The position numbers and the translations under genes are program-made. Below, piece by piece: positions 1 to 63,305 of a stretch of DNA of 63,305 bases. The stretch is from Flavobacteriales bacterium (GTDB taxonomy: Bacteria > Bacteroidota > Bacteroidia > Flavobacteriales > BACL11). How positions within the stretch are numbered: the stretch's first letter is position 1; every line of letters begins with the position of its first letter. The notes beneath the pieces are model-generated. The model had not been told where the DNA came from and did not search any database. It saw nothing but the letters and a program-made list of their open reading frames with translations. The stretch is from NCBI GenBank assembly GCA_014239655.1, contig JAAZYM010000033.1:1-63305 (forward strand), written 5' to 3'.

Positions 1-1406
1 GAGTCCGCCATTATTGCAATACACCAATCATCATAAGCATATTCTAGATTTTTTGACACTGATTCTGGTTCATCACTCGCTTTAATAAATCCATTCTCTT
101 TATATGCTTTTAAACCATATTCATCGCTTTGTGCAGATTTTACCATAGCCTCTAATGCAAGTTCTGTATCCCAATCTCTAATACCTTTTACATAAGCATC
201 AACAATAACAGGTATTGAATGATAACCGATCATACAATTAGTATAATTTGCTGCTAATTCCCAGATTGGTAGTTTCCCACCATCTTTATACTGTCTTAGT
301 AGTGTTCTGATAAACTCATTTGTTCTTTGAACATTTACTAGTGTAAATAATGGATGTGTTGCTCTAAAGGTATCCCACAATGAAAAGATAGTATAATGAT
401 TGTCTTCAGTATTATGTTTTTTCAAATCCATTCCATTATAGTTGCCATTATTGTCATTATAGATATTTGGGTTTAGGAAGGAATGATAAAGAGCAGTATA
501 AAATATTTCTTTTTTCTTTTTTGATGGAGTTTTAATTTCAATCTTTCTTAACTCTTGACTCCAAGTATTTTGAGTGATTTTTTTTGTATCATAAAAATTC
601 CAGCCTTTTATTTCTTCAAGATTTTCTTTAGCCCCTAAATCATCAACTGCAGATAGCGATACTTTTGCTAATAGATCTTCAGATACTTTACCAAATTTTA
701 GCCCTAGCATATTCTTTTCTTTATTGAAAATAAAATCATTAAAAGGAATTGAGAATTTAATTATAAAATGAATCCTTTGTTCTCTTGCCCATTCATTAGA
801 ATATCTGTGTCCTTGAATTGTTACACTATCAATTATTTTGATCTCGTGTTTAATCAACATGTCTCTGTGTTGTAGGTCAAGTATGACATTTGCTTCATCA
901 TCAGGATTAAATGAATATTTATGCATACCTACTCTTAAAGAAGTAGTAAGTTCTACATTTATATTATTATCTTCAAGAAGGACTTGATAATGACCTGGTT
1001 TTGCAGTTTCATTTTTATGTGAGAATCTTGATGCATAACCTAGTTGATTAATTGGCTGATTATTTGTCTTTGATTCTTCCACACCATTTGTTAATTGTAT
1101 TTTTCCTATGGTTGGCATAAGTAGTACATCGCCATAATCAGATATTCCTGTTCCACTTAGATGCGTGTGTGAGAAGCCATATATAATTGAATCAGAAAAA
1201 TGATACCCACCACAACCATCCCAACCTTCTAATCTTGTATCAGCACTAAGTTGCACCATCCCAAAAGGATATGATGCTCCTGGATATGTATGTCCATGTC
1301 CTCCAGTCCCAATAAAAGGATTTACAAAATCAATAGGAGCTAGATGTTTGTTGTTACATCCAAAGATTAAGAAAGAGACGGTTATTAAGAAAGATATTTT
1401 TTTCAT
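1..1406 (-). CDS. GH92 alpha-mannosidase lipoprotein (partial, C-terminus beyond window)
   Basis: Exo-acting alpha-mannosidase of glycoside hydrolase family 92, which removes mannose from N-glycans. The frame opens with a lipoprotein signal (MKKISFLITVSFLIFGC, lipid-acceptor Cys17), so it is probably anchored in an envelope membrane. Family hallmarks are VNPFIGTGGHGHTYPGAS, GWDGCGGYHFSD, FSHTHLSGTG and, at the window edge, SKNLEYAYDDW. About 468 codons are present; GH92 enzymes are usually about 750 residues, so the C-terminal half with most of the catalytic acids lies outside. The start codon overlaps the stop of the GH20 gene (ATGA), implying translational coupling. No frameshift is seen. 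The family is certain; linkage specificity (alpha-1,2 versus 1,3 and so on) cannot be read here. Confidence 0.95.
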   Translation of the reverse strand, partial: MKKISFLITVSFLIFGCNNKHLAPIDFVNPFIGTGGHGHTYPGASYPFGMVQLSADTRLEGWDGCGGYHFSDSIIYGFSHTHLSGTGISDYGDVLLMPTIGKIQLTNGVEESKTNNQPINQLGYASRFSHKNETAKPGHYQVLLEDNNINVELTTSLRVGMHKYSFNPDDEANVILDLQHRDMLIKHEIKIIDSVTIQGHRYSNEWAREQRIHFIIKFSIPFNDFIFNKEKNMLGLKFGKVSEDLLAKVSLSAVDDLGAKENLEEIKGWNFYDTKKITQNTWSQELRKIEIKTPSKKKKEIFYTALYHSFLNPNIYNDNNGNYNGMDLKKHNTEDNHYTIFSLWDTFRATHPLFTLVNVQRTNEFIRTLLRQYKDGGKLPIWELAANYTNCMIGYHSIPVIVDAYVKGIRDWDTELALEAMVKSAQSDEYGLKAYKENGFIKASDEPESVSKNLEYAYDDWCIAIMAD

Positions 1407-3583
1407 TGTATTATAAACTCATCAATAAATAGCCAGCTCTTTGAACCTGCTGCAGGATGTTCTTTTGGTAGGCCTCCATAGTTTTTGGCTTTTAGTTTTA
1501 TATACCTTGCAGTATGTTGGTTGTTATATGTAAAAGACTCTTTGAATTTACCTTCTTTCATAGGAGATGCTAAATCTTCTTTTTTGTAAATTGTTGTAAA
1601 TTGGTTTCCATCATTAGATATTAGATACTCAATAGATCTTGGGAGAATAATCCAGGAAAGATGATATTGAAAGAATGATGTTGTAAGCTCAGAGAACGTT
1701 GTATTTTCTTGGAGGTCAATAATAACCTCTACGTCTTCACCAAAAAACCCTTGCCATTGCCCATCTCTAAAATTTTCTGCACTTCCAGAAATTCCATTTA
1801 TCAGTGTTTGCCTGCCAGATCCAGTGTAGTTTTCATTATAGCCTGTTAAGTATGTTATCTTTTTACCTATACCTTTGTGAAAATTAATATTTAAAGATTT
1901 TGATGCAGCTTCTTTTTGTCTTGAATTTTTTTCCTTAGTAGTTATCGTGCAACTATTAGACACACTAAAAGGCTGAGAATATTCTTTCCATGAATTATTG
2001 TCTATTTTATAGAATAAATCCATGTTTCTATTTCCTTTCTCAATACTAATATTGAATTGATCTTTATTAAAATGAACATTATATTTTATTGGAGTTTTTT
2101 CATAACCATAAGCAACATTCATTTCATCTAATTTTGGATAGTGATTTTGAACTCTTTCATAAAACTCTTCATAATTTTTTTCTTTAGTACTCCAGAGCAC
2201 TTCGCTCATTGCAAGAATTCTAGGAAAAACTTTTGAATCAATTTTTTCTTGAGGAGCACGTTCTGTCCACATATTACATTCTCCGCCAATAATATATTCT
2301 TTTTCATTACCTTCTAGCTCTTTTGGTATGGGCTCAAACGAATAGACTTTTTCTAAATCTATAGCATTTAGATCATAATCAAAGTAGCAATGTGATGTTG
2401 GAGACATGATTGCATTGTGATTGTCTTTTGCTGCTAATATTGCTCCTTGTGTCCCTCTCCATGATTGAATAGTAGCTGTTGGTGCTATCCCTCCTTCTAA
2501 AATCTCGTCCCATCCTATGATTTTTTTCCCTTTCTTTTCTAGAAATCTTGCGATCCGCTTAATAAAATAAGATTGCAATTCATGCTCGTCTTTTATATTT
2601 TCTTTTATCATTCTTGCTTGACATTTATTGCATTCTTCCCACCTAAACTTTGGGGCTTCATCTCCTCCAATATGAATGTATTCTGACGGAAAAAGCTCTA
2701 TAACTTCTGAAAGAACATCTTCAAGGAATGCAAAAACACTGTCATTTCCAGCACAATATATATCTTTAAAAACTCCCCAATCATTTTCCACATCAATTGA
2801 GTCTCCAGTACATGAAAGATTAGGATATGAGGCTATTGCAGCAACACAATGACCAGGCAATTCAATCTCTGGGACAATATTTATATTTCTAGATTCTGCA
2901 TATTGAACTATTTCTTTTATATCTTCTTTTGAATAGAATCCTCCATAGATTTCCCCATCTTTATTTTTTCTCCACGCTCCTATATTTGTTAATTCGGGGT
3001 ATTTATTAATAGCTATTCTCCATCCTTGATCTTCTGTTAGGTGCCAATGCAGTGTATTCATTTTATGATATGCTAGAAGATCAATATATTTTTTAATAAA
3101 ATCTTTTTCAATAAAATGCCTGCAGCAATCAAGTAATAACCCCCTCCATTTGAATCTTGGGTAATCATGTATTTCTACACATTTTATCGGAATATTAAGC
3201 AATCTATTTTTGTAGTCAGTAGGGATTAATTGTCGCAAGCTTTGTATAGCATGCATTTGACCTTCAGATCCAGATGCTTCAAGTATTATTTTCTCTTTCT
3301 CTATTTTTAAATAATATTCTTCTTTTGCTAAAAGATCGTTCTTTTTTAAAGTAATAGAGTTTCTTATGCCACCAGTTTTTATTGGTATAACCTCTTCTAA
3401 AAATAAAGCCTCATTGTAGAAGTAGTTGTCATATTCTATTTTAGTATGTGAGCTAAGATTAAAGACTCCTTCTCCACTTGTAATTTTTACAGGTTTAGGA
3501 ATAATTGTTGGGTTATCCATTGTAACTGAATTTTGTTGACAAGAGGAAAGAAAGACAATTAGTATTAGAAGATGTTTTGTCAT
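1403..3583 (-). CDS. GH20 beta-N-acetylhexosaminidase lipoprotein with C-terminal F5/8-like domain
   Basis: Removes terminal beta-linked GlcNAc or GalNAc by substrate-assisted catalysis. The signal peptide ends in a lipobox (FLSSC, Cys15), predicting a lipoprotein. An N-terminal GH20b-like domain spans about residues 25-140 and is followed by the TIM barrel, with RGLLLDCCRHF near 148-157, HWHLTEDQGWR at 179-189 and the catalytic pair D308-E309 in HIGGDEAP. The last 150 residues resemble a discoidin/F5-8 type C carbohydrate-binding fold. At 726 residues the length is normal for Bacteroidota two-domain enzymes. It overlaps both neighbours by ATGA, between the glycosylasparaginase gene upstream and the GH92 gene downstream, forming an N-glycan catabolic operon. 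Family is certain; the exact natural substrate is inferred from context. Confidence 0.95.
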   Translation of the reverse strand: MTKHLLILIVFLSSCQQNSVTMDNPTIIPKPVKITSGEGVFNLSSHTKIEYDNYFYNEALFLEEVIPIKTGGIRNSITLKKNDLLAKEEYYLKIEKEKIILEASGSEGQMHAIQSLRQLIPTDYKNRLLNIPIKCVEIHDYPRFKWRGLLLDCCRHFIEKDFIKKYIDLLAYHKMNTLHWHLTEDQGWRIAINKYPELTNIGAWRKNKDGEIYGGFYSKEDIKEIVQYAESRNINIVPEIELPGHCVAAIASYPNLSCTGDSIDVENDWGVFKDIYCAGNDSVFAFLEDVLSEVIELFPSEYIHIGGDEAPKFRWEECNKCQARMIKENIKDEHELQSYFIKRIARFLEKKGKKIIGWDEILEGGIAPTATIQSWRGTQGAILAAKDNHNAIMSPTSHCYFDYDLNAIDLEKVYSFEPIPKELEGNEKEYIIGGECNMWTERAPQEKIDSKVFPRILAMSEVLWSTKEKNYEEFYERVQNHYPKLDEMNVAYGYEKTPIKYNVHFNKDQFNISIEKGNRNMDLFYKIDNNSWKEYSQPFSVSNSCTITTKEKNSRQKEAASKSLNINFHKGIGKKITYLTGYNENYTGSGRQTLINGISGSAENFRDGQWQGFFGEDVEVIIDLQENTTFSELTTSFFQYHLSWIILPRSIEYLISNDGNQFTTIYKKEDLASPMKEGKFKESFTYNNQHTARYIKLKAKNYGGLPKEHPAAGSKSWLFIDEFIIQ

Positions 3584-4560
3584 TTAACAAACGATTCTGC
3601 ATCGATCATTTTATTTATACCATTTTGATATAATGCATAATCAAAACCTGGTTGGACAGCGTATGCCCCATGTTCTCCTTTCTTATTTAATGCCAGATAT
3701 CCTATTTGCATCTCCTTATAGTTTTGGTTTTTCACAATTCTAGAAACCCCTTCTTCACATGCTTCTTGAGGGCTAGCTCCTTGTCTCATAAGCTCAACTA
3801 TTAGGAAAGATCCTAGTGTTTTCATAACAGCCTCACCAACTCCTGTTGCACAGCATCCTCCAATTTCATTATCTACAAACATGCCCGCACCAATAATAGG
3901 AGAGTCACCAACTCGACCATGCATTTTCCAGGCTAAGCCAGATGTTGTACATGCTCCTGATATATTTCCTTTTTTATCTATTGCTAATAGACCAATAGTG
4001 TCATGGTTTTCAATGTTTATAATCGGTTCGTATTTTGAATCTTTTAACCACTCTTTCCATCTTTTTTTAGCTTTTTCTGTGAGTAGATCTTCTTTGTGGA
4101 ATCCATTCTTAATTGCAAATTTAAAGGCTCCTTCTCCAGATAACATAACATGAGGAGTCTTATACATTACTTTTCTTGCCACAGATATTGGGTGTTTAAT
4201 ATTCTGAAGAAAACTAACCGATCCACAATTTCCAGTATGATCCATAATACATGCGTCTAAGGTTACATTACCATCTCGATCAGGCCAACCTCCATAACCA
4301 ACACTTGTGCAATTAGGATCTGCTTCAGTAATTTTCACACCTTCCTCAACAGCATCTATAGCATCAGATCCATTATTGATTAATGTATATGCTTTTTCAT
4401 TTGCAGAAAAACCATGTTTCCATGTAGAAATAACAATAGGTATACCGCTCATTGAATTTTTGTTTTTTTTATTAAGATTAGTAGCATTAACTTTAGATGT
4501 AAGTATTGTTCCTACTGCTCCGATTGATGTTTTTTTAATGAAACTTCTTCTATTGGACAT
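3580..4560 (-). CDS. N4-(beta-N-acetylglucosaminyl)-L-asparaginase (glycosylasparaginase), Tat-exported
   Basis: Ntn-hydrolase that splits the GlcNAc-Asn bond left when glycoproteins have been proteolysed, giving aspartate and an aminosugar. The N-terminus carries a twin-arginine signal (RRSFIKK followed by a hydrophobic stretch to about residue 26), so it is exported folded, probably to the periplasm. The autocatalytic Thr is T188 in NHDTIG, the expected alpha/beta cleavage site. Other family marks are VGYGGWPDRDG and the GCCATGVGE segment. At 326 residues it is full length. It is the first gene of the overlapping AGA-GH20-GH92 set, 73 bp downstream of cutC. The gap before it holds only a one-mismatch -7 element (TATCTTTA), so an own promoter is possible but weak. 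Confidence 0.93.
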   Translation of the reverse strand: MSNRRSFIKKTSIGAVGTILTSKVNATNLNKKNKNSMSGIPIVISTWKHGFSANEKAYTLINNGSDAIDAVEEGVKITEADPNCTSVGYGGWPDRDGNVTLDACIMDHTGNCGSVSFLQNIKHPISVARKVMYKTPHVMLSGEGAFKFAIKNGFHKEDLLTEKAKKRWKEWLKDSKYEPIINIENHDTIGLLAIDKKGNISGACTTSGLAWKMHGRVGDSPIIGAGMFVDNEIGGCCATGVGEAVMKTLGSFLIVELMRQGASPQEACEEGVSRIVKNQNYKEMQIGYLALNKKGEHGAYAVQPGFDYALYQNGINKMIDAESFVK

Positions 4561-4633
4561 TTTTATTTTTTTAGATTATAAAGATACCAAATTAATAAAA
4601 TCTATTTTTCAGTTGTGTTTCTAGTATATTTAA

Positions 4634-5335
4634 TTAAGCACAATTTTTTTCAATTTTTTGTAGTTCTTTTACTGCCTGACTAATATTTTTCAATGTTGTT
4701 TCTAGTACACCTTCATTATTTCTTTTAGTTCCAGACAGGTGGAATTCTCTAATACCAATTTCATATAGATGCTTAATATTTTTGTGATTAACACCTCCAC
4801 CAGCTAGAACTTTGATTCTGTGATTTGAAAGTTTAATTATTTTCTTTAGATTCTCTATTCCTTCCTCTACGGAAGCGGCTTGACCGGATGTAAGTAGATA
4901 GTCACAGTCACAGGCAATAACATCTTCTATGTTTTCTTTAAGTTTATTTGCAAGATCAAATGATCTATGAAAAGTTACTTTCATTGGCCTAGCTGTCTCA
5001 ACCATTTTCTTTGTTTGTTTTATATTTATTGAATAATCTTTATTTAACGCACCAATCACTATTCCATTACATCCAATCTCTTTACATTTTTTTATGTCAC
5101 TGATTATTGTGTTAAATTCATTTTGATTGTAAATAAATTTATTTGGATTCGGGAGTATAAGTATATGTAGATTAACCTTAGTTAACTTTCTAAGCTTTAG
5201 AATATCTTTAAACTTTGGGGTAATCCCGCCTTCCTCAAGGTTTGCGCATAATTCTATTCGGTTTGCTCCAGCTTGTATTCCTGTAAGAGCTGATTTTATT
5301 GAGTTGGCACAACATTCTATTATGTTTTCTAACAT
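4634..5335 (-). CDS. cutC: CutC family TIM-barrel protein
   Basis: The family was originally named for copper homeostasis, but the biochemical role is unsettled. The protein is a single TIM barrel of 233 residues with typical segments ECCANS, GANRIELCANLEEGGITP, IVIGAL, FHRSFD and LAGGGV. It has no signal peptide, so it is cytosolic. It starts six bases after the accC stop and lies just upstream of the glycosylasparaginase gene, so it links a fatty-acid operon to an N-glycan operon. The neighbourhood fits a sugar-related activity better than copper handling; that is an inference from context. The family assignment is firm. Confidence 0.9.
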   Translation of the reverse strand: MLENIIECCANSIKSALTGIQAGANRIELCANLEEGGITPKFKDILKLRKLTKVNLHILILPNPNKFIYNQNEFNTIISDIKKCKEIGCNGIVIGALNKDYSINIKQTKKMVETARPMKVTFHRSFDLANKLKENIEDVIACDCDYLLTSGQAASVEEGIENLKKIIKLSNHRIKVLAGGGVNHKNIKHLYEIGIREFHLSGTKRNNEGVLETTLKNISQAVKELQKIEKNCA

Positions 5336-5341
5336 AAAGAA

Positions 5342-6676
5342 CTACATCTTAAAATCATCCATAAACTTAGTTGTATACTTTCCTTTTTGAAAGTTTTTAT
5401 CTTTCATAAGTTTTTTATGGAATGGTATTGTAGTTTTTACTCCTTCTATTACAAATTCATCTAATGCTCTTGTCATTTTTAGAATTGCCTCTTCTCTTGT
5501 CTGAGCAACGGTAATTAATTTAGCTATCATTGAATCATAAAATGGAGGGATCATATAGTTAGCATAGACATGAGTGTCAATTCTTATTCCATGCCCTCCG
5601 GGAGCATGAAAGTTAGTAATTAAACCAGGACATGGTCTAAAGTCATGATCTGGGTCTTCGGCATTTATTCTGCATTCAATGGCATGTAATTGAGGGATGT
5701 AGTTCTTACCACTAATTTTAATACCAGCTGCAACCTTGATTTGTTCTTTAATAAGATCAAAATCAACTACTTCTTCAGTAACTGGGTGTTCAACCTGTAT
5801 TCTTGTATTCATCTCCATAAAGAAAAATTTCCTGTATTTATCTACTAGAAATTCTACAGTTCCAACGCCCTCATACTTTACTGCTTCGGCAGCTTTTATA
5901 GCTGCCGCCCCCATTTCTTCTCTTAATTTATCTGTCATAAATGGAGAAGGAGTTTCTTCAGCTAATTTCTGATGTCTTCTTTGAATTGAACAATCCCTTT
6001 CAGAAAGGTGGCATGCTTTACCTCTTTTATCTCCTATAATTTGTATCTCAATATGCCTTGGATCTTCAATAAACTTTTCCATATACATGCCATCATTTCC
6101 AAATGCAGCTTTTGATTCTGTTCTTGCACTATCCCAAGAGTCTTTTAGATTTTCCTCCTTCCATACTAGCCTCATTCCTTTTCCACCCCCTCCTGCTGTA
6201 GCTTTTAACATAATTGGATAGCCTATCTTTTCTGCTAGTTCTTTACATTGTTCAAAATCTTGGATGATTCCTTGGGATCCAGGTATTGTAGGAACCCCAG
6301 CCTTTTTCATTGTTTCTTTTGCGGAGGCTTTATCTCCCATCCCATTAATCATCTCAGGAGAAGCACCGATAAATTTTATATCATTTTCAGCACATATTTT
6401 TGAGAAATTTGCATTCTCGGCTAGAAAACCATATCCAGGATGTATAGCATCAGCATTTGTAATCTCAGCTGCCGCAATTATATTCGGAATATTAAGATAT
6501 GATTCACTACTTGCTGCTGGACCAATACATACTGCTTCATCAGCAAATCTTACATGTAAACTTTCTTTGTCTGCTGTAGAATATACAGCAACAGTCTGTA
6601 TATTCATCTCTTTACATGTTCTAATTACACGTAATGCGATTTCTCCTCTATTAGCAATAAGAATTTTATTAAACAT
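5342..6676 (-). CDS. accC: Acetyl-CoA carboxylase, biotin carboxylase subunit
   Basis: ATP-grasp enzyme that carboxylates biotin on AccB, the first half-reaction of malonyl-CoA synthesis; cytosolic. All expected regions are present: N-terminal [21 protein letters not shown]-binding lysines K116 and K158, the glycine loop AGGGGKGMR (161-169), the catalytic [14 protein letters not shown] segment near residues 288-301, and the C-terminal biotin-carboxylase fold. At 444 residues it is the standard single-subunit length. It follows accB by 21 bp in the order plsX-fabH-accB-accC and is followed six bases later by cutC. Nothing unusual is seen. Confidence 0.97.
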
Positions 6677-6697
6677 AGTATAGATGTTTTATAAATT

Positions 6698-7204
6698 TTA
6701 TGATGGGTCAACTAAAAATAATGGTTGATCAAATTCAATAGGGGTTGAGTCATCAACAAGTATTTTTACTATTTTTCCGGATATTTCAGATTCAATTTCA
6801 TTGAAAAGTTTCATGGCTTCAATAATACAAATTGCGTCCCCTGAATTTATTTGATCACCAACGCTTACAAATGGAGGTGATTCAGGAGATGCTCCTCGGT
6901 AGAATGTACCTATCATTGATGCTTTTATTGTTAAAAGATGGTCTGTTTTTTCTTCAGAAACGGCATCTTCTTTAACTTCTTCAGGAGCTGTTTCTATAGG
7001 TTGAGGAGTTATTTGTGGTGTTTCTTGTGTTGGTGTTTGATTAGGATCTTGATGTATAATTATCTGATTTTCATCAGGGGAGCCTCTTCTTTTTTTAGCA
7101 GGAGATTTAATAGAAATTTTAACATTATCTATCTCTAACTCTACCTCGGTAGCACCTGATTTAGCTACAAACTTTATTAGTTCTTGAATATCTTTTAAAT
7201 CCAT
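6698..7204 (-). CDS. accB: Acetyl-CoA carboxylase, biotin carboxyl carrier protein
   Basis: Carries biotin between the carboxylase and transferase subunits of acetyl-CoA carboxylase. The C-terminal biotinyl domain contains the target lysine K132 in IIEAMKLFNEIE, and the thumb-like SPESPPFVSVGD is present at 107-117. The N-terminal helix-rich region is followed by a Pro/Thr/Gln/Glu-rich flexible linker from about residue 45 to 88, typical of AccB. At 168 residues the length is normal. It sits between fabH and accC; co-transcription is expected. Confidence 0.96.
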   Translation of the reverse strand: MDLKDIQELIKFVAKSGATEVELEIDNVKISIKSPAKKRRGSPDENQIIIHQDPNQTPTQETPQITPQPIETAPEEVKEDAVSEEKTDHLLTIKASMIGTFYRGASPESPPFVSVGDQINSGDAICIIEAMKLFNEIESEISGKIVKILVDDSTPIEFDQPLFLVDPS

Positions 7205-7234
7205 GATATATATTGTTTGATACTACAAATGTAA

Positions 7235-8236
7235 TTATTTCTGTGAATCGTAGGCCCATTTTAGATAAATTGATCCCCACGTAAATCCTCCACCAAATGC
7301 CGCTAGAATAAGATTATCTCCTTTATTTAATTTTTCTTCCCATTCCCAAAGACATAAAGGTATAGTAGCTGTTGTTGTATTACCATATCTTTCAATATTT
7401 AGCATTACTTTTTCATCTCCAACACCCATTCTTCTAGAAGTAGCATCAATAATCCGTTTATTTGCTTGATGAGGCACTAGCCAGGCCACATCTTCAGAAG
7501 TTAGGTTGTTTCTTTTCATGATCTCTTCCGAAACATCTGCCATGCTTTTTACGGCCGCTTTAAATACTGGTTGCCCATCCTGATAGATGTAATGCTCTCT
7601 GGCATCAACTGTTTCATGCGATGCAGGAGATAATGATCCTCCAGCTTTTAGTTTTAAAAACTCACCACCACCACCATCACTTCTAAGGATTGCATCTTGA
7701 ATTCCTAGTCCTTTTGAGTTTGGCTCCATAAGAACAGCTCCAGCGCCATCACCAAAGAGGACACATGTGGTTCTTTGTGTATAGTCAACTATTGAAGACA
7801 TTTTATCACACCCTACAACAATTACCTTGTTATAGGTACCAGTTTCTATAAATTTTGAAGCAGTGTTTATACCATATAAGAAACCTGAGCATGCAGCCAT
7901 AACATCAAAAGCACAAATATTGTTAGCACCAATTTTATTAGCAATTAAACATGCAGTTGAAGGGAACAACATATCTGGAGTAGCAGTAGCACATATTATT
8001 AGATCTATTTCTTCAGCTAATGTTTTTGTTTTTTCTAATAATAGCTTTATTGCTTCAGCCCCTAAATCTGAGGACCCCTTGTTCTTGTCTTTAAGGATTC
8101 TTCTTTCTTTAATGCCAGTACGTGATACAATCCATTCATCATTTGTGTCAACAAGTTTTTCTAATTCCTTATTTGATAAAATATATTCAGGGACATAGCC
8201 TTGGATACCTGTAATTGCAGCATGAATCTTTTTCAT
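7235..8236 (-). CDS. fabH: 3-oxoacyl-ACP synthase III
   Basis: Condenses acetyl-CoA (or a branched starter acyl-CoA) with malonyl-ACP to begin fatty-acid synthesis. The catalytic triad is visible: C116 in MAACSGFLYG, H256 in VPHQANKRI and N286 in ERYGNTTTA. The C-terminal GDNLILAAFGGGFTWGS is the usual family end. At 333 residues it is standard. The stop of plsX directly abuts its start, so the two are tightly coupled. Starter preference cannot be read from the sequence. Confidence 0.96.
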   Translation of the reverse strand: MKKIHAAITGIQGYVPEYILSNKELEKLVDTNDEWIVSRTGIKERRILKDKNKGSSDLGAEAIKLLLEKTKTLAEEIDLIICATATPDMLFPSTACLIANKIGANNICAFDVMAACSGFLYGINTASKFIETGTYNKVIVVGCDKMSSIVDYTQRTTCVLFGDGAGAVLMEPNSKGLGIQDAILRSDGGGGEFLKLKAGGSLSPASHETVDAREHYIYQDGQPVFKAAVKSMADVSEEIMKRNNLTSEDVAWLVPHQANKRIIDATSRRMGVGDEKVMLNIERYGNTTTATIPLCLWEWEEKLNKGDNLILAAFGGGFTWGSIYLKWAYDSQK

Positions 8237-9175
8237 TTAGTTAATGTTTTGTTTAATTTTTTTAGTTAAATCAGCATCTATTATCTTTTTTGTATGCAGA
8301 ATCATGTTTTTTATAGCTATTTCATTTGAAATACCATGTCCAATCATTACGGTTTTGTTTAATCCTAATATTGGACATCCTCCATAAATCTCATAATTAA
8401 ACTTATTGAAATAATCATCTTTAATTTTTCTTCTTTTTACAAGATCATAAATTCCTTCTGCTTGTTTTAATACAATATTTCCTGTGAAACCATCACAAAC
8501 AACTACATCAGTTTCAGAATCAAATATATCTCTACTTTCTATATTTCCAATAAAATTATAGTCTTTTGTTTCATTCATCAGGTTATATGCTGTTTGCGTC
8601 AGCATATTTCCCTTGGATTTTTCCTCACCAATATTTAGTAAACTAACCTTAGGATTTTTAATATTATAAACATGCTCTGCATATAATGAACCTATATGGC
8701 CAAATTGGCACAATACATCTGCTTTGCAATCCACATTAGCTCCTACATCTAGTAGAATAGTTTTTTTACCATTGATTCTAGGTAAGACAGAGGATATGCA
8801 TGGTCTAATAATCCCCCTAATTGATTGTACTGAATAGTACCCTCCTATAAACATCGCACCGGTATTTCCTGCGCTAGCAAATCCATCAATCTTATTGTTT
8901 GCTAAGAATCTAAATCCTTTAGATATACTAGATTCTTGTTTGTTTTTAAATGCTTTTATTGGATTTTCATCCATTGTAATCTTTTCTTCACAATGGATTA
9001 TTTTAAAGTTATTCTTAACTAACTTGTGTCTTTTTAGAATAGTTTCTATTTGATCTTGTTGTCCGAAAAGAAGAAGTTCTACCTCGTTAACAAGTTCATG
9101 TGATGCGAGAATTACGCCTTCTATTATTTTCTCAGGAGCATTGTCTCCTCCCATTATATCTATGCCAATTCTCAT
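8237..9175 (-). CDS. plsX: Phosphate acyltransferase PlsX
   Basis: Makes acyl-phosphate from acyl-ACP, feeding PlsY for phospholipid synthesis; peripheral to the inner membrane. It begins MRIGIDIMGGDNAPE, and SSISKGF, GFASAGNTGA, LDVGANVDCK and CDGFTGNIVLK are typical. At 312 residues it is normal. It lies between rpmF (47 bp upstream) and fabH (abutting), the widely conserved rpmF-plsX-fabH order. Confidence 0.96.
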   Translation of the reverse strand: MRIGIDIMGGDNAPEKIIEGVILASHELVNEVELLLFGQQDQIETILKRHKLVKNNFKIIHCEEKITMDENPIKAFKNKQESSISKGFRFLANNKIDGFASAGNTGAMFIGGYYSVQSIRGIIRPCISSVLPRINGKKTILLDVGANVDCKADVLCQFGHIGSLYAEHVYNIKNPKVSLLNIGEEKSKGNMLTQTAYNLMNETKDYNFIGNIESRDIFDSETDVVVCDGFTGNIVLKQAEGIYDLVKRRKIKDDYFNKFNYEIYGGCPILGLNKTVMIGHGISNEIAIKNMILHTKKIIDADLTKKIKQNIN

Positions 9176-9222
9176 ATTTTATGAGCTGTATTTTATTTGG
9201 CTAATAATAATAAAGCAAGATG

Positions 9223-9408
9223 TTATGCTGAGGCTGTCTTTTCTATAGCTTGTTTCCCTCTATATGTACCACACTCTTCGCATACTCTATGATATGCAAC
9301 TGAGTTACCACAGTTTGAGCAGCTATACATTGTAGTTGTAGAAGCCTTATAGTGAGTACGTCTTTTGTCTCTTCGGGTTTTAGATATTTTTCTTTTAGGA
9401 TGTGCCAT
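9223..9408 (-). CDS. rpmF: 50S ribosomal protein L32
   Basis: Small ribosomal protein of 61 residues starting MAHPKRKISKTRRDKRRTHY. A four-cysteine zinc ribbon is intact (C30, C33, C43, C46), so this is the Zn-binding C+ form. It sits nine bases after yceD and before plsX, the classical arrangement. There is no sign of a second zinc-free copy in this window. Confidence 0.97.
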   Translation of the reverse strand: MAHPKRKISKTRRDKRRTHYKASTTTMYSCSNCGNSVAYHRVCEECGTYRGKQAIEKTASA

Positions 9409-9417
9409 CTGATTGTT

Positions 9418-9936
9418 CTATTTTAGTTTTATATCTTTAAGAGCCTCCCACCTTGGGTCGGCTATCTTTTTAGTTTTAATTGAGTATTTATTTATCAAAT
9501 TTACCATTTCTTTGTTACACTCGTCTTTATTTATTGAATTAAGTTGATGTTGACGTTTTGTTGGTATTGCCAAAATAATCATCTCGTATAAATGATTTTT
9601 TATACAAAGATCATTTTTATTTTCCTGTATATAGATAATTTCTTCTTCTGTAGCCTCCTCCTTTCCCGATTCTTGGATAATTGAACTTGTTCTTGATGAT
9701 ATTGGAACTTGAATTTCTTCTGTACATATATCACAAGGGATTTTATTAATTACACCATTAATTTCTACTTCTAGAGTTGTTTTTTTATCTTTTTTTATCA
9801 AACAGGTTTTAGCTATAATATCCGCACTACTTATTTCAGTTTGACTGAATGTCTCAAAGAACTCATCCCTAATTTCAAATGAGTTACTATAAACTCCATC
9901 TTTAATTCCAGTTAATTTTATTTTATAGTAATCCAT
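9418..9936 (-). CDS. yceD: DUF177/YceD family protein (start corrected to Met at 9936)
   Basis: YceD/DUF177 proteins are conserved partners of rpmF and are implicated in rRNA or ribosome maturation (23S rRNA accumulation in plants and bacteria); the exact function is unsettled. The protein, 172 residues from the start chosen here, has the Cys pair C68/C71 (IPCDICTEEI) and an acidic C-terminal half. A longer reading to 9960 was rejected because that codon falls inside a perfect -7 promoter element (9958-9965), upstream of where transcription should begin. It is the first gene of the yceD-rpmF-plsX-fabH-accB-accC unit. Confidence 0.88.
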   Translation of the reverse strand: MDYYKIKLTGIKDGVYSNSFEIRDEFFETFSQTEISSADIIAKTCLIKKDKKTTLEVEINGVINKIPCDICTEEIQVPISSRTSSIIQESGKEEATEEEIIYIQENKNDLCIKNHLYEMIILAIPTKRQHQLNSINKDECNKEMVNLINKYSIKTKKIADPRWEALKDIKLK

Positions 9937-9957
9937 TATGCTGAATTTTAAGGGCTG

Positions 9958-9965
9958 CAAATATA
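9958..9965 (-). promoter_or_regulatory. Bacteroidota -7 element for the yceD-rpmF-lipid operon
   Basis: The minus strand reads TATATTTG, matching the TAnnTTTG consensus. The expected transcription start is 5-7 bases downstream, leaving a leader of about 15 nt before the yceD ATG at 9936. No convincing TTTG -33 element is visible. It gives the lipid/ribosome operon a promoter separate from pepA-pdxA. Confidence 0.6.
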
Positions 9966-10023
9966 TAAATTTATTACTATTTAGCTTAGTAGCTATTATG
10001 ATGTTGGAGGTATCCTCTTTGTT

Positions 10024-11028
10024 TTATGAGTTTCTAAAATTAGAAATTTCTATAGCAGAAATAACTGCACACTTGAAAGACTCTTCATTTGCTATGTTTT
10101 TAGCGCTAATATCATATGCTACTCCATGTACTGGTGATGTGCGGATTACATCTATTCCTGCAGTAAAGTTTACTCCTTTAGAAAAGGAGAGTGCTTTAAA
10201 TGGAATAAGTCCTTGATCGTGATACATTGCTAGGACCCCATCATATAATTTTAATTTTTCTTTTGTAAAGAAACTATCAGAAGGAAATGGTCCATAGATG
10301 GATATATTACGGTCTTTTTTTAGTTTTTCGATTGCAGGTATAATAATGTCTGTTTCCTCTATTCCTAGCATACCATTTTCTCCAGCGTGAGGATTGAGCC
10401 CTAGCACAGCAATCTTTGGGATTGAGATTTTGAAGTCTACTTTAAGAGATTCATTTAGTTTTTGTGCTTTTTGAATTATTTTATCTTGAGTTATAGCATC
10501 AGTAACTTCTTTTAATGCAATATGTCCTGTTACAAAAGAAATTTTCATCTTGTCACTAAGCATTATCATTAATGAATCTCCTTCGAATCTGCTTTCAAGG
10601 AATTCAGTATGACCAATAAAGTCAGGAACACTTTTCCTTACTTGATATTTATCTATTGGAGCAGTTACCAACACATCAATTTCTTTCTTTTCTAGTGCTT
10701 CACAAGCATCTTTTAATGAATCAAAAGCAATTTTTGCTGAATTAACTGAAGGCTCTCCAGGTATTATCTTATGATTATAACTTTCTTTTTCTAGAATATT
10801 TATGTTTTTCTCTTTCAGATCTTGTATAGATCTAATATCATTAGATGAGATCTTCTTTTCTTCTATAGCTAGTTTATAGTCTGAGCATATTTTGTGAGAT
10901 CCAAATATTATAGGCGTACATATATCAAATAGACTTTGGTCTTTGAATGTTTTGAAAATTATCTCAAGCCCAATCCCATGCACATCCCCTAATGAGATCC
11001 CTAACCTAATTTTGCTTTTATGAAGCAT
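10024..11028 (-). CDS. pdxA: 4-hydroxythreonine-4-phosphate dehydrogenase
   Basis: NAD-dependent oxidative decarboxylase of the DXP-dependent pyridoxal 5'-phosphate pathway; metal-dependent and cytosolic. Family marks include ISLGDVHGIGLEI near the start, the substrate-binding GHTEFLESR, the metal-site histidine region VTGHIALKEV, LGLNPHAGENG, and MYHDQGLIPFKAL. At 334 residues it is normal. It begins four bases after the pepA stop and is 63 bp from the yceD promoter region. Confidence 0.95.
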   Translation of the reverse strand: MLHKSKIRLGISLGDVHGIGLEIIFKTFKDQSLFDICTPIIFGSHKICSDYKLAIEEKKISSNDIRSIQDLKEKNINILEKESYNHKIIPGEPSVNSAKIAFDSLKDACEALEKKEIDVLVTAPIDKYQVRKSVPDFIGHTEFLESRFEGDSLMIMLSDKMKISFVTGHIALKEVTDAITQDKIIQKAQKLNESLKVDFKISIPKIAVLGLNPHAGENGMLGIEETDIIIPAIEKLKKDRNISIYGPFPSDSFFTKEKLKLYDGVLAMYHDQGLIPFKALSFSKGVNFTAGIDVIRTSPVHGVAYDISAKNIANEESFKCAVISAIEISNFRNS

Positions 11029-11032
11029 TAGA

Positions 11033-12448
11033 TTAGTGCTTTTTTACAAATTCATATAATAATCTAACTCCCATTCCAGTAGCTCCTTTTCCTCTGTATC
11101 CATATTTTGAAGTAACATATGCCGGGCCTGCAATATCAAGGTGAATCCATGGGTAGTTAATAAAATTAGAAAGGAATTTCCCAGCAGTTATAGCTCCTGC
11201 AAATGGACCTCCTATATTCTTTATATCTGCTATATCTGATTTTATTAATTCATCATAGTCATCCCAGAACGGCATTTCAGCTAAACGTTCATGGGTTCTA
11301 TGACCTGTTTCCTCTAATTTCTCATGATATTTTTTTGCATTTTTTTGCATTGAAACAATTCCAAAATGTCCAATTGCCCTTGCTGCAGCTCCTGTAAGTG
11401 TGGCAAGGTCTATTACTATTTCTGGATTATATTTTTCAGCATAACTTAATGCGTCAGCAAGGATCATTCTTCCTTCAGCATCAGTGTTTAGTACTTCAAC
11501 AGTAGACTTATTAAACATAGTAACTACATCTCCAGGTGCATATGCATTTCCAGACGGTCTATTATCTGTTGCTGGAACTAATCCTATAACATGTTTTGGT
11601 ATTTTATTGCTTGCAATTGCATACATAGCTCCAATTACCGTTCCTGCACCTGCCATGTCTACCTTCATTATATCCATTCCTTTAGTAGGTTTTAAGCTTA
11701 GTCCTCCTGTATCATATACAATCCCCTTACCAACTAGGACGATTGGTTTTTTGTTTTTTGCATTTTTTGGTTTCCATTCTAATATAGAGAATGTAGGCTC
11801 ATCAATGCTTCCTTGATTTACAGCAAGAAGACCTCCCATCTTCAATGATTGTATTTTCTTTTTGTTAAATATTGTTGTTTTAAACCCAGAACTTTTACCT
11901 GCTTCTTTTGCTAATCTTGCAAGGTCAGTTGCTTTTAAATGGGAGAAAGGTGTGTTCACTAGATCTTTAGTTAATTTTACAGCGTTAGCTAATCGTTCTA
12001 TTTCTAAAAGATTATTAGAATCATCATTTTTATAGATATATATAGTAACATTTTGTTCTTTTTCTTTTTTGCTTTTATGATTAGTAAATTTATAATTTGA
12101 CAATGCCATTCCCTCAACAAAAGTATATGTATTAATTATTTCTTTATCAGCATTATTTATTGTAATAGTATTCAGACCTTTAATCTTTTCAAATACTTTA
12201 TCTCCTAGACATCTTAGGTTTTCTAAATAAAGATTGTGATTATTTATTTTTTTTGGATTAACAACTATAATCTTTCTTATATACTGATTAAGAATAATAA
12301 TTTCTTTGTTTTCTTTTTGTTGCTCTTTTATAAATTTCTTTTCCTGACTATTTAGACTTATACTAGATATTTTAGTTTTCTTATCTGATAGTATAATGAC
12401 ATGATCTTTTTCTGTAATTGTGTTTTTATTTTTAATAATAGTCTTCAT
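11033..12448 (-). CDS. pepA: Leucyl aminopeptidase (M17 family)
   Basis: Di-metal M17 aminopeptidase that trims N-terminal residues from peptides in the cytosol. The signature NTDAEGRMILADAL is intact, preceded by the metal/lysine segment VGKGIVYDTGGLSLKP and KVDMAGAGTV. A longer open frame reaches 12694, but its extra N-terminus is the antisense of mqnC and looks non-biological. The Met at 12446-12448 (MKTIIKNKNT) gives a 471-residue protein of normal size and leaves 40 bp to the divergent mqnC. It is followed four bases later by pdxA. Confidence 0.92.
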   Translation of the reverse strand: MKTIIKNKNTITEKDHVIILSDKKTKISSISLNSQEKKFIKEQQKENKEIIILNQYIRKIIVVNPKKINNHNLYLENLRCLGDKVFEKIKGLNTITINNADKEIINTYTFVEGMALSNYKFTNHKSKKEKEQNVTIYIYKNDDSNNLLEIERLANAVKLTKDLVNTPFSHLKATDLARLAKEAGKSSGFKTTIFNKKKIQSLKMGGLLAVNQGSIDEPTFSILEWKPKNAKNKKPIVLVGKGIVYDTGGLSLKPTKGMDIMKVDMAGAGTVIGAMYAIASNKIPKHVIGLVPATDNRPSGNAYAPGDVVTMFNKSTVEVLNTDAEGRMILADALSYAEKYNPEIVIDLATLTGAAARAIGHFGIVSMQKNAKKYHEKLEETGHRTHERLAEMPFWDDYDELIKSDIADIKNIGGPFAGAITAGKFLSNFINYPWIHLDIAGPAYVTSKYGYRGKGATGMGVRLLYEFVKKH

Positions 12449-12457
12449 ATAATTATG

Positions 12458-12465
12458 TAATTTTG
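12458..12465 (+). promoter_or_regulatory. -7 promoter element for mqnC-ribE
   Basis: TAATTTTG matches TAnnTTTG and lies 23 bp before the mqnC ATG, inside the 40-bp divergent gap shared with pepA. No -33 TTTG is obvious. Confidence 0.5.
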
Positions 12466-12488
12466 GTGATGTAAAATTAAGGTTTTTT

Positions 12489-13613
12489 ATGGATAGCAGA
12501 TTATTATTAGCTAGAGCGTTAAAAAAAGAGTTTCTTTCAATAGAGGAAGGGATGTTTTTATTTAATAATGTACCAACAGCTGAGTTAATGTGGACTGCTA
12601 ATGAATTAAGACAGGATCTAGTACCAGGAAATATTGTGACATGGCAGATTGATAGAAATGTAAACACTACGAATGCTTGTAATGCAAATTGCAAGTTCTG
12701 TAATTTCTTTAGACATCCAAAACATAAAGAGGTCTATATAACTGACATGGATACCTATAAAAGGAAGATCGAAGAGACGATTAAGTTTGGCGGGGATCAG
12801 CTATTATTACAAGGAGGCCATCACCCTGGACTGGGTCTTTCATACTATACAAAGTTATTCAGAAATTTAAAAAACCTGTATCCAAATATTAAGCTTCACG
12901 CATTAGGACCTCCAGAAGTAGCGCATATATGTAAGATTGATAATATTTCTCATGAACATGCTCTTTCTGAATTAAAAGATTCAGGAATGGATAGTATGCC
13001 AGGAGCTGGAGCAGAAATTCTAAGTGATAGAGTACGACGTTTAATTTCAAAAGGAAAGTGTACAGGTATAGAATGGTTGCAGATCATGAGAGAAGCACAT
13101 AAATTAAACATAACAACTTCTGCAACAATGATGTTTGGCCATGTAGAAACATTACAAGAACGATTTGAACATCTAGTCTTAATTAGAGATGTCCAGGCTG
13201 AAAAACCTAAGGGTTCTAAAGGTTTCTTAGCGTTTATTCCATGGCCTTTTATGGACGATGGAACTTTACTTCAGAGGGTAAAAGGAATTAACAATGAGAC
13301 TACATCAGATGAATATATTAGGATGTTAGCTCTAAGTAGAATAATGCTGCCAAATATTTCTAACATACAGGCTTCCTGGTTAACTGTTGGGGCATCCACA
13401 GCCCAAATATGTCTTCATGGAGGAGCTAATGATATGGGCTCTATTATGTTAGAAGAGAATGTTGTTTCAGCTGCTGGAGCACCGCATAGATTTACTTCTG
13501 ATAGTATTCAAAATTGTATTATTGAAGCAGGTTTTCAACCACAATTAAGAGATCAGCAATATAATTTTAGAGATATTCCTGCAAAAATTGAGCAACAAAA
13601 AATAGATTATTAG
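12489..13613 (+). CDS. mqnC: Cyclic dehypoxanthinyl futalosine synthase (radical SAM)
   Basis: Radical SAM enzyme of the futalosine route to menaquinone, cyclising dehypoxanthine futalosine. The [4Fe-4S]-binding cysteines are C64, C68 and C71 in NACNANCKFCNF. GGDQLLLQGGHHPG and GAGAEILSDRVR are typical of MqnC rather than MqnE. At 374 residues it is full length. It is separated from ribE by one base (TAG then C then ATG), so the two are probably co-transcribed. It is the only futalosine-pathway gene in the window; others must be elsewhere. Confidence 0.93.
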   Translation: MDSRLLLARALKKEFLSIEEGMFLFNNVPTAELMWTANELRQDLVPGNIVTWQIDRNVNTTNACNANCKFCNFFRHPKHKEVYITDMDTYKRKIEETIKFGGDQLLLQGGHHPGLGLSYYTKLFRNLKNLYPNIKLHALGPPEVAHICKIDNISHEHALSELKDSGMDSMPGAGAEILSDRVRRLISKGKCTGIEWLQIMREAHKLNITTSATMMFGHVETLQERFEHLVLIRDVQAEKPKGSKGFLAFIPWPFMDDGTLLQRVKGINNETTSDEYIRMLALSRIMLPNISNIQASWLTVGASTAQICLHGGANDMGSIMLEENVVSAAGAPHRFTSDSIQNCIIEAGFQPQLRDQQYNFRDIPAKIEQQKIDY

Positions 13614-13614
13614 C

Positions 13615-14199
13615 ATGTTTACTGGAATAATTGAAAATACAGCAGTCCTTATAAATATACAAGAGAATGATAATAATTTAGATTTATCTTTTACAACAGA
13701 TCTTTTATCTGAGTTAAAGATTGATCAAAGTATTTCTCATAATGGAGTATGTTTAACAGTTGTTGATATTTCTAATGAATCATATGTTGTGAATGTTATA
13801 AAAGAGACTTTACGGAAAAGTAATTTAGGGACTTTAAAAATTGGAGATTTTGTTAATGTTGAGAGAAGCACACAAATAAATAGTAGGTTAGATGGTCACA
13901 TTGTACAAGGTCATGTTGATCAGATAGGTATCTGTCAGTCTATTGAAGAACAAGGAGGGTCTTATTTTATGACATTTAAATATGAGCCATCAGAAAATAT
14001 AACAGTAGAGAAAGGCTCTGTGTGTGTAAATGGAATTAGCTTAACAGTGGTTAATTCTATGCCTGATTCATTTTCTGTAGCTATCATTCCATATACCTGG
14101 GACAATACTAATCTGCAGGATGTTCAAGTTGGGGGGAGCGTGAATTTAGAGTTTGATATTTTAGGTAAATATGTTTCTAAACTTATGTCTAGGTCTTAA
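13615..14199 (+). CDS. ribE: Riboflavin synthase alpha subunit
   Basis: Dismutates two 6,7-dimethyl-8-ribityllumazine molecules to riboflavin. Two lumazine-binding repeats are clear: the N-terminal one starting MFTGIIE with NGVCLTVVD, and the second from about residue 98 (RLDGHIVQGHVDQ) with VNGISLTVV. At 194 residues it is normal. It directly follows mqnC. Its TAA stop interlocks with the stop of the convergent barrel gene in a shared TTAA. Confidence 0.95.
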   Translation: MFTGIIENTAVLINIQENDNNLDLSFTTDLLSELKIDQSISHNGVCLTVVDISNESYVVNVIKETLRKSNLGTLKIGDFVNVERSTQINSRLDGHIVQGHVDQIGICQSIEEQGGSYFMTFKYEPSENITVEKGSVCVNGISLTVVNSMPDSFSVAIIPYTWDNTNLQDVQVGGSVNLEFDILGKYVSKLMSRS

Positions 14200-15209
14200 T
14201 TTTTCTCTGATATTTCATTTTTCTTGGTTAAGAACCTATAATTTAATCCTATTGTTAATTGATTTTTTGATCCAATTTGTAGACCATTTAGATATTGATA
14301 AATAGGGATTTCATAAGTAGCAAATAAACTTAATGATTTTAAGGAATAACTAATCTGAGGAATAACAAATATTTTTCTACCCCCAGAAGACTCTTCTAGA
14401 TCATTAAGGTATTCATTTTCCCATTCAAATTGACTTTCTCCGGCATCCATTTTTTTAATGATTTCACCTTTAATTTGGAGTGTTGATGATATTTTGTTTT
14501 TGAATGTTTTTCCAAAATATAATCCATAGCTTGTATAATCTCCAATTTTTTGATCTAACGAATTATACCCTTTGTTGATGTGTAAGATGTTTGCAAAAAC
14601 CCTCAATTTGCGCAGCTTATATTCTTTGAAGAAAAAGGAATAGAGGATTAAATCATTTGCACCTGATGATAGTTGTGTTATGGGTGGATTAACATCCCAT
14701 ATTCCTGGGATTGTCTCACTTGAGTCAGTATGTGACCCAATGGGGAGTTTTATACCAACACCTATTGTTATTTCAGATCTAGTAAAAGGAAGGTCATTAT
14801 TGTATATATTATATCTTGGAAAGATAATTAGATCACTAAATCCTTTTGAGCACAGGGTATCAGATTTATTATATCCCACCTTCGTTTTATTTATAAAATA
14901 TCCGCTGGCTAATGATATAGTAAGCTTATTACTTATTCCATAATCAGTTCGTAGAAAAATATAATTACTATTTAGATTATCGAAGCTTATAGGGTTTATA
15001 GTGTCTTTTTTTCCTACATAGAAGTTGTCAGAGAAATTATATTGGTAATTAATAGAGGTTTCAACTTGGTGTTTTAGTAAGACCCCTGTTGATGCACCGC
15101 CAGCTATAGGGTTGCCAGAACCTCCCGAACAACAACCTTGTGCATTTAGTGAATTATATGAGAATGCTATTAGTATTAACGAAATAAAAAAGCGTGTGTC
15201 TTTCAGCAC
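14196..15209 (-). CDS. Outer-membrane beta-barrel protein with N-terminal Cys-Cys-Ser-Gly-Gly motif
   Basis: Predicted outer-membrane barrel of 337 residues; function unknown. A signal peptide ends in LNAQ, and the mature N-terminus begins with a paired-cysteine, Gly-rich motif (C26, C27 in GCCSGGSGNPIAGGAS). Alternating amphipathic strands with aromatic girdles follow, for example KHQVETSINYQYNFSDNFY and a last strand QLTIGLNYRFL, as expected for a beta-barrel (transporter/meta-pathway-like family). It is the last gene of a cassette with a thioredoxin-like T9SS protein and an HMA-domain protein, overlapping the former by one base. The cysteine pair at the mature N-terminus suggests a metal or disulfide role; this is inference. 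Confidence 0.7.
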   Translation of the reverse strand: MLKDTRFFISLILIAFSYNSLNAQGCCSGGSGNPIAGGASTGVLLKHQVETSINYQYNFSDNFYVGKKDTINPISFDNLNSNYIFLRTDYGISNKLTISLASGYFINKTKVGYNKSDTLCSKGFSDLIIFPRYNIYNNDLPFTRSEITIGVGIKLPIGSHTDSSETIPGIWDVNPPITQLSSGANDLILYSFFFKEYKLRKLRVFANILHINKGYNSLDQKIGDYTSYGLYFGKTFKNKISSTLQIKGEIIKKMDAGESQFEWENEYLNDLEESSGGRKIFVIPQISYSLKSLSLFATYEIPIYQYLNGLQIGSKNQLTIGLNYRFLTKKNEISEKN

Positions 15210-15994
15210 TAGTTCAATATATTAACTGTTTTGACCTGTTCTTGTTTGGCGTTACTTAGTTTAATAAAGTACATCCCATTCTTCAATGAACCTAGATTAA
15301 ATTCTTCTTGATGAACCCCCTTGTGTTTAACATGTTTTTCTTTTAAGATTATGCTTTTACCTAGAGGATCTATTAGCTCTATTTCTATTTCTTCCCTGTC
15401 TTTTGTTGAATATGAAATATTCAGGATGTTTGTTATTGGGTTAGGGTAAGTTTTTATTTTAAAGATATCTTCTTCTTGCTCATCTATCGATGACAGCCCA
15501 TCAGTGATAGCTGCAGATATTGCTGCGTGCACATTAGAGTAGTTTATTTTATCATCATTCTTATTTAGATATATAAGATGATTAGTGCCGCCAAGGACCA
15601 CTACCTTAGGCATTCCATCTACACCGTAGTCACTCATTGTTATATTGGCATTAGAGAATATTGTTGAGTTTGGCATATTATATGTGGTTGCAAAGTTATT
15701 TAAGATAACACATGATGTATTTGCATAATCGTCTGCAATATAGAAATGCACTTTTCCGGGATGACTGGACGAGAAGGATTGGACAGCATCATATGCTGGG
15801 TATGAATATGTTGCGCATGGAGGACAAGGCATAATCCATGATATAACTATAATATTACCTGCGTCTAATTCATTAAATAAGTTATGTGAAATACCATCAC
15901 AATCATCTTCTATAAAATTTGTTGCATATGTCTGTCCATTAATTGACTGGATAGAGATAAAGTATAATAAAAAGAAAAATAGGGTTTTGTTCAT
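15209..15994 (-). CDS. Secreted thioredoxin-like protein (CPPC) with T9SS sorting domain
   Basis: 261 residues: signal peptide (ends near INGQ, residue 21), a thioredoxin-like domain with C57-P-P-C60 in ISWIMPCPPCATYSYP, and a C-terminal type A T9SS domain from about residue 178 (KTYPNPITNILNISYS ... GMYFIKLSN). The CPPC pair is redox-like, and the ...VDGMPKVVVLGG segment supplies the cis-Pro region. The protein is therefore expected on the cell surface or released, not in the periplasm. It is translationally coupled to the upstream HMA gene (ATGA overlap) and to the downstream barrel gene. Substrate unknown. Confidence 0.8.
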   Translation of the reverse strand: MNKTLFFFLLYFISIQSINGQTYATNFIEDDCDGISHNLFNELDAGNIIVISWIMPCPPCATYSYPAYDAVQSFSSSHPGKVHFYIADDYANTSCVILNNFATTYNMPNSTIFSNANITMSDYGVDGMPKVVVLGGTNHLIYLNKNDDKINYSNVHAAISAAITDGLSSIDEQEEDIFKIKTYPNPITNILNISYSTKDREEIEIELIDPLGKSIILKEKHVKHKGVHQEEFNLGSLKNGMYFIKLSNAKQEQVKTVNILN

Positions 15995-16344
15995 TTCTTA
16001 TAAGTTTGTTTGCGTTCATATTTACAGCAATAATGTAATAAGTTATATATTTCATCTGCGGCTCTATACATTTCAGTATCATATCCAACAGCTGCAATCT
16101 CTTTCTGTATCCTGTTTAATGTCGTTTTTTCAGAAAAGAATTTAACTTTTAATCTTTGTTTATTTACATTCCATTTAGCTGATTTCACACCAGGAATACT
16201 TCTTGCTGTCTTTTCAATCTTTGTTTTACACATCATACAATTTCCAGAAACTTGAAAAGTTGCCTTTAGGATACTATCCTTTATTGTTAAGGATTGCAAT
16301 AAAAAGAATATTAGAAATATTAAAAGTGGATATTTATTTTTCAT
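15991..16344 (-). CDS. HMA (heavy-metal-associated) domain protein, exported
   Basis: 117 residues: an N-terminal hydrophobic segment (about 6-20) acts as a signal or anchor, then a complete HMA fold with the metal-binding pair C36/C39 in SGNCMMCKTKIEK, PGVKSAKWN and the C-terminal AVGYDTE strand. An extra Cys pair, C106/C107 in LHYCCKYERK, lies in a basic tail outside the fold. HMA domains bind Cu(I), Zn or similar ions. It is the first gene of the HMA / CPPC / Cys-Cys barrel cassette. The metal cannot be read from the sequence. Confidence 0.8.
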   Translation of the reverse strand: MKNKYPLLIFLIFFLLQSLTIKDSILKATFQVSGNCMMCKTKIEKTARSIPGVKSAKWNVNKQRLKVKFFSEKTTLNRIQKEIAAVGYDTEMYRAADEIYNLLHYCCKYERKQTYKK

Positions 16345-16362
16345 TTTATAAAGATATGTATT

Positions 16363-16370
16363 TATATTTG
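16363..16370 (+). promoter_or_regulatory. -7 promoter element for purT
   Basis: TATATTTG, a perfect TAnnTTTG match, lies 23 bp before the purT ATG in the 49-bp divergent gap with the HMA gene. Confidence 0.55.
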
Positions 16371-16393
16371 ATGTTTGATAGAAAACATTTTTT

Positions 16394-17557
16394 ATGATGA
16401 GAAAAAAAATACTGTTATTAGGTTCAGGTGAATTAGGAAGAGAAGTAGTAATTGCACTTCAAAGATTAGGACAGTATGTTATTGCAGTTGATTCATATGA
16501 AAATGCTCCCGCTATGCAAGTTGCACATGATTTTGAAGTTATTAATATGCTTGATGGAGATGCTCTTGATGGTATTGTAGAGAAGCATAGTCCAGATATT
16601 ATTGTTCCCGAGGTAGAGAGTATTAGAACCGAACACTTTTATAAATATGAGGAGCAGGGCTATAAGGTAGTGCCATCAGCAAAAGCAGCTAATTATACGA
16701 TGAATAGAAAAGCTATTCGTGATTTAGCATCCATTGATCTTTCGATAAAGACTGCAAAATATAAATACGCTAGATCATTTGAAGAGCTTAAAGCAGGAGT
16801 TGAATATTGTGGATTTCCTTGTGTTGTAAAGCCCTTAATGTCAAGCTCGGGTAAAGGACAATCAGTTATAAGAACGGTTGATGATATAAGAAAATCTTGG
16901 GATTATGCTATGGAAGGATCAAGAGGAGATCTAATGGAGGTGATTGTAGAGGAGTTTATTTCATTTGAATATGAGATTACTCTATTAACATTAACTCAAG
17001 ATAATGGAATTACGTTGTTTTGCCCACCGATTGGACATAGACAAGAGAGGGGAGATTATCAAGAAAGTTGGCAGCCTATGTCTATGAAAGAAGAATTTCT
17101 CATGCAGTCTCAAAATATGGCCAGAAGAGTAACTAGTGCTTTGGGAGGATCAGGTATTTGGGGGGTAGAATTCTTTGTTGCAAAGGAGGGGGTTTATTTT
17201 TCAGAATTATCTCCACGTCCTCATGATACCGGTATGGTAACTCTAGCCAATACTCAGAATTATAATGAATTTGAATTACATGCAAGAGCTATTCTGGGAA
17301 TTCCCGTTGACCAAATCAAGCTTCTAAAAAATGGTGCTTCTGCTGTAGTTTTAGCAAATAAAGAAAATCATGATTTTCCAGTGATCACTGGATTAGAACA
17401 AGCAGCTAGTCTTCCGGATACTGATTTTAAGATTTTTGGAAAACCTACTACAAGAAAATACAGGAGAATGGCTGTTACCTTAGCTTATGGACAAGATACT
17501 GTTGAGGAATTAACACAGAAGGCTAAAGATGTAGCGGCGTTAATAAAGATAGATTAG
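16394..17557 (+). CDS. purT: Formate-dependent phosphoribosylglycinamide formyltransferase
   Basis: ATP-grasp enzyme that formylates GAR with formate and ATP, the folate-independent alternative to PurN in purine synthesis. It begins with two Met codons ([18 protein letters not shown]); RIP-type ATP-grasp features include [33 protein letters not shown] and [13 protein letters not shown]. At 387 residues it is standard. It is divergent from the HMA cassette and ends convergently in an interlocked stop with the GNAT gene (TTAG). Confidence 0.95.
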
Positions 17558-17991
17558 TTTATGATCTTATACATCTTATAGTGCGGTCCAATATCCTTTA
17601 TGTTGAATTCTGGTCCAATTATTTTAAATCCTAATACAGTATAAAATTCTAATGCAACTAATCTGGCATTACACCATAATACATCACATTTTTTTTCTTC
17701 TAATATTTTAAAAGCAGCGATCATTAGTTTAGTTGCAGCGGATATTCTTCTAAAGTCAGGATGCGTAGCCATTCCTCTAAGTCTGTAACCATTAATTGAT
17801 TTTATATCTTTATCATTCTCAGGATAGAATGATCCTATTGATATTATTTTTTTATCGATTATAGACGCTAGATGGAATGTTTCTTTATGATCATCTAAAT
17901 CGTAATAAGTTGTCTCAACAGGAAGATTAGGTCTTAAAACAAGATTTCTTAATGGTCGAATTTTCTCCGCATTTACTAAAGATATGTTCAT
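17554..17991 (-). CDS. GNAT family N-acetyltransferase
   Basis: 145-residue acetyltransferase-fold protein. The acetyl-CoA loop region is [20 protein letters not shown], and the C-terminal [14 protein letters not shown] is the usual final beta-alpha-beta unit. The P-loop (RRISAATK) is somewhat degenerate relative to Q/RxxGxG/A. It starts three bases after the TolC-like gene and is the last gene of the efflux operon, so it may act on the operon's substrate or simply be a passenger. Substrate unknown. Confidence 0.8.
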
Positions 17992-17994
17992 CTT

Positions 17995-19323
17995 TTATAA
18001 ATAGAGGTTAGGTATTCCAAAATAGAATTCTAGAACCTTAATTTTAAATATATAATCATATTTTGATCTTATGAGATCTGATTGTGAAGCTTCAAATAAT
18101 TGTTGAGCCTGTAAGAAATTTATTGTATTCATGGCTCCATTTTCAAATCGATCTTTTGCATAGTTGTATGCTGTTTCTCGTGCTATATTTGTTTTCTTGG
18201 CCGCCTCATATGCTTTTAATGCTCCTTCTGCATCGTTTAAAGATTGATTAATTGTATTTTCTAAATCAAGTTTAGTTTGATCAAGGACATTTTTATTTCT
18301 CAGAACATTTAGTTTTGATTTTTTAATATTAGTTCTGGTTGTTAACCCATTTAGTATGGGAATATTTACTTGTAAACCGATGCTTTCTCCAGCATTCAAA
18401 TCAAATTGGTTTTTTAATGAAGTTGGAGCATCTATTATTACTCGTGAGTTATATGAATAATATCCAGACATTGTAGGTAGTATTGCTGATTTGGAGATTT
18501 GCTGGTCTTTGATGGCAATTTTTAGATTTGTTTTTGCAAGCTTTATGTCATTTCTATTTTTTAAAGCTTTCTGAAATATCTCATCGGCACTTTTATTTAA
18601 AATAGCTGTTTCAGGAATTTTATAGTCTTGATCAGCAATCTCAAATTTTTCTACATCACTAAATAATAATAGCTGTGCCAAGGACATTTTAGAGATATGA
18701 TGATTGTTTTGTGCAACAACAAGATTCTGTTCTGCTTTTGCCAGGTTAGCTTCGATTTCATACAAATCTCCTCTTGGAATAACTCCGTTGTTAAATCTTT
18801 CTTGAGTAATTGCAAGTTCTTCCTGTGAAACTTTTAGTTGAGACTCTTGGATAGATAATTGTTCTTTGTTAAATAAAATCTGAAGATATGAATTTGCTAC
18901 AAGCAGTGAAATATCTTCTTTCATGTCTTCCAGCTGGTATTGCTTTGCTAACACATCCAAATTTGCTCGGTGTAATCTTCTAATGTTTGCTAGACCATTA
19001 AAAACATCTATTCCTACACTCATATTTATTGATGAGTTTTCAGTTGTTTGGTTTTCTAAAAGGCCAGTAGTTATGTTTTGTGTTAGACCAGTATTCCAAC
19101 TGTGATTTCCACTTAGATTAAAGCTTGGGAGAAAATTTCCTACGGCTGTTTTTTTGTTTTCAGATGAGTTTAACAGATCTAATCTAGAGTTTTTTATTGA
19201 TATATTTTTTTCGATTGCTCTTTCAATACAATCTTTCAGCGTATATGTCTCTTGAGCACTTAAATTTAATGTGTAAAGAAATATACCAATTGTAATTACC
19301 GCGATTCTTATTCCTCTTCCCAT
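17995..19323 (-). CDS. TolC family outer-membrane efflux protein
   Basis: 442-residue outer-membrane channel of the TolC/OEP family: signal peptide to about residue 24 (LNLSAQ), then two long coiled-coil repeats (about residues 25-230 and 230-440) with features such as ENKKTAVGNFLPSFNLSG, RFNNGVIPRGDLYE and the mirrored DRFENGAMNTINFLQAQ. It overlaps the adaptor gene by 16 bases. It forms a tripartite pump with the HlyD-like adaptor and the FtsX/ABC components upstream. Confidence 0.92.
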   Translation of the reverse strand: MGRGIRIAVITIGIFLYTLNLSAQETYTLKDCIERAIEKNISIKNSRLDLLNSSENKKTAVGNFLPSFNLSGNHSWNTGLTQNITTGLLENQTTENSSINMSVGIDVFNGLANIRRLHRANLDVLAKQYQLEDMKEDISLLVANSYLQILFNKEQLSIQESQLKVSQEELAITQERFNNGVIPRGDLYEIEANLAKAEQNLVVAQNNHHISKMSLAQLLLFSDVEKFEIADQDYKIPETAILNKSADEIFQKALKNRNDIKLAKTNLKIAIKDQQISKSAILPTMSGYYSYNSRVIIDAPTSLKNQFDLNAGESIGLQVNIPILNGLTTRTNIKKSKLNVLRNKNVLDQTKLDLENTINQSLNDAEGALKAYEAAKKTNIARETAYNYAKDRFENGAMNTINFLQAQQLFEASQSDLIRSKYDYIFKIKVLEFYFGIPNLYL

Positions 19324-20414
19324 TTCTTTTTATTTGGTTTTGTGATATTCCATACTTTCACTTTTTCATCTTCGTTTAGACCAGAAAGAACTTCTACATT
19401 TATTCCATCAGAAAGTCCAAGGGTAATGTCTCTTTTTTCAAATTCTTGGTCTCCAATTTCAATTTCTACAAATGGCTGTTTTGTTTCTAGATCATACTGT
19501 ATTACAGCTTCATTAAGTGAGTTTACATTTTCTCTTTTTGCAGTAATTATTGATGCATTAGCGCTATATCCTGCTCTAACAAAATATTCTGTATCTAATA
19601 AAACCTCTGCCTCAATTTTAAATTGAACAGCCCCAGCTTCCTCAACTCCTTTTGGGGCTATAAACTTTAATTTTGCTGGGTATGTTTTTTCTTCAATTGC
19701 CGCAAGACTAATTGTTAGTTCCATACCATCTTTTAGTTTACTTACTTCTCCTTCATCAACTTTCCCTTCAAAGATCATTACATTAAGATCAGCAATAGTG
19801 GCAATAGTGGTCCCAGGATTAAATGTATTTGCCTGAATAACTTGGTCCCCCTCTTTTACTGGTATTTCTAAGATTGTTCCTGTCACTGTTGCTCTAACAT
19901 TTGTATTAGTAACACTTGATCCATCTGAAGATCCTAGTTTGATAATTTGAAGATCACTTTCTGCATTTTCCAAATTCTGAAGCGATTGATTGTATTGAAG
20001 TTCAAAGTTATTATACTCTTGCTCTGAGATGATTCCTTTTGAGAATAATATTTTGTTTCGTTTAAATTCTGTTTCAGAGTTGTTTAAAACAATTCTAGAA
20101 TTCTTAACTCTTCCTTCTGCACTATTAAGTGTCTGTTCATTAGGAACAACCTTAATCTTTACAAGTAAATCTCCTGCCTTAACTTTATCACCTTCCTCAA
20201 CTAATATCTTGTCAATGATACCAGCTATCTGTGGCTTGATTTCTACTTCATCTTCAGGAATTACTTTTCCCGTTGCAACAATTTTAGTTTCAATTATTGC
20301 TTTAGATAATTGTGTTGTTTCGTATAGAGTTAAATCTTTTTTATTTGAATTAATAAAAAATGAAGTTGCAAATATAACTCCTATAATTAATACTCCTATT
20401 CCAATTTTTTTCAT
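19308..20414 (-). CDS. HlyD/MacA-like periplasmic adaptor protein
   Basis: Membrane-fusion protein linking inner-membrane ABC components to TolC. An N-terminal membrane anchor (GIGVLIIGVIFATSFF) is followed by a lipoyl half (VKAGDLLVKI), an alpha-helical hairpin (about residues 78-150), the second lipoyl half (VTGTILEIPVKEGDQV) and beta-barrel and membrane-proximal domains. At 368 residues it is normal for MacA-like adaptors. It lies 15 bp after the permease gene. Confidence 0.92.
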   Translation of the reverse strand: MKKIGIGVLIIGVIFATSFFINSNKKDLTLYETTQLSKAIIETKIVATGKVIPEDEVEIKPQIAGIIDKILVEEGDKVKAGDLLVKIKVVPNEQTLNSAEGRVKNSRIVLNNSETEFKRNKILFSKGIISEQEYNNFELQYNQSLQNLENAESDLQIIKLGSSDGSSVTNTNVRATVTGTILEIPVKEGDQVIQANTFNPGTTIATIADLNVMIFEGKVDEGEVSKLKDGMELTISLAAIEEKTYPAKLKFIAPKGVEEAGAVQFKIEAEVLLDTEYFVRAGYSANASIITAKRENVNSLNEAVIQYDLETKQPFVEIEIGDQEFEKRDITLGLSDGINVEVLSGLNEDEKVKVWNITKPNKKKWEEE

Positions 20415-20429
20415 TTTTTTACTTTTAAA

Positions 20430-21701
20430 TTATTCATCTTTTAATGCTTCTATTGGTTTAATACTTATAGCTTTTTCTGCCGGAATAAAACCAATTAATG
20501 TTCCTAGCCCAACCATTAACAATAATGCCCCTAAAATAAAATTTATTGGAACTGTAGGATTTGTAAAGGGCATGTCCTCCAAGTTTTGTGTGCTAATATT
20601 TATTATGTATAGAATAAATGCTCCCAGAATAATACCTATTACGCCTGCAATAATAGTTAAAAAAACAGATTCTAAGATTATTTGTCTTCTAATATGATTT
20701 GGACTAGCTCCAATTGCTCTTCTTATGCCAATTTCTTTAGTTCTTTCTTTAACAGAGATTAAAAGTATATTACCAATTCCAATTACTCCAGCAAGGATTG
20801 TGGCTATGCCAATTATTAATGAAATAAAGGATATTCCCTTGGCAAAATTCTTAATCCTAGTAAATAATGCACCTAGATTAAATCCTCCTATAGCTTGCTT
20901 GTCATCTGGATGGATTTTATGAATTTCTTTGAGTTGAGCTCTTACTTTTTCTTCAACTTCTAATATATTAACATCATCAAATCCTGCAATTAATAGAAAA
21001 CCGACAACATCTCCAGTGTTATATATTCTTTTAAATGTAGAGAAAGGAACGTGTATATCTCCATCATCATTGAAAGAACCACCTCCCTCATCAACATACT
21101 TATGTATTCCTATAATTCTAAAATAGATGCTATTTATATTAATATATTTTCCAATTGGATTCACATCATCTTTAAAGAGTTCCTTTTGTGTTCTCTCGCC
21201 AATTACACAAACCTTCCTTTCTTCTTTTATATCTAGTTCATTTATAAATCTCCCTCCATCATAAATATCTTTTTGTGTTACTATTGTTAAGACGGGATAA
21301 TCTCCATAGATGTTAAATGTTCCAGATCGTTTTCCATTTTTAGCATTTGCTCCACTTGAGCCAAAATTTCCTTTTTGTATTCTAGGAGCGATATATTGAA
21401 TTTCAGGAATATTGTTTTTTAAAGTTTTCACATCACTTAATTTCAATCTGATACCTCGATCAGTCTTAAATCCTGCATATGGTATGCTAGTAGATTGCGC
21501 CCATATAAATAACATATTTGAAGATATTCTTTCAAATTGTTTTTCAAAACCATTATCTACTCCTTTAGCCGCTCCTGAAAGTACTATATATAGAAGTATA
21601 CCCCAAAGGACACCAATTATAGTGATTATAGTGCGCATTTTATTTTGCCCTATTGAGCCAAATATCTCTTGCCAAGTATCTCTATCAAAAATTGTATTCA
21701 T
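20430..21701 (-). CDS. MacB/FtsX-type ABC transporter permease (second copy)
   Basis: 423 residues: one N-terminal transmembrane helix (RTIITIIGVLWGILLYIVL), a large extracytoplasmic MacB_PCD-type domain (about 45-270) and three C-terminal helices with the FtsX signature KERTKEIGIRRAIGASPNHI. It abuts the paralogous permease gene that precedes it. No ATPase domain is fused; the ATPase is the separate gene upstream. Two different FtsX subunits suggest a heterodimeric transmembrane core. Confidence 0.92.
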   Translation of the reverse strand: MNTIFDRDTWQEIFGSIGQNKMRTIITIIGVLWGILLYIVLSGAAKGVDNGFEKQFERISSNMLFIWAQSTSIPYAGFKTDRGIRLKLSDVKTLKNNIPEIQYIAPRIQKGNFGSSGANAKNGKRSGTFNIYGDYPVLTIVTQKDIYDGGRFINELDIKEERKVCVIGERTQKELFKDDVNPIGKYININSIYFRIIGIHKYVDEGGGSFNDDGDIHVPFSTFKRIYNTGDVVGFLLIAGFDDVNILEVEEKVRAQLKEIHKIHPDDKQAIGGFNLGALFTRIKNFAKGISFISLIIGIATILAGVIGIGNILLISVKERTKEIGIRRAIGASPNHIRRQIILESVFLTIIAGVIGIILGAFILYIINISTQNLEDMPFTNPTVPINFILGALLLMVGLGTLIGFIPAEKAISIKPIEALKDE

Positions 21702-22934
21702 CTATTTGTCTCTTAAAGCAATTATTGGTTTTATTCTTGCGGCTTTTCTTGCTGGAAGATAACCTGCTAACGCTCCAAAGAATATTAATATTATTGTGGC
21801 CCAAACAGCATCAGAAGTATCTATATATGGGTTAGATATAAAGTATTTCTCCATTAAACTATCTCCAATTAAATTCAATATAAGAAGAGCTGTGAGTAGG
21901 CCAGAATATCCAGAAATTATGGTGATAAAGATTGATTCTTGAAGAATCATTGCTATAATACTTTTTGGAGAAGCACCAATTGCTTTTCTAATTCCTATCT
22001 CTTTGGTTCTCTCTTTCACAACAAATACCATGATATTGCTAATTCCAATTATCCCTGCAATTAATGTTCCAATTCCAATAAATGAGATAATTATATTTAG
22101 TACAGAAGCAAATTGTCTTGTGTTTTCTTGTCCTTCACCAGTATTGCTAATATAAACCCCTCTATTATCCTCCGGGGATATAAATTTCTTCTTTTTAATA
22201 TAACTTTCTAATTCTTTTTCAAGTATTAAAGATTCATCATAGCTCATATTTTTATCATAAATAACTATCATTTGATCGATTTCATCATTGTTCTTTTGAA
22301 TCTTTTGCATAGTCGAATATGGAACATATAAATTTCTTTCCTCTCTGTCACCACCTTCATCTTGGAACACTCCTATAACCTTCCAACTATGTCCACTTCC
22401 GAAGATGTATTTTCCGATGGGATCCTCATCTTTAAATAAATCTTCTGCAACTAATCTTCCAATTACAACATGTGTTTTTTTATTTGCGATATCTCCCTCA
22501 TTCAAATATCTTCCCTTCATTATTATTGTTAGTTCTGCTTCTTGGTGGCCAGGTGAGACTGCTCTTACTGAGTAATTATTTGATTTTTCTTTATACTTTA
22601 TTTGATTATAAAAACTGTTTCTTACAACTATATCTTCAATTTTAGAATTAAATTTTTCTTTAAAATCTTTTAAGTCACTATTTGTAAACTTTATTCTTCT
22701 TTGTGATTTATATCCTCTATATGGAATTGTTGTTGAACTAGGATATAATCTGATAGTATTCACTTTATCATCAGTAAAAAATTTTCCAAAACTATTTTGC
22801 AGGCCATTGCCAAGACCAAAAAGTATAATAAAAATTAAAATACCCATAGCCACAGTAAATCCAGAAAGAAATGTTCTTAGTTTATTTTTCTGAATCGTGT
22901 CAAAAATTTCTTTCCAGCTATCTTTATTGAACAT
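21702..22934 (-). CDS. MacB/FtsX-type ABC transporter permease (first copy)
   Basis: 410 residues with the same architecture as its downstream paralogue: one N-terminal helix (FLSGFTVAMGILIFIILFGL), a periplasmic MacB_PCD-like domain and three C-terminal helices with VKERTKEIGIRKAIGASPKS. It starts three bases after the ATPase gene ends. The family works as a mechanotransmission device driving TolC-coupled export rather than classical transport through the membrane helices. Confidence 0.92.
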   Translation of the reverse strand: MFNKDSWKEIFDTIQKNKLRTFLSGFTVAMGILIFIILFGLGNGLQNSFGKFFTDDKVNTIRLYPSSTTIPYRGYKSQRRIKFTNSDLKDFKEKFNSKIEDIVVRNSFYNQIKYKEKSNNYSVRAVSPGHQEAELTIIMKGRYLNEGDIANKKTHVVIGRLVAEDLFKDEDPIGKYIFGSGHSWKVIGVFQDEGGDREERNLYVPYSTMQKIQKNNDEIDQMIVIYDKNMSYDESLILEKELESYIKKKKFISPEDNRGVYISNTGEGQENTRQFASVLNIIISFIGIGTLIAGIIGISNIMVFVVKERTKEIGIRKAIGASPKSIIAMILQESIFITIISGYSGLLTALLILNLIGDSLMEKYFISNPYIDTSDAVWATIILIFFGALAGYLPARKAARIKPIIALRDK

Positions 22935-22937
22935 TAT

Positions 22938-23615
22938 CTATTTTATTTTAACATCTGTCATGATAACCCCATCTTTAAGTGTAACAATTCTATTACACAT
23001 ATTTGCAATATCATGTTCATGAGTTACTACTAATATTGTTTTCCCTTCCTTATTAATTTTTTTAATTAGACTCATTACCTCTTCAGAAGTTGTAGAGTCG
23101 AGAGCCCCAGTCGGTTCATCCGCTAATAAAACTTTTGGTTGAGAAGCTAAAGCACGAGCAATGGCTATTCTTTGTTTCTGACCCCCAGACAATTCACTTG
23201 GAAGATGTTCGGCCCAATCAGCTAAACCAACTTTATCGAGGTATTCTAAGGCAATCCCCTGACGTTCTTTTCTTGAAACTCCTTGATAGTATAAAGGAAG
23301 AGCAATATTCTCTAGAGCGGTTTTATAATTAATTAGATTGAATGATTGGAATACAAAACCTAGAAATTGATTTCTGTATTTGGCAGCCTTAGTTTCATCT
23401 AGATCTTTTATTGGAAAATTATCAAGAGAGTATAATCCAGAATCATAATTATCTAACATTCCAATGATATTTAATAGAGTAGATTTTCCGGACCCAGAAG
23501 ATCCCATTATAGCTACCAGTTCTCCTTCATTGATTTTTAGATCGATACCTTTTAAAACATGTAGGGAATTTTGCCCAATTCTATAGGATTTATTTAATTT
23601 TTTTATTTCAATCAT
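22938..23615 (-). CDS. MacB/LolD-type ABC transporter ATP-binding protein
   Basis: 225-residue ATPase with Walker A GSSGSGKST, Q-loop FVFQSFNLI, signature SELSGGQKQR, Walker B VLLADEPTGALD and H-loop VVTHEH. It is the first gene of a six-gene unit (ATPase, two FtsX permeases, HlyD adaptor, TolC, GNAT) with an own -7 element about 30 bp upstream. The set most resembles peptide, antibiotic or lipoprotein efflux pumps; the substrate is not visible. Confidence 0.95.
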   Translation of the reverse strand: MIEIKKLNKSYRIGQNSLHVLKGIDLKINEGELVAIMGSSGSGKSTLLNIIGMLDNYDSGLYSLDNFPIKDLDETKAAKYRNQFLGFVFQSFNLINYKTALENIALPLYYQGVSRKERQGIALEYLDKVGLADWAEHLPSELSGGQKQRIAIARALASQPKVLLADEPTGALDSTTSEEVMSLIKKINKEGKTILVVTHEHDIANMCNRIVTLKDGVIMTDVKIK

Positions 23616-23644
23616 ATCATAATTCTGTTGTCAAATTTATTAGA

Positions 23645-23652
23645 CAAAGATA
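23645..23652 (-). promoter_or_regulatory. -7 promoter element for the ABC efflux operon
   Basis: The minus strand reads TATCTTTG, a perfect TAnnTTTG match, 29 bp before the ATPase ATG. It explains the start of the six-gene efflux unit. No good -33 TTTG is seen. Confidence 0.5.
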
Positions 23653-23724
23653 GTTGTGATATTCTAATTTGATGTAGTTGTTTGTTATTTTTTTAGTTTA
23701 TATTATATGTTTTTGATTTGCATA

Positions 23725-25275
23725 TTAATCCTTACAACTAATACAAGTAAGCCCTTCTTCTTCCATTTCCCAATAGTGTCCAAGCATGTCATAGTCCCAA
23801 GTATCGGTCGTATTTTTTATATCATAAATAAAATCTTCCATGCTACGATCCAAATAAATCACAGATCCATCTGGAATTTCTAAAGTTATATCTAATTCTT
23901 GCATACGCCACTTTTGTGTAGAGATGGTGAAAAAATCATCAAAAATTAGATTATCATTTTCTAGTGTAAATTCAAAACCAATTCCTTCTACCATTTCTTT
24001 TGCTAGATGTTTGTCTTTACCCCTTGCAGTAGCTTCTTTAATTAAATTAAAATTATCATTTTTACTTTTTACAATATCTAACTGCATTCCAATACCGATT
24101 AAGTTATCTTCAAATGGAGTGACTTTAAATCCTTTTGCATCAAATATATTGTCTAACACTCTATTAACATCATTCATACTTAAATAGAGAGTGTCGCTTT
24201 CTGTAATTATATTTTCAATAATTGTGTTTTTTGCTTCTTTTTGAAATTCTAATGAAATGTCTTTTGCTGAATTAAGAAGAAAGAATATAGATGTTATCCA
24301 TAAAACAAATATTCCTATTTTGTAATTCATATGGATTTTGGTATTATTAACTAATCTTAATCCAAATAGAATAACTGCAACAATTGGTATCCCAATAAAG
24401 ATAGAGAGCCATGTTATTGAATTATTGTTAGGGAAACCATTGAATACATGGTCAACCATTGGATGGTTATGAAATAAAATTTCTGCACCAGAGAATACAA
24501 AACTGAAAATAAGGAGAAGTAGGATTCCTCCAAATAAAATGCAAAAAATTCCAAAACAACTTCCTGCAAATTTAAATACTCCTTTAATTACACGGATAAA
24601 AAAATCCACTATTTTTCTGAAAAAACTATTTGCTCCAAATATTTCTTTAGTGAACTTCCTGTCAAAATCTCTTATTTTATCTTCTATTATATTTAATTCT
24701 TTTTTAATATTTTTTTCAATATTATTAATGTTTACTCTTTCACCTTTCATCTCTAATTTTTCAGCAGTAGTTTTAGCAGATGGAAGTGCAATCCAGAACA
24801 TTATATATAGAAATGGTGCTCCAGGGCCAATTAAAAATAATATCCCTATAAATATAATTCTACAGAAAAGGACATTTATATCAAAATAATGAGCCATTCC
24901 ACGACAAACTCCACCAATCATTCTATCTTCCTCATCTCTGAAAACTTTTCTTCTTTTTCCTTTTCTTAAGTCTTCTTCTTTATCCTGACTTTCCTGAGAT
25001 TGCTCCTGCTCAATTTCATCATCATATTGGCTAGGGTCACCCATTATTGTAGTTATTTCATTTATATCAGTAAGTGAAATCGCTTCTTTTTTATCTAATC
25101 GTTTCGTAAAAAGTTCAGCAATTCTTCCTTCAATATCTTTTAATATTTCATCTCCACCTTCTTCATTTTTAAAATGATTTTTAAGTGCATTTAGGTAATT
25201 GTTCAATGTTTCAAAAGCATTTTCATCAATATGAAATACAATTCCTGCTAGGTTAATGTTTACAGTCTTATTCAT
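23725..25275 (-). CDS. PspC domain-containing membrane protein
   Basis: 516 residues. An N-terminal cytosolic region (about 1-105) resembles the module preceding PspC in flavobacterial proteins (VNINLAGIVFHIDENAFE). A PspC domain follows (about 108-170: KVFRDEEDRMIGGVCRGM, then a long hydrophobic hairpin), then further transmembrane segments around 235-265, 290-310 and 320-340, and a C-terminal extracytoplasmic part. PspC domains sense or respond to envelope stress. It overlaps the padR stop by eight bases, and the pair is a common Bacteroidota unit. Regulation by the PadR operator upstream is likely. The ligand or signal is unknown. Confidence 0.85.
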   Translation of the reverse strand: MNKTVNINLAGIVFHIDENAFETLNNYLNALKNHFKNEEGGDEILKDIEGRIAELFTKRLDKKEAISLTDINEITTIMGDPSQYDDEIEQEQSQESQDKEEDLRKGKRRKVFRDEEDRMIGGVCRGMAHYFDINVLFCRIIFIGILFLIGPGAPFLYIMFWIALPSAKTTAEKLEMKGERVNINNIEKNIKKELNIIEDKIRDFDRKFTKEIFGANSFFRKIVDFFIRVIKGVFKFAGSCFGIFCILFGGILLLLIFSFVFSGAEILFHNHPMVDHVFNGFPNNNSITWLSIFIGIPIVAVILFGLRLVNNTKIHMNYKIGIFVLWITSIFFLLNSAKDISLEFQKEAKNTIIENIITESDTLYLSMNDVNRVLDNIFDAKGFKVTPFEDNLIGIGMQLDIVKSKNDNFNLIKEATARGKDKHLAKEMVEGIGFEFTLENDNLIFDDFFTISTQKWRMQELDITLEIPDGSVIYLDRSMEDFIYDIKNTTDTWDYDMLGHYWEMEEEGLTCISCKD

Positions 25276-25606
25276 CTTTTTTTGTTTTAGTGGTTAATCG
25301 TACTGCTTTTGCTAAATCTTTCCAAGTGCTATCTAATTCTATTAAAAATGCAATTCCTTTTTTTGTTAAAGAATAATATTTTCTTGGTGGTCCTGCACTA
25401 GACTCTTCCCAGCGGTATTGTAATAATTCAGCATTTTTTAAGCGAGTAAGTAGGGGATATAGCGTTCCTTCCACTACTATCAATTTTGCTTTTTTTAGCT
25501 TTTCGATAATATCAGAAGGGTAGGCCTCACCATTTTTTAATATGGAAAGTATGCAGTATTCCAAAATCCCTTTTCGCATTTGCGATTGTGTATTCTCAAT
25601 TTTCAT
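25268..25606 (-). CDS. PadR family transcriptional regulator
   Basis: 112-residue winged-helix repressor: MRKGILEYCILSILKNG (helix 1), VEGTLYPLLTRLKNAELL (recognition helix and wing) and SSAGPPRKYYSLTKKG. Two starts are possible: M1 (MKIENTQ) and M10 (MRKG). The conserved MKIENT N-terminus supports M1. A -7 element ends only four bases before this ATG, so the transcript should be nearly or fully leaderless. A perfect 9-bp inverted repeat overlaps the promoter spacer, consistent with autorepression. It is coupled to the PspC gene. Confidence 0.92.
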   Translation of the reverse strand: MKIENTQSQMRKGILEYCILSILKNGEAYPSDIIEKLKKAKLIVVEGTLYPLLTRLKNAELLQYRWEESSAGPPRKYYSLTKKGIAFLIELDSTWKDLAKAVRLTTKTKKDE

Positions 25607-25610
25607 TTTG

Positions 25611-25618
25611 CAAACATA
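25611..25618 (-). promoter_or_regulatory. -7 promoter element for padR-pspC (leaderless spacing)
   Basis: The minus strand reads TATGTTTG (TAnnTTTG) and is preceded, 20 bp upstream, by TTTG within TTTTG, a full -33/-7 promoter. Only four bases separate it from the padR ATG, so the transcription start should coincide with the start codon. Confidence 0.7.
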
Positions 25619-25626
25619 TATAAAAT

Positions 25627-25655
25627 TATAGTACTATGCAAAACAAAGTACTATA
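25627..25655. promoter_or_regulatory. PadR operator: perfect 9-bp inverted repeat
   Basis: TATAGTACT (25627-25635) and AGTACTATA (25647-25655) are exact reverse complements separated by 11 bp, with centres 20 bp apart (two helical turns). The repeat lies between and over the -33 and -7 elements of the padR promoter. This is the shape expected for a dimeric winged-helix repressor site and most likely mediates PadR autoregulation. Confidence 0.75.
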
Positions 25656-25768
25656 AAAATTAAATACTAGAGTTGGGCAATTAAAATTAAATTAAAAAAT
25701 GTGGGGATTGTTTGATTATTAGGTTTTGTAAAAATTCTTAATAGCTAGACAGATTTCAGCTTTATAAA

Positions 25769-27682
25769 TTAGTTCTTGTCTACCCAATCGTCATGTTCTT
25801 TAATTAAATCAATTAAAGCATCTACAGCTTCTTCTTCATCAATATTTTTTTTGACAACAGTTTTTTCTTTATATAATGTGATTTTTCCTGGGCCTGTTCC
25901 TACATAACCATAATCTGCATCTGCCATTTCTCCAGGACCATTTACAATACAGCCCATAATTCCAATTTTTACTCCTTTTAAGTGATCAGTAACTTTCCTG
26001 ATTTTAGCTGTGGTTTCTTGGAGATCAAAAAGAGTTCTTCCACATGATGGGCATGATATGTATTCAGTTTTAGAAATGCGAGTTCTTGTAGCTTGTAGAA
26101 TTCCAAAGCCTAATGAGTTAATCATTTGATCCGAACCACAATCTGGCGCATAAATAAACGCCCCATCTCCTAATCCATCTAACAGTAAACTACCAATATC
26201 TATAGAAGCTGAAAGTTGTAATTTTTGCTCGGATAAATTTTCATAAGCTCTTCTAATAATTACAGGAGTTTTTATTCCGCTATTTATGAGTTCTATAAAA
26301 AATCTTCTCTGTTCTGCAATTCCGTTTTTATTATGTGTGTCTATTAAAAGTACTGCCGTTTTGTCTAATTTTAGTTTGTTTTTTAGTTCTTCAGATAAAT
26401 CTGAGAAGCAAGCATAAATCACATTCATTTTATCAGACTGATCTTGCTCACTTAAATATTGTTTTGTAGTTAAACAAGGATAACCCTTTTTATGTTTGTT
26501 CCATTTTTGATAGTTGTAAATTAACCTAAGAGTTCCAGGAACCTCAAAATCTAAATCATGATCTCCAACAAAAACATAATCTGCTGCCATATCTGAAATA
26601 TTCCACTTGTCTAAAGGAACAGAGTAGTTATATCCTAAAGCAAAAAAAGAGGCAGGTGTTATTTTCTTTTTAAGACAAAAATCCGCTTTTATTATAGGGG
26701 GATTTTTTCCTCCAATATTTAAAACTGTGTTGGTTTTTCTTTTTTGATAATCAAATGAATGAAGAGGGTTGTCAGTTATTTTTTTAATAGAATCATGTCG
26801 CTCAATTTTTTCAAAATGAGAAAGTAAATTTTTAGCAACAGGCAACTCAAATTCAGGAGCTTCTGTAAGAGAAACTCTAATTGTATCACCTAGTCCATCT
26901 GCTAAAAGAGTACCAATTCCTACAGCTGATTTTATTCTTCCATCTTCTCCCTCTCCTGCTTCTGTGACTCCTAAATGCAAGGGATAATTCATGCCTTCTT
27001 TGATCATTTTTACTACTAATAAACGGTATGCTTGCACCATAACTCTTGTATTAGAGGCTTTCATTGAGAGGATAATTTCATGATAATCTTCTTCACGACA
27101 AATTCTCAGAAACTCCATTGCAGATTCCACCATTCCTGTTGGAGTGTCACCATAACGAGATAGAATTCTGTCCGATAAAGAACCATGATTTGTTCCTATT
27201 CTCATAGCAGTACCATGTTCTTTACAAATTTTTACAAGAGGAGTAAATTTTTCTTTTATTCTTAACAGCTCTTCATTATATGTTTTGTCGGTATATTCAA
27301 TCTCTTCAAACTTTTTTTTGTCAGCGTAATTTCCAGGGTTTATTCTAACTTTTTCTACTATCCTAGCAGCTACTTCTGCAGCGTTAGGTGTGAAGTGAAT
27401 ATCTGCAACAATAGGAGTTGAGTATCCTCTTTTTAAGAGTTCATCTTTAATGTTTTTGAGATTCTCAGCTTCTCTTTTACTTGGAGCTGTTATTCTTACT
27501 AATTCACAGCCCGCATCAATCATACGTATCGATTCTTCAACAGTAGCAATGGTATCCATTGTATCTGTTATGGTCATAGATTGAACAGCAATAGGATTAT
27601 CTCCTCCAATTTTCAAATTACCAATCTTTACAACCCTTGTTTTAAAGCGAGAAAATTTAGTTAAACTATTGCAATATTCCAT
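25769..27682 (-). CDS. ispG: 4-hydroxy-3-methylbut-2-en-1-yl diphosphate synthase (long form)
   Basis: Penultimate enzyme of the MEP isoprenoid pathway; a [4Fe-4S] reductive dehydratase. The N-terminal TIM barrel (VAVQSMTITDT-like start, VADIHFTPNAA, KVRINPGN) and the C-terminal Fe-S domain with cysteines in SCPSCGRTLF and MGCIVNGPGE are intact. At 637 residues it is the long form with a large central insertion (about 290-520) shared by Bacteroidota, Chlamydiae and plants, rather than the 370-residue form of E. coli. Its ATG abuts the stop of the PNGase-like gene upstream. Confidence 0.95.
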   Translation of the reverse strand: MEYCNSLTKFSRFKTRVVKIGNLKIGGDNPIAVQSMTITDTMDTIATVEESIRMIDAGCELVRITAPSKREAENLKNIKDELLKRGYSTPIVADIHFTPNAAEVAARIVEKVRINPGNYADKKKFEEIEYTDKTYNEELLRIKEKFTPLVKICKEHGTAMRIGTNHGSLSDRILSRYGDTPTGMVESAMEFLRICREEDYHEIILSMKASNTRVMVQAYRLLVVKMIKEGMNYPLHLGVTEAGEGEDGRIKSAVGIGTLLADGLGDTIRVSLTEAPEFELPVAKNLLSHFEKIERHDSIKKITDNPLHSFDYQKRKTNTVLNIGGKNPPIIKADFCLKKKITPASFFALGYNYSVPLDKWNISDMAADYVFVGDHDLDFEVPGTLRLIYNYQKWNKHKKGYPCLTTKQYLSEQDQSDKMNVIYACFSDLSEELKNKLKLDKTAVLLIDTHNKNGIAEQRRFFIELINSGIKTPVIIRRAYENLSEQKLQLSASIDIGSLLLDGLGDGAFIYAPDCGSDQMINSLGFGILQATRTRISKTEYISCPSCGRTLFDLQETTAKIRKVTDHLKGVKIGIMGCIVNGPGEMADADYGYVGTGPGKITLYKEKTVVKKNIDEEEAVDALIDLIKEHDDWVDKN

Positions 27683-30600
27683 TATATCTTAACAACCTTT
27701 TTAAGAATCTCTTTGTCGTTGGTTATGATCTTTATCATATAGACACCATCTTTTAAGTAACTAAGATCTATATTTTTTGAAAAATCCCCTTGAGTTTCTA
27801 TTGTTACTTTTTTTAACTTTTTACCTATGCTATCAAGAACAACAAAATCTGTTATCCCTTCAGAAAATCCTTTTATTGTAATTTGGTTTTTGGCTGGATT
27901 TGGGTAAAATGACCATTCAGTTAAATCCTCTTCTATAGATGTTGTGTTGTTGTTAACTTGAAATTCATGATGAATGAAAGATCCAAAGTCACCTTCAAAA
28001 ACTTTTATCCAACTACCTGCTAATTTTCTAAATCTAGCCATTCCAGCACCATCATTGTTTGCCCAGAAATCAATCCCATCATCATCAGTATCAGTCATAA
28101 TAAAACTATAACATCCATCATCAAAAACCAGGGTGTCTCGGTATTGACTATTAATCATTAGACTTCCTCCTCCTGCTGATTCGTATGTGAGGTTATTGTT
28201 GCTATCATAAATTTTCCATGAAGTCTCTGATTGGTTTAATCCAATACTTCCGCTATTTGTTTGTAACCATAGCGCAAAAGAATTCTCGTATGATGGAGTT
28301 GGTTCAAATGTGGAGTTAATATAATTGTTATATATGTTTTCGTCTGAGGATTGGTTTGGCTCACTGATTTCTACATAGAATTTATTATTTGAGTTCATTA
28401 GGTTGTCCCAAATACTTGACGGAGCATTTAGTTCAACTGTATCTTGTTCTTGAAAGTTTAGATTTCCACTCCATATTTGAGATTCTTTATTTGTTGAGTT
28501 GTTTACCCAATATTCAATTTTCAGACTTGTTAAGGAATTTGCTCCAGTATTCTTTATAATAATTTTTGGTTTCCCACATGTTGGATTAATTCTTGAGTAT
28601 TTTACTTTATCTGTTGGAGAGATTATATCAACTACTGAAGCATCTAGATTATGATTTGGAGCTTTGTAGCTTACAAGCTGAGAGCTTACCCAATAATTTG
28701 AAGTTCCTGATGCATTAGTCACTCCATAATCAATATTATGAGTTTGCCCGGCTGTTACTAAGGATGTGATATCATCTTCTCTTAAATCAGAAGCTTGACC
28801 TGGACACCATCCTGCTCTATCATAAATCCATGTTCCTCCTTGAGGATAGATAGGGTTGCCTCCACATTCTGTCCAAACAGGCCATGTGTATTCAATATTT
28901 CCTCCATTAATATTTATAAAATGATCTCTAGGTATAAATTCCCCCTCTTGACCGTGGCCAGTTATTACAGTTCTTATTTTGTAGGATACCGCATTTGGAT
29001 CTAATTGGATATCTCTAGGTTCAAATGAATCTTCATTTAATATTGATGTATATCCTCTTGATTGAGGCCTCCAAATTTGCTGAATATCTACAACATCTCT
29101 AGATGGTGTTCCAACAATGAAATGAAATTTAATATCCATATCCTCTTGCCATTGCCCTCCACTGGTCATATTGATTCTTTTTAGTCCTTTTAGTATTGGC
29201 GCAAAATCTGTAACGTCGAAATACCAGGTTTTTCCATAGGTTCCTAAATCAAGATATGCCCCATAGGGAGTTACAAATGACATGATTTGGAATGCCATTG
29301 GGTATCTATTATAATAGATTAATTCTCCGACATAGATAGTGCTGTCAATATGTAATGTATCACTAGAAATAACTATACCGCTTGTATCATATGTATTACT
29401 TACAGCATGCCAAAAGGTGTTTGATGAAATAACAGCAATACTATCGTGATTTAATGAGTTGTAATTTGAATAGACAGCTCTTTCTTGAATAGTATTTGGA
29501 GGTGCTAATAGTGAATCTAGGATAGTTGATATTGTAGTAGTGCTCTGATAATCTCCCTGGAAAATTTTTAGTGATGGACGAAGATTTGTTGATGTGAAAA
29601 ACTGAGATATTTTTTCTCCTCTTGAAGATTGCCATAGTACATTTCCATTAAAATTTGCAATAGCATTATTAGAGGAATTGTCATTAGCATTATTTCCGTT
29701 TCCTTCATTAAAAGGATAATAGGCCACTAAGTTATTGTAATCGGGATGGTTGTTGTTAAGACGTATATTCATCCATTCACCTATCGTAGTTTGATTAAGC
29801 TCTTTGTTAAAAATTCTTAATTCTTTTATTTTTCCATCCCAGAAATAACCTGTCCCTTTTCCATTAGACCCTAAGCTTAGCTGTTGAATATCTATTAGTT
29901 CATTTTTATTATTTCCGCTATGCCAGAGCATACCATTCTTATACATTTTCATTTCTCCACTAACACTATTTTTTGTAAAAACCCAGTGATTCCATTTAGA
30001 TGAGAATTCGTTTTGGCTTGCTAGCTTATCTATTCTATCGTATGAGCCTGCATTATTTCCGCAATCCCAATAAACTCTACTATTGCTCCAGGGGAAATGA
30101 ATGTTTAGTGTTCGGCTTCCATTAGCATCAAGGCCTTCAAGTATTGTACTATTATAGGGTAGTGTGTTTTCGTCACCATAAACCCAGAAAGAAACGGTTA
30201 TTTCATTTGAGATTGTGCTTAGTGGCGCGTGTGGTATTGATATCGATTCATTTTGGTTGATGTCAATATTTACCGCATCATTCGAGCTAAGTCCACAATT
30301 AAAGTTTAAAGAATCCCCTGAAATTAAAGTTGGAGAAGATGTTACAGAGTTTGTTAGAGAAAACTCAATAATTAGATTAGATATAGAGTCCCAAAGAAAA
30401 GGAGTGTGGAATTGGAAGCGATTTTCACCAGGATTAAGATTGGAATTTGCATGATACACTTCTGTAAAACCATTTATGTTTGGGGATGATGAATTTAAAA
30501 CGCTATCTGTTGTTAGTTTAAGTTTTATTCTAAGAAAATTAGCTGTGCTAGCGCCAATGCTATTGACTGATAGCCCATAAATTGAGTCATTTGTTAATCC

Positions 30601-31134
30601 TAAATTGCTAAGCTCATTAGCTTTGTATAGGAATTGAGATTTGTTTGAAGATTTATCTGTTTCTAAAACAAAACCTAGCTGATGATTTCCTTGGCCAGTC
30701 TGTATAGTGTCTTCATTTAGGATGCTATTAATAATTGTGTTTTGCTGATAAAATTGATAGTAATTATATACTGGAGAAATACTATAAGGATAGATGTTTC
30801 CTGAAAAACTTGAGATTAAATGACTTGCAGTTTTTGCTCTAATTGAATCAATTCTACTTGAATCATGAATATTTGTGTGGCAGCTATAGTCCCAAGCTCC
30901 ACAGCCTATATGGTTAATGCTTCCGCTAGTATTTACAACATCATCTTTACATCTCATATTGTATGATATAATTATCTTTTCGTAGCTAAGAGCATTATTG
31001 GGAAAATTAATCATAGTGTCTCTTGTTGTGCTTGAATAATCAAATGTTTGTATTGTGATTGTGTCCCCGGGATTTTGTCCAAATAATGAAATACAGTTTA
31101 GAAAGAAGATAAAAAGTGTGATTTTTCTTATCAT
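27682..31134 (-). CDS. T9SS-secreted PNGase F-like protein with inserted LamG domain
   Basis: 1150 residues. Signal peptide (to about residue 20, FGQ); an N-glycanase-N-like start with GCGAWDYSC (D82 aligns with the catalytic Asp60 of Flavobacterium PNGase F, alignment from memory); a LamG/concanavalin-like domain at about 290-455; then the rest of the glycanase fold: FVTPYGAYLDLGTYGKTW, FHFIVGTPSRDVV, GEFIPRDH (E732, aligning with Glu206) and the family hallmark YPQGGTWIYDRAGWCPGQ. A CARDB-like region, an Asp-rich segment and a type A T9SS domain (FYPNPAKNQITIKG) follow. The residue equivalent to Glu118 appears not to be conserved (GGQW), so amidase activity needs testing. Its stop overlaps the start of ispG. 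Confidence 0.85.
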   Translation of the reverse strand: MIRKITLFIFFLNCISLFGQNPGDTITIQTFDYSSTTRDTMINFPNNALSYEKIIISYNMRCKDDVVNTSGSINHIGCGAWDYSCHTNIHDSSRIDSIRAKTASHLISSFSGNIYPYSISPVYNYYQFYQQNTIINSILNEDTIQTGQGNHQLGFVLETDKSSNKSQFLYKANELSNLGLTNDSIYGLSVNSIGASTANFLRIKLKLTTDSVLNSSSPNINGFTEVYHANSNLNPGENRFQFHTPFLWDSISNLIIEFSLTNSVTSSPTLISGDSLNFNCGLSSNDAVNIDINQNESISIPHAPLSTISNEITVSFWVYGDENTLPYNSTILEGLDANGSRTLNIHFPWSNSRVYWDCGNNAGSYDRIDKLASQNEFSSKWNHWVFTKNSVSGEMKMYKNGMLWHSGNNKNELIDIQQLSLGSNGKGTGYFWDGKIKELRIFNKELNQTTIGEWMNIRLNNNHPDYNNLVAYYPFNEGNGNNANDNSSNNAIANFNGNVLWQSSRGEKISQFFTSTNLRPSLKIFQGDYQSTTTISTILDSLLAPPNTIQERAVYSNYNSLNHDSIAVISSNTFWHAVSNTYDTSGIVISSDTLHIDSTIYVGELIYYNRYPMAFQIMSFVTPYGAYLDLGTYGKTWYFDVTDFAPILKGLKRINMTSGGQWQEDMDIKFHFIVGTPSRDVVDIQQIWRPQSRGYTSILNEDSFEPRDIQLDPNAVSYKIRTVITGHGQEGEFIPRDHFININGGNIEYTWPVWTECGGNPIYPQGGTWIYDRAGWCPGQASDLREDDITSLVTAGQTHNIDYGVTNASGTSNYWVSSQLVSYKAPNHNLDASVVDIISPTDKVKYSRINPTCGKPKIIIKNTGANSLTSLKIEYWVNNSTNKESQIWSGNLNFQEQDTVELNAPSSIWDNLMNSNNKFYVEISEPNQSSDENIYNNYINSTFEPTPSYENSFALWLQTNSGSIGLNQSETSWKIYDSNNNLTYESAGGGSLMINSQYRDTLVFDDGCYSFIMTDTDDDGIDFWANNDGAGMARFRKLAGSWIKVFEGDFGSFIHHEFQVNNNTTSIEEDLTEWSFYPNPAKNQITIKGFSEGITDFVVLDSIGKKLKKVTIETQGDFSKNIDLSYLKDGVYMIKIITNDKEILKKVVKI

Positions 31135-31170
31135 GAAAGTCGTAGGTTTAGTTGTAATGCAAATTTAATT

Positions 31171-31722
31171 TTAATTTTCAATTTCTGATACACCTCCAGA
31201 TACTATTAGTTTCATAATATCACTCGATGAAGAGTTAATAGGAGTAAGTAATCTTTTTTCTACAAGAAATAATTGCCCTGAGAATGCGTATGAGTGAGGA
31301 AGGTATACAAGCACTTTCTCTTTGCTGATATTAAGACTTGCTAGATCCTCATTTGTTATAAATCCAATTCTTTCTATAGTAGAATTTTCATATACTTTAA
31401 CAAGGACTGCTTGATCAAATCCTTTTTTTCCACCAACAAATGTCTTCATTAAGTCTTTTACAGAAGAGTAGATTGTTTTTAAAAGAGGCGCTTTTTTAAG
31501 TATTTTTTGGAATAAAGAATTGAATGGAGATGCAATAAGTTTTGAGCCAACCATTCCTATTAATGTAATGATGGCAAAGAGTACTATAAGGCCAAGTCCA
31601 GGAATGTCAAAGGGAAGTATTCCGTCAATTTTATTGAACGACCATATCACAACATAGATGGTTACGCTTATAGGAACTATATAAAGTAATCCTTGTAGAA
31701 AGTAGTTTATTATCTTTTTCAT
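31171..31722 (-). CDS. DUF502 family integral membrane protein
   Basis: 183-residue membrane protein of unknown function. MKKIINYFLQGLLYIVPIS starts the first transmembrane helix; a second helix is LGLIVLFAIITLIGMVG; the conserved soluble part has APLLKTIYSSVKDLMKTF, VLVKVYENSTIERIGFIT and LVYLPHSYAFSGQLFLV. A longer frame to 31764 would begin inside an inverted repeat (31737-31770) and add an unlikely basic leader, so the Met at 31720-31722 is preferred. Confidence 0.85.
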   Translation of the reverse strand: MKKIINYFLQGLLYIVPISVTIYVVIWSFNKIDGILPFDIPGLGLIVLFAIITLIGMVGSKLIASPFNSLFQKILKKAPLLKTIYSSVKDLMKTFVGGKKGFDQAVLVKVYENSTIERIGFITNEDLASLNISKEKVLVYLPHSYAFSGQLFLVEKRLLTPINSSSSDIMKLIVSGGVSEIEN

Positions 31723-31736
31723 AAGTAATTTTAAAA

Positions 31737-31770
31737 TGGATTTTAAAGATAATAATCTTCTCAAAATCCA
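31737..31770. repeat. Interrupted inverted repeat upstream of DUF502
   Basis: TGGATTTT (31737-31744) pairs with AAAATCCA (31763-31770), and inside it AAGAT (31746-31750) pairs with ATCTT (31755-31759) around the loop AATA. It sits 15 bp from the DUF502 ATG and overlaps a near-consensus -7 element on the minus strand (TATCTTTA). It may be an operator or a 5' leader hairpin. Confidence 0.6.
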
Positions 31771-31846
31771 CGATTATTATTCTCTAATTTTTTTCTTTAT
31801 TATTTTTTAGTTCATTTTTACATACTTTAGTGCTTTTTTATGTTGT

Positions 31847-31890
31847 TTTAGTGCTTTTTAGTGCATTTTAGTGCATTTTAGTGCATTTTT
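31847..31890. repeat. 10-bp tandem repeat array (GTGCATTTTA units)
   Basis: Four head-to-tail units begin at 31851 (GTGCTTTTTA), 31861 and 31871 (both GTGCATTTTA) and 31881 (GTGCATTTTT), with a further diverged copy of TTTAGTGC at about 31826-31833. The period is close to one helical turn, so GTGC motifs recur on one DNA face. It lies between two divergent genes. It may be slippage-prone or a multi-site regulator target. Confidence 0.8.
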
Positions 31891-32057
31891 TTTGTCTTTT
31901 TTATACATTTTTATGAATTTATCTTTTTTGTTATAATATTATTTGGATAGATAAGATTTCAAAAACTATCTTGTTGATACATTTAGATGTTAATTTATTT
32001 TTAGACAAAAAATAATTTAAAAAAAATATAATAACATACACGAATCTTCTTATTTAT

Positions 32058-32065
32058 TAACTTTG
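32058..32065 (+). promoter_or_regulatory. -7 promoter element for the T9SS cargo operon
   Basis: TAACTTTG matches TAnnTTTG and ends 18 bp before the ATG of the first arylsulfotransferase-like gene. A -33 TTTG is not evident at the usual distance. Confidence 0.5.
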
Positions 32066-32083
32066 TGAAATTAAAAACTTGTC

Positions 32084-33655
32084 ATGCCAAAAATTCTTAT
32101 TACACTAATTTTTCTTTTATTTTCTTGTTTATCATATGCTCAAAACTTTAATGGTTTTGCAATATATAATGCTCAGGGATCAAACACTACTTATCTAATA
32201 GATGAGAATCAAAATATTGCTCATACATGGACAATGTCAACTGAATGTAATTATACTGTTCAGTTAAAAGATAATGGCAACCTAGTTAGAGGAACTAAGA
32301 ATAATATTCAAACTGGAGGGACAAATAATTTCCTAAATGGTGCAGCTGATGCTGGAAGAGTGCAAGAGATTGATCATCATGGTAATGTAGTAATGGACTT
32401 TATTTATAATACATCTTCAGTTTTATCGCATCATGATATTACTCTTATAGGAGATAATGTACTTCTTACTGCTTGGGAGGTGAAAACTTCTACTGAAATT
32501 AATAATGCAGGAGGTAGTACAACATCAGATAAATGGCCAACACATTTTGTAGAGGTTGCTTCTGATGGAAATGGAGGAGGACAGATTGTATGGGAGTGGC
32601 ATATTTGGGATCATATGATTCAAGATACAGACTCAAGTAAGCCTAATTATGGGGTTATTTCAGAAAATCCACAACTTATTGATATTAATATGATTACTGG
32701 TGGTGGCGGCCCTGGTGGTGGTGGTGGAGATTGGTTTCATGTAAATGGGGTAGATTATAATGAAGATTTAGATCAGATTGCATTTTCTTCAAGATTTGCC
32801 AGTGAGATATATATTATTGATCATAGCACAACAACTGCTGAGGCAGCTTCTCATAGTGGTGGTAATTCTGGGATGGGAGGAGATATTCTTTATAGATGGG
32901 GGAATCCATCTAATTATGATATACCAGGAACTCAAGTGATACCAAATGCTGTTCATGATGTAAGATGGATTACTGATGATGGAAGACCGAATGGAGGTTT
33001 TTTACAGATATTTAATAACTCAGGAGTATCAAGTAATCAATCCACTATTGATGGTATAGATGCACCAATTGACCCAACAAGTCAATATAATTATTATAGG
33101 GCAAGTGGTCAGGCATTTGGCCCCTCTTCATACACAACAAGGTATGTATGTGCATATTCTGCAAGTGGTCAATCTGCCTCTGATCGTTTATCTAATGGTA
33201 ATATTTTTGTTAATGCTTCAGGTGGTCAAGGTGGAGCTGGAGTGATGTATGAAGTTGATCAGAATGGTACAATTATATGGGGCCCATATAATGCAGATAC
33301 TCAAAAAGCGTTCCGATATGAGTGTGAACATCCAGCAATTATTGCTTTAGAACCATATATGAATTCTATTGCCACAAGTTCATGTTTTTCAACATCTATC
33401 TCAAATTTTGAAAATCAAAATTTATCAATCTATCCAAACCCAAGTAATGGTGTAGTAAATATTAATTATCCAGATAACAACATAAACAATTTTGAGCTTA
33501 AAATAAGAAACCATCTTGGACAAGAAATTATGATAATTAATAATATAAATACTAATTCTATTGATCTATCCAATCAACCTCACGGAATTTATCATTTTAG
33601 TATCTTTGTTGGTAATAAAGAAATTGAGACTTTTAAAGTAGCACTAATAAAGTAA
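32084..33655 (+). CDS. Arylsulfotransferase-like beta-propeller protein with T9SS sorting domain (copy 1)
   Basis: 523-residue secreted protein: signal peptide (ends YAQ, residue 20), then a propeller related to the bacterial arylsulfotransferase families (GFAIYNAQGSNTTYLIDENQ, HTWTM, LSHHDITLIGDNVLLTAWE with H116/H117, WHIWDHMIQD, DWFHVNGVDYNEDLDQIAFS). Then come a glycine-rich stretch near residues 205-215 and a C-terminal type A T9SS domain (IYPNPSNGVVNINYP ... GIYHFSIF). Enzymatic sulfate transfer in these Bacteroidota relatives is not established. It is the first gene of three that touch or overlap. A second family member lies at 39280-40824. Confidence 0.85.
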   Translation: MPKILITLIFLLFSCLSYAQNFNGFAIYNAQGSNTTYLIDENQNIAHTWTMSTECNYTVQLKDNGNLVRGTKNNIQTGGTNNFLNGAADAGRVQEIDHHGNVVMDFIYNTSSVLSHHDITLIGDNVLLTAWEVKTSTEINNAGGSTTSDKWPTHFVEVASDGNGGGQIVWEWHIWDHMIQDTDSSKPNYGVISENPQLIDINMITGGGGPGGGGGDWFHVNGVDYNEDLDQIAFSSRFASEIYIIDHSTTTAEAASHSGGNSGMGGDILYRWGNPSNYDIPGTQVIPNAVHDVRWITDDGRPNGGFLQIFNNSGVSSNQSTIDGIDAPIDPTSQYNYYRASGQAFGPSSYTTRYVCAYSASGQSASDRLSNGNIFVNASGGQGGAGVMYEVDQNGTIIWGPYNADTQKAFRYECEHPAIIALEPYMNSIATSSCFSTSISNFENQNLSIYPNPSNGVVNINYPDNNINNFELKIRNHLGQEIMIINNINTNSIDLSNQPHGIYHFSIFVGNKEIETFKVALIK

Positions 33656-35911
33656 ATGAAAAGAAGCCCTATAATTTTTATACTATCAGCTTTACTTTCA
33701 TTGAATTCTTTCTCACAGAATTTCTATGATGTTGATAATATTAGAGAGATAAAATTATATTTCTCACAACCTAACTGGGATCATCTTTTAGATAGTTTAT
33801 ATATTGATGGATTAGAGGAGAGGTTATTAGCAAATATTGAGATCGATGGAACTCAATATGATAGTGTTGGAGTAAGATATAAAGGGTTTAGTTCTGTTAG
33901 TATTAATACCGTGAAAAATCCGTTTAATATAAAATTAGATTATGTAGATAATAATCAAAGTCATGAGGGGTTTAAAAAAATTAAACTCTCTAACGTAATT
34001 AAAGACCCTTCTTTTTTGCGTGAGGTGCTTTCATATGAAATTGCAAGAGGCTATATGCCTAGCCCACGAGCGAATTATGCTAATTTATATGTTAATGACA
34101 CATTATGGGGTTTATATGTAAATGTTGAAGCAATAAATGATAAGTTTACTAATAAACATTTCGCATCAGTAAACGCTCCTTTATTTAAGTGTAACCCTCT
34201 TAATCTTAGTTTACAAACAGGAGGAGAGAATTCTAATTTAAGTAATACTCATGGATTAGATAGTACATATTATTTTGATTATTATGATCTAAAATCTAAT
34301 TATGGATGGAGTGATTTATATAGTTTAATTGATACCTTAAATAATTTCCAAAATAGTATTGATAATATTTTAAATGTGGACAGAACATTATGGATGCATG
34401 CCTTTAATTATACACTGATTAATTTTGATTCTTATATAGGGTATAGTCAGAATTATTATCTTTATAAAGGATTATCTCATCAATTTCATCCAATATTATG
34501 GGATTTAAATATGTCATTTGGAAGCTTTCGTTTGACAGACGCTACTCAAGCGTATTTTAATGGCTTTGATATTAATCAAGCTCAAAATATGGATCCATTA
34601 ACATTCCTAACTAGTAGTTTCTTGTCTCCTCGTCCGTTAATAACTAATCTATTAAGTGATCCTAGAAATCAAAGGATGTATCTTGCGCATATGAGAACTA
34701 TTATTGAAGATGAATTCTTAAATCAGAATTATGTATCGAGAGCTCAATATTTACAAAGTTTGATTTCTACTGATGTACAGAATGATTTAAATAAATTTTA
34801 TTCTTATGCAGATTTTTTAGATAATTTAAATAATCAAGTTGCAATTCCAAGTTCCATATGTCCTGGTATCACACAGTTAATGGATGCAAGAGCAACATTT
34901 TTATCAAATTATTGGTCTGGATTCACTCAGCCGAGTATTTCAAATATTCAAACATTGCCAAATTCGAATCAATTTTTTGGTGGGGATTTATCCATTACTG
35001 CTCAAATACAAGATGCTTCATATGCAATGGTTGCTTATAGGTTCGGAGAAAATATGCCATTTGAAAATATTCAAATGTATGATGATGGTAATCATAATGA
35101 TGGTAATGCCAATGATGGTGTTTATGGAGTAATAATTAATAATTGTAGTAATTCAATTGATTATTATTTGTATGCTGATAATAGTAATGAAGGCGTGTTC
35201 TCTCCTAAAAGAGCAGCTTATGAGTTTTATCATCTAGAAACCACTATTCCACAGTCAAGTTTAGTTATTAATGAGGTGATGGCTAACAATCAAACTACCG
35301 TAATGGATGAAACTGGAGATTATGATGATTGGATTGAGCTGTATAATACAACAAGTACTCCTATTTCTACTGCTGGATTGCTCTTTTCAGATAACCAACA
35401 GAATCTTGCTAAGTGGGATCTTCCAAATGCTGTTGTTAATCCTAATTCTTATTTTATTATTTGGGCGGATGAAGATGGTAATACCGGCGATAACCATGCT
35501 AATTTTAAACTGTCTAATCTTGGTGAACAACTTATCTTATCAAATAGTGATTCTTCTATTGTAGATGCTGAGTTTATTTATCCTCAACTAGATGATATTG
35601 CATATGCTCGTTCTCCTAATGGTACTGGAGGTTTTACTATGTTAAACCCAACATTTAAAAGTAATAACACTCCTACATCAATTGAAAATATTTTAGAAGA
35701 TGATAACTTGATAGTCTATCCAAATCCATTTATTAGTAAGCTTACAATTGATTATAATCAAGACTTTTATATAACTAATGCACTTGGAAAAAAGGTATAT
35801 AATTCAAACAACAGTACATTGATTAACACTTCTTTATGGAACACTGGATTATATATTCTTCATTTTGATGATGCAGAACAAAATACTATTAAGCTTATAA
35901 AAATTAAATAA
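33656..35911 (+). CDS. CotH-kinase-like protein with lamin-tail and T9SS domains
   Basis: 751 residues: signal peptide (ends SFSQ); a CotH domain (about 25-400) with VGVRYKGFSSVS, NPFNIKLDY, IKLSNVIKDPSFLREVLSYE and the metal-binding D283-L-N285 in LWDLNMSFGSF; a lamin-tail domain (about 545-660: LVINEVMANN, DYDDWIELYNTT); and a type A T9SS domain (VYPNPFISKLTIDYN ... GLYILHFDD). CotH proteins are atypical secreted protein kinases in spore coats and elsewhere. Its start codon directly follows the stop of the sulfotransferase-like gene. Kinase activity is inferred from the fold only. Confidence 0.88.
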   Translation: MKRSPIIFILSALLSLNSFSQNFYDVDNIREIKLYFSQPNWDHLLDSLYIDGLEERLLANIEIDGTQYDSVGVRYKGFSSVSINTVKNPFNIKLDYVDNNQSHEGFKKIKLSNVIKDPSFLREVLSYEIARGYMPSPRANYANLYVNDTLWGLYVNVEAINDKFTNKHFASVNAPLFKCNPLNLSLQTGGENSNLSNTHGLDSTYYFDYYDLKSNYGWSDLYSLIDTLNNFQNSIDNILNVDRTLWMHAFNYTLINFDSYIGYSQNYYLYKGLSHQFHPILWDLNMSFGSFRLTDATQAYFNGFDINQAQNMDPLTFLTSSFLSPRPLITNLLSDPRNQRMYLAHMRTIIEDEFLNQNYVSRAQYLQSLISTDVQNDLNKFYSYADFLDNLNNQVAIPSSICPGITQLMDARATFLSNYWSGFTQPSISNIQTLPNSNQFFGGDLSITAQIQDASYAMVAYRFGENMPFENIQMYDDGNHNDGNANDGVYGVIINNCSNSIDYYLYADNSNEGVFSPKRAAYEFYHLETTIPQSSLVINEVMANNQTTVMDETGDYDDWIELYNTTSTPISTAGLLFSDNQQNLAKWDLPNAVVNPNSYFIIWADEDGNTGDNHANFKLSNLGEQLILSNSDSSIVDAEFIYPQLDDIAYARSPNGTGGFTMLNPTFKSNNTPTSIENILEDDNLIVYPNPFISKLTIDYNQDFYITNALGKKVYNSNNSTLINTSLWNTGLYILHFDDAEQNTIKLIKIK

Positions 35912-37161
35912 TGATGAGTGTAGTAAGGGTGTTTCTTTTTTCATTTCTTTTATCGAGCTTTCCTATTACCTCACAGACAATAACTTCGTATACATCAGCT
36001 GATGGTTTGTTAAATAATTATGTTGAATGTGTCGCTGTAGATATTAATGATAATGTTTGGTTTGGAACAGCTTTTGGGGTTTCTATGTATGATGGGAGTA
36101 CATGGACTAATTATGATCAATCTTCTTATCCTTTAATGTTATCTAATGATATTAAAGCAATAACAGCTACATCAAATGGGGATATTTGGATTGGCACAGA
36201 TTACGGGGTGAATAAACTGCATGCAGGTGTGACAGGAATGACCTGGCTACCTTTTACTACTGCAGATGGTCTTGCTAATAATAAAGTAACTAGTATTGAT
36301 GAGGCTCCTAATGGAGATTTGTGGTTTTCACATTCCTCTTTTTCAGCTGGAGTGAGTGTGTTTGATGGATCTAATTGGAGTTCCTATAATTCTCCTGATC
36401 TTCCAATAAGTGGAGTCTGTGGAACATCTTTTGATTCAAATGGTGATAAATGGTTTGCTTCACCATTAGATGGCCTGGCTCATTATGATGGTGTTAATTT
36501 TACCAATTACACAGTAAACGATGGATTATTGAGCAACTATAGTACAACTATTTGTATTGATGATAATGATAATAAATGGTTAGGATCATCTAGTGGAATG
36601 ACAGTTGTTAATCCTATGGCAAATCAATTTTCATTCCATACAATAATGTATTCTCTTCCGCCTCCAGATACTTTAAACCCAGTAGTTGATATTGCTAAAG
36701 ATTCTTGGGGAAGAATATGGACAACAATATATGTTGGTTATTTAGCTGAAGGTGGCGTCGCATTTTGGAATGGTAATCAGTGGACAGATTATGATCATAA
36801 TGATGGTATTGCTGGACCAAATGTTAAGGGGCTTGATATAGATTCGCAAAATAATGTTTGGGTAGCTACTACAACAGGTGTTTCAAAGATCTCTACTACT
36901 CCAAGTAGTACCACACAAGATCAATTAGCTGTTATTAATGTTTATCCAAATCCTGCTTCAACAGTTTTACATATTTCTTTATCCAGGGATAATATAGAGT
37001 CTATTTCTTTGTATGATAATTTTGGAAGAAAAGTTGTTAGTTATAATAACATTTCAGTATCATTATTGGATATTAATCTTTCTGATTTCTCATCAGGTTT
37101 ATATTATCTTGAAATTGTTTCTTTGGATGGCCTGGCTAGTAAGAAAGTATTGGTTCAATAA
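35911..37161 (+). CDS. Reg_prop beta-propeller protein with T9SS sorting domain
   Basis: 416 residues: signal peptide, then repeated blades of the two-component-regulator propeller type, each with an 'ND.VWFGT..GV...DG..W..Y' pattern (NVWFGTAFGVSMYDGSTW, DIWIGTDYGVNKLHAG, DKWLGSSSGMTVVN, NVWVATTTGVSKIS), then a type A T9SS tail (VYPNPASTVLHISLS ... GLYYLEIVS). There is no histidine kinase or transmembrane output domain, so this is a free propeller, probably binding a glycan or protein. It overlaps the CotH stop by one base (TAATG). Confidence 0.88.
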   Translation: MMSVVRVFLFSFLLSSFPITSQTITSYTSADGLLNNYVECVAVDINDNVWFGTAFGVSMYDGSTWTNYDQSSYPLMLSNDIKAITATSNGDIWIGTDYGVNKLHAGVTGMTWLPFTTADGLANNKVTSIDEAPNGDLWFSHSSFSAGVSVFDGSNWSSYNSPDLPISGVCGTSFDSNGDKWFASPLDGLAHYDGVNFTNYTVNDGLLSNYSTTICIDDNDNKWLGSSSGMTVVNPMANQFSFHTIMYSLPPPDTLNPVVDIAKDSWGRIWTTIYVGYLAEGGVAFWNGNQWTDYDHNDGIAGPNVKGLDIDSQNNVWVATTTGVSKISTTPSSTTQDQLAVINVYPNPASTVLHISLSRDNIESISLYDNFGRKVVSYNNISVSLLDINLSDFSSGLYYLEIVSLDGLASKKVLVQ

Positions 37162-37229
37162 TTTTTTATTCTTAAGTCAGTATGTTGATAAGTATTATTT
37201 AATGCTTTAAAGGCAACCTTCTTCCTTTG

Positions 37230-37237
37230 TAATTTTG
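37230..37237 (+). promoter_or_regulatory. -7 promoter element for the OmpA-like gene
   Basis: TAATTTTG matches TAnnTTTG and ends 12 bp before the ATG, predicting a very short leader of about 6 nt. Confidence 0.5.
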
Positions 37238-37249
37238 AAATAAAAAGAT

Positions 37250-38245
37250 ATGTCTAGAATCCTTACAGTAATATTTAGTTTATGTGTTCTTGGTTCTTGT
37301 ATAACACCAAAGGTTTATAATGAGTTATTAGATAAACATGAGATAGCCAAGAAAAATCTGACCAAGAATGAGAAATTAATACTTCAGTTAAGAGAGACTT
37401 TAAGTGATAAAGAAAATAATATTCAGTCGCTCAACTTATTAGTTGAGAATCTCCGTTCCGACTCAGCAAGGCTTAACAATGAATTAGTTTCATGCCAAAA
37501 GAAATATGATGACTTGAGTACTACATATGATCTGCTAACATCAAAAAGCAGTAGATATATGGCAGAGAAGGCTAAGGAAACTAAGGAACTCTTAGGGCAA
37601 TTAGAGAAGACTCAGTCAGAGCTTTTTGCTAAAGAGGATGAGTTAAATAAATCTATCGCAGATCTTGAAGAGAAGGAGAGAAAACTTATTGATTCTAAGA
37701 ATGAGTTAGAGCTGCGCTCATTAAGAGTTATGGAATTAGAGGCAATTATAAATAGAAAAGATTCTATGGTTACTGCTCTTAAGCAAAAGATTTCACAAGC
37801 GTTAATTGGATTAGAAGGAGATGGCCTTACTATAGTACAAAGAAATGGTAAGGTGTATATTTCATTAGAAGAAGATTTGTTATTTGCTTCTGGAAAATAT
37901 GAAATAAATAAATCGGGGAAAGAAGCTCTTGATAAATTATCTGACGTATTATCATATCAAAAGGATTTAGAGATTTTAGTAGAAGGACATACCGACAGCA
38001 TTCCACTTAGTGGAAGAGGTTTAGTGAAGGATAATTGGGATTTAAGTGTTATGCGAGCAACTTCTGTCGTTAAACGCTTGACATCAAATTCTAATTTAGA
38101 TCCAACTCAATTAATTGCTGCTGGTAGAAGTGAATTTGTTCCTATTGTGTCAAATTCATCATCCGATGGCAGAAGTAAGAACCGTAGAATTGAGATGATT
38201 CTTTCTCCAAATTTAGATGATTTATTTAAGCTTTTGGAGGAGTAA
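37250..38245 (+). CDS. OmpA family lipoprotein with coiled-coil stalk
   Basis: 331 residues. A lipobox (VLGSC, Cys17) predicts a lipoprotein. A long heptad-rich coiled coil spans about residues 25-185, followed by an OmpA-C peptidoglycan-binding domain (about 200-325: LLFASGKYEINKSGKEAL, ILVEGHTDSIPLSG, LIAAGRSEFVPIVSN, RSKNRRIEMIL). It probably tethers an envelope membrane to peptidoglycan across the periplasm. A -7 element lies just upstream, so it is likely independent of the preceding operon. Confidence 0.9.
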   Translation: MSRILTVIFSLCVLGSCITPKVYNELLDKHEIAKKNLTKNEKLILQLRETLSDKENNIQSLNLLVENLRSDSARLNNELVSCQKKYDDLSTTYDLLTSKSSRYMAEKAKETKELLGQLEKTQSELFAKEDELNKSIADLEEKERKLIDSKNELELRSLRVMELEAIINRKDSMVTALKQKISQALIGLEGDGLTIVQRNGKVYISLEEDLLFASGKYEINKSGKEALDKLSDVLSYQKDLEILVEGHTDSIPLSGRGLVKDNWDLSVMRATSVVKRLTSNSNLDPTQLIAAGRSEFVPIVSNSSSDGRSKNRRIEMILSPNLDDLFKLLEE

Positions 38246-38250
38246 ATTGT

Positions 38251-39144
38251 GTGAAAGAAAAAGTACTTATTACAGGATATAATGGCTCTTTAGCTAAACG
38301 TCTAAGCTTCTTTCTTGAAGAAAAATATTCCATTTTTTATTTAAGCTCAAGTAAAAAATCTTTTAATAATGATAATGTATTTTATTGGAATTTAGAAGAT
38401 GGATATATAGAAGAAAAGGCTTTAGTTGATTGTCAACATGTGATACATTTAAGTGGATACAACATCATTAATCGATGGTCTAGAAAGAATAAAGAGAAAA
38501 TGTATTCAAGTAGGATCAATACTGCAAATCTTTTATTTGAAAAGTGTAAAGCACTTAATATTGGGTTAAAAACATTTATTAGCGCATCAGCTATGGGTTA
38601 TTATGGTTTTGGATCTGAAAAAGAAGTTGACGAAAACTCCTCTGCTGGAAATGATTGGCTTGCAAATCTTGTTGTAGATTGGGAATCAGCTGCAAGTCAG
38701 TTTAAAAATATTGGTGCTCGAATTATAAATTTAAGGATTTCTTTAATGATGGATAAGAAATCAGGATTTTTAAAAGCTACATTATTCCCTCTAAAATTTG
38801 GATTTACTTCTGCTTTTTCTCCTAGTAATTTAACATATTCATGGATTCATATAGATGATCTTTCTCGTTTTATTCTGTACTCATTAAAAAACAAAGAAAT
38901 ATCAGGCCCATACAACATTGCTACACCAAAAAGATACACTCAGTTAGATGTAATTAAAGAAATAAGAAAGTGTGTTTTTAAGTATGCGCTTATTTTTCCA
39001 ATACCTATATTTGTTATGAATATAGTTTTAGGCGGAAGAAGCCAGTTGATTAAAGGAGGGCTACATTTAAAAGTTGATAAGTTACTAAGTACAGGATTTA
39101 AATTACATTACACAACAATATCAAGTTTTCTGTTAAATAAATAA
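38251..39144 (+). CDS. TIGR01777 family SDR/epimerase-like protein
   Basis: 297-residue extended-SDR protein of the YfcH/SulA family. The Rossmann motif is modified (ITGYNGSLAKRL instead of GGTGFIG). Conserved pieces are HLSGYNIINRWSRKNKE, SASAMGYYGFG, VVDWESAA, LRISLMMDKKSGFL, YSWIHIDDLSRFI and the C-terminal DUF1731-like tail. The start is GTG, preceded at a good distance by GGAGGAG (38236-38242) within the end of the OmpA gene. Substrate unknown. Confidence 0.88.
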   Translation: MKEKVLITGYNGSLAKRLSFFLEEKYSIFYLSSSKKSFNNDNVFYWNLEDGYIEEKALVDCQHVIHLSGYNIINRWSRKNKEKMYSSRINTANLLFEKCKALNIGLKTFISASAMGYYGFGSEKEVDENSSAGNDWLANLVVDWESAASQFKNIGARIINLRISLMMDKKSGFLKATLFPLKFGFTSAFSPSNLTYSWIHIDDLSRFILYSLKNKEISGPYNIATPKRYTQLDVIKEIRKCVFKYALIFPIPIFVMNIVLGGRSQLIKGGLHLKVDKLLSTGFKLHYTTISSFLLNK

Positions 39145-39152
39145 ATATTATC

Positions 39153-39278
39153 ATGAAAAATTGGATTATAGTCTTACTTTCTTTATCGATAGTTTTTATT
39201 GGAGTTACAACAAAAAAGTTGTTTTTTCTTTTGTTTATTTTTCCATTAGCACTTTTTTGGAATTACAAAAAACAATAA
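39153..39278 (+). CDS. Small membrane protein, 41 residues, unknown
   Basis: A short open frame in the 135-bp gap between the SDR gene and the second sulfotransferase-like gene. It begins MKNWIIVLLSLSIVFIGVTT, has a Lys-Lys turn and a second hydrophobic segment (LFFLLFIFPLALFW), and ends NYKKQ. This gives a helical hairpin with positive ends, the pattern expected for a real small membrane protein. Its stop is one base before the next ATG. It is too short to assign to a family. Confidence 0.5.
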   Translation: MKNWIIVLLSLSIVFIGVTTKKLFFLLFIFPLALFWNYKKQ

Positions 39279-39279
39279 A

Positions 39280-40824
39280 ATGCGAAGGATTATATTTTTA
39301 TTTGTTTTTATACCTAATTTTTTGTTTACGCAGAATCAAACTTTGGGTTTGTTTCAATATGATTCAGGATCAATTGATGGGTACACATTATTCTCACCAA
39401 ATGAATATACTTATCTTATTGATAATTGTGGTAAACTCGTTCATTCATGGCAAAGCTCATATATGCCAGGAAATTCTGCATATTTATTAGAGAATGGAGA
39501 TTTACTTAGAACATGTAGAACTACAAGTTCAGTTTTTTCTGGAGGAGGTATTGGCGGTAGAGTTGAAAGATATGATTGGGATGATAATTTACTATGGAGC
39601 TATGATTTTGCTGATAATAATTATCATCAACATCATGATATAGAATTAATGCCCAATGGAAATATATTGGTTCTTTGCTGGGAGAGAAAATTATTGATAG
39701 ACGCTATATTGGCAGGAAGAGATCCTTCAACTTTAGTTGATAATGAGTTATGGCCAACATATATAATAGAAGCAGAACCCCAAGGAAGCAATGGAATTAA
39801 TATCGTTTGGGAATGGCATTTTTGGGATCATCTTGTTCAAGACTTTGATCCATCAAAATTAAATTATGGTACCGTGGAAAATCATCCAGAACTTTTAGAT
39901 ATTAATTTTTATGGGAACAATGGTAAAAAAGATTGGTTACATTGTAATTCAATTGATTATAATGCAGATCTCGATCAAATTGTAATTAGCTCTAGAAAAT
40001 TATCAGAACTCTATATAATTGATCATAGCACAACAACATCTCAAGCTGCTTCTCATAGCGGAGGAATATATGGTCAAGGAGGAGATATATTATATAGATG
40101 GGGAAATCCAATAGCCTATAATAATGGAACCTCTGCAGATCAACAACTTTTTGGACAACATGATGTTCAATGGATTCCGAATGATTTAGAAGATGGTGGG
40201 AAGTTGATTGTTTTTAACAATGGTATGAATAGGGGATATAGTTCTGTAGATGTTATTCTTCCACCAATTGATGTAAATAATAATTATTATTTAAGTAATA
40301 ATGTTTTTGGGCCTTCTTTCCCAGATTGGACATATACAGCTCCAAATCCTACTGATTTTTATGCTTCATATATTTCAGGAGTTCAGAGATTGCCAAATGG
40401 TAATACTTTAATCTGTGATGGTGCGCATGGGATTTTTTTCGAGATTGATTCTACAGAAAATATCGTCTGGAATTATGTTAACCCAATATCGTCAAACGGT
40501 CCTTTAGTTCAAGGCAATTCTATTCCATTAAATAACAATGGCAATGGAACAATTAATTCTACTTTTAGGTGCCAACGGTATCTACCATCTTTTCTAGGAT
40601 TTATAGGAAGAAATCTTACTCCAGGAAATTATCTAGAGATTAATCCAATAGTAACTTCATGTAATATGATAACCGATATTCATCAAACATCTTCTCATAA
40701 TAAAAACAGGGAGTTACTGTATATTACTGATTTATTAGGAAAAAAAACAAAATTAAAGTATAATTCAATATTGTTATATCAGTATGATGATGGTTATGTA
40801 GAGAAGAGGTTAATTAAAAAATAA
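39280..40824 (+). CDS. Arylsulfotransferase-like beta-propeller protein (copy 2)
   Basis: 514 residues, same family as the copy at 32084. Shared blocks are GLFQYDSGSIDGYTLFSP, HQHHDIELMPNGNILVLCWE, WEWHFWDHLVQDFDPSK, LHCNSIDYNADLDQIVIS, IIDHSTTTSQAASHSGG and GGDILYRWGNP. The glycine run of copy 1 is missing. The C-terminus (DLLGKKTKLKYNSILLYQY, then DDGYVEKRLIKK) is a shortened T9SS-type ending common in Flavobacteriales. A signal peptide precedes residue 18. It is preceded by the 41-residue membrane protein gene and overlaps the convergent barrel gene by 11 bp. Confidence 0.85.
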   Translation: MRRIIFLFVFIPNFLFTQNQTLGLFQYDSGSIDGYTLFSPNEYTYLIDNCGKLVHSWQSSYMPGNSAYLLENGDLLRTCRTTSSVFSGGGIGGRVERYDWDDNLLWSYDFADNNYHQHHDIELMPNGNILVLCWERKLLIDAILAGRDPSTLVDNELWPTYIIEAEPQGSNGINIVWEWHFWDHLVQDFDPSKLNYGTVENHPELLDINFYGNNGKKDWLHCNSIDYNADLDQIVISSRKLSELYIIDHSTTTSQAASHSGGIYGQGGDILYRWGNPIAYNNGTSADQQLFGQHDVQWIPNDLEDGGKLIVFNNGMNRGYSSVDVILPPIDVNNNYYLSNNVFGPSFPDWTYTAPNPTDFYASYISGVQRLPNGNTLICDGAHGIFFEIDSTENIVWNYVNPISSNGPLVQGNSIPLNNNGNGTINSTFRCQRYLPSFLGFIGRNLTPGNYLEINPIVTSCNMITDIHQTSSHNKNRELLYITDLLGKKTKLKYNSILLYQYDDGYVEKRLIKK

Positions 40825-41572
40825 TCTCTGTGCAAAATTGTACGGCTTGATTGTAGTTGTTCTTTGTATTATATATTTTACCAAAGCTATCATTATTTTC
40901 AAGTCTAAGCGAAAAATTGAATCTATGTAGTCTATATGAAATACCAAGCTGGTATCCAGTAATTAATCTTGTGGCATGAGAGTTATTGAAAAAATCAGCA
41001 TAGTCATCTCTATTATTAGAACTTGTATTTACACTTACTATGTTGCCGCTAATAGTATCTAGAACTTCATATGTTTCGTTTATTTGTGAAATTACTCGAT
41101 CAGACTCACAATAATTTAAAGAGATTCCACCAAAGATCTGAATTCCATTTTTACTATGATATTTAATAAGCAATGGAAGAGTTACATAATTAAGGTTAAC
41201 CTTGATAGATGAATTAGCTTCATAATCATATCCTATAGTGATGGATGATTTTTCATTAATTGTAAAGCCTTTTTGTGAGTAAGAGAAAGAGGAATAGAAA
41301 GCAATGTTGTTGAGAAAATAGTAATCGATAAAAAAACCAAGAATAGGTAATTGCCTATTAGATATGCCTCCAGAAAAAGTTATTCCATCCATGCTATTGT
41401 ATATCTCACCTAGATTATCAAATTCTTGATTTACGGAATCTATTCCATCACCAGAACTTGTGATGAGATTAATCCCAATTAAAGGACCAATAAAAAAGTC
41501 TCCTTTTTTTTGTGCATTAGCAAACTCAGAGGAAAGGAAAACTAATGTTATAAATGTTAATATTCTAAGCAA
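40814..41572 (-). CDS. Outer-membrane beta-barrel protein (PorT-like)
   Basis: 252 residues: signal peptide (ends FANAQ) and a small barrel of alternating strands (KGDFFIGPLIGINLITSSGD, FFIDYYFLNNIAFYSSFSY, KSSITIGYDYEANSS, VTLPLLIKYHSKNGIQIFGG). It matches the outer-membrane protein beta-barrel family common in Bacteroidota. It is the second gene of a tandem pair with its Asp-rich paralogue (11 bp apart). Function unknown. Confidence 0.8.
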   Translation of the reverse strand: MLRILTFITLVFLSSEFANAQKKGDFFIGPLIGINLITSSGDGIDSVNQEFDNLGEIYNSMDGITFSGGISNRQLPILGFFIDYYFLNNIAFYSSFSYSQKGFTINEKSSITIGYDYEANSSIKVNLNYVTLPLLIKYHSKNGIQIFGGISLNYCESDRVISQINETYEVLDTISGNIVSVNTSSNNRDDYADFFNNSHATRLITGYQLGISYRLHRFNFSLRLENNDSFGKIYNTKNNYNQAVQFCTEIIF

Positions 41573-41583
41573 TAATAAATATA

Positions 41584-42300
41584 CTAGAAAGCTATTCCTG
41601 TAGATAGTTGTACAGTGAGATTGTTGTTTTCATCTCCATACCCAGTCTTTCCAAAACTACCTGTTTTCTGAACTTTTAAACTTAGATTCATTTTTTCATT
41701 GAGATCAAATCCGACACCTACAAACATGCCAGTTGTTGAGTCTTCAGCATCACGACCATAAAGATCTTCAAAATCATCATAATCAGAATCATAATCATAA
41801 CCAGTCCCATCAACATCCATATCAGCATTGTCAGACATTAGAAATGAGAATAAAAATCCTCCATAAATTTGAAATCCATCATCACTTATATATTTTAGTG
41901 CTATAGGCATATCAATATAGTTAAAAGTCATATCTAATGTTGTTTCAATGTTAGTATAACTTGGGTTGTAGTAGTCATAGTCATAAGATTCCATTTCAGT
42001 TTTTATAGTAAAACCCTTTTGAGAGTAAATTAAACCAGAGTTGATTGCTAAATTATCTTTCAAAAAATAATCAAGACTCATCCCTAAGTGCATACCAATC
42101 TTTGTTTTAAGATCAAAATCTCCTGAATTATAATACTCAACATTGTCCTCAATATCATCAATATAGTCTTCCCAGTCATCCCCTTCTGTAAATACCAGGT
42201 TTACCCCACCGATAAGACCAAACTTTGCTTCTCCCTCATACTGAGCTGATGTAATGAGGCTTGTTGTTAAGCATAGTAATAGAATAAATAGATGTTTCAT
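41584..42300 (-). CDS. Outer-membrane beta-barrel protein with Asp-rich loops
   Basis: 238 residues, paralogous to the following barrel gene: signal peptide (LITSAQ), GLIGGVNLVF, LGMSLDYFLKDNLAINSGL, YIDMPIALKYISDDGFQIYGG. Two putative external loops are remarkably acidic, one near residues 40-60 (DDWEDYIDDIEDN) and one near 160-190 (DMDVDGTGYDYDSDYDDFED), suggesting divalent-cation binding. First gene of the pair; its upstream region contains a one-mismatch -7 element (TACCTTTA). Function unknown. Confidence 0.8.
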   Translation of the reverse strand: MKHLFILLLCLTTSLITSAQYEGEAKFGLIGGVNLVFTEGDDWEDYIDDIEDNVEYYNSGDFDLKTKIGMHLGMSLDYFLKDNLAINSGLIYSQKGFTIKTEMESYDYDYYNPSYTNIETTLDMTFNYIDMPIALKYISDDGFQIYGGFLFSFLMSDNADMDVDGTGYDYDSDYDDFEDLYGRDAEDSTTGMFVGVGFDLNEKMNLSLKVQKTGSFGKTGYGDENNNLTVQLSTGIAF

Positions 42301-42473
42301 TTTTTTGTTTTTTTATAAAGGTAATATTTTATTTAGAATCATGATTCTTACATGAAAGGATCAATGCTAATTTAGTATAAATATAGAAAGACAGTTAAAA
42401 AAAATTCTTAGATTTAAAAAAAATAAAGCGACAGGAAGATAATCTATATTATATTGTTTTAATTTTAAATTAA

Positions 42474-44132
42474 ATGAGCGGATTTCCCCAAATAATTTCT
42501 AAGTATAAATGGTTCTTGATAGCCTGGTTTTTAATTAATATAATTCAAGCAAGTTTTACTAATCTTCATTATGATGAAGCGTATTATTGGCTTTATTCTA
42601 AAATTCTTAATTGGGGATATTTTGACCATCCTCCAGTTATAGCTCTAATAAGTAAAATTGGGGATACTATATCACATAGCACCCTTGGCTTAAGAAGTGT
42701 CCCAATATTAATGGGTATTATAGTATTAATTGGGATTTTAAAATTAGCTGATAATAAAAGTAATGGGTTAAATTTATTTCTTTATGTAATATCATTTCCA
42801 TTAGTCACATCTCATATTGCAGGTTTTCTAGCTTTGCCAGATGCTGGTTTATGTTTTTTCTTTATTTTATTTCTATTTATTTATAAAAAGTATCTTAAAG
42901 AAGATTCAATAAATAATATATTAATATTATCATTTGTTATAGCTGCAATGATATACAGCAAATATCATGCGCTTTTAATTATTGCTTTTACGATTTTAGC
43001 AAATATTAATCTATTATTAAAAAGAAGTTTTTGGTTAGTTGCCTTTTGTTCATTGTGTTTGCTTATTCCACATTTTATTTGGCAGTTTCAGAATGATTTC
43101 CCTAGTGTATTATATCATTTAGACACTAGGTCATCAGGTTATAGTTTTACCAACTTTACTGAATATATATCTTCACAAATATTATTAGCGGGCCCTTTAA
43201 GTGGTTTAGTAATTATTTTTCTTGCTATAACCTTTAAGCCCAAAAATATATTTGACAAAACGTTAAAATATATTGCTTTAGGTTTTTATTTATTCTTTTT
43301 GATTTACTGTTTTAGAAGTAAAATTGAAGCCCATTGGACATCTGTTTCTACAATTGCTTTAATAATTATATCTTATAAGCAATTAGCTAATACTATTAGA
43401 ATAAAGAAGGTTTTACCTTATCTATTATATCCAGCTGTAATTTTAATAATAGGCGCTAGATTTGTATTAGCGGGAGATTATCTTGAAGATAAAATTGCAC
43501 TCAAATCTAATTTTAAGAATATGGAAAAATGGGCAAATGAATTAGATTCAATTTCTCAGGGCTCACCTATTTTATTTACTAATAGATATCAGGATCTTTC
43601 TGTCTATTCATTTGCCAAAAACAAATGGATTCCGGGCGCACCTCACTATTGGAGTAGATTTAGCCAGATAGATTTAAATAAAATTGATTCTATATATGAA
43701 GGTAAAAAAGTATTTGCCTTGAGTTATGGAGAAGATGTGAAATGGAAATCAAAAAACAAACTTAAAAACAGTGGTAGTTTTATTGAAAATTATTATTCAT
43801 ATACAGGAATTGTAATTGATGATATTAATTTAAGAAAAGAAGATACGCTATTATTTTTGTCATTTAAATTAGTTAACAATACCAATAAGAAAAGATTGTT
43901 TTTAAAAGATTCTCGTCAAAAATTAAGATTAGATTATTCAATTAATGGCACTAAATACAGGGTTCATTTGAATAAATTAAGTGAAAAAAAACATATTCTC
44001 CCATTTGAGAGAATAGCATTTAATTTACCAATAAATAAAATAAACTCAGATAAAATTAAACTTGATATGGCTCTTTCATCAAATAGCTTAAGAGTTTTTA
44101 ATATGATAAGAAAAGATTATAAAGTAGAATGA
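42474..44132 (+). CDS. GT39-type membrane glycosyltransferase
   Basis: 552-residue polytopic protein of the ArnT/PMT-related GT-C class: an N-terminal acidic loop motif (NLHYDEAYYWLYSKI, then YFDHPPVIALIS) after the first helix, about ten further helices to residue 320, and a C-terminal soluble domain. Such enzymes transfer a sugar from a polyprenyl carrier to lipid A or another envelope acceptor outside the inner membrane. It overlaps gtrA by ATGA, suggesting a flippase/transferase pair. Confidence 0.88.
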   Translation: MSGFPQIISKYKWFLIAWFLINIIQASFTNLHYDEAYYWLYSKILNWGYFDHPPVIALISKIGDTISHSTLGLRSVPILMGIIVLIGILKLADNKSNGLNLFLYVISFPLVTSHIAGFLALPDAGLCFFFILFLFIYKKYLKEDSINNILILSFVIAAMIYSKYHALLIIAFTILANINLLLKRSFWLVAFCSLCLLIPHFIWQFQNDFPSVLYHLDTRSSGYSFTNFTEYISSQILLAGPLSGLVIIFLAITFKPKNIFDKTLKYIALGFYLFFLIYCFRSKIEAHWTSVSTIALIIISYKQLANTIRIKKVLPYLLYPAVILIIGARFVLAGDYLEDKIALKSNFKNMEKWANELDSISQGSPILFTNRYQDLSVYSFAKNKWIPGAPHYWSRFSQIDLNKIDSIYEGKKVFALSYGEDVKWKSKNKLKNSGSFIENYYSYTGIVIDDINLRKEDTLLFLSFKLVNNTNKKRLFLKDSRQKLRLDYSINGTKYRVHLNKLSEKKHILPFERIAFNLPINKINSDKIKLDMALSSNSLRVFNMIRKDYKVE

Positions 44133-44512
44133 AAATAATGCTTATTAAATTAATTAAGTTTTGCATTGTTGGTTGTTCCGGATTGATAATTGATTTTGCA
44201 ACTACATGGGTGCTTAAAGAGAAATTAAGGGCACATAAATATTTAGCTAATTCAGCCGGATTTGTTTTTGCGGTAAGTTCAAATTATATATTTAATAGAA
44301 TATGGACTTTTCAGAGTACAAATCCTAGTTTAGCTCAAGAGTATACTAGTTTCTTTATAGTTTCATTAATTGGTTTATTAATAAATAATACTTTACTTTA
44401 TTTTACGCATGAAAAGCTAAAGCAAGAATTTTATTTTTCAAAATTAGTTGCAATTTTCCTGACTACTGCGTGGAACTTTTTGGCTAATTATTTTTATACT
44501 TTCTTAAACTAA
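44129..44512 (+). CDS. GtrA family membrane protein
   Basis: 127 residues with four transmembrane helices and the GtrA signature (IKFCIVGCSGLIIDFATTWV, SNYIFNRIWTFQS). GtrA-like proteins are thought to move polyprenyl-linked sugars across the inner membrane. Overlap with the GT39 gene supports a joint role in envelope glycan decoration. Starts at 44129 or 44138 are both possible. Confidence 0.9.
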   Translation: MKIMLIKLIKFCIVGCSGLIIDFATTWVLKEKLRAHKYLANSAGFVFAVSSNYIFNRIWTFQSTNPSLAQEYTSFFIVSLIGLLINNTLLYFTHEKLKQEFYFSKLVAIFLTTAWNFLANYFYTFLN

Positions 44513-44540
44513 AAGCACTCGTCAAATGTTAAAAAAGATG

Positions 44541-44627
44541 CGGTGAGGAAGGGATTCGAACCCCCGAAACGGTTTCCCGTTTACACGCTTTCCAAGCGTG
44601 CGCCTTAAGCCACTCGGCCACCTCACC
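44541..44627 (-). tRNA. tRNA-Ser (anticodon GGA)
   Basis: The minus strand folds as a class II tRNA: acceptor GGTGAGG/CCTCACC with discriminator G, D-arm GGCCGAGTGGCTTAAGGC, anticodon stem CACGC/GCGTG with loop TTGGAAA (anticodon GGA), a long variable arm (ACGGGAAACCGT) and the T-arm GGGTTCGAATCCC region. The 87-nt length fits. No CCA is encoded. It lies 22 bp after ansA, with a T-run just beyond its 3' end. Confidence 0.97.
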
Positions 44628-44649
44628 AAAATACTGGCGAATTTAAAAA

Positions 44650-45642
44650 TTAAATACTAATCTCACCTCTTAGGTTTGCTTCAATTTTTTGTTTTATATC
44701 TGAGTGATTTAATTTTAATCCTTGCAGAAACATAAGTTTAGTAAGTGCAGCTTCTGTTGTCATGTCATGGCCACTAATAACCCCTACTTTTTTGAGTAAC
44801 TTACTTGTCTGATAATGTCCTTGATTTACACTTCCAGATAAACACTGTGAGATATTAACTATTGTCTTTTTATTTTGAATAGCCCTATTTAATTCTTCTA
44901 TAAACCAATCTTGAGTTGTTGCATTTCCAGACCCAAAGGTTTCAAGAATAATTCCAGATGAAGAATTCAAAATTGCGCTTACAGTTTCTTTTTTAATTGA
45001 AGGGAAAAGCTTAAGAATAGAGACATCATCAGATATATTTAGATGTACATTCAAATCTAATTTACTGGTTGTATTTATATATTGCTTTTTATATTTTATT
45101 TTAACTCCTGCTTGAGCAAGTACTGGATAGTTTGGTGATTGAAATGCATCAAAGTTATCTGCATTAACCTTTACAACTCTATTACCTCTATAGAGTTGAT
45201 ATTCAAAATAGACGCAGACTTCTTTAACAAAGCTATTTCCTGCAATTTCAATGGCGGTTATAATATTTTCTTTAGCATCGGTTCTTTTGATTCCAATGGG
45301 TAATTGAGATCCAGTTAGAATAACAGACTTATCAATATTCTCAAACATGAAGCTAAGCATGGATGCAGTATAAGCCATGGTGTCTGATCCATGAAGGATT
45401 ACAAATCCATCATATTTTTTATAATTTTCTTTAATACAATTTGCTAGCTCAACCCATTGTTTGATATTCATATTAGAAGAGTCAATAGGAGAGCTTAATT
45501 TTGTATGACTAACTACAGAACCACAATCTTGAATTTCTGGAAGTGCACTTTTTAACTCATCAAAATTAAATGGGCTTAATGAATTATTTTTTTGGATCAT
45601 GCCAATGGTTCCTCCTGTGTATATAAGTAATATATTCTTCAT
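44650..45642 (-). CDS. ansA: Type I (cytosolic) L-asparaginase
   Basis: Hydrolyses asparagine to aspartate and ammonia. Both catalytic threonine motifs are present: YTGGTIGMI (T12) and LHGSDTMAYTASM near residue 85. There is no signal peptide. At 330 residues it is normal for the type I enzyme. It overlaps the tatD stop by ATGA and precedes tRNA-Ser. Asparagine released from proteolysed glycopeptides could feed it, but the enzyme itself is not specific to that. Confidence 0.93.
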   Translation of the reverse strand: MKNILLIYTGGTIGMIQKNNSLSPFNFDELKSALPEIQDCGSVVSHTKLSSPIDSSNMNIKQWVELANCIKENYKKYDGFVILHGSDTMAYTASMLSFMFENIDKSVILTGSQLPIGIKRTDAKENIITAIEIAGNSFVKEVCVYFEYQLYRGNRVVKVNADNFDAFQSPNYPVLAQAGVKIKYKKQYINTTSKLDLNVHLNISDDVSILKLFPSIKKETVSAILNSSSGIILETFGSGNATTQDWFIEELNRAIQNKKTIVNISQCLSGSVNQGHYQTSKLLKKVGVISGHDMTTEAALTKLMFLQGLKLNHSDIKQKIEANLRGEISI

Positions 45643-46415
45643 GATATATTAAAGAGTTTATAGGCGTTGTGTGTTGTTTTTTCAGCTATACTTTCAATAT
45701 CTATATTGTATATTTCTGATAATCTTTGAGTTATATTTAGAATATATTTGCTTTCATTTCTGTTTCCTCTAAAAGGAGATGGAGTCAGGTACGGAGAATC
45801 TGTTTCTAGGAGAATATGATCTAAATTTATTTGATTAATTATTTTATCGAGACCACCATTTTTGAAAGTAACTACTCCACCAATTCCTAGATAAAAATTT
45901 TGAAGATTGATAACTCTTTGCGCTTCTTCAAGGTTCCCAGTAAAACAATGGAATACTCCGGAGAGGTTATCATCATTTAGTTTTTCTATTATTTCGATTG
46001 CTTCTTTAAAAGAATCACGCACATGTATCACAATAGGTAGACTATATTTTTTAGCTAGATTTATTTGCAACTCAAAAACTTTTTTCTGTATATCTAATGT
46101 AGATTTCTCCCAGTATAGATCAATACCTATTTCTCCTATTGCCAGAAATTTATTTTTTTCGAGCATTTGCTCAACGTGTATAATTTCTTGCTCAGCATTT
46201 TCTATATTTACACTACAAGGATGTAGACCAATCATAGGAAAACAGTGTTTAGGATAACGTTCACTTAACTTAAGCATCTGATTTGTTGTTGTTGAATCAA
46301 TATTGGGTAATAGTATTTTAGTTACACCATTGCTGATTGCGTTCTGAATGACATTGTCAATATCATTATCAAATTGAGATAAAAAAAGATGGGCGTGTGT
46401 ATCTATTAATTCCAT
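45639..46415 (-). CDS. tatD: TatD family metal-dependent hydrolase
   Basis: 258-residue amidohydrolase-fold DNase/exonuclease: LIDTHAHLF (metal-binding His pair), IGEIGIDLYW, VIHVRDSFKE, GVFHCFTG and LETDSPYLTPSP with the last metal-binding Asp. Cytosolic. It overlaps ansA, a frequent pairing in Bacteroidota, and is divergent from the GT9 gene with a 36-bp gap. Confidence 0.93.
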   Translation of the reverse strand: MELIDTHAHLFLSQFDNDIDNVIQNAISNGVTKILLPNIDSTTTNQMLKLSERYPKHCFPMIGLHPCSVNIENAEQEIIHVEQMLEKNKFLAIGEIGIDLYWEKSTLDIQKKVFELQINLAKKYSLPIVIHVRDSFKEAIEIIEKLNDDNLSGVFHCFTGNLEEAQRVINLQNFYLGIGGVVTFKNGGLDKIINQINLDHILLETDSPYLTPSPFRGNRNESKYILNITQRLSEIYNIDIESIAEKTTHNAYKLFNIS

Positions 46416-46451
46416 TATGCAATATTAGTTAATTTCTTTAGTTTTACACTT

Positions 46452-47420
46452 GTGCCAAAAACACTTAAAATACTTATTGTAAGGTTTAGTTCTATTGGAG
46501 ACATTGTATTGACCACTCCAGTTATTCGTTCTTTAAAACATCATTCGAACACCCAAGTTCATTTTTTAACTCAACATAGATATCATTCTATATTAACTAA
46601 TAATCCAAATGTTGATAAAGTATTTTTTTTAGGAGACTCTCTTTACCAGGTGGTTCAAGATCTAAAAGAAGAGAAATATGATTATATAATAGATCTTCAT
46701 AATAACCTAAGATCACTTTCTTTAATCTTACTAGGTACTACTATAAAAAGATATTCAAAGTCAAATTTCAAGAAGTTCATGTATATGAAATTTGGTATTA
46801 ATTGTTTAAATAACACACATGTTGTAGATAGGTATATGGATACTATTAAGTTTCTTGGAGTGAAAAATGATAACCAAGGACTTGATTATTATATTGATCC
46901 TAAAGTTGATGTAGATTTTAATATAGATCAAAGATTTGTAGCGTGGAGTATAGGTGCATCTCAAAATCAGAAGAAACTTTCGGTTAGTCAAGTTTCAGAT
47001 GTGGTATCAAAAATTGATCTTCCTATAGTATTGTTAGGAGGAGAAAATGAAAGAGAAGATGGAGAGAAAATAATTAATGAATCTAATAGAGATAACATAT
47101 TTAATTTTTGTGGTAGGCTAACTTTAGATAAATCTGCATATATAATTAAGCATTGCTTATTCTTATTAAGTAATGATACTGGGCTAATGCATATTGGGGC
47201 AGCACTACAAAAAAATATAATTTCTTTTTGGGGGTGCACTAAACCTGACATGGGTTTCTCTCCTTATGTATCTGGTGATAAATCAATTAAAATTGTGTCC
47301 TCTAAATCTAAGAGACAATGTTCTAAACATGGAAATTCATGTAGATTTACTAATGATGGTTGTATTAAACTAATTGATACTAAGGAAATATATGATGCTG
47401 TAGAAAAACTTTCTTCTTAG
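46452..47420 (+). CDS. GT9 (ADP-heptose:LPS heptosyltransferase-like) glycosyltransferase
   Basis: 322-residue GT-B enzyme of family 9, probably adding heptose or a related sugar to LPS core on the cytosolic face. Marks: ILIVRFSSIGDIVLTTPVI, VHFLTQHRY, IGASQNQKKL and the C-terminal nucleotide-sugar site LLSNDTGLMHIGAALQ with CTKPDMGFSP. The start appears to be GTG. The 3' end interlocks with the convergent thioesterase stop (TTAG). Consistent with LPS synthesis alongside kdsB in this window. Confidence 0.88.
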   Translation: MPKTLKILIVRFSSIGDIVLTTPVIRSLKHHSNTQVHFLTQHRYHSILTNNPNVDKVFFLGDSLYQVVQDLKEEKYDYIIDLHNNLRSLSLILLGTTIKRYSKSNFKKFMYMKFGINCLNNTHVVDRYMDTIKFLGVKNDNQGLDYYIDPKVDVDFNIDQRFVAWSIGASQNQKKLSVSQVSDVVSKIDLPIVLLGGENEREDGEKIINESNRDNIFNFCGRLTLDKSAYIIKHCLFLLSNDTGLMHIGAALQKNIISFWGCTKPDMGFSPYVSGDKSIKIVSSKSKRQCSKHGNSCRFTNDGCIKLIDTKEIYDAVEKLSS

Positions 47421-47926
47421 GTAAATAAAGCTTTTAGTTCAGTGGCGTCTTGAGCCTTCATCTTTCCTCCAAGAATTAATGAGAGTTGTCTTCTTCTTAA
47501 TGCACCGTCATATCTAATTTTTTCAAGCTTGGTTTCTGGTGTAACCTCTGGAACTTTAACAGGTTTCCCTAATCTACTTACTGCAACAAAAGTATAGATA
47601 GCTTCGTTACATTTTGTCTTTTCTCCAGATAAGGTGTCTTCTGCCCACACATCTAGAAAAATTTCCATAGAAGATGTGAAAGCTCTGGATATATTAGCTT
47701 CTATTGTAACAACGCTTCCTCTTGGAATGGGATTATTGAAGCTCACATTATTGACTGAGGCTGTCACAGAAGTTCTGTTTGAGTGTCTTTGTGCAGATAT
47801 TCCTGCGGTAATATCCATCCAATACATTAATCTACCCCCCATTAGATTATCAAGATTATTAGTATCATTAGGAAGCACTATTTCTGTAAGTATGGCACGA
47901 GATTCTTTTGGTGTTTTACTTTGCAT
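47417..47926 (-). CDS. Hotdog-fold acyl-CoA thioesterase (YciA/BFIT-like)
   Basis: 169 residues with a single hotdog domain: LMGGRLMYWMDITAGISAQR (helix with the catalytic Asp region), VTASVNNVSFNNPIPRGSVV and FTSSMEIFLDVWAEDTLSG. It resembles cytosolic acyl-CoA hydrolases of the YciA type. It starts four bases after the HU-SPOR gene ends, so the two may be co-transcribed. Chain-length preference unknown. Confidence 0.88.
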   Translation of the reverse strand: MQSKTPKESRAILTEIVLPNDTNNLDNLMGGRLMYWMDITAGISAQRHSNRTSVTASVNNVSFNNPIPRGSVVTIEANISRAFTSSMEIFLDVWAEDTLSGEKTKCNEAIYTFVAVSRLGKPVKVPEVTPETKLEKIRYDGALRRRQLSLILGGKMKAQDATELKALFT

Positions 47927-47930
47927 TTTA

Positions 47931-48872
47931 TTATATAGATAATATCCAAGCTGCTGGATTTTCTTTTCTTATTTTCATTAATGAGCTTAGAGCCTGTTCT
48001 TTTGTAGAGAAGTTGTCATAGCTTACTCTCATAATTTTTTTATTACTAATAATTTTAGAATTATAACTCCATCTATTAAGTTTGTTTTTTAATTTGATTG
48101 CATTTGCCTCTACACCAAACGCTCCGGCAATAATGTAATGAGTTTGTTTTAAAACAACTTTTTCTCTTTCAGGAATAACTTTCGTTATATCAGTTTTTAA
48201 TTCAGGTGTTTCTTCTATAGCTTTTGTTTCAACATCTACCTTAATATGTTTGGTATTATTTGCTGTGAATGGATTAAGATTAGCAATTTGTTTATAGATA
48301 TTATTAATCTCTTGTTGTTGGGTAATACTAATAAGTGAGATTCCAATTAAAGGGATTAGGATGGCTGCAGCTTTCATTAATCTTTTTGTGGAAAAGTTAC
48401 TTTTCTTTCTAATAATTTTTAATGACTCTTCAATAATCTCATTTTCTCTTTCTATTCTATTATGAACACTACCTTGGAAACCAAATGAATTGAGATTATA
48501 ATTAATATTTATATCTTGATTAAAAATTATTTTATTATCACTATTCAGGGTAAATAGTCCAATATTCTTAATGCGCAGAGATTTATATTTAGTTAAGTTG
48601 GTTTTGCTTATTTCAACAAATTTTAATAATTCTTCTTTTGCTTTTTCTTGTGATATTTCCTCAGATTGAGCAATATGATTGATTAATAATCCATCATTTT
48701 CAACTAATTGTGTGTTAAAAAGGATTGATTTATTTGGAGGTGATAGCAGTCCAGTTTTTCTATTAAGTTTAGATGTGGTATTGCTACCGACAAATCCCCC
48801 AAAACCCATAACTATCACACAATCATGAGTATATAATAGCTGGGAAATATAATGCTCAATAGTTTTCACCAT
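47931..48872 (-). CDS. HU-CCDC81-like plus SPOR domain membrane protein
   Basis: 313 residues. The N-terminal 140 residues match the two prokaryotic CCDC81-type HU domains (IEHYISQLLYTHDCVIVMG, GFGGFVGSNTTSKLNRKTG), which are HU-fold modules. One transmembrane helix follows (about 172-185, AAAILIPLIGISLISI), then a linker and a C-terminal SPOR domain (HYIIAGAFGVEANAIKLKNK) that should bind denuded peptidoglycan in the periplasm. The design bridges cytosol and septal wall. A -7 element ends four bases before the ATG, predicting a leaderless message. Confidence 0.88.
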   Translation of the reverse strand: MVKTIEHYISQLLYTHDCVIVMGFGGFVGSNTTSKLNRKTGLLSPPNKSILFNTQLVENDGLLINHIAQSEEISQEKAKEELLKFVEISKTNLTKYKSLRIKNIGLFTLNSDNKIIFNQDININYNLNSFGFQGSVHNRIERENEIIEESLKIIRKKSNFSTKRLMKAAAILIPLIGISLISITQQQEINNIYKQIANLNPFTANNTKHIKVDVETKAIEETPELKTDITKVIPEREKVVLKQTHYIIAGAFGVEANAIKLKNKLNRWSYNSKIISNKKIMRVSYDNFSTKEQALSSLMKIRKENPAAWILSI

Positions 48873-48876
48873 ACTA

Positions 48877-48884
48877 CAAACATA
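48877..48884 (-). promoter_or_regulatory. -7 promoter element for HU-SPOR gene (leaderless spacing)
   Basis: The minus strand reads TATGTTTG, identical to the padR element, with four bases before the ATG. The predicted transcription start falls on the start codon. Confidence 0.6.
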
Positions 48885-48908
48885 GTTAATTTATATTATC
48901 TTTAGAGC

Positions 48909-51900
48909 ATGAAAAAACAGCTTTTATTTTTACTTCTTTTTAGTTTAAGTTTTGTTGCAAAACCTCAAGATTACATCTCTATAAAATCTGGGAAAATAGA
49001 TTACACAAAGAATTTTCAGCTTGATATTTCTCAAGAAAACAATTACTGTTTCTTAGTTTTCAATGAGCTCCCTACAGAACCTCAGAAAGAAATTATTGAG
49101 CAATTAGGGATTCGGTTTTTAGAATATTTACCAAGGAATACTTTTGTAGTAAATATGCCTCAGAACTTCAATCCAATACTATTAGATCCATTTGGTGTAA
49201 TAAATTTATTTAATGTCCATCCGGATAATAAATTAGATCCGAAAATTCAAAATGGTGTTTATCCAGATTGGGCATTAAAAGAAGATAGATTATCGATTAA
49301 AGTTTTATTTTACAGAGATGTTGATTTTAATCTTTTGGATAATATATTAGGATCATTCGATTATCAATTAGATTATACAAGAACTATAAGTAAAAGTATC
49401 TCAATAACTATTAATACTAGTAATTTAGAAGATTTTATAAATATTAATGAGGTGTGGTATATAGAACCAATTGACCCTCCTTCTGTTGCTGAAAATAAAA
49501 CAGCAAGAACCCTACATAGGTCTAATGCTATTAACACAAATTATGCTAGCGGGGCTCATTATAATGGAGAAGGGATTAACATAATGATGCAGGATGACGG
49601 ATTAGTAGGACCACATATTGATAGGCAAGGAAGATTAGATCAGTCATTTTGTATTGGTTGTAGTTCAAATATAAATAATGATCATGGTGATCATGTCTCA
49701 GGAACTATTATGGGAGCTGGAAATCTTGATCCCATAGCTAAAGGAATGGCTGATGGCTCATTCTTATATGTATTTAGTAGTAGTAATAATAATTATGATG
49801 ATGTGCCTACTATCTATCAAAATAATGATGTAATTATCACATCAAAGTCATATAGTAATGGCTGTAATGCTGGATACACTTCCTTAGCAAAGGATTTAGA
49901 TGAACAGATTAATCTTTATCCTTCATTAACTCATGTTTTTTCTGCTGGAAATAATGGAACTTCAGACTGTGGTTACGGAGCTGGTTCTGGTTGGGGCAAT
50001 GTAACTGGTGGTCATAAACAAGCTAAGAATGTTATATGTGTTGCAAATCTTACTCAGATAAGTAATCTTGCAGGATCTTCTAGTAGGGGCCCAGCTGCTG
50101 ATGGAAGAATAAAACCAGATGTAGGCGCTAAAGGAACTTCAGTAAATTCAACACTTCCAGGAAATACATATGATAGTTTTACAGGAACTTCTATGGCCTG
50201 CCCTGGAGTAGCTGGGTGTATGGCGCAATTATATCAAGCTTATAAAGAGCTCAATGGAAATATAAATCCTCCTTCAGCTCTTATGAAATGTATAGTACTA
50301 AATTCTGCTGATGATCTTGGAAATCCAGGCCCCGATTTTAAATATGGATGGGGAGAAATAAATGTTATGCGAGGGTTAAATATTTTAGAGGAAGGTAATT
50401 ATCAATCAGGCGCTATTTCACAAGCATCTTCTAATAATCATGATATTATTATTCCAAATGGTATAAAAGAAATGAAGATAATGGTATATTGGCATGATAA
50501 GGAAGCTAGCACATCTTCTACTATTGCATTAGTAAATAATCTAGATATACAACTTGCTACTCCTCTTGGCAATACTATTAGTCCTTGGGTATTAGACCCA
50601 ACACCAAATTCTTTGCTTCTTGATTCAGATGCAGTTAGAGGAATCGACAGTCTAAATAATATGGAGCAGATTACTATTAAAGATCCTGTTCCAGGAACAT
50701 ATAATTTATTAGTTAATGGCACAAGTGTTCCTTTTGGTCCTCAAGAATATTGGCTGACATATGAATTGTTTTCTGATGATATTCAGCTAACATATCCAAT
50801 TGGAGGAGAGGGATTAGTGCCTGGAGAATATGAGATTATTAGATGGGATGCCCCTGAGGATAATACTCCATTTATGTTAGAGTATACTCTTGATGATGGT
50901 ATTTCATGGACAACTATTACTACAGCTACAAGCGTGAATGCAAATTATTATCATTGGAGTATACCAAGTTTAATAAATGGATTGCCATATGCTACAAATC
51001 AAGCAAGAATAAGAATTAGTAGAAATGGAGTCGTAGATGAGAGTGACACAAATTTTACAATTATAGATGTTCCTGATGTGACTGTTGATTGGATTTGTCC
51101 AGACTCTATATATGTTATATGGGATACTGTTGCTGGAGCGACAGCATATGAAGTGAGTATGCTTGGACAAAAATATATGGATTCTATTACTACTGTTTTT
51201 GCCAATGGAAATCCAACCCAATCCGCACTTATAATAAACCCTAATCCTTTGATATTTGATTCATGGTTCTCGGTTAGTGAAAAATATAATGGAAATAATG
51301 GAAGAAGGGATATTGCTATCAATGCACAACCAATAAATAGTAGTTGTATGGCACCTCCAATTGCTTCTTTTATAGTTTCAGATTCAATTTCTTGTTCTGG
51401 AACAGTGATCTTTGAAGATGATAGTTACGGTCAGCCAAATAGTTGGAACTGGGATTTTGGTGATGGTAATAGTTCGAGCTTACAGAATCCTACACACTTG
51501 TATACACTTGAAGGGACTTATGATGTTTCTTTACATGTTTCAAATTCATTAGGACAAGATTCGATTATCTTGATGTCGGTTGTATTGGTTGATTTTTCAG
51601 ATCCGCCTATCACTTTTAATGATACATCATACATATCTCCTTCAACTTTTACATTAACATCAACAGGAAATTCTGTAGATTGGTATTCAGACACATTAGG
51701 ATCCTCTTCTATAGCAACAGGGCAGATATTTACAACTCCATTATTGTTTAATAACACAACGTTTTATGCAAGAGAAAATGGCGGTCCTATAATAATCGGG
51801 GGGCCAATTGATAATAATATTGGCGGAGGAAATTTTTATAATAATGATAGACATATATATATTGATTGTTTTAAAGATTCTAGATTAGTTTCTGCTGATG

Positions 51901-52502
51901 TATATGCAGGAACAAGTCATAATATTACTTTTGAATTAAGAGATAATAACAGCCAGGTTATTGAAGACACAACGATTTTAGTACAGACGGGACTTAATGT
52001 TCTGGAATTAAACTTTGAGATACCAGTAATGAATGATTTAGAGCTTGGTGTAGGTGGTTCTGGCGCATATCTATTTAGAAATACATCCGGTGCCACTTAT
52101 CCTTATTTAATAGGAAACCTAGCAAATATAACTGGGCATAATTCGCCATATCCAGGGGACACTAATTATCATTACTTTTTTTATAATTTAAAAATACAGG
52201 AAACATGTCTTTCTAACTATGCTCCTGCTCAAGCAGTCTTTGTGTTGCCGTCTAATTTAGATAACGAAGAAAACTATGGCGTAAATATTTATCCTAATCC
52301 AGTAAGTGATCAAGTTTTTATTGTTTCAGAAGAGGATATTGAACAGATTAAAATATATGATGTTAGTGGAAGATTGTGTTTTGTTAATTCAGATACAAAG
52401 AGGGATATTTTAATTGATGTTAGTGAATTTGCTCATGGAATATATACAATCAATATTATTAGCAACATAAAGTCATATGTTTCTAAATTAGTTGTCGAAT
52501 AA
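48909..52502 (+). CDS. T9SS-secreted subtilisin-like serine protease (S8) with PKD domain
   Basis: 1197 residues: signal peptide (to about 19), a long N-terminal prodomain-like region to about 190, then an S8 catalytic domain with triad D229 (MMQDDG), H259 (DHGDHVSGTIMG) and S428 (GTSMACPGVAG), oxyanion Asn in FSAGNNGTSD, a P-domain-like region to about 640, Fn-like repeats, a PKD domain (about 825-895: NWDFGDGNSSSLQNPTHLY), and a type A T9SS tail (IYPNPVSDQVFIVSE). An extracellular protease of this size could supply glycopeptides to the N-glycan enzymes; that link is inference. It ends two bases before the convergent kdsB stop. Confidence 0.92.
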   Translation: MKKQLLFLLLFSLSFVAKPQDYISIKSGKIDYTKNFQLDISQENNYCFLVFNELPTEPQKEIIEQLGIRFLEYLPRNTFVVNMPQNFNPILLDPFGVINLFNVHPDNKLDPKIQNGVYPDWALKEDRLSIKVLFYRDVDFNLLDNILGSFDYQLDYTRTISKSISITINTSNLEDFININEVWYIEPIDPPSVAENKTARTLHRSNAINTNYASGAHYNGEGINIMMQDDGLVGPHIDRQGRLDQSFCIGCSSNINNDHGDHVSGTIMGAGNLDPIAKGMADGSFLYVFSSSNNNYDDVPTIYQNNDVIITSKSYSNGCNAGYTSLAKDLDEQINLYPSLTHVFSAGNNGTSDCGYGAGSGWGNVTGGHKQAKNVICVANLTQISNLAGSSSRGPAADGRIKPDVGAKGTSVNSTLPGNTYDSFTGTSMACPGVAGCMAQLYQAYKELNGNINPPSALMKCIVLNSADDLGNPGPDFKYGWGEINVMRGLNILEEGNYQSGAISQASSNNHDIIIPNGIKEMKIMVYWHDKEASTSSTIALVNNLDIQLATPLGNTISPWVLDPTPNSLLLDSDAVRGIDSLNNMEQITIKDPVPGTYNLLVNGTSVPFGPQEYWLTYELFSDDIQLTYPIGGEGLVPGEYEIIRWDAPEDNTPFMLEYTLDDGISWTTITTATSVNANYYHWSIPSLINGLPYATNQARIRISRNGVVDESDTNFTIIDVPDVTVDWICPDSIYVIWDTVAGATAYEVSMLGQKYMDSITTVFANGNPTQSALIINPNPLIFDSWFSVSEKYNGNNGRRDIAINAQPINSSCMAPPIASFIVSDSISCSGTVIFEDDSYGQPNSWNWDFGDGNSSSLQNPTHLYTLEGTYDVSLHVSNSLGQDSIILMSVVLVDFSDPPITFNDTSYISPSTFTLTSTGNSVDWYSDTLGSSSIATGQIFTTPLLFNNTTFYARENGGPIIIGGPIDNNIGGGNFYNNDRHIYIDCFKDSRLVSADVYAGTSHNITFELRDNNSQVIEDTTILVQTGLNVLELNFEIPVMNDLELGVGGSGAYLFRNTSGATYPYLIGNLANITGHNSPYPGDTNYHYFFYNLKIQETCLSNYAPAQAVFVLPSNLDNEENYGVNIYPNPVSDQVFIVSEEDIEQIKIYDVSGRLCFVNSDTKRDILIDVSEFAHGIYTINIISNIKSYVSKLVVE

Positions 52503-52504
52503 TG

Positions 52505-53221
52505 TTAAGTTAGTTTTTCCGAGTGATGTTCTAATAAATCATCCAGATCTTCTTGGGCATCTATTGAGACACTATCTTGTTCTGTTACGACAACTTTAAT
52601 CTTATAATTATTATCTAACCATCTTAGCTGTTCTAGTTTGTGTTTAAGCTCATTTTCTGTAGTATCTAGACGACAAATTCTGTTAAGAGTATTTTGCTTA
52701 AATCCATATACTCCAATATGTTTGTATAAGAAAGAATTATCTTTATTTGCAGATCTGTAAAAGTTGGTGGCTATCATGTCTGAGTTGAAATTTACTTTCA
52801 CAGTATTTGTGTTCTGAGCTTCTTTAGATGTTATTTTCTTAGCAAGAGTTATTATTTCTTCCGAACCTTGGCTAAAAGATGTAATAATCTGAGTAATTTG
52901 GTTAGGATCTATTAATGGCTCATCACCTTGAATGTTAATTACAAGATCGTATTCTTTTTTTAGTTTTTCAGCAACTTCATTACATCTTTCTGTTCCAGAA
53001 ATATGTGTGTTACGGGTCATCATTACATAACCTTTGAATGATTCTACATGTTTATATATCTTAAGATCATCAGTAGCAATTATTACATCATTGATGTCTT
53101 TACATTTTTTTACTTGTTCGTAAACCCTTTGGATCATACTTTTGCCATTAATGTCAATTAATGGTTTTTCAGCTAATCTTGTAGAATTCAGTCTAGCAGG
53201 AATTATTGCAAGGCTTCTCAT
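52505..53221 (-). CDS. kdsB: 3-deoxy-manno-octulosonate cytidylyltransferase
   Basis: Activates Kdo as CMP-Kdo for lipid A-core synthesis. Marks: IIPARLNSTRLAEKPLIDI, MIQRVYEQ, VIATDD, NIQGDEPLIDP and KHIGVYGF. At 238 residues it is normal. It starts one base after the TonB-receptor gene stops, an unexpected partner that is probably only compaction. Confidence 0.95.
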   Translation of the reverse strand: MRSLAIIPARLNSTRLAEKPLIDINGKSMIQRVYEQVKKCKDINDVIIATDDLKIYKHVESFKGYVMMTRNTHISGTERCNEVAEKLKKEYDLVINIQGDEPLIDPNQITQIITSFSQGSEEIITLAKKITSKEAQNTNTVKVNFNSDMIATNFYRSANKDNSFLYKHIGVYGFKQNTLNRICRLDTTENELKHKLEQLRWLDNNYKIKVVVTEQDSVSIDAQEDLDDLLEHHSEKLT

Positions 53222-53222
53222 A

Positions 53223-55622
53223 TTATATTTTAAGACTTAATTGTAAGGCAATTGTTCTTTGGGGTCGCATATCTGCTGGTCTGCTCATATATTCTCTATT
53301 AAATATATTATTTACTATTAAACTGAGTTTAGCGTCTTCATTAAGGTTATACCCTGCTCTAATATCAAAAATAAGATCTCCATTACTAAATTTTTCTCTA
53401 GCTTCATTTATTCCTGGTATTAATTCTTGATTGAGCCATTCATCGGTAAACACCTTATCTATATTTCTCATAAAGTCATTATACCTTACACTTGTTCCTA
53501 ATATATAGTCTTCATTTATTATAAATTCTGCATCAATCTTAGCGATATGCTGATATCGGTATTTTAATATAGAAGGGTCTGAACTTGAATTTGAATATGT
53601 TAACTCTGGACCGATTAATTCTCCATTGATTAATACCTGTCCTATACTTTCTGTATATACTTCATCAGGATTCATAACTATAGGATTCATATATGTATAT
53701 CCACCAATTAGATTAATTATTAAGTCGTTATTTATTTTCCCCTGACCGTTAACACTTAATTCAATACCACTTATTTGGGTTTCACCTATATTCACTGATT
53801 TGAATCCCAAACCATATAGTGGCATAGTCAGAGGGTCTCCCCATTGCCCAAATGTAAACTCCATCATATCATAATATTTCATTATAAAAGCAGCAACATC
53901 AATAAAACCTACCCACTTATTTATTTTAATAGCCTGTTTAATTCCAAGCTCTGCACTCCATCCTGTTTCTGGTTTTAAATCTGGGTTAGCATATATTTCG
54001 ATTCCTGACGCATTTGTTGATACAAATAACTCAGCCATTGACGGAAAACGATATCCTTGCCCCCATGATGTTCTGATAAATGTTGATTTACCTAGTTGAT
54101 AGTTTAGGCCAGCTCTAAACACTGGACTTCCTGTTGCAAAATGATCAATTGAGTCTCCATCAATTACGTGTTTTGTTTCAGAGTCTAAGCTAAAATATTC
54201 ATATCTAGCACCAGTGGAAATATTAAGATTACCTATTTTTTTATCTATTTGGCTATAGAGAGCATGATTTCTTCTGTAGTTTTCCCCTTGAAACACTTCT
54301 GCTCTTGCAAAAATAATTTCATTAGTACTACCAGTTGTAAAGCTTAAATTATATTTCTCTATATTTTTCTGCCAACGATAATCACTATAGTAAGATTTTG
54401 ATGTGTTATCTTGATTCAGCAGGCTATCTAATGACTCGTTATCATTAATAACTTTTAGATACCTAGTCCTAAATGAATGTCTATTATTTCCTTTTATGTA
54501 CGTTATGTATGGATCAATATTATATGAATCTCCACTGGTGGTTGTTACATCATTATCTAGAGCTATATATGCCCTGTCCAAACCATCCCAAATAAGAACC
54601 GAAGCTGTTGATTGGAAAAGGGAGTTTGCATTTACACCATAACTTAGTCCTTTGATTTTTTTACTCTTATATTGAGAATTAAGATTAAATCTTTTTCTGT
54701 CAGTTGTTTCATTTAATCTGTATCCATCATCTTGAAAAATATTACCTCCAAAAGAAAGGTCTAGATTATCTAGTTTTAAGGATTGCAGGAACTCTATTCC
54801 TTTAAAAGACCTTCTTTTATCTCCATACCAATTTAATGCAGCTCTTTTTGCGAAATCAATTACGCCAAAGTTCATATTTACTTTTGTGAAGCCAGGTTTA
54901 GGATTTTTATCTATCTCTGGTTGTTTGGGATACGATGTTCTAATATTTACTATACCATTTAATGCAGATGATCCATATAGAGCTGAAGATGCTCCTTTAA
55001 TTATTTCTACTTGATTAATGTTTTCGGTAGCTATTAAGTCCCATTGTACCTGACCAGCATCTCCAGAAATTAGAGGAATATCATCAACTAAGACAAGAAC
55101 TCTAGTTCCAGCACCATAGCTCCAGCCACTTCCCCCTCTAATATTTGCTTGTCCATCTGTAATATTTAATCCTGGGATTTGCTCCATTGCTGTCTGGATA
55201 TTTGAAGAGTTTTTATTTTCAATAAAATTTGGTTTTATAACTTCCATAGAGACTGTTGTTTCTTCTATTCGTTGATTAAATTTTCCAGCAGAGACTACAA
55301 CAGTATTTAATTGTTCTGAAGATGGAGTTAAGGAAATGTTATATGTTAATCTAGTTTCTGAGGACACATTAATTTCTTTTGTTAAATCTTGATATCCTAT
55401 ATATTTATATGTTATTTGGTGCTTTCCATAGGGAAGCTCTAATGCATATTTTCCATCTATATCTGTAGCAGTTCCTTTCTTAGTTACTATAATATTAACC
55501 CCAACAAGAGTCTCTTTAGTATTTTTATCTATAACTGTTCCTAAGATAGTAATTTTTCTATCCTGTGCCTTTGTTGTACTAGATATAATACAGATTAAAA
55601 AAAATACAAATACTTTCTTCAC
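53223..55622 (-). CDS. TonB-dependent outer-membrane receptor
   Basis: 799 residues: signal peptide (ends TKAQ), an N-terminal carboxypeptidase-regulatory-like domain (about 23-105: ILGTVIDKNTKETLVGVNII ... KYALELPYGKHQITYKYIG), a plug domain (about 115-235: NIRGGSGWSYGAGTRVLVLV, INQVEIIKGASSALYGSSAL) and a 22-strand barrel ending ALQLSLKI. A TonB box is not obvious. There is no adjacent SusD-like lipoprotein, so this is not a classical Sus pair; it is closer to siderophore, vitamin or metal receptors. Substrate unknown. Confidence 0.92.
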   Translation of the reverse strand: MKKVFVFFLICIISSTTKAQDRKITILGTVIDKNTKETLVGVNIIVTKKGTATDIDGKYALELPYGKHQITYKYIGYQDLTKEINVSSETRLTYNISLTPSSEQLNTVVVSAGKFNQRIEETTVSMEVIKPNFIENKNSSNIQTAMEQIPGLNITDGQANIRGGSGWSYGAGTRVLVLVDDIPLISGDAGQVQWDLIATENINQVEIIKGASSALYGSSALNGIVNIRTSYPKQPEIDKNPKPGFTKVNMNFGVIDFAKRAALNWYGDKRRSFKGIEFLQSLKLDNLDLSFGGNIFQDDGYRLNETTDRKRFNLNSQYKSKKIKGLSYGVNANSLFQSTASVLIWDGLDRAYIALDNDVTTTSGDSYNIDPYITYIKGNNRHSFRTRYLKVINDNESLDSLLNQDNTSKSYYSDYRWQKNIEKYNLSFTTGSTNEIIFARAEVFQGENYRRNHALYSQIDKKIGNLNISTGARYEYFSLDSETKHVIDGDSIDHFATGSPVFRAGLNYQLGKSTFIRTSWGQGYRFPSMAELFVSTNASGIEIYANPDLKPETGWSAELGIKQAIKINKWVGFIDVAAFIMKYYDMMEFTFGQWGDPLTMPLYGLGFKSVNIGETQISGIELSVNGQGKINNDLIINLIGGYTYMNPIVMNPDEVYTESIGQVLINGELIGPELTYSNSSSDPSILKYRYQHIAKIDAEFIINEDYILGTSVRYNDFMRNIDKVFTDEWLNQELIPGINEAREKFSNGDLIFDIRAGYNLNEDAKLSLIVNNIFNREYMSRPADMRPQRTIALQLSLKI

Positions 55623-55646
55623 TATACTTAATTTATAAAACCACTA

Positions 55647-55654
55647 CAAATATA
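55647..55654 (-). promoter_or_regulatory. -7 promoter element for the TonB receptor gene
   Basis: The minus strand reads TATATTTG (TAnnTTTG), 24 bp before the ATG. No clear -33 is seen. Confidence 0.5.
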
Positions 55655-55702
55655 AAAAACGAAAATGGATGCCTTTAAGGATGGCTTTTTATAAAAAAAA
55701 TA

Positions 55703-55710
55703 TACATTTG
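55703..55710 (+). promoter_or_regulatory. -7 promoter element for gdhA
   Basis: TACATTTG matches TAnnTTTG, 39 bp before the ATG. Just upstream is an imperfect 12-bp direct repeat (GGATGCCTTTAA, GGATGGCTTTTT) starting at about 55667 that could be a regulator site. Confidence 0.55.
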
Positions 55711-55728
55711 CGAAGGTTATTTAATTAA

Positions 55729-57084
<1,356 letters not shown>

Positions 57085-57138
57085 TGTTACTTCTCAAATT
57101 TTTAACCAACCGTTTTAAATCGATAGGTTCAAACCTAA

Positions 57139-57324
57139 AATCTTCTAATAATTTTTCTAGTAGAAAAAACTCCTATAAAATTACCATATGCTAAAATTAC
57201 TAATCTAAAAGATATGGGTTATGAAACTTTTTATGAATCAGGAGATGCTATATTTAGATTCTATAAGAATGGAATGCTACATATATGTAGTGATGGCCCT
57301 GTTTCTGTTTGGCAAAAACAATAA
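57139..57324 (+). pseudogene. Short open frame, possible small gene or gene remnant
   Basis: An uninterrupted frame that encodes a protein-like tail: VEKTPIKLPYAKITNLKD, then MGYETFYESGDAIFRFYKNG, then a short end ...SVWQKQ and TAA 13 bp before kbl. The only ATG in a good position is at 57214, giving 36 residues; the coding-like signal extends upstream of it without a normal start, which suggests a decayed gene or a non-ATG start. No family recognised. Confidence 0.35.
57152..57168. repeat. Perfect 8-bp inverted repeat after gdhA
   Basis: TTTTTCTA and TAGAAAAA flank a single G. A second inverted repeat (TAGGTT..AACCTA, 57124-57137) lies just before it. They may form part of the gdhA 3' end or cruciform-prone DNA; the one-base loop makes an RNA hairpin terminator unlikely without an opened loop. 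Confidence 0.4.
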
Positions 57325-57336
57325 AATATATTAATT

Positions 57337-58533
57337 ATGTACGGAAAAATCAAGAATAAATTACAGCAAGAATTATTAAAAATAAAGCAGGAAGGACTTT
57401 ACAAAGATGAAAGAGTAATTATAAAACCTCAATCAACAGAAATAGAGGTTAGCACAGGTGAGAAAGTTCTTAATTTCTGTGCTAATAATTATCTGGGTTT
57501 ATCTTCACATCCTGATGTGGTACAGGCTGCCAAGGATGCGTTAGATACTCATGGTTTTGGAATGTCTTCTGTTCGCTTTATATGTGGAACGCAAGATATT
57601 CATAAAAAATTAGAAGAGAAGATTTCATCTTTTTTATCAACCGAAGATACTATTTTATACGCCGCTGCTTTTGATGCGAATGGTGGTGTTTTTGAGCCTT
57701 TATTTGGCAAAGAAGATGCAATTATTTCTGATTCATTGAATCATGCATCTATAATTGATGGGGTGAGATTATGTAAGGCCGTAAGATATAGATATAATAA
57801 TAATAATATGAATGATTTAGAGGCTAAGCTTATTGAGGCTCAAGATCAGAGAAATAGGATTATTGTCACTGATGGTGTTTTTTCAATGGATGGATATATT
57901 GCTCAGCTTGATAAAATCTGTGATCTTGCAGATAAGTATGATGCCCTGGTAATGGTTGATGATTGTCATTCAACAGGTTTTGTTGGAAAGACTGGAAGAG
58001 GGACACATGAGCACTGTAATGTAATTGGTAGGGTGGATATAATTACTGGTACTTTAGGAAAAGCATTAGGAGGAGCAATGGGAGGATTTACTTCTGGAAA
58101 GAAGGAAATAATAGAGATGTTGCGTCAGCGCTCGAGACCTTATCTGTTTTCTAATTCATTAGCCCCATCTATTGTTGGCGCTGGAATTAAGGTTCTTGAT
58201 GTATTAGAGAAGTCAACAGAGTTAAGAGATAAATTAGAAGAAAATACTAGATACTTTAGATCTAAGATTACCAATGCCGGTTTTGATATTAAAGAAGGAA
58301 TTCATCCAATTGTTCCTGTTATGTTATATGATGCCCGACTAGCAAGTACAATGGCTGATAAATTATTAGATGAAGGTATCTATGTTATTGGATTTTCTTT
58401 CCCAGTGGTACCTAAAGAACAGGCTAGAATTAGGGTTCAAATTTCTGCTGCTCATAGCTTAGAAGATCTTGATAAAGCAATTTCAGCATTTACTAAGGTT
58501 GGAAAAGAGTTGGGAGTTCTAGGTAATAATTAA
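57337..58533 (+). CDS. kbl: Glycine C-acetyltransferase (2-amino-3-ketobutyrate CoA ligase)
   Basis: PLP enzyme of the alpha-oxoamine synthase family that cleaves 2-amino-3-ketobutyrate with CoA to glycine and acetyl-CoA in threonine degradation. Marks: [29 protein letters not shown], the Schiff-base lysine K242 in [13 protein letters not shown], and D208/H211 in [11 protein letters not shown]. At 398 residues it is normal. Its usual partner, threonine dehydrogenase, is not in this window. Confidence 0.95.
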
Positions 58534-58543
58534 TTAATAAAAT

Positions 58544-58573
58544 TTTGAAATAGATAAAAAAAGTGTAGTTTTG
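58544..58573 (+). promoter_or_regulatory. Full promoter for rplM-rpsI (TTTG / TAGTTTTG)
   Basis: A -33 TTTG at 58544-58547 and a -7 TAGTTTTG at 58566-58573 are separated by 18 bp, the best complete Bacteroidota promoter in the window. The leader to the GTG start is about 26 nt and contains CCTTTTAAAGG, a short inverted repeat that may act as an r-protein leader. Confidence 0.75.
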
Positions 58574-58604
58574 CACCCCTTTTAAAGGTAAAAAAAATAA
58601 AACT

Positions 58605-59060
58605 GTGGATACATTAAGTTATAAAACATTATCATCAAATAAGTTAACTGCTGAAAAAAAGTGGTTTGTAATTGATGCTGAAGGTCAAAATTTAGGAAGA
58701 TTCTCGTCTAAGGTTGCAAAGATTCTTAGAGGAAAATATAAGACAAACTTTACTCCTCATGCTGATTGTGGCGATAATGTTGTTATTATTAATGCTGCTA
58801 AAATTGTGATGACTGGAGATAAGTTAAATAAGAGAGAGATTTTTAGTCATACAGGTTTCCCTGGAGGACAAAAAAGAACTACGCCAAATGAGATGTTAGC
58901 TAAAGATGGAACATCAGTTGTGAGACACGCTATTAAGGGGATGCTTCCAAAGACTAAATTAGGAGCTGCTATTTTAAAGAATTGTTATATTTTTTCTGGG
59001 AATGAGCATAATAAGGAAGCACAAAAACCAACTACTCTTAACTTAAACGATCTAATTTAA
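58605..59060 (+). CDS. rplM: 50S ribosomal protein L13
   Basis: 151 residues. The start is GTG; the protein reads MDTLSYKTLSSNKLTAEKKW, an N-terminus conserved in Bacteroidota L13 with the extra ten residues before the core, which supports this start. Core motifs are LGRFSSKVAKILRGK, DCGDNVVIINAAKI and GFPGGQK. Followed by rpsI after 3 bp. Confidence 0.97.
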   Translation: MDTLSYKTLSSNKLTAEKKWFVIDAEGQNLGRFSSKVAKILRGKYKTNFTPHADCGDNVVIINAAKIVMTGDKLNKREIFSHTGFPGGQKRTTPNEMLAKDGTSVVRHAIKGMLPKTKLGAAILKNCYIFSGNEHNKEAQKPTTLNLNDLI

Positions 59061-59063
59061 TAT

Positions 59064-59450
59064 ATGGATACAATTCACACAATAGGAAGAAGAAAAGCAT
59101 CAGTTGCTAGAATATACATGAATAAAGGTAAAGGAGCAATTACAGTAAATAAAAAAGATTATAAAGAATTTTTCCCAGTAGAAGTGTTACAGAAGAAAGT
59201 TGTTCAGCCATTTTCAGTATTAGAATTAGAAGGTAAGTTTGATGTTAGAGTAAATGTTAATGGTGGAGGGACTACAGGTCAAGCAGATGCAATTAAACTT
59301 GCTATTGCAAGAGCATTATGTGAGTTAGATGCTGAGAATAGACCTGCGCTGAAGGCTGAAGGCCTATTAACAAGAGATCCAAGAGTAGTAGAAAGAAAGA
59401 AACCTGGTCAGAAGAAAGCAAGAAAGAAATTCCAGTGGGTTAAGAGATAG
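59064..59450 (+). CDS. rpsI: 30S ribosomal protein S9
   Basis: 128 residues: TIGRRKASVARIYMNKGKG at the start, the GGGTTGQADAIKLAIARAL block and the basic C-terminus RKKPGQKKARKKFQWVKR reaching the P-site. It is co-transcribed with rplM, the conserved L13-S9 pair. Confidence 0.97.
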   Translation: MDTIHTIGRRKASVARIYMNKGKGAITVNKKDYKEFFPVEVLQKKVVQPFSVLELEGKFDVRVNVNGGGTTGQADAIKLAIARALCELDAENRPALKAEGLLTRDPRVVERKKPGQKKARKKFQWVKR

Positions 59451-59463
59451 AATATTAATTATT

Positions 59464-59511
59464 GTTTAGAATCTAAACTAGTAAGATAAGTCATAACTTC
59501 TACTTATTAGT
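59464..59511 (+). ncRNA. Candidate structured 5' leader of rpsB (S2)
   Basis: Two stem-loops sit in the 88-bp rpsI-rpsB gap. The first is GTTTAG-AAT-CTAAAC (59464-59478). The second is longer: ACTAGTAAG (59477-59485) pairs with CTTATTAGT (59503-59511, one G-T pair), then an internal loop, then AAGT/ACTT around the loop CATA (59492-59495). The two share two bases and so could be mutually exclusive, as in a switch. No T-run follows. They may form an autogenous S2 leader; purely structural evidence. Confidence 0.45.
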
Positions 59512-59538
59512 TGAATAAACTTAAAAAAGAAAGTAAAC

Positions 59539-60297
59539 ATGCCAAGAACAAATTTCAAAGAATTATTACAAGCAGGTGTCCATTTTGGCCATCTTAAGAA
59601 AAAATATAATCCAGCTATGGCTCCATATATTTTTATGGAACAAAATGGGATACATATTATAGATCTTAATAAAACACTAGCAATGATTGAGGAAGCAGCA
59701 TCTGCTATGAAACAAATTGCTAAATCAGGAAAGAAGATACTTTTTGTTGCCACAAAGAAACAAGCTAAAACGGTTGTTGCAGAGACCGCTAAAAAGCTGG
59801 ATATGCCATATATTACTGAGAGATGGCCTGGGGGGTTATTAACTAATTTCTCTACAATCAGAAAGTCTATTAAAAAGATGGATGGTATTGATAAGATGAA
59901 GGTAGATGGTACTTTTGATTCTCTTTCAAAGAGAGAGCGTCTGCAAATTAGTCGTACTAGGGAGAAGCTTGAGATTAATCTTGGAAGTATTGTAAAAATG
60001 AATCGTATGCCAGAAGCAATTTTTATTATTGATATTAATAAAGAACATATTGCTCTAAAGGAATCAGTAAAATTAGGGATTCGTTCATTTGCAGTAACTG
60101 ATACAAATACAAATCCTAATAATGTGAATTTCCCTATTCCTGGTAATGATGATGCTTCTAAGTCGATTGCATATATTGTCGATATTGTGTCTAAAGCTAT
60201 TGCAGAAGGATTGGAAGAGAGAGCTGAGGAACAGAATAAAAAAGCGCTTGAGAAACAGAAGAAAGCTAAGAAAATTTCAGAAGAAGCAAAAAAATAA
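59539..60297 (+). CDS. rpsB: 30S ribosomal protein S2
   Basis: 252 residues: MPRTNFKELLQAGVHFGHLK, FMEQNGIHIIDLNKT, ITERWPGGLLTNFSTIRKS and ITDINKEHIA-like and GIRSFAVTDTN blocks are standard S2. The Lys/Glu-rich C-terminal tail (about 225-252) is typical of the phylum. It lies upstream of tsf in the usual rpsB-tsf order. Confidence 0.97.
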   Translation: MPRTNFKELLQAGVHFGHLKKKYNPAMAPYIFMEQNGIHIIDLNKTLAMIEEAASAMKQIAKSGKKILFVATKKQAKTVVAETAKKLDMPYITERWPGGLLTNFSTIRKSIKKMDGIDKMKVDGTFDSLSKRERLQISRTREKLEINLGSIVKMNRMPEAIFIIDINKEHIALKESVKLGIRSFAVTDTNTNPNNVNFPIPGNDDASKSIAYIVDIVSKAIAEGLEERAEEQNKKALEKQKKAKKISEEAKK

Positions 60298-60317
60298 TTC
60301 AAAAACTAAGCAAGAAA

Positions 60318-61145
60318 ATGACAAATATTTCAGCATCAGATGTAGGTAAACTAAGAAGACAGACAGGTTCAGGAATGATGGATTGTAAAAATGCACTTAT
60401 TGAATCTAATGGTGATTTTGATCTTGCAGTAGATATTTTACGGAAGAAAGGTCAGAAAGTTGCTGCAAAAAGGGCTGATAGACAAGCCATGGAAGGTGTT
60501 GTTATTGCAAAAAATAATAGTGATAATACTAAGGCAGTATTAGTTTCTTTAAATTGCGAGACGGATTTTGTTGCAAAAAATGAAGATTTTATAGCTATAG
60601 CAAATAATATTTTAGAGAAAGCAATTACAGAAAATATTTCTGGAGAAGATAATATAAATGATGTAATGTTAGATGATGGAATGAGTGTAGCTGAAAAAGT
60701 ACTTGAGCAGACAGGTGTTATAGGTGAGAAAATTGAGGTAAGCGCACATGTTACTAGTGATATTCAAGTAAGCTCATATGTACATGCTGGTAATAGACTA
60801 GCTACCTTAGTTGGTTTTAATAATACTGCTGATTACCAAGTTGCAAAAGATATTGCTATGCAAGTTGCTGCTATGAATCCATTAGCTGTTGATAAAGATG
60901 GAATTGATCAAGAAACTATTGATAGAGAATTAGAGATAGCTAAGGATTTAGCACGTCAAGAAGGTAAGCCAGAGGAAATGTTAGAGAAGATAGCATTTGG
61001 TAGATTAAATAAGTTCTATAAAGAAAACACTTTATTAAATCAGACATTTATTAAAGACGGTAAAAAAACGGTTGCTCAGTATTTAAAGGAGCATAATGAA
61101 GCTTTATCAGTAACTTGTTTTAAAAGAGTAGGTTTGTCAAGTTAG
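60318..61145 (+). CDS. tsf: Translation elongation factor Ts
   Basis: 275 residues; nucleotide exchange factor for EF-Tu. The N-terminal UBA-like TSGMM motif appears as RQTGSGMMDCKNALIESNGD; NCETDFVAKNEDF and QVAAMNPLAVDKDGI mark the core. The C-terminus ends with KKTVAQYLKEHNE. It follows rpsB by 20 bp and is terminated by an intrinsic hairpin. Confidence 0.96.
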   Translation: MTNISASDVGKLRRQTGSGMMDCKNALIESNGDFDLAVDILRKKGQKVAAKRADRQAMEGVVIAKNNSDNTKAVLVSLNCETDFVAKNEDFIAIANNILEKAITENISGEDNINDVMLDDGMSVAEKVLEQTGVIGEKIEVSAHVTSDIQVSSYVHAGNRLATLVGFNNTADYQVAKDIAMQVAAMNPLAVDKDGIDQETIDRELEIAKDLARQEGKPEEMLEKIAFGRLNKFYKENTLLNQTFIKDGKKTVAQYLKEHNEALSVTCFKRVGLSS

Positions 61146-61153
61146 ATTAAAGG

Positions 61154-61180
61154 AAGAGATTTTTAAATCTCTTTTTTTTT
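61154..61180 (+). terminator. Intrinsic terminator after tsf
   Basis: AAGAGATT pairs with AATCTCTT around the loop TTTA and is followed by a run of T. It is the clearest rho-independent terminator in the window, yet pyrH starts only 16 bp later, so pyrH-frr must rely on readthrough or a promoter overlapping the terminator. Confidence 0.8.
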
Positions 61181-61196
61181 AATAAATTTTTTAAAA

Positions 61197-61904
61197 ATGA
61201 AATATAAAAGAGTACTCTTAAAACTTAGTGGAGAAGCCCTAATGGGTAATCAGCAATATGGAATTGATTCTTCTGTTCTAAGTAACTATTCGTTAGAAAT
61301 TAAATCTATAGTAAATTCAGGTTGTCAAGTTGCGATAGTCATTGGAGGAGGAAATATATATAGAGGTATTCAGTCAGAAGAATCAGGGTTTGATAGAGTT
61401 CAAGGAGACCATATGGGTATGTTAGCAACAATAATTAATGGCATGGCATTACAATCAGCTTTAGAAGCTTTATCTATTGACACAAGATTACAGACAGCAA
61501 TAAAAATGGAACAGATTGCTGAACCATATATAAGAAGAAGAGCAATCAGACATTTAGATAAAGGAAGGGTAGTAATCTTTGGAGCCGGGACAGGGAATCC
61601 TTATTTTACAACTGATACTGCTGCAGCGTTAAGAGCAATTGAGATAGAAGCAGATATAATTTTAAAGGGAACTAGAGTAGATGGGGTTTATTCTGCTGAT
61701 CCAGAGAAGGATAATAATGCAGAAAAATATGATAATATTACTTTTGATAAAGCTTATGATTTGAATCTGAAGGTTATGGATCTAACAGCATTTACCCTTT
61801 GTAGGGAAAATAAATTACCAATTAATGTGTTTAATATGAATGTAAAAGGTAATTTAAAGAATGTATGTAATGGTAATTCTGTAGGGACTTTGGTGACATT
61901 GTAA
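61197..61904 (+). CDS. pyrH: UMP kinase
   Basis: 235-residue amino-acid-kinase-fold enzyme phosphorylating [42 protein letters not shown] and [16 protein letters not shown] are diagnostic. It is in the conserved rpsB-tsf-pyrH-frr order. Confidence 0.96.
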
Positions 61905-61915
61905 AATAAACTATT

Positions 61916-62479
61916 ATGAATGAAGAAATAAATTTTTGTTTAGACTTAGCAAGAGAACAGATGCAAGAAAGTATTAATCATTTAGAGTTAAACCTATCTA
62001 AAGTCAGAGCTGGGAAAGCTTCACCACAGATGTTAAGGTCTGTTGTTGTAGATTATTATGGCACACTAACTCCATTGTCTCAAACAGCTAATATTGCTAC
62101 TCCTGATTCTCAAACAATAACTGTTCAGCCTTTTGATAAAACAATGATCTCTATTATTGAACAGGCGATACTAGATGCTCAACTTGGCTTTAATCCTTCA
62201 AATAATGGAGAAAAAGTCATTGTTAACATTCCTCCATTAACTGAAGAAAGAAGGAGAGATCTTGTTAAACAAGTAAAAATAGAAATAGAAAAATCTAAAG
62301 TTAGCTGTAGAAATATTCGACAAAAATCGAATGATGAATTAAAGAGAATTGGTAAAGAAGGTGTTTCAGAGGATATAATTCGAGATGCTGAGGATAATAT
62401 CCAGTCTATTACTAATGAATTTACAAATAAGATTGATGGTATCTATTCTGCTAAGGAAGCAGATATTATGCGAGTTTAA
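61916..62479 (+). CDS. frr: Ribosome recycling factor
   Basis: 187 residues: LELNLSKVRAGKASPQML, VDYYGTLTPLSQTANI, FNPSNNGEKVIVNIPPLTEE RRRDL region and the long helical bundle typical of RRF. It follows pyrH by 11 bp. Confidence 0.96.
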   Translation: MNEEINFCLDLAREQMQESINHLELNLSKVRAGKASPQMLRSVVVDYYGTLTPLSQTANIATPDSQTITVQPFDKTMISIIEQAILDAQLGFNPSNNGEKVIVNIPPLTEERRRDLVKQVKIEIEKSKVSCRNIRQKSNDELKRIGKEGVSEDIIRDAEDNIQSITNEFTNKIDGIYSAKEADIMRV

Positions 62480-62522
62480 TAATTTGAAGAAAAAAATAAG
62501 ATAAACTCTTGGAGAGGTAATT

Positions 62523-63305
62523 ATGTGGGATAATCTATCAAACTTTATAATTAGATATCGAATATTATCTATAGTTATTATTTGTGCTATAACTGTTTTT
62601 ATGGCTCAACACGCCCTTAATGTTGAGTATTCTGTAGAAAGAGCAAAAATCTTACCTTCAAGTCATCAAGTATATCTAGATAATCAAAATTTTCAAGAAA
62701 AATATGGTAATAATCAGGTTATGGCTATCGCTATACAGGATGCTGAATTTTTTAATATTGATCATTTCACAAATTGGGATAGCTTATGTAATGAGATAAC
62801 ACAGCTTGATGGAGTAGAAAATATAGTATCTGTTAATGTTTTATCAAAACTTGAGAAAAATAATGAAGATAAAAGATTTGAGATTAGTTCATGGTTTCCA
62901 GACACAATATCTTCCCAATTACAATTAGATTCTCTTGTTCAAGAATTAAATAAGCAGAAATTTTACGATGGTTTCTTTAATGAAGATAATGATGGGGCGT
63001 TAGTATTGGTGGATTTGAATAGCTCTATTGTTATGTCCAAGAAGAGAGATGATCTTGTTTTCTCAATAAAAAGGATTGTTGATTCTTATGCTGATAAGTA
63101 TGATGTGGATGTACATTATTCTGGCTTGCCGTTTATGAGAAGTGTTCAATCGATTAGTTTAAAGAAAGAAATTGTTTTATTTATTTTTCTAACCTTATTT
63201 ATAACATCTCTTATTCTTTATTTATTTTTCAGGTCTGTTAAAGCGATGTTTGTTTCAATAATAGTTGTAGTACTTGGCGTTATCTGGGCATTTGGCTTTA
63301 TAGAA
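62523..63305 (+). CDS. MMPL/RND-superfamily exporter (partial, C-terminus beyond window)
   Basis: The first 261 residues of a polytopic exporter of the hydrophobe/amphiphile RND (MMPL) type. It starts MWDNLSNFIIRYRILSIVI with the first helix, then an extracytoplasmic loop domain (FQEKYGNNQVMAIAI, GVENIVSVNVLSKLE), then the second and third helices (VLFIFLTLFITSLILYLFF and VSIIVVVLGVIWAFGF). The frame runs off the right edge. An unusually good Shine-Dalgarno-like GGAGAGG lies at 62511-62517, rare in this phylum. Substrate unknown (lipids or sterol-like compounds in the family). Confidence 0.85.
   Translation, partial: MWDNLSNFIIRYRILSIVIICAITVFMAQHALNVEYSVERAKILPSSHQVYLDNQNFQEKYGNNQVMAIAIQDAEFFNIDHFTNWDSLCNEITQLDGVENIVSVNVLSKLEKNNEDKRFEISSWFPDTISSQLQLDSLVQELNKQKFYDGFFNEDNDGALVLVDLNSSIVMSKKRDDLVFSIKRIVDSYADKYDVDVHYSGLPFMRSVQSISLKKEIVLFIFLTLFITSLILYLFFRSVKAMFVSIIVVVLGVIWAFGFIE

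Follow-up and report, generated by a model that had tools for sequence, protein, structure and literature searches.

Three adjacent genes on the + strand of the DNA analysed here, which encode an arylsulfotransferase-family protein (ASST1), a CotH-kinase-family protein (CotH1), and a Reg_prop β-propeller protein (PROP), form one functional unit with little doubt, and this trio probably belongs to the CotH-VTC-DUF4956 system. The reading that we favor, at a probability of about 0.5, is that the trio constitutes a co-expressed and co-exported, T9SS-displayed arm of that envelope system, which would be specific to Bacteroidia and would act on one surface target. A description of ASST with CotH, or of ASST with T9SS, as a combination was not found in the open-licence literature.

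The window, i.e., the whole 63,305-nucleotide stretch that we analysed (contig C37), belongs to a draft genome of 1.46 Mb that is 88.5% complete. Its ORF listing contains the trio as three + strand ORFs of 523, 751, and 416 codons, located at 32084..33655 (ASST1), 33656..35911 (CotH1), and 35911..37161 (PROP), respectively. As the first-pass annotation of this DNA had stated, the three genes lie back to back at 0-1 bp; more specifically, the spacing is 0 bp between ASST1 and CotH1, and CotH1 and PROP overlap by 1 bp. Pfam searches assigned Arylsulfotrans (E = 5.8e-12) to ASST1, which has a signal peptide-like N-terminus; CotH (E = 6.3e-43) and LTD (E = 5e-13) to CotH1, in which Pfam and NCBIfam models mark out a CotH kinase domain, an Ig-like (choice_anch_X) stretch, a lamin tail domain, and a T9SS tail; and Reg_prop (E = 3.8e-17; 60.6 bits) to PROP, which is a propeller with a T9SS tail and without a histidine kinase part. 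The type A T9SS tails proposed earlier for all three proteins were likewise recovered, since Por_Secre_tail scored above its curated Pfam cut-off in each and TIGR04183 (NCBIfam) agreed, placing the + strand sorting domains at 33428..33640 in ASST1 (36.8 bits), 35714..35902 in CotH1 (33.8 bits), and 36940..37158 in PROP (49.5 bits). PADLOC anti-phage defence models gave zero matches for ASST1, CotH1, and PROP.

A profile search revealed that SprA is encoded in the host genome, and a TIGR04183 search located type A T9SS tails at 43 places in it, which together make T9SS export of the trio plausible. Judged by sequence, the three proteins are T9SS type A cargo, i.e., they carry the C-terminal TIGR04183 domain in a genome in which T9SS is present. 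Contig C28 of the same genome holds three tails within about 4 kb. T9SS cargo runs alone are not rare, and the trio exceeds chance by its conservation.

The first-pass annotation had proposed checking whether the trio is conserved, and it is. With ASST1 alone as the query against 84,980 GTDB species genomes, we recovered 80 loci, six of which stop at ASST1, leaving 74 with downstream sequence; these include related genomes, and the counts are not independent. CotH1 is next after ASST1 in 72 of the 74 (an M43-peptidase-like ORF intervenes in three), PROP stands after CotH1 in every locus with sequence beyond CotH1, and the intergenic gaps within the trio are mostly -11 to +11 bp. The trio is retained down to about 46% identity, in records titled Flavobacteriales, Cryomorphaceae, Crocinitomicaceae, Fluviicola, Aureispira, and Saprospiraceae. 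Its flanks differ by group: the window's genus and its relatives have DUF502/OmpA next to the trio, most of the remaining genera in the family have MazG and CotH2, and other groups have unrelated genes; the trio, kept while its flanks turn over, thus persists as a unit in differing surroundings. In a tree of ASST1 and CotH1, the window falls in the DUF502/OmpA group, and an OmpA-family gene indeed lies 88 bp past the trio (37250..38245, +) as a lineage-specific neighbor outside the conserved unit. The earlier view that tight coupling signals joint action is supported. The genomes are mostly metagenome or single-cell assemblies; G447, which also carries the trio, is a single contig of 3.9 Mb. 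ASST1 of genome G030 (L047, 7408-9004) and CotH1 of genome G007 (L054) are disrupted by in-frame stop codons or a break in the frame, reflecting either decay or assembly error in draft assemblies.

A wider sample of 395 genomes, spread evenly over the class, contained 38 with an ASST1-like gene at E <= 1e-100. From this class sample and an order sample we drew 40 further loci, mostly of other Bacteroidia, and in 37 of them CotH lies within three genes of ASST on the same strand (35 scored by script, plus L222 and L224, where a longer opposite-strand ORF masks the ASST gene and which were counted after inspection). Two gene orders both keep ASST with CotH, i.e., CotH next to ASST, or a CBM-like gene between them. 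Among these 37 further ASST+CotH loci, a true propeller is present in 13; most of the rest have, as their third gene and usually between ASST and CotH, one for a T9SS protein of 330-340 residues that weakly resembles starch-binding and pullulanase X25 modules (hence CBM-like). A propeller as the third gene of distant Bacteroidia was ruled out because the propeller-like score came solely from the T9SS tail. Thus, the CBM-like third gene in distant Bacteroidia indicates that the deep core is ASST+CotH together with a third T9SS cargo that varies in kind, and not the trio. PROP itself matches the sensor-domain propellers of hybrid two-component kinases (3v9f, E = 1.7e-24; 4a2l, E = 2.6e-23). It resembles PorZ in combining a Reg_prop propeller with a T9SS tail and reaches 48.3 bits with the PorZ model, but this is far under the NCBIfam equivalog cut-off of 260 bits, PROP is about half the length of that model, and identification as PorZ was rejected.

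These data also bear on whether the three proteins might simply be co-regulated T9SS cargo with separate jobs, CotH1 being a surface kinase, ASST1 a scavenger that shifts sulfate among environmental phenolics, and PROP a separate binder, such that expression but not a target is shared. The sea contains phenolic sulfates, the third partner is swapped in other lineages, and each family also occurs alone in the host genome (four CotH matches and two ASST genes beyond the trio, besides the 43 tails), all of which fit such an arrangement. However, near-perfect retention over long distances despite flank turnover exceeds what shared expression usually needs, and both gene orders hold ASST with CotH; on balance, we regard separate jobs as unlikely.

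ASST1 scored 45.7 bits against Pfam Arylsulfotrans (cut-off 24.2), with the match spanning residues 31-252 only, and its mean column identity is 65% across 24 orthologues. An hhalign comparison with a stretch of E. coli AssT (E = 7.4e-6) equated H219, N221, and R237 of ASST1 with H356, N358, and R374 of AssT; the H219 codon lies at 32738..32740 (+), and the three residues make up an H.N...SSR motif. H291 (codon 32954..32956, +) and H117 reach H436 and H252 of AssT via ASST2 and ASST3 of the same genome together with the solved sulfotransferase 9kf6 and 3elq/4p04, whereas short AssT fragments compared directly gave no support. By this indirect alignment, H117 and H291 are the candidate counterparts of H252 and H436. 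The printed sequences show that the mutation in 4p04 falls on AssT position 436, and this histidine carries the transient sulfate. Loss of this catalytic His436 from ASST1 seems unlikely, since H291 aligns there through the intermediates and is invariant. All five residues (H117, H219, N221, R237, and H291) are invariant in 77/77 ASST1 sequences; in a wider ASST set of 61, H219, N221, and H291 are kept throughout and H117 in 60, and 26 have His in place of R237. ASST1 is a putative sulfotransferase-type enzyme, predicted from its family to be PAPS-independent. It shares with E. coli AssT (3elq) a Pfam family match above cut-off and the active-site His/Asn/Arg motif, but its overall similarity is very low, it bears a T9SS tail and has its own set of several conserved cysteines, and its genomic partner is CotH in place of the DsbL/DsbI pair of AssT. 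The AlphaFold2 model of ASST1 (mean pLDDT 45) was too poor to show the six-bladed propeller fold of the family or for a fold search, probably owing to a shallow alignment.

Similarly, CotH1 scored 148-150 bits against PF08757 (cut-off 23.8), with the kinase domain at 33872..34810 (+; 150 bits). An hhalign comparison with E = 8e-4 and a probability of only 24% matched its D258, N266, and D283 to the NFD..HN and WD motifs in Bacillus CotH (5jd9), such that D258 (codon 34427..34429, +) stands opposite the Asp of NFDGF and D283 (codon 34502..34504, +) opposite the first Asp of WDYD in the B. cereus protein. These positions, which we take to be the catalytic residues of CotH, are invariant in 68/68 sequences and in 36/36 of a wider set. 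CotH1 is thus like Bacillus CotH in its Pfam domain and in its NFD..N and WD motifs, and unlike it in having a T9SS tail, Ig-like and lamin tail domains, and WDLN for WDYD. As for ASST1, the AlphaFold2 model was too poor for a fold search, with a shallow alignment as the probable cause. Given the retained active-site residues, neither ASST1 nor CotH1 resembles a dead remnant; the first-pass annotation had let its proposal depend on catalytic residues, and on alignment they are found, and found invariant, in both proteins. Bacillus CotH has been described as a protein kinase (PMC7112168).

The limited span of the Pfam match and the weak similarity to solved ASSTs could also mean that ASST1 is a structural or binding propeller with a retained ASST fold, leaving CotH1 as the sole enzyme of the unit. 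The frequent His at R237 in distant relatives agrees with such a role, and we know of no sulfuryl donor outside the cell. Yet H117, H219, N221, and H291, invariant in the 77 sequences and nearly so in the wider 61, would be unusual for a noncatalytic propeller, and a non-enzymatic ASST1 accordingly seems to us quite unlikely.

Streptococci, clostridia, and bifidobacteria carry CotH, a polyphosphate polymerase, and DUF4956 as a set of contiguous genes, and in the first two groups CotH-VTC-DUF4956 genes lie beside Pel exopolysaccharide clusters (PMC7112168). In most genera of the window's family, the trio is followed by CotH2, a 137-residue lipoprotein-like protein, VTC, DUF4956, DUF2490, and a cytidine deaminase (domain E-values of 2.5e-23 for VTC, 3.5e-53 for DUF4956, and 4.7e-24 for DUF2490), with CotH2 being about 40% identical to CotH1. 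Five arrangements were seen: (i) trio-CotH2-lipoprotein-VTC-DUF4956-DUF2490, in 14/80 loci; (ii) trio-VTC-DUF4956 without CotH2 (L110 and L114); (iii) trio-DUF4956-VTC, i.e., in reversed order (L123 and L126); (iv) trio-lipoprotein-VTC-DUF4956-DUF2490 (L216 and L217); and (v) ASST-CBM-like-CotH-(lipoprotein)-VTC-DUF4956-DUF2490 (L225, L231, L233, L234, L240, and L241). Four loci of other Bacteroidia (L231, L233, L234, and L240) encode an extra protein of 167-247 residues with short repeated motifs directly before VTC. DUF4956 lies within 10 kb in 8/38 scored ASST loci, versus about 0.5% expected at a random place (single DUF4956 gene, ~4 Mb genome), and it is present in 36/43 trio genomes versus 54/255 others across the order, a comparison that is confounded by kinship. 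For most trio loci outside the window's family, no VTC/DUF4956 was seen in roughly 5 kb downstream; the linkage is therefore not obligatory.

In the window's genome, the two halves sit on different contigs. A MazG-lipoprotein-VTC-DUF4956-DUF2490 cluster is found on contig C47 (L163:8120-9915) with no CotH beside it, a lack shared by the window's genus, whereas relatives have kept a CotH there; it corresponds to the MazG locus of the relatives minus the trio and CotH2, with MazG directly adjoining the lipoprotein gene. No CotH2-like match to CotH1 was obtained in the searched genomes of the window's genus. With a cluster that lacks its own CotH and no CotH2-like match in these searched genomes, CotH1 is the natural candidate partner of VTC-DUF4956, the link between the trio and the C47 cluster inside this genome being co-presence only. 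We therefore call the window's trio, which is not contiguous with VTC/DUF4956, a dispersed variant and not a standard CotH-VTC-DUF4956 member; membership in the cluster is claimed for the trio of the relatives, and the window's trio would work like it. Compared with the described gene set, the relatives share a CotH gene contiguous with VTC and DUF4956, but the trio CotH bears both a T9SS tail and a lamin tail domain, its partners are an ASST-family protein and either a propeller or a CBM-like cargo, and there are no Pel genes. The first-pass annotation, which mentioned neither the VTC/DUF4956/DUF2490/lipoprotein linkage, nor the lamin-tail domain of CotH1, nor the OmpA-family gene at 37250, had presented the trio as the strongest candidate for an undescribed system. 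As a variant it may still be called undescribed, but not as a wholly new system, since the linkage ties it to the known CotH-VTC-DUF4956 cluster, itself described only in part and functionally uncharacterised.

The same linkage would suit a role in assembly and not modification, in which CotH1, ASST1, and PROP would anchor or cross-link to the surface a polymer that VTC-DUF4956 exports (e.g., polyphosphate or a phosphorylated polysaccharide), and the Pel-flanking genes (PMC7112168) and the starch-binding-like partner in other Bacteroidia point the same way, but polysaccharide-synthase genes were not recognised directly beside the unit and the kinase description of Bacillus CotH (PMC7112168) opposes it, so that we give it still less weight than a non-enzymatic ASST1.

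Under the reading that we favor, i.e., a T9SS-displayed arm of the CotH-VTC-DUF4956 system, T9SS would carry ASST1, CotH1, and PROP to the outer face of the outer membrane, where CotH1 may phosphorylate a surface glycan or protein, and ASST1 may move sulfuryl groups from phenolic sulfates onto that same glycan or protein. PROP, or the starch-binding-like protein in other Bacteroidia, would hold the target or keep the enzymes together. The unit might depend on a phosphate-containing polymer that the VTC polymerase in the cytosol and the membrane protein DUF4956 provide or export; this is the least certain step. That both enzymes are active on a shared target is put forward more tentatively than the arm as a whole. 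A bolder and unlikely possibility is a trans-envelope phosphorylation-sulfation, in which VTC and DUF4956 would make and export polyphosphate as the extracellular phosphate donor or acceptor for CotH1, and ASST1 would use environmental aryl sulfates to sulfate the same surface target. CotH-type kinases work extracellularly, where little ATP is available; their substrates and donor are largely open. A stable kinase and sulfotransferase-type unit, found repeatedly with a polyphosphate-polymerase-like gene and a membrane protein, offers defined partners and point mutants for testing, as well as a concrete function to seek for the pair of VTC and DUF4956 and for several T9SS cargo families that are still uncharacterised.

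Upstream of the trio, the divergent intergenic region (31765-32083) contains T-tracts every 10 bp at 31826..31889 (+), and arrays stand at the same place in related genomes. Among 242 intergenic regions of the examined loci, chains of at least 5 T-tracts occur only in the DUF502/ASST1 gap of related genomes, with differing unit sequences and the same period. The window's genome has this one array; in relatives, one or a few occur at other places, several of them next to an FAD-monooxygenase-like gene. Curved DNA or a decaying minisatellite are our guesses as to its nature. A promoter consensus search yielded nothing usable. GC skew and gene strand switch at about 30000-32000, with mostly - strand genes to the left, + strand genes to the right, and a local cumulative skew minimum near 30 kb, which could be chance or a replication origin. 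The T-tract array as a replication origin fits the skew and strand switch of the window but fails in other genomes, and was rejected.

Downstream, a second ASST-family gene (39280-40824) keeps the active-site residues and has no recognised T9SS domain. Its relatives lie elsewhere, among proteins of ~600 residues and not beside the trio, and it was therefore rejected as a conserved neighbor. On the other side, the product of 27682-31134 is a T9SS cargo of 1150 residues that combines a laminin-G-like domain with a PNGase F C-terminal domain.
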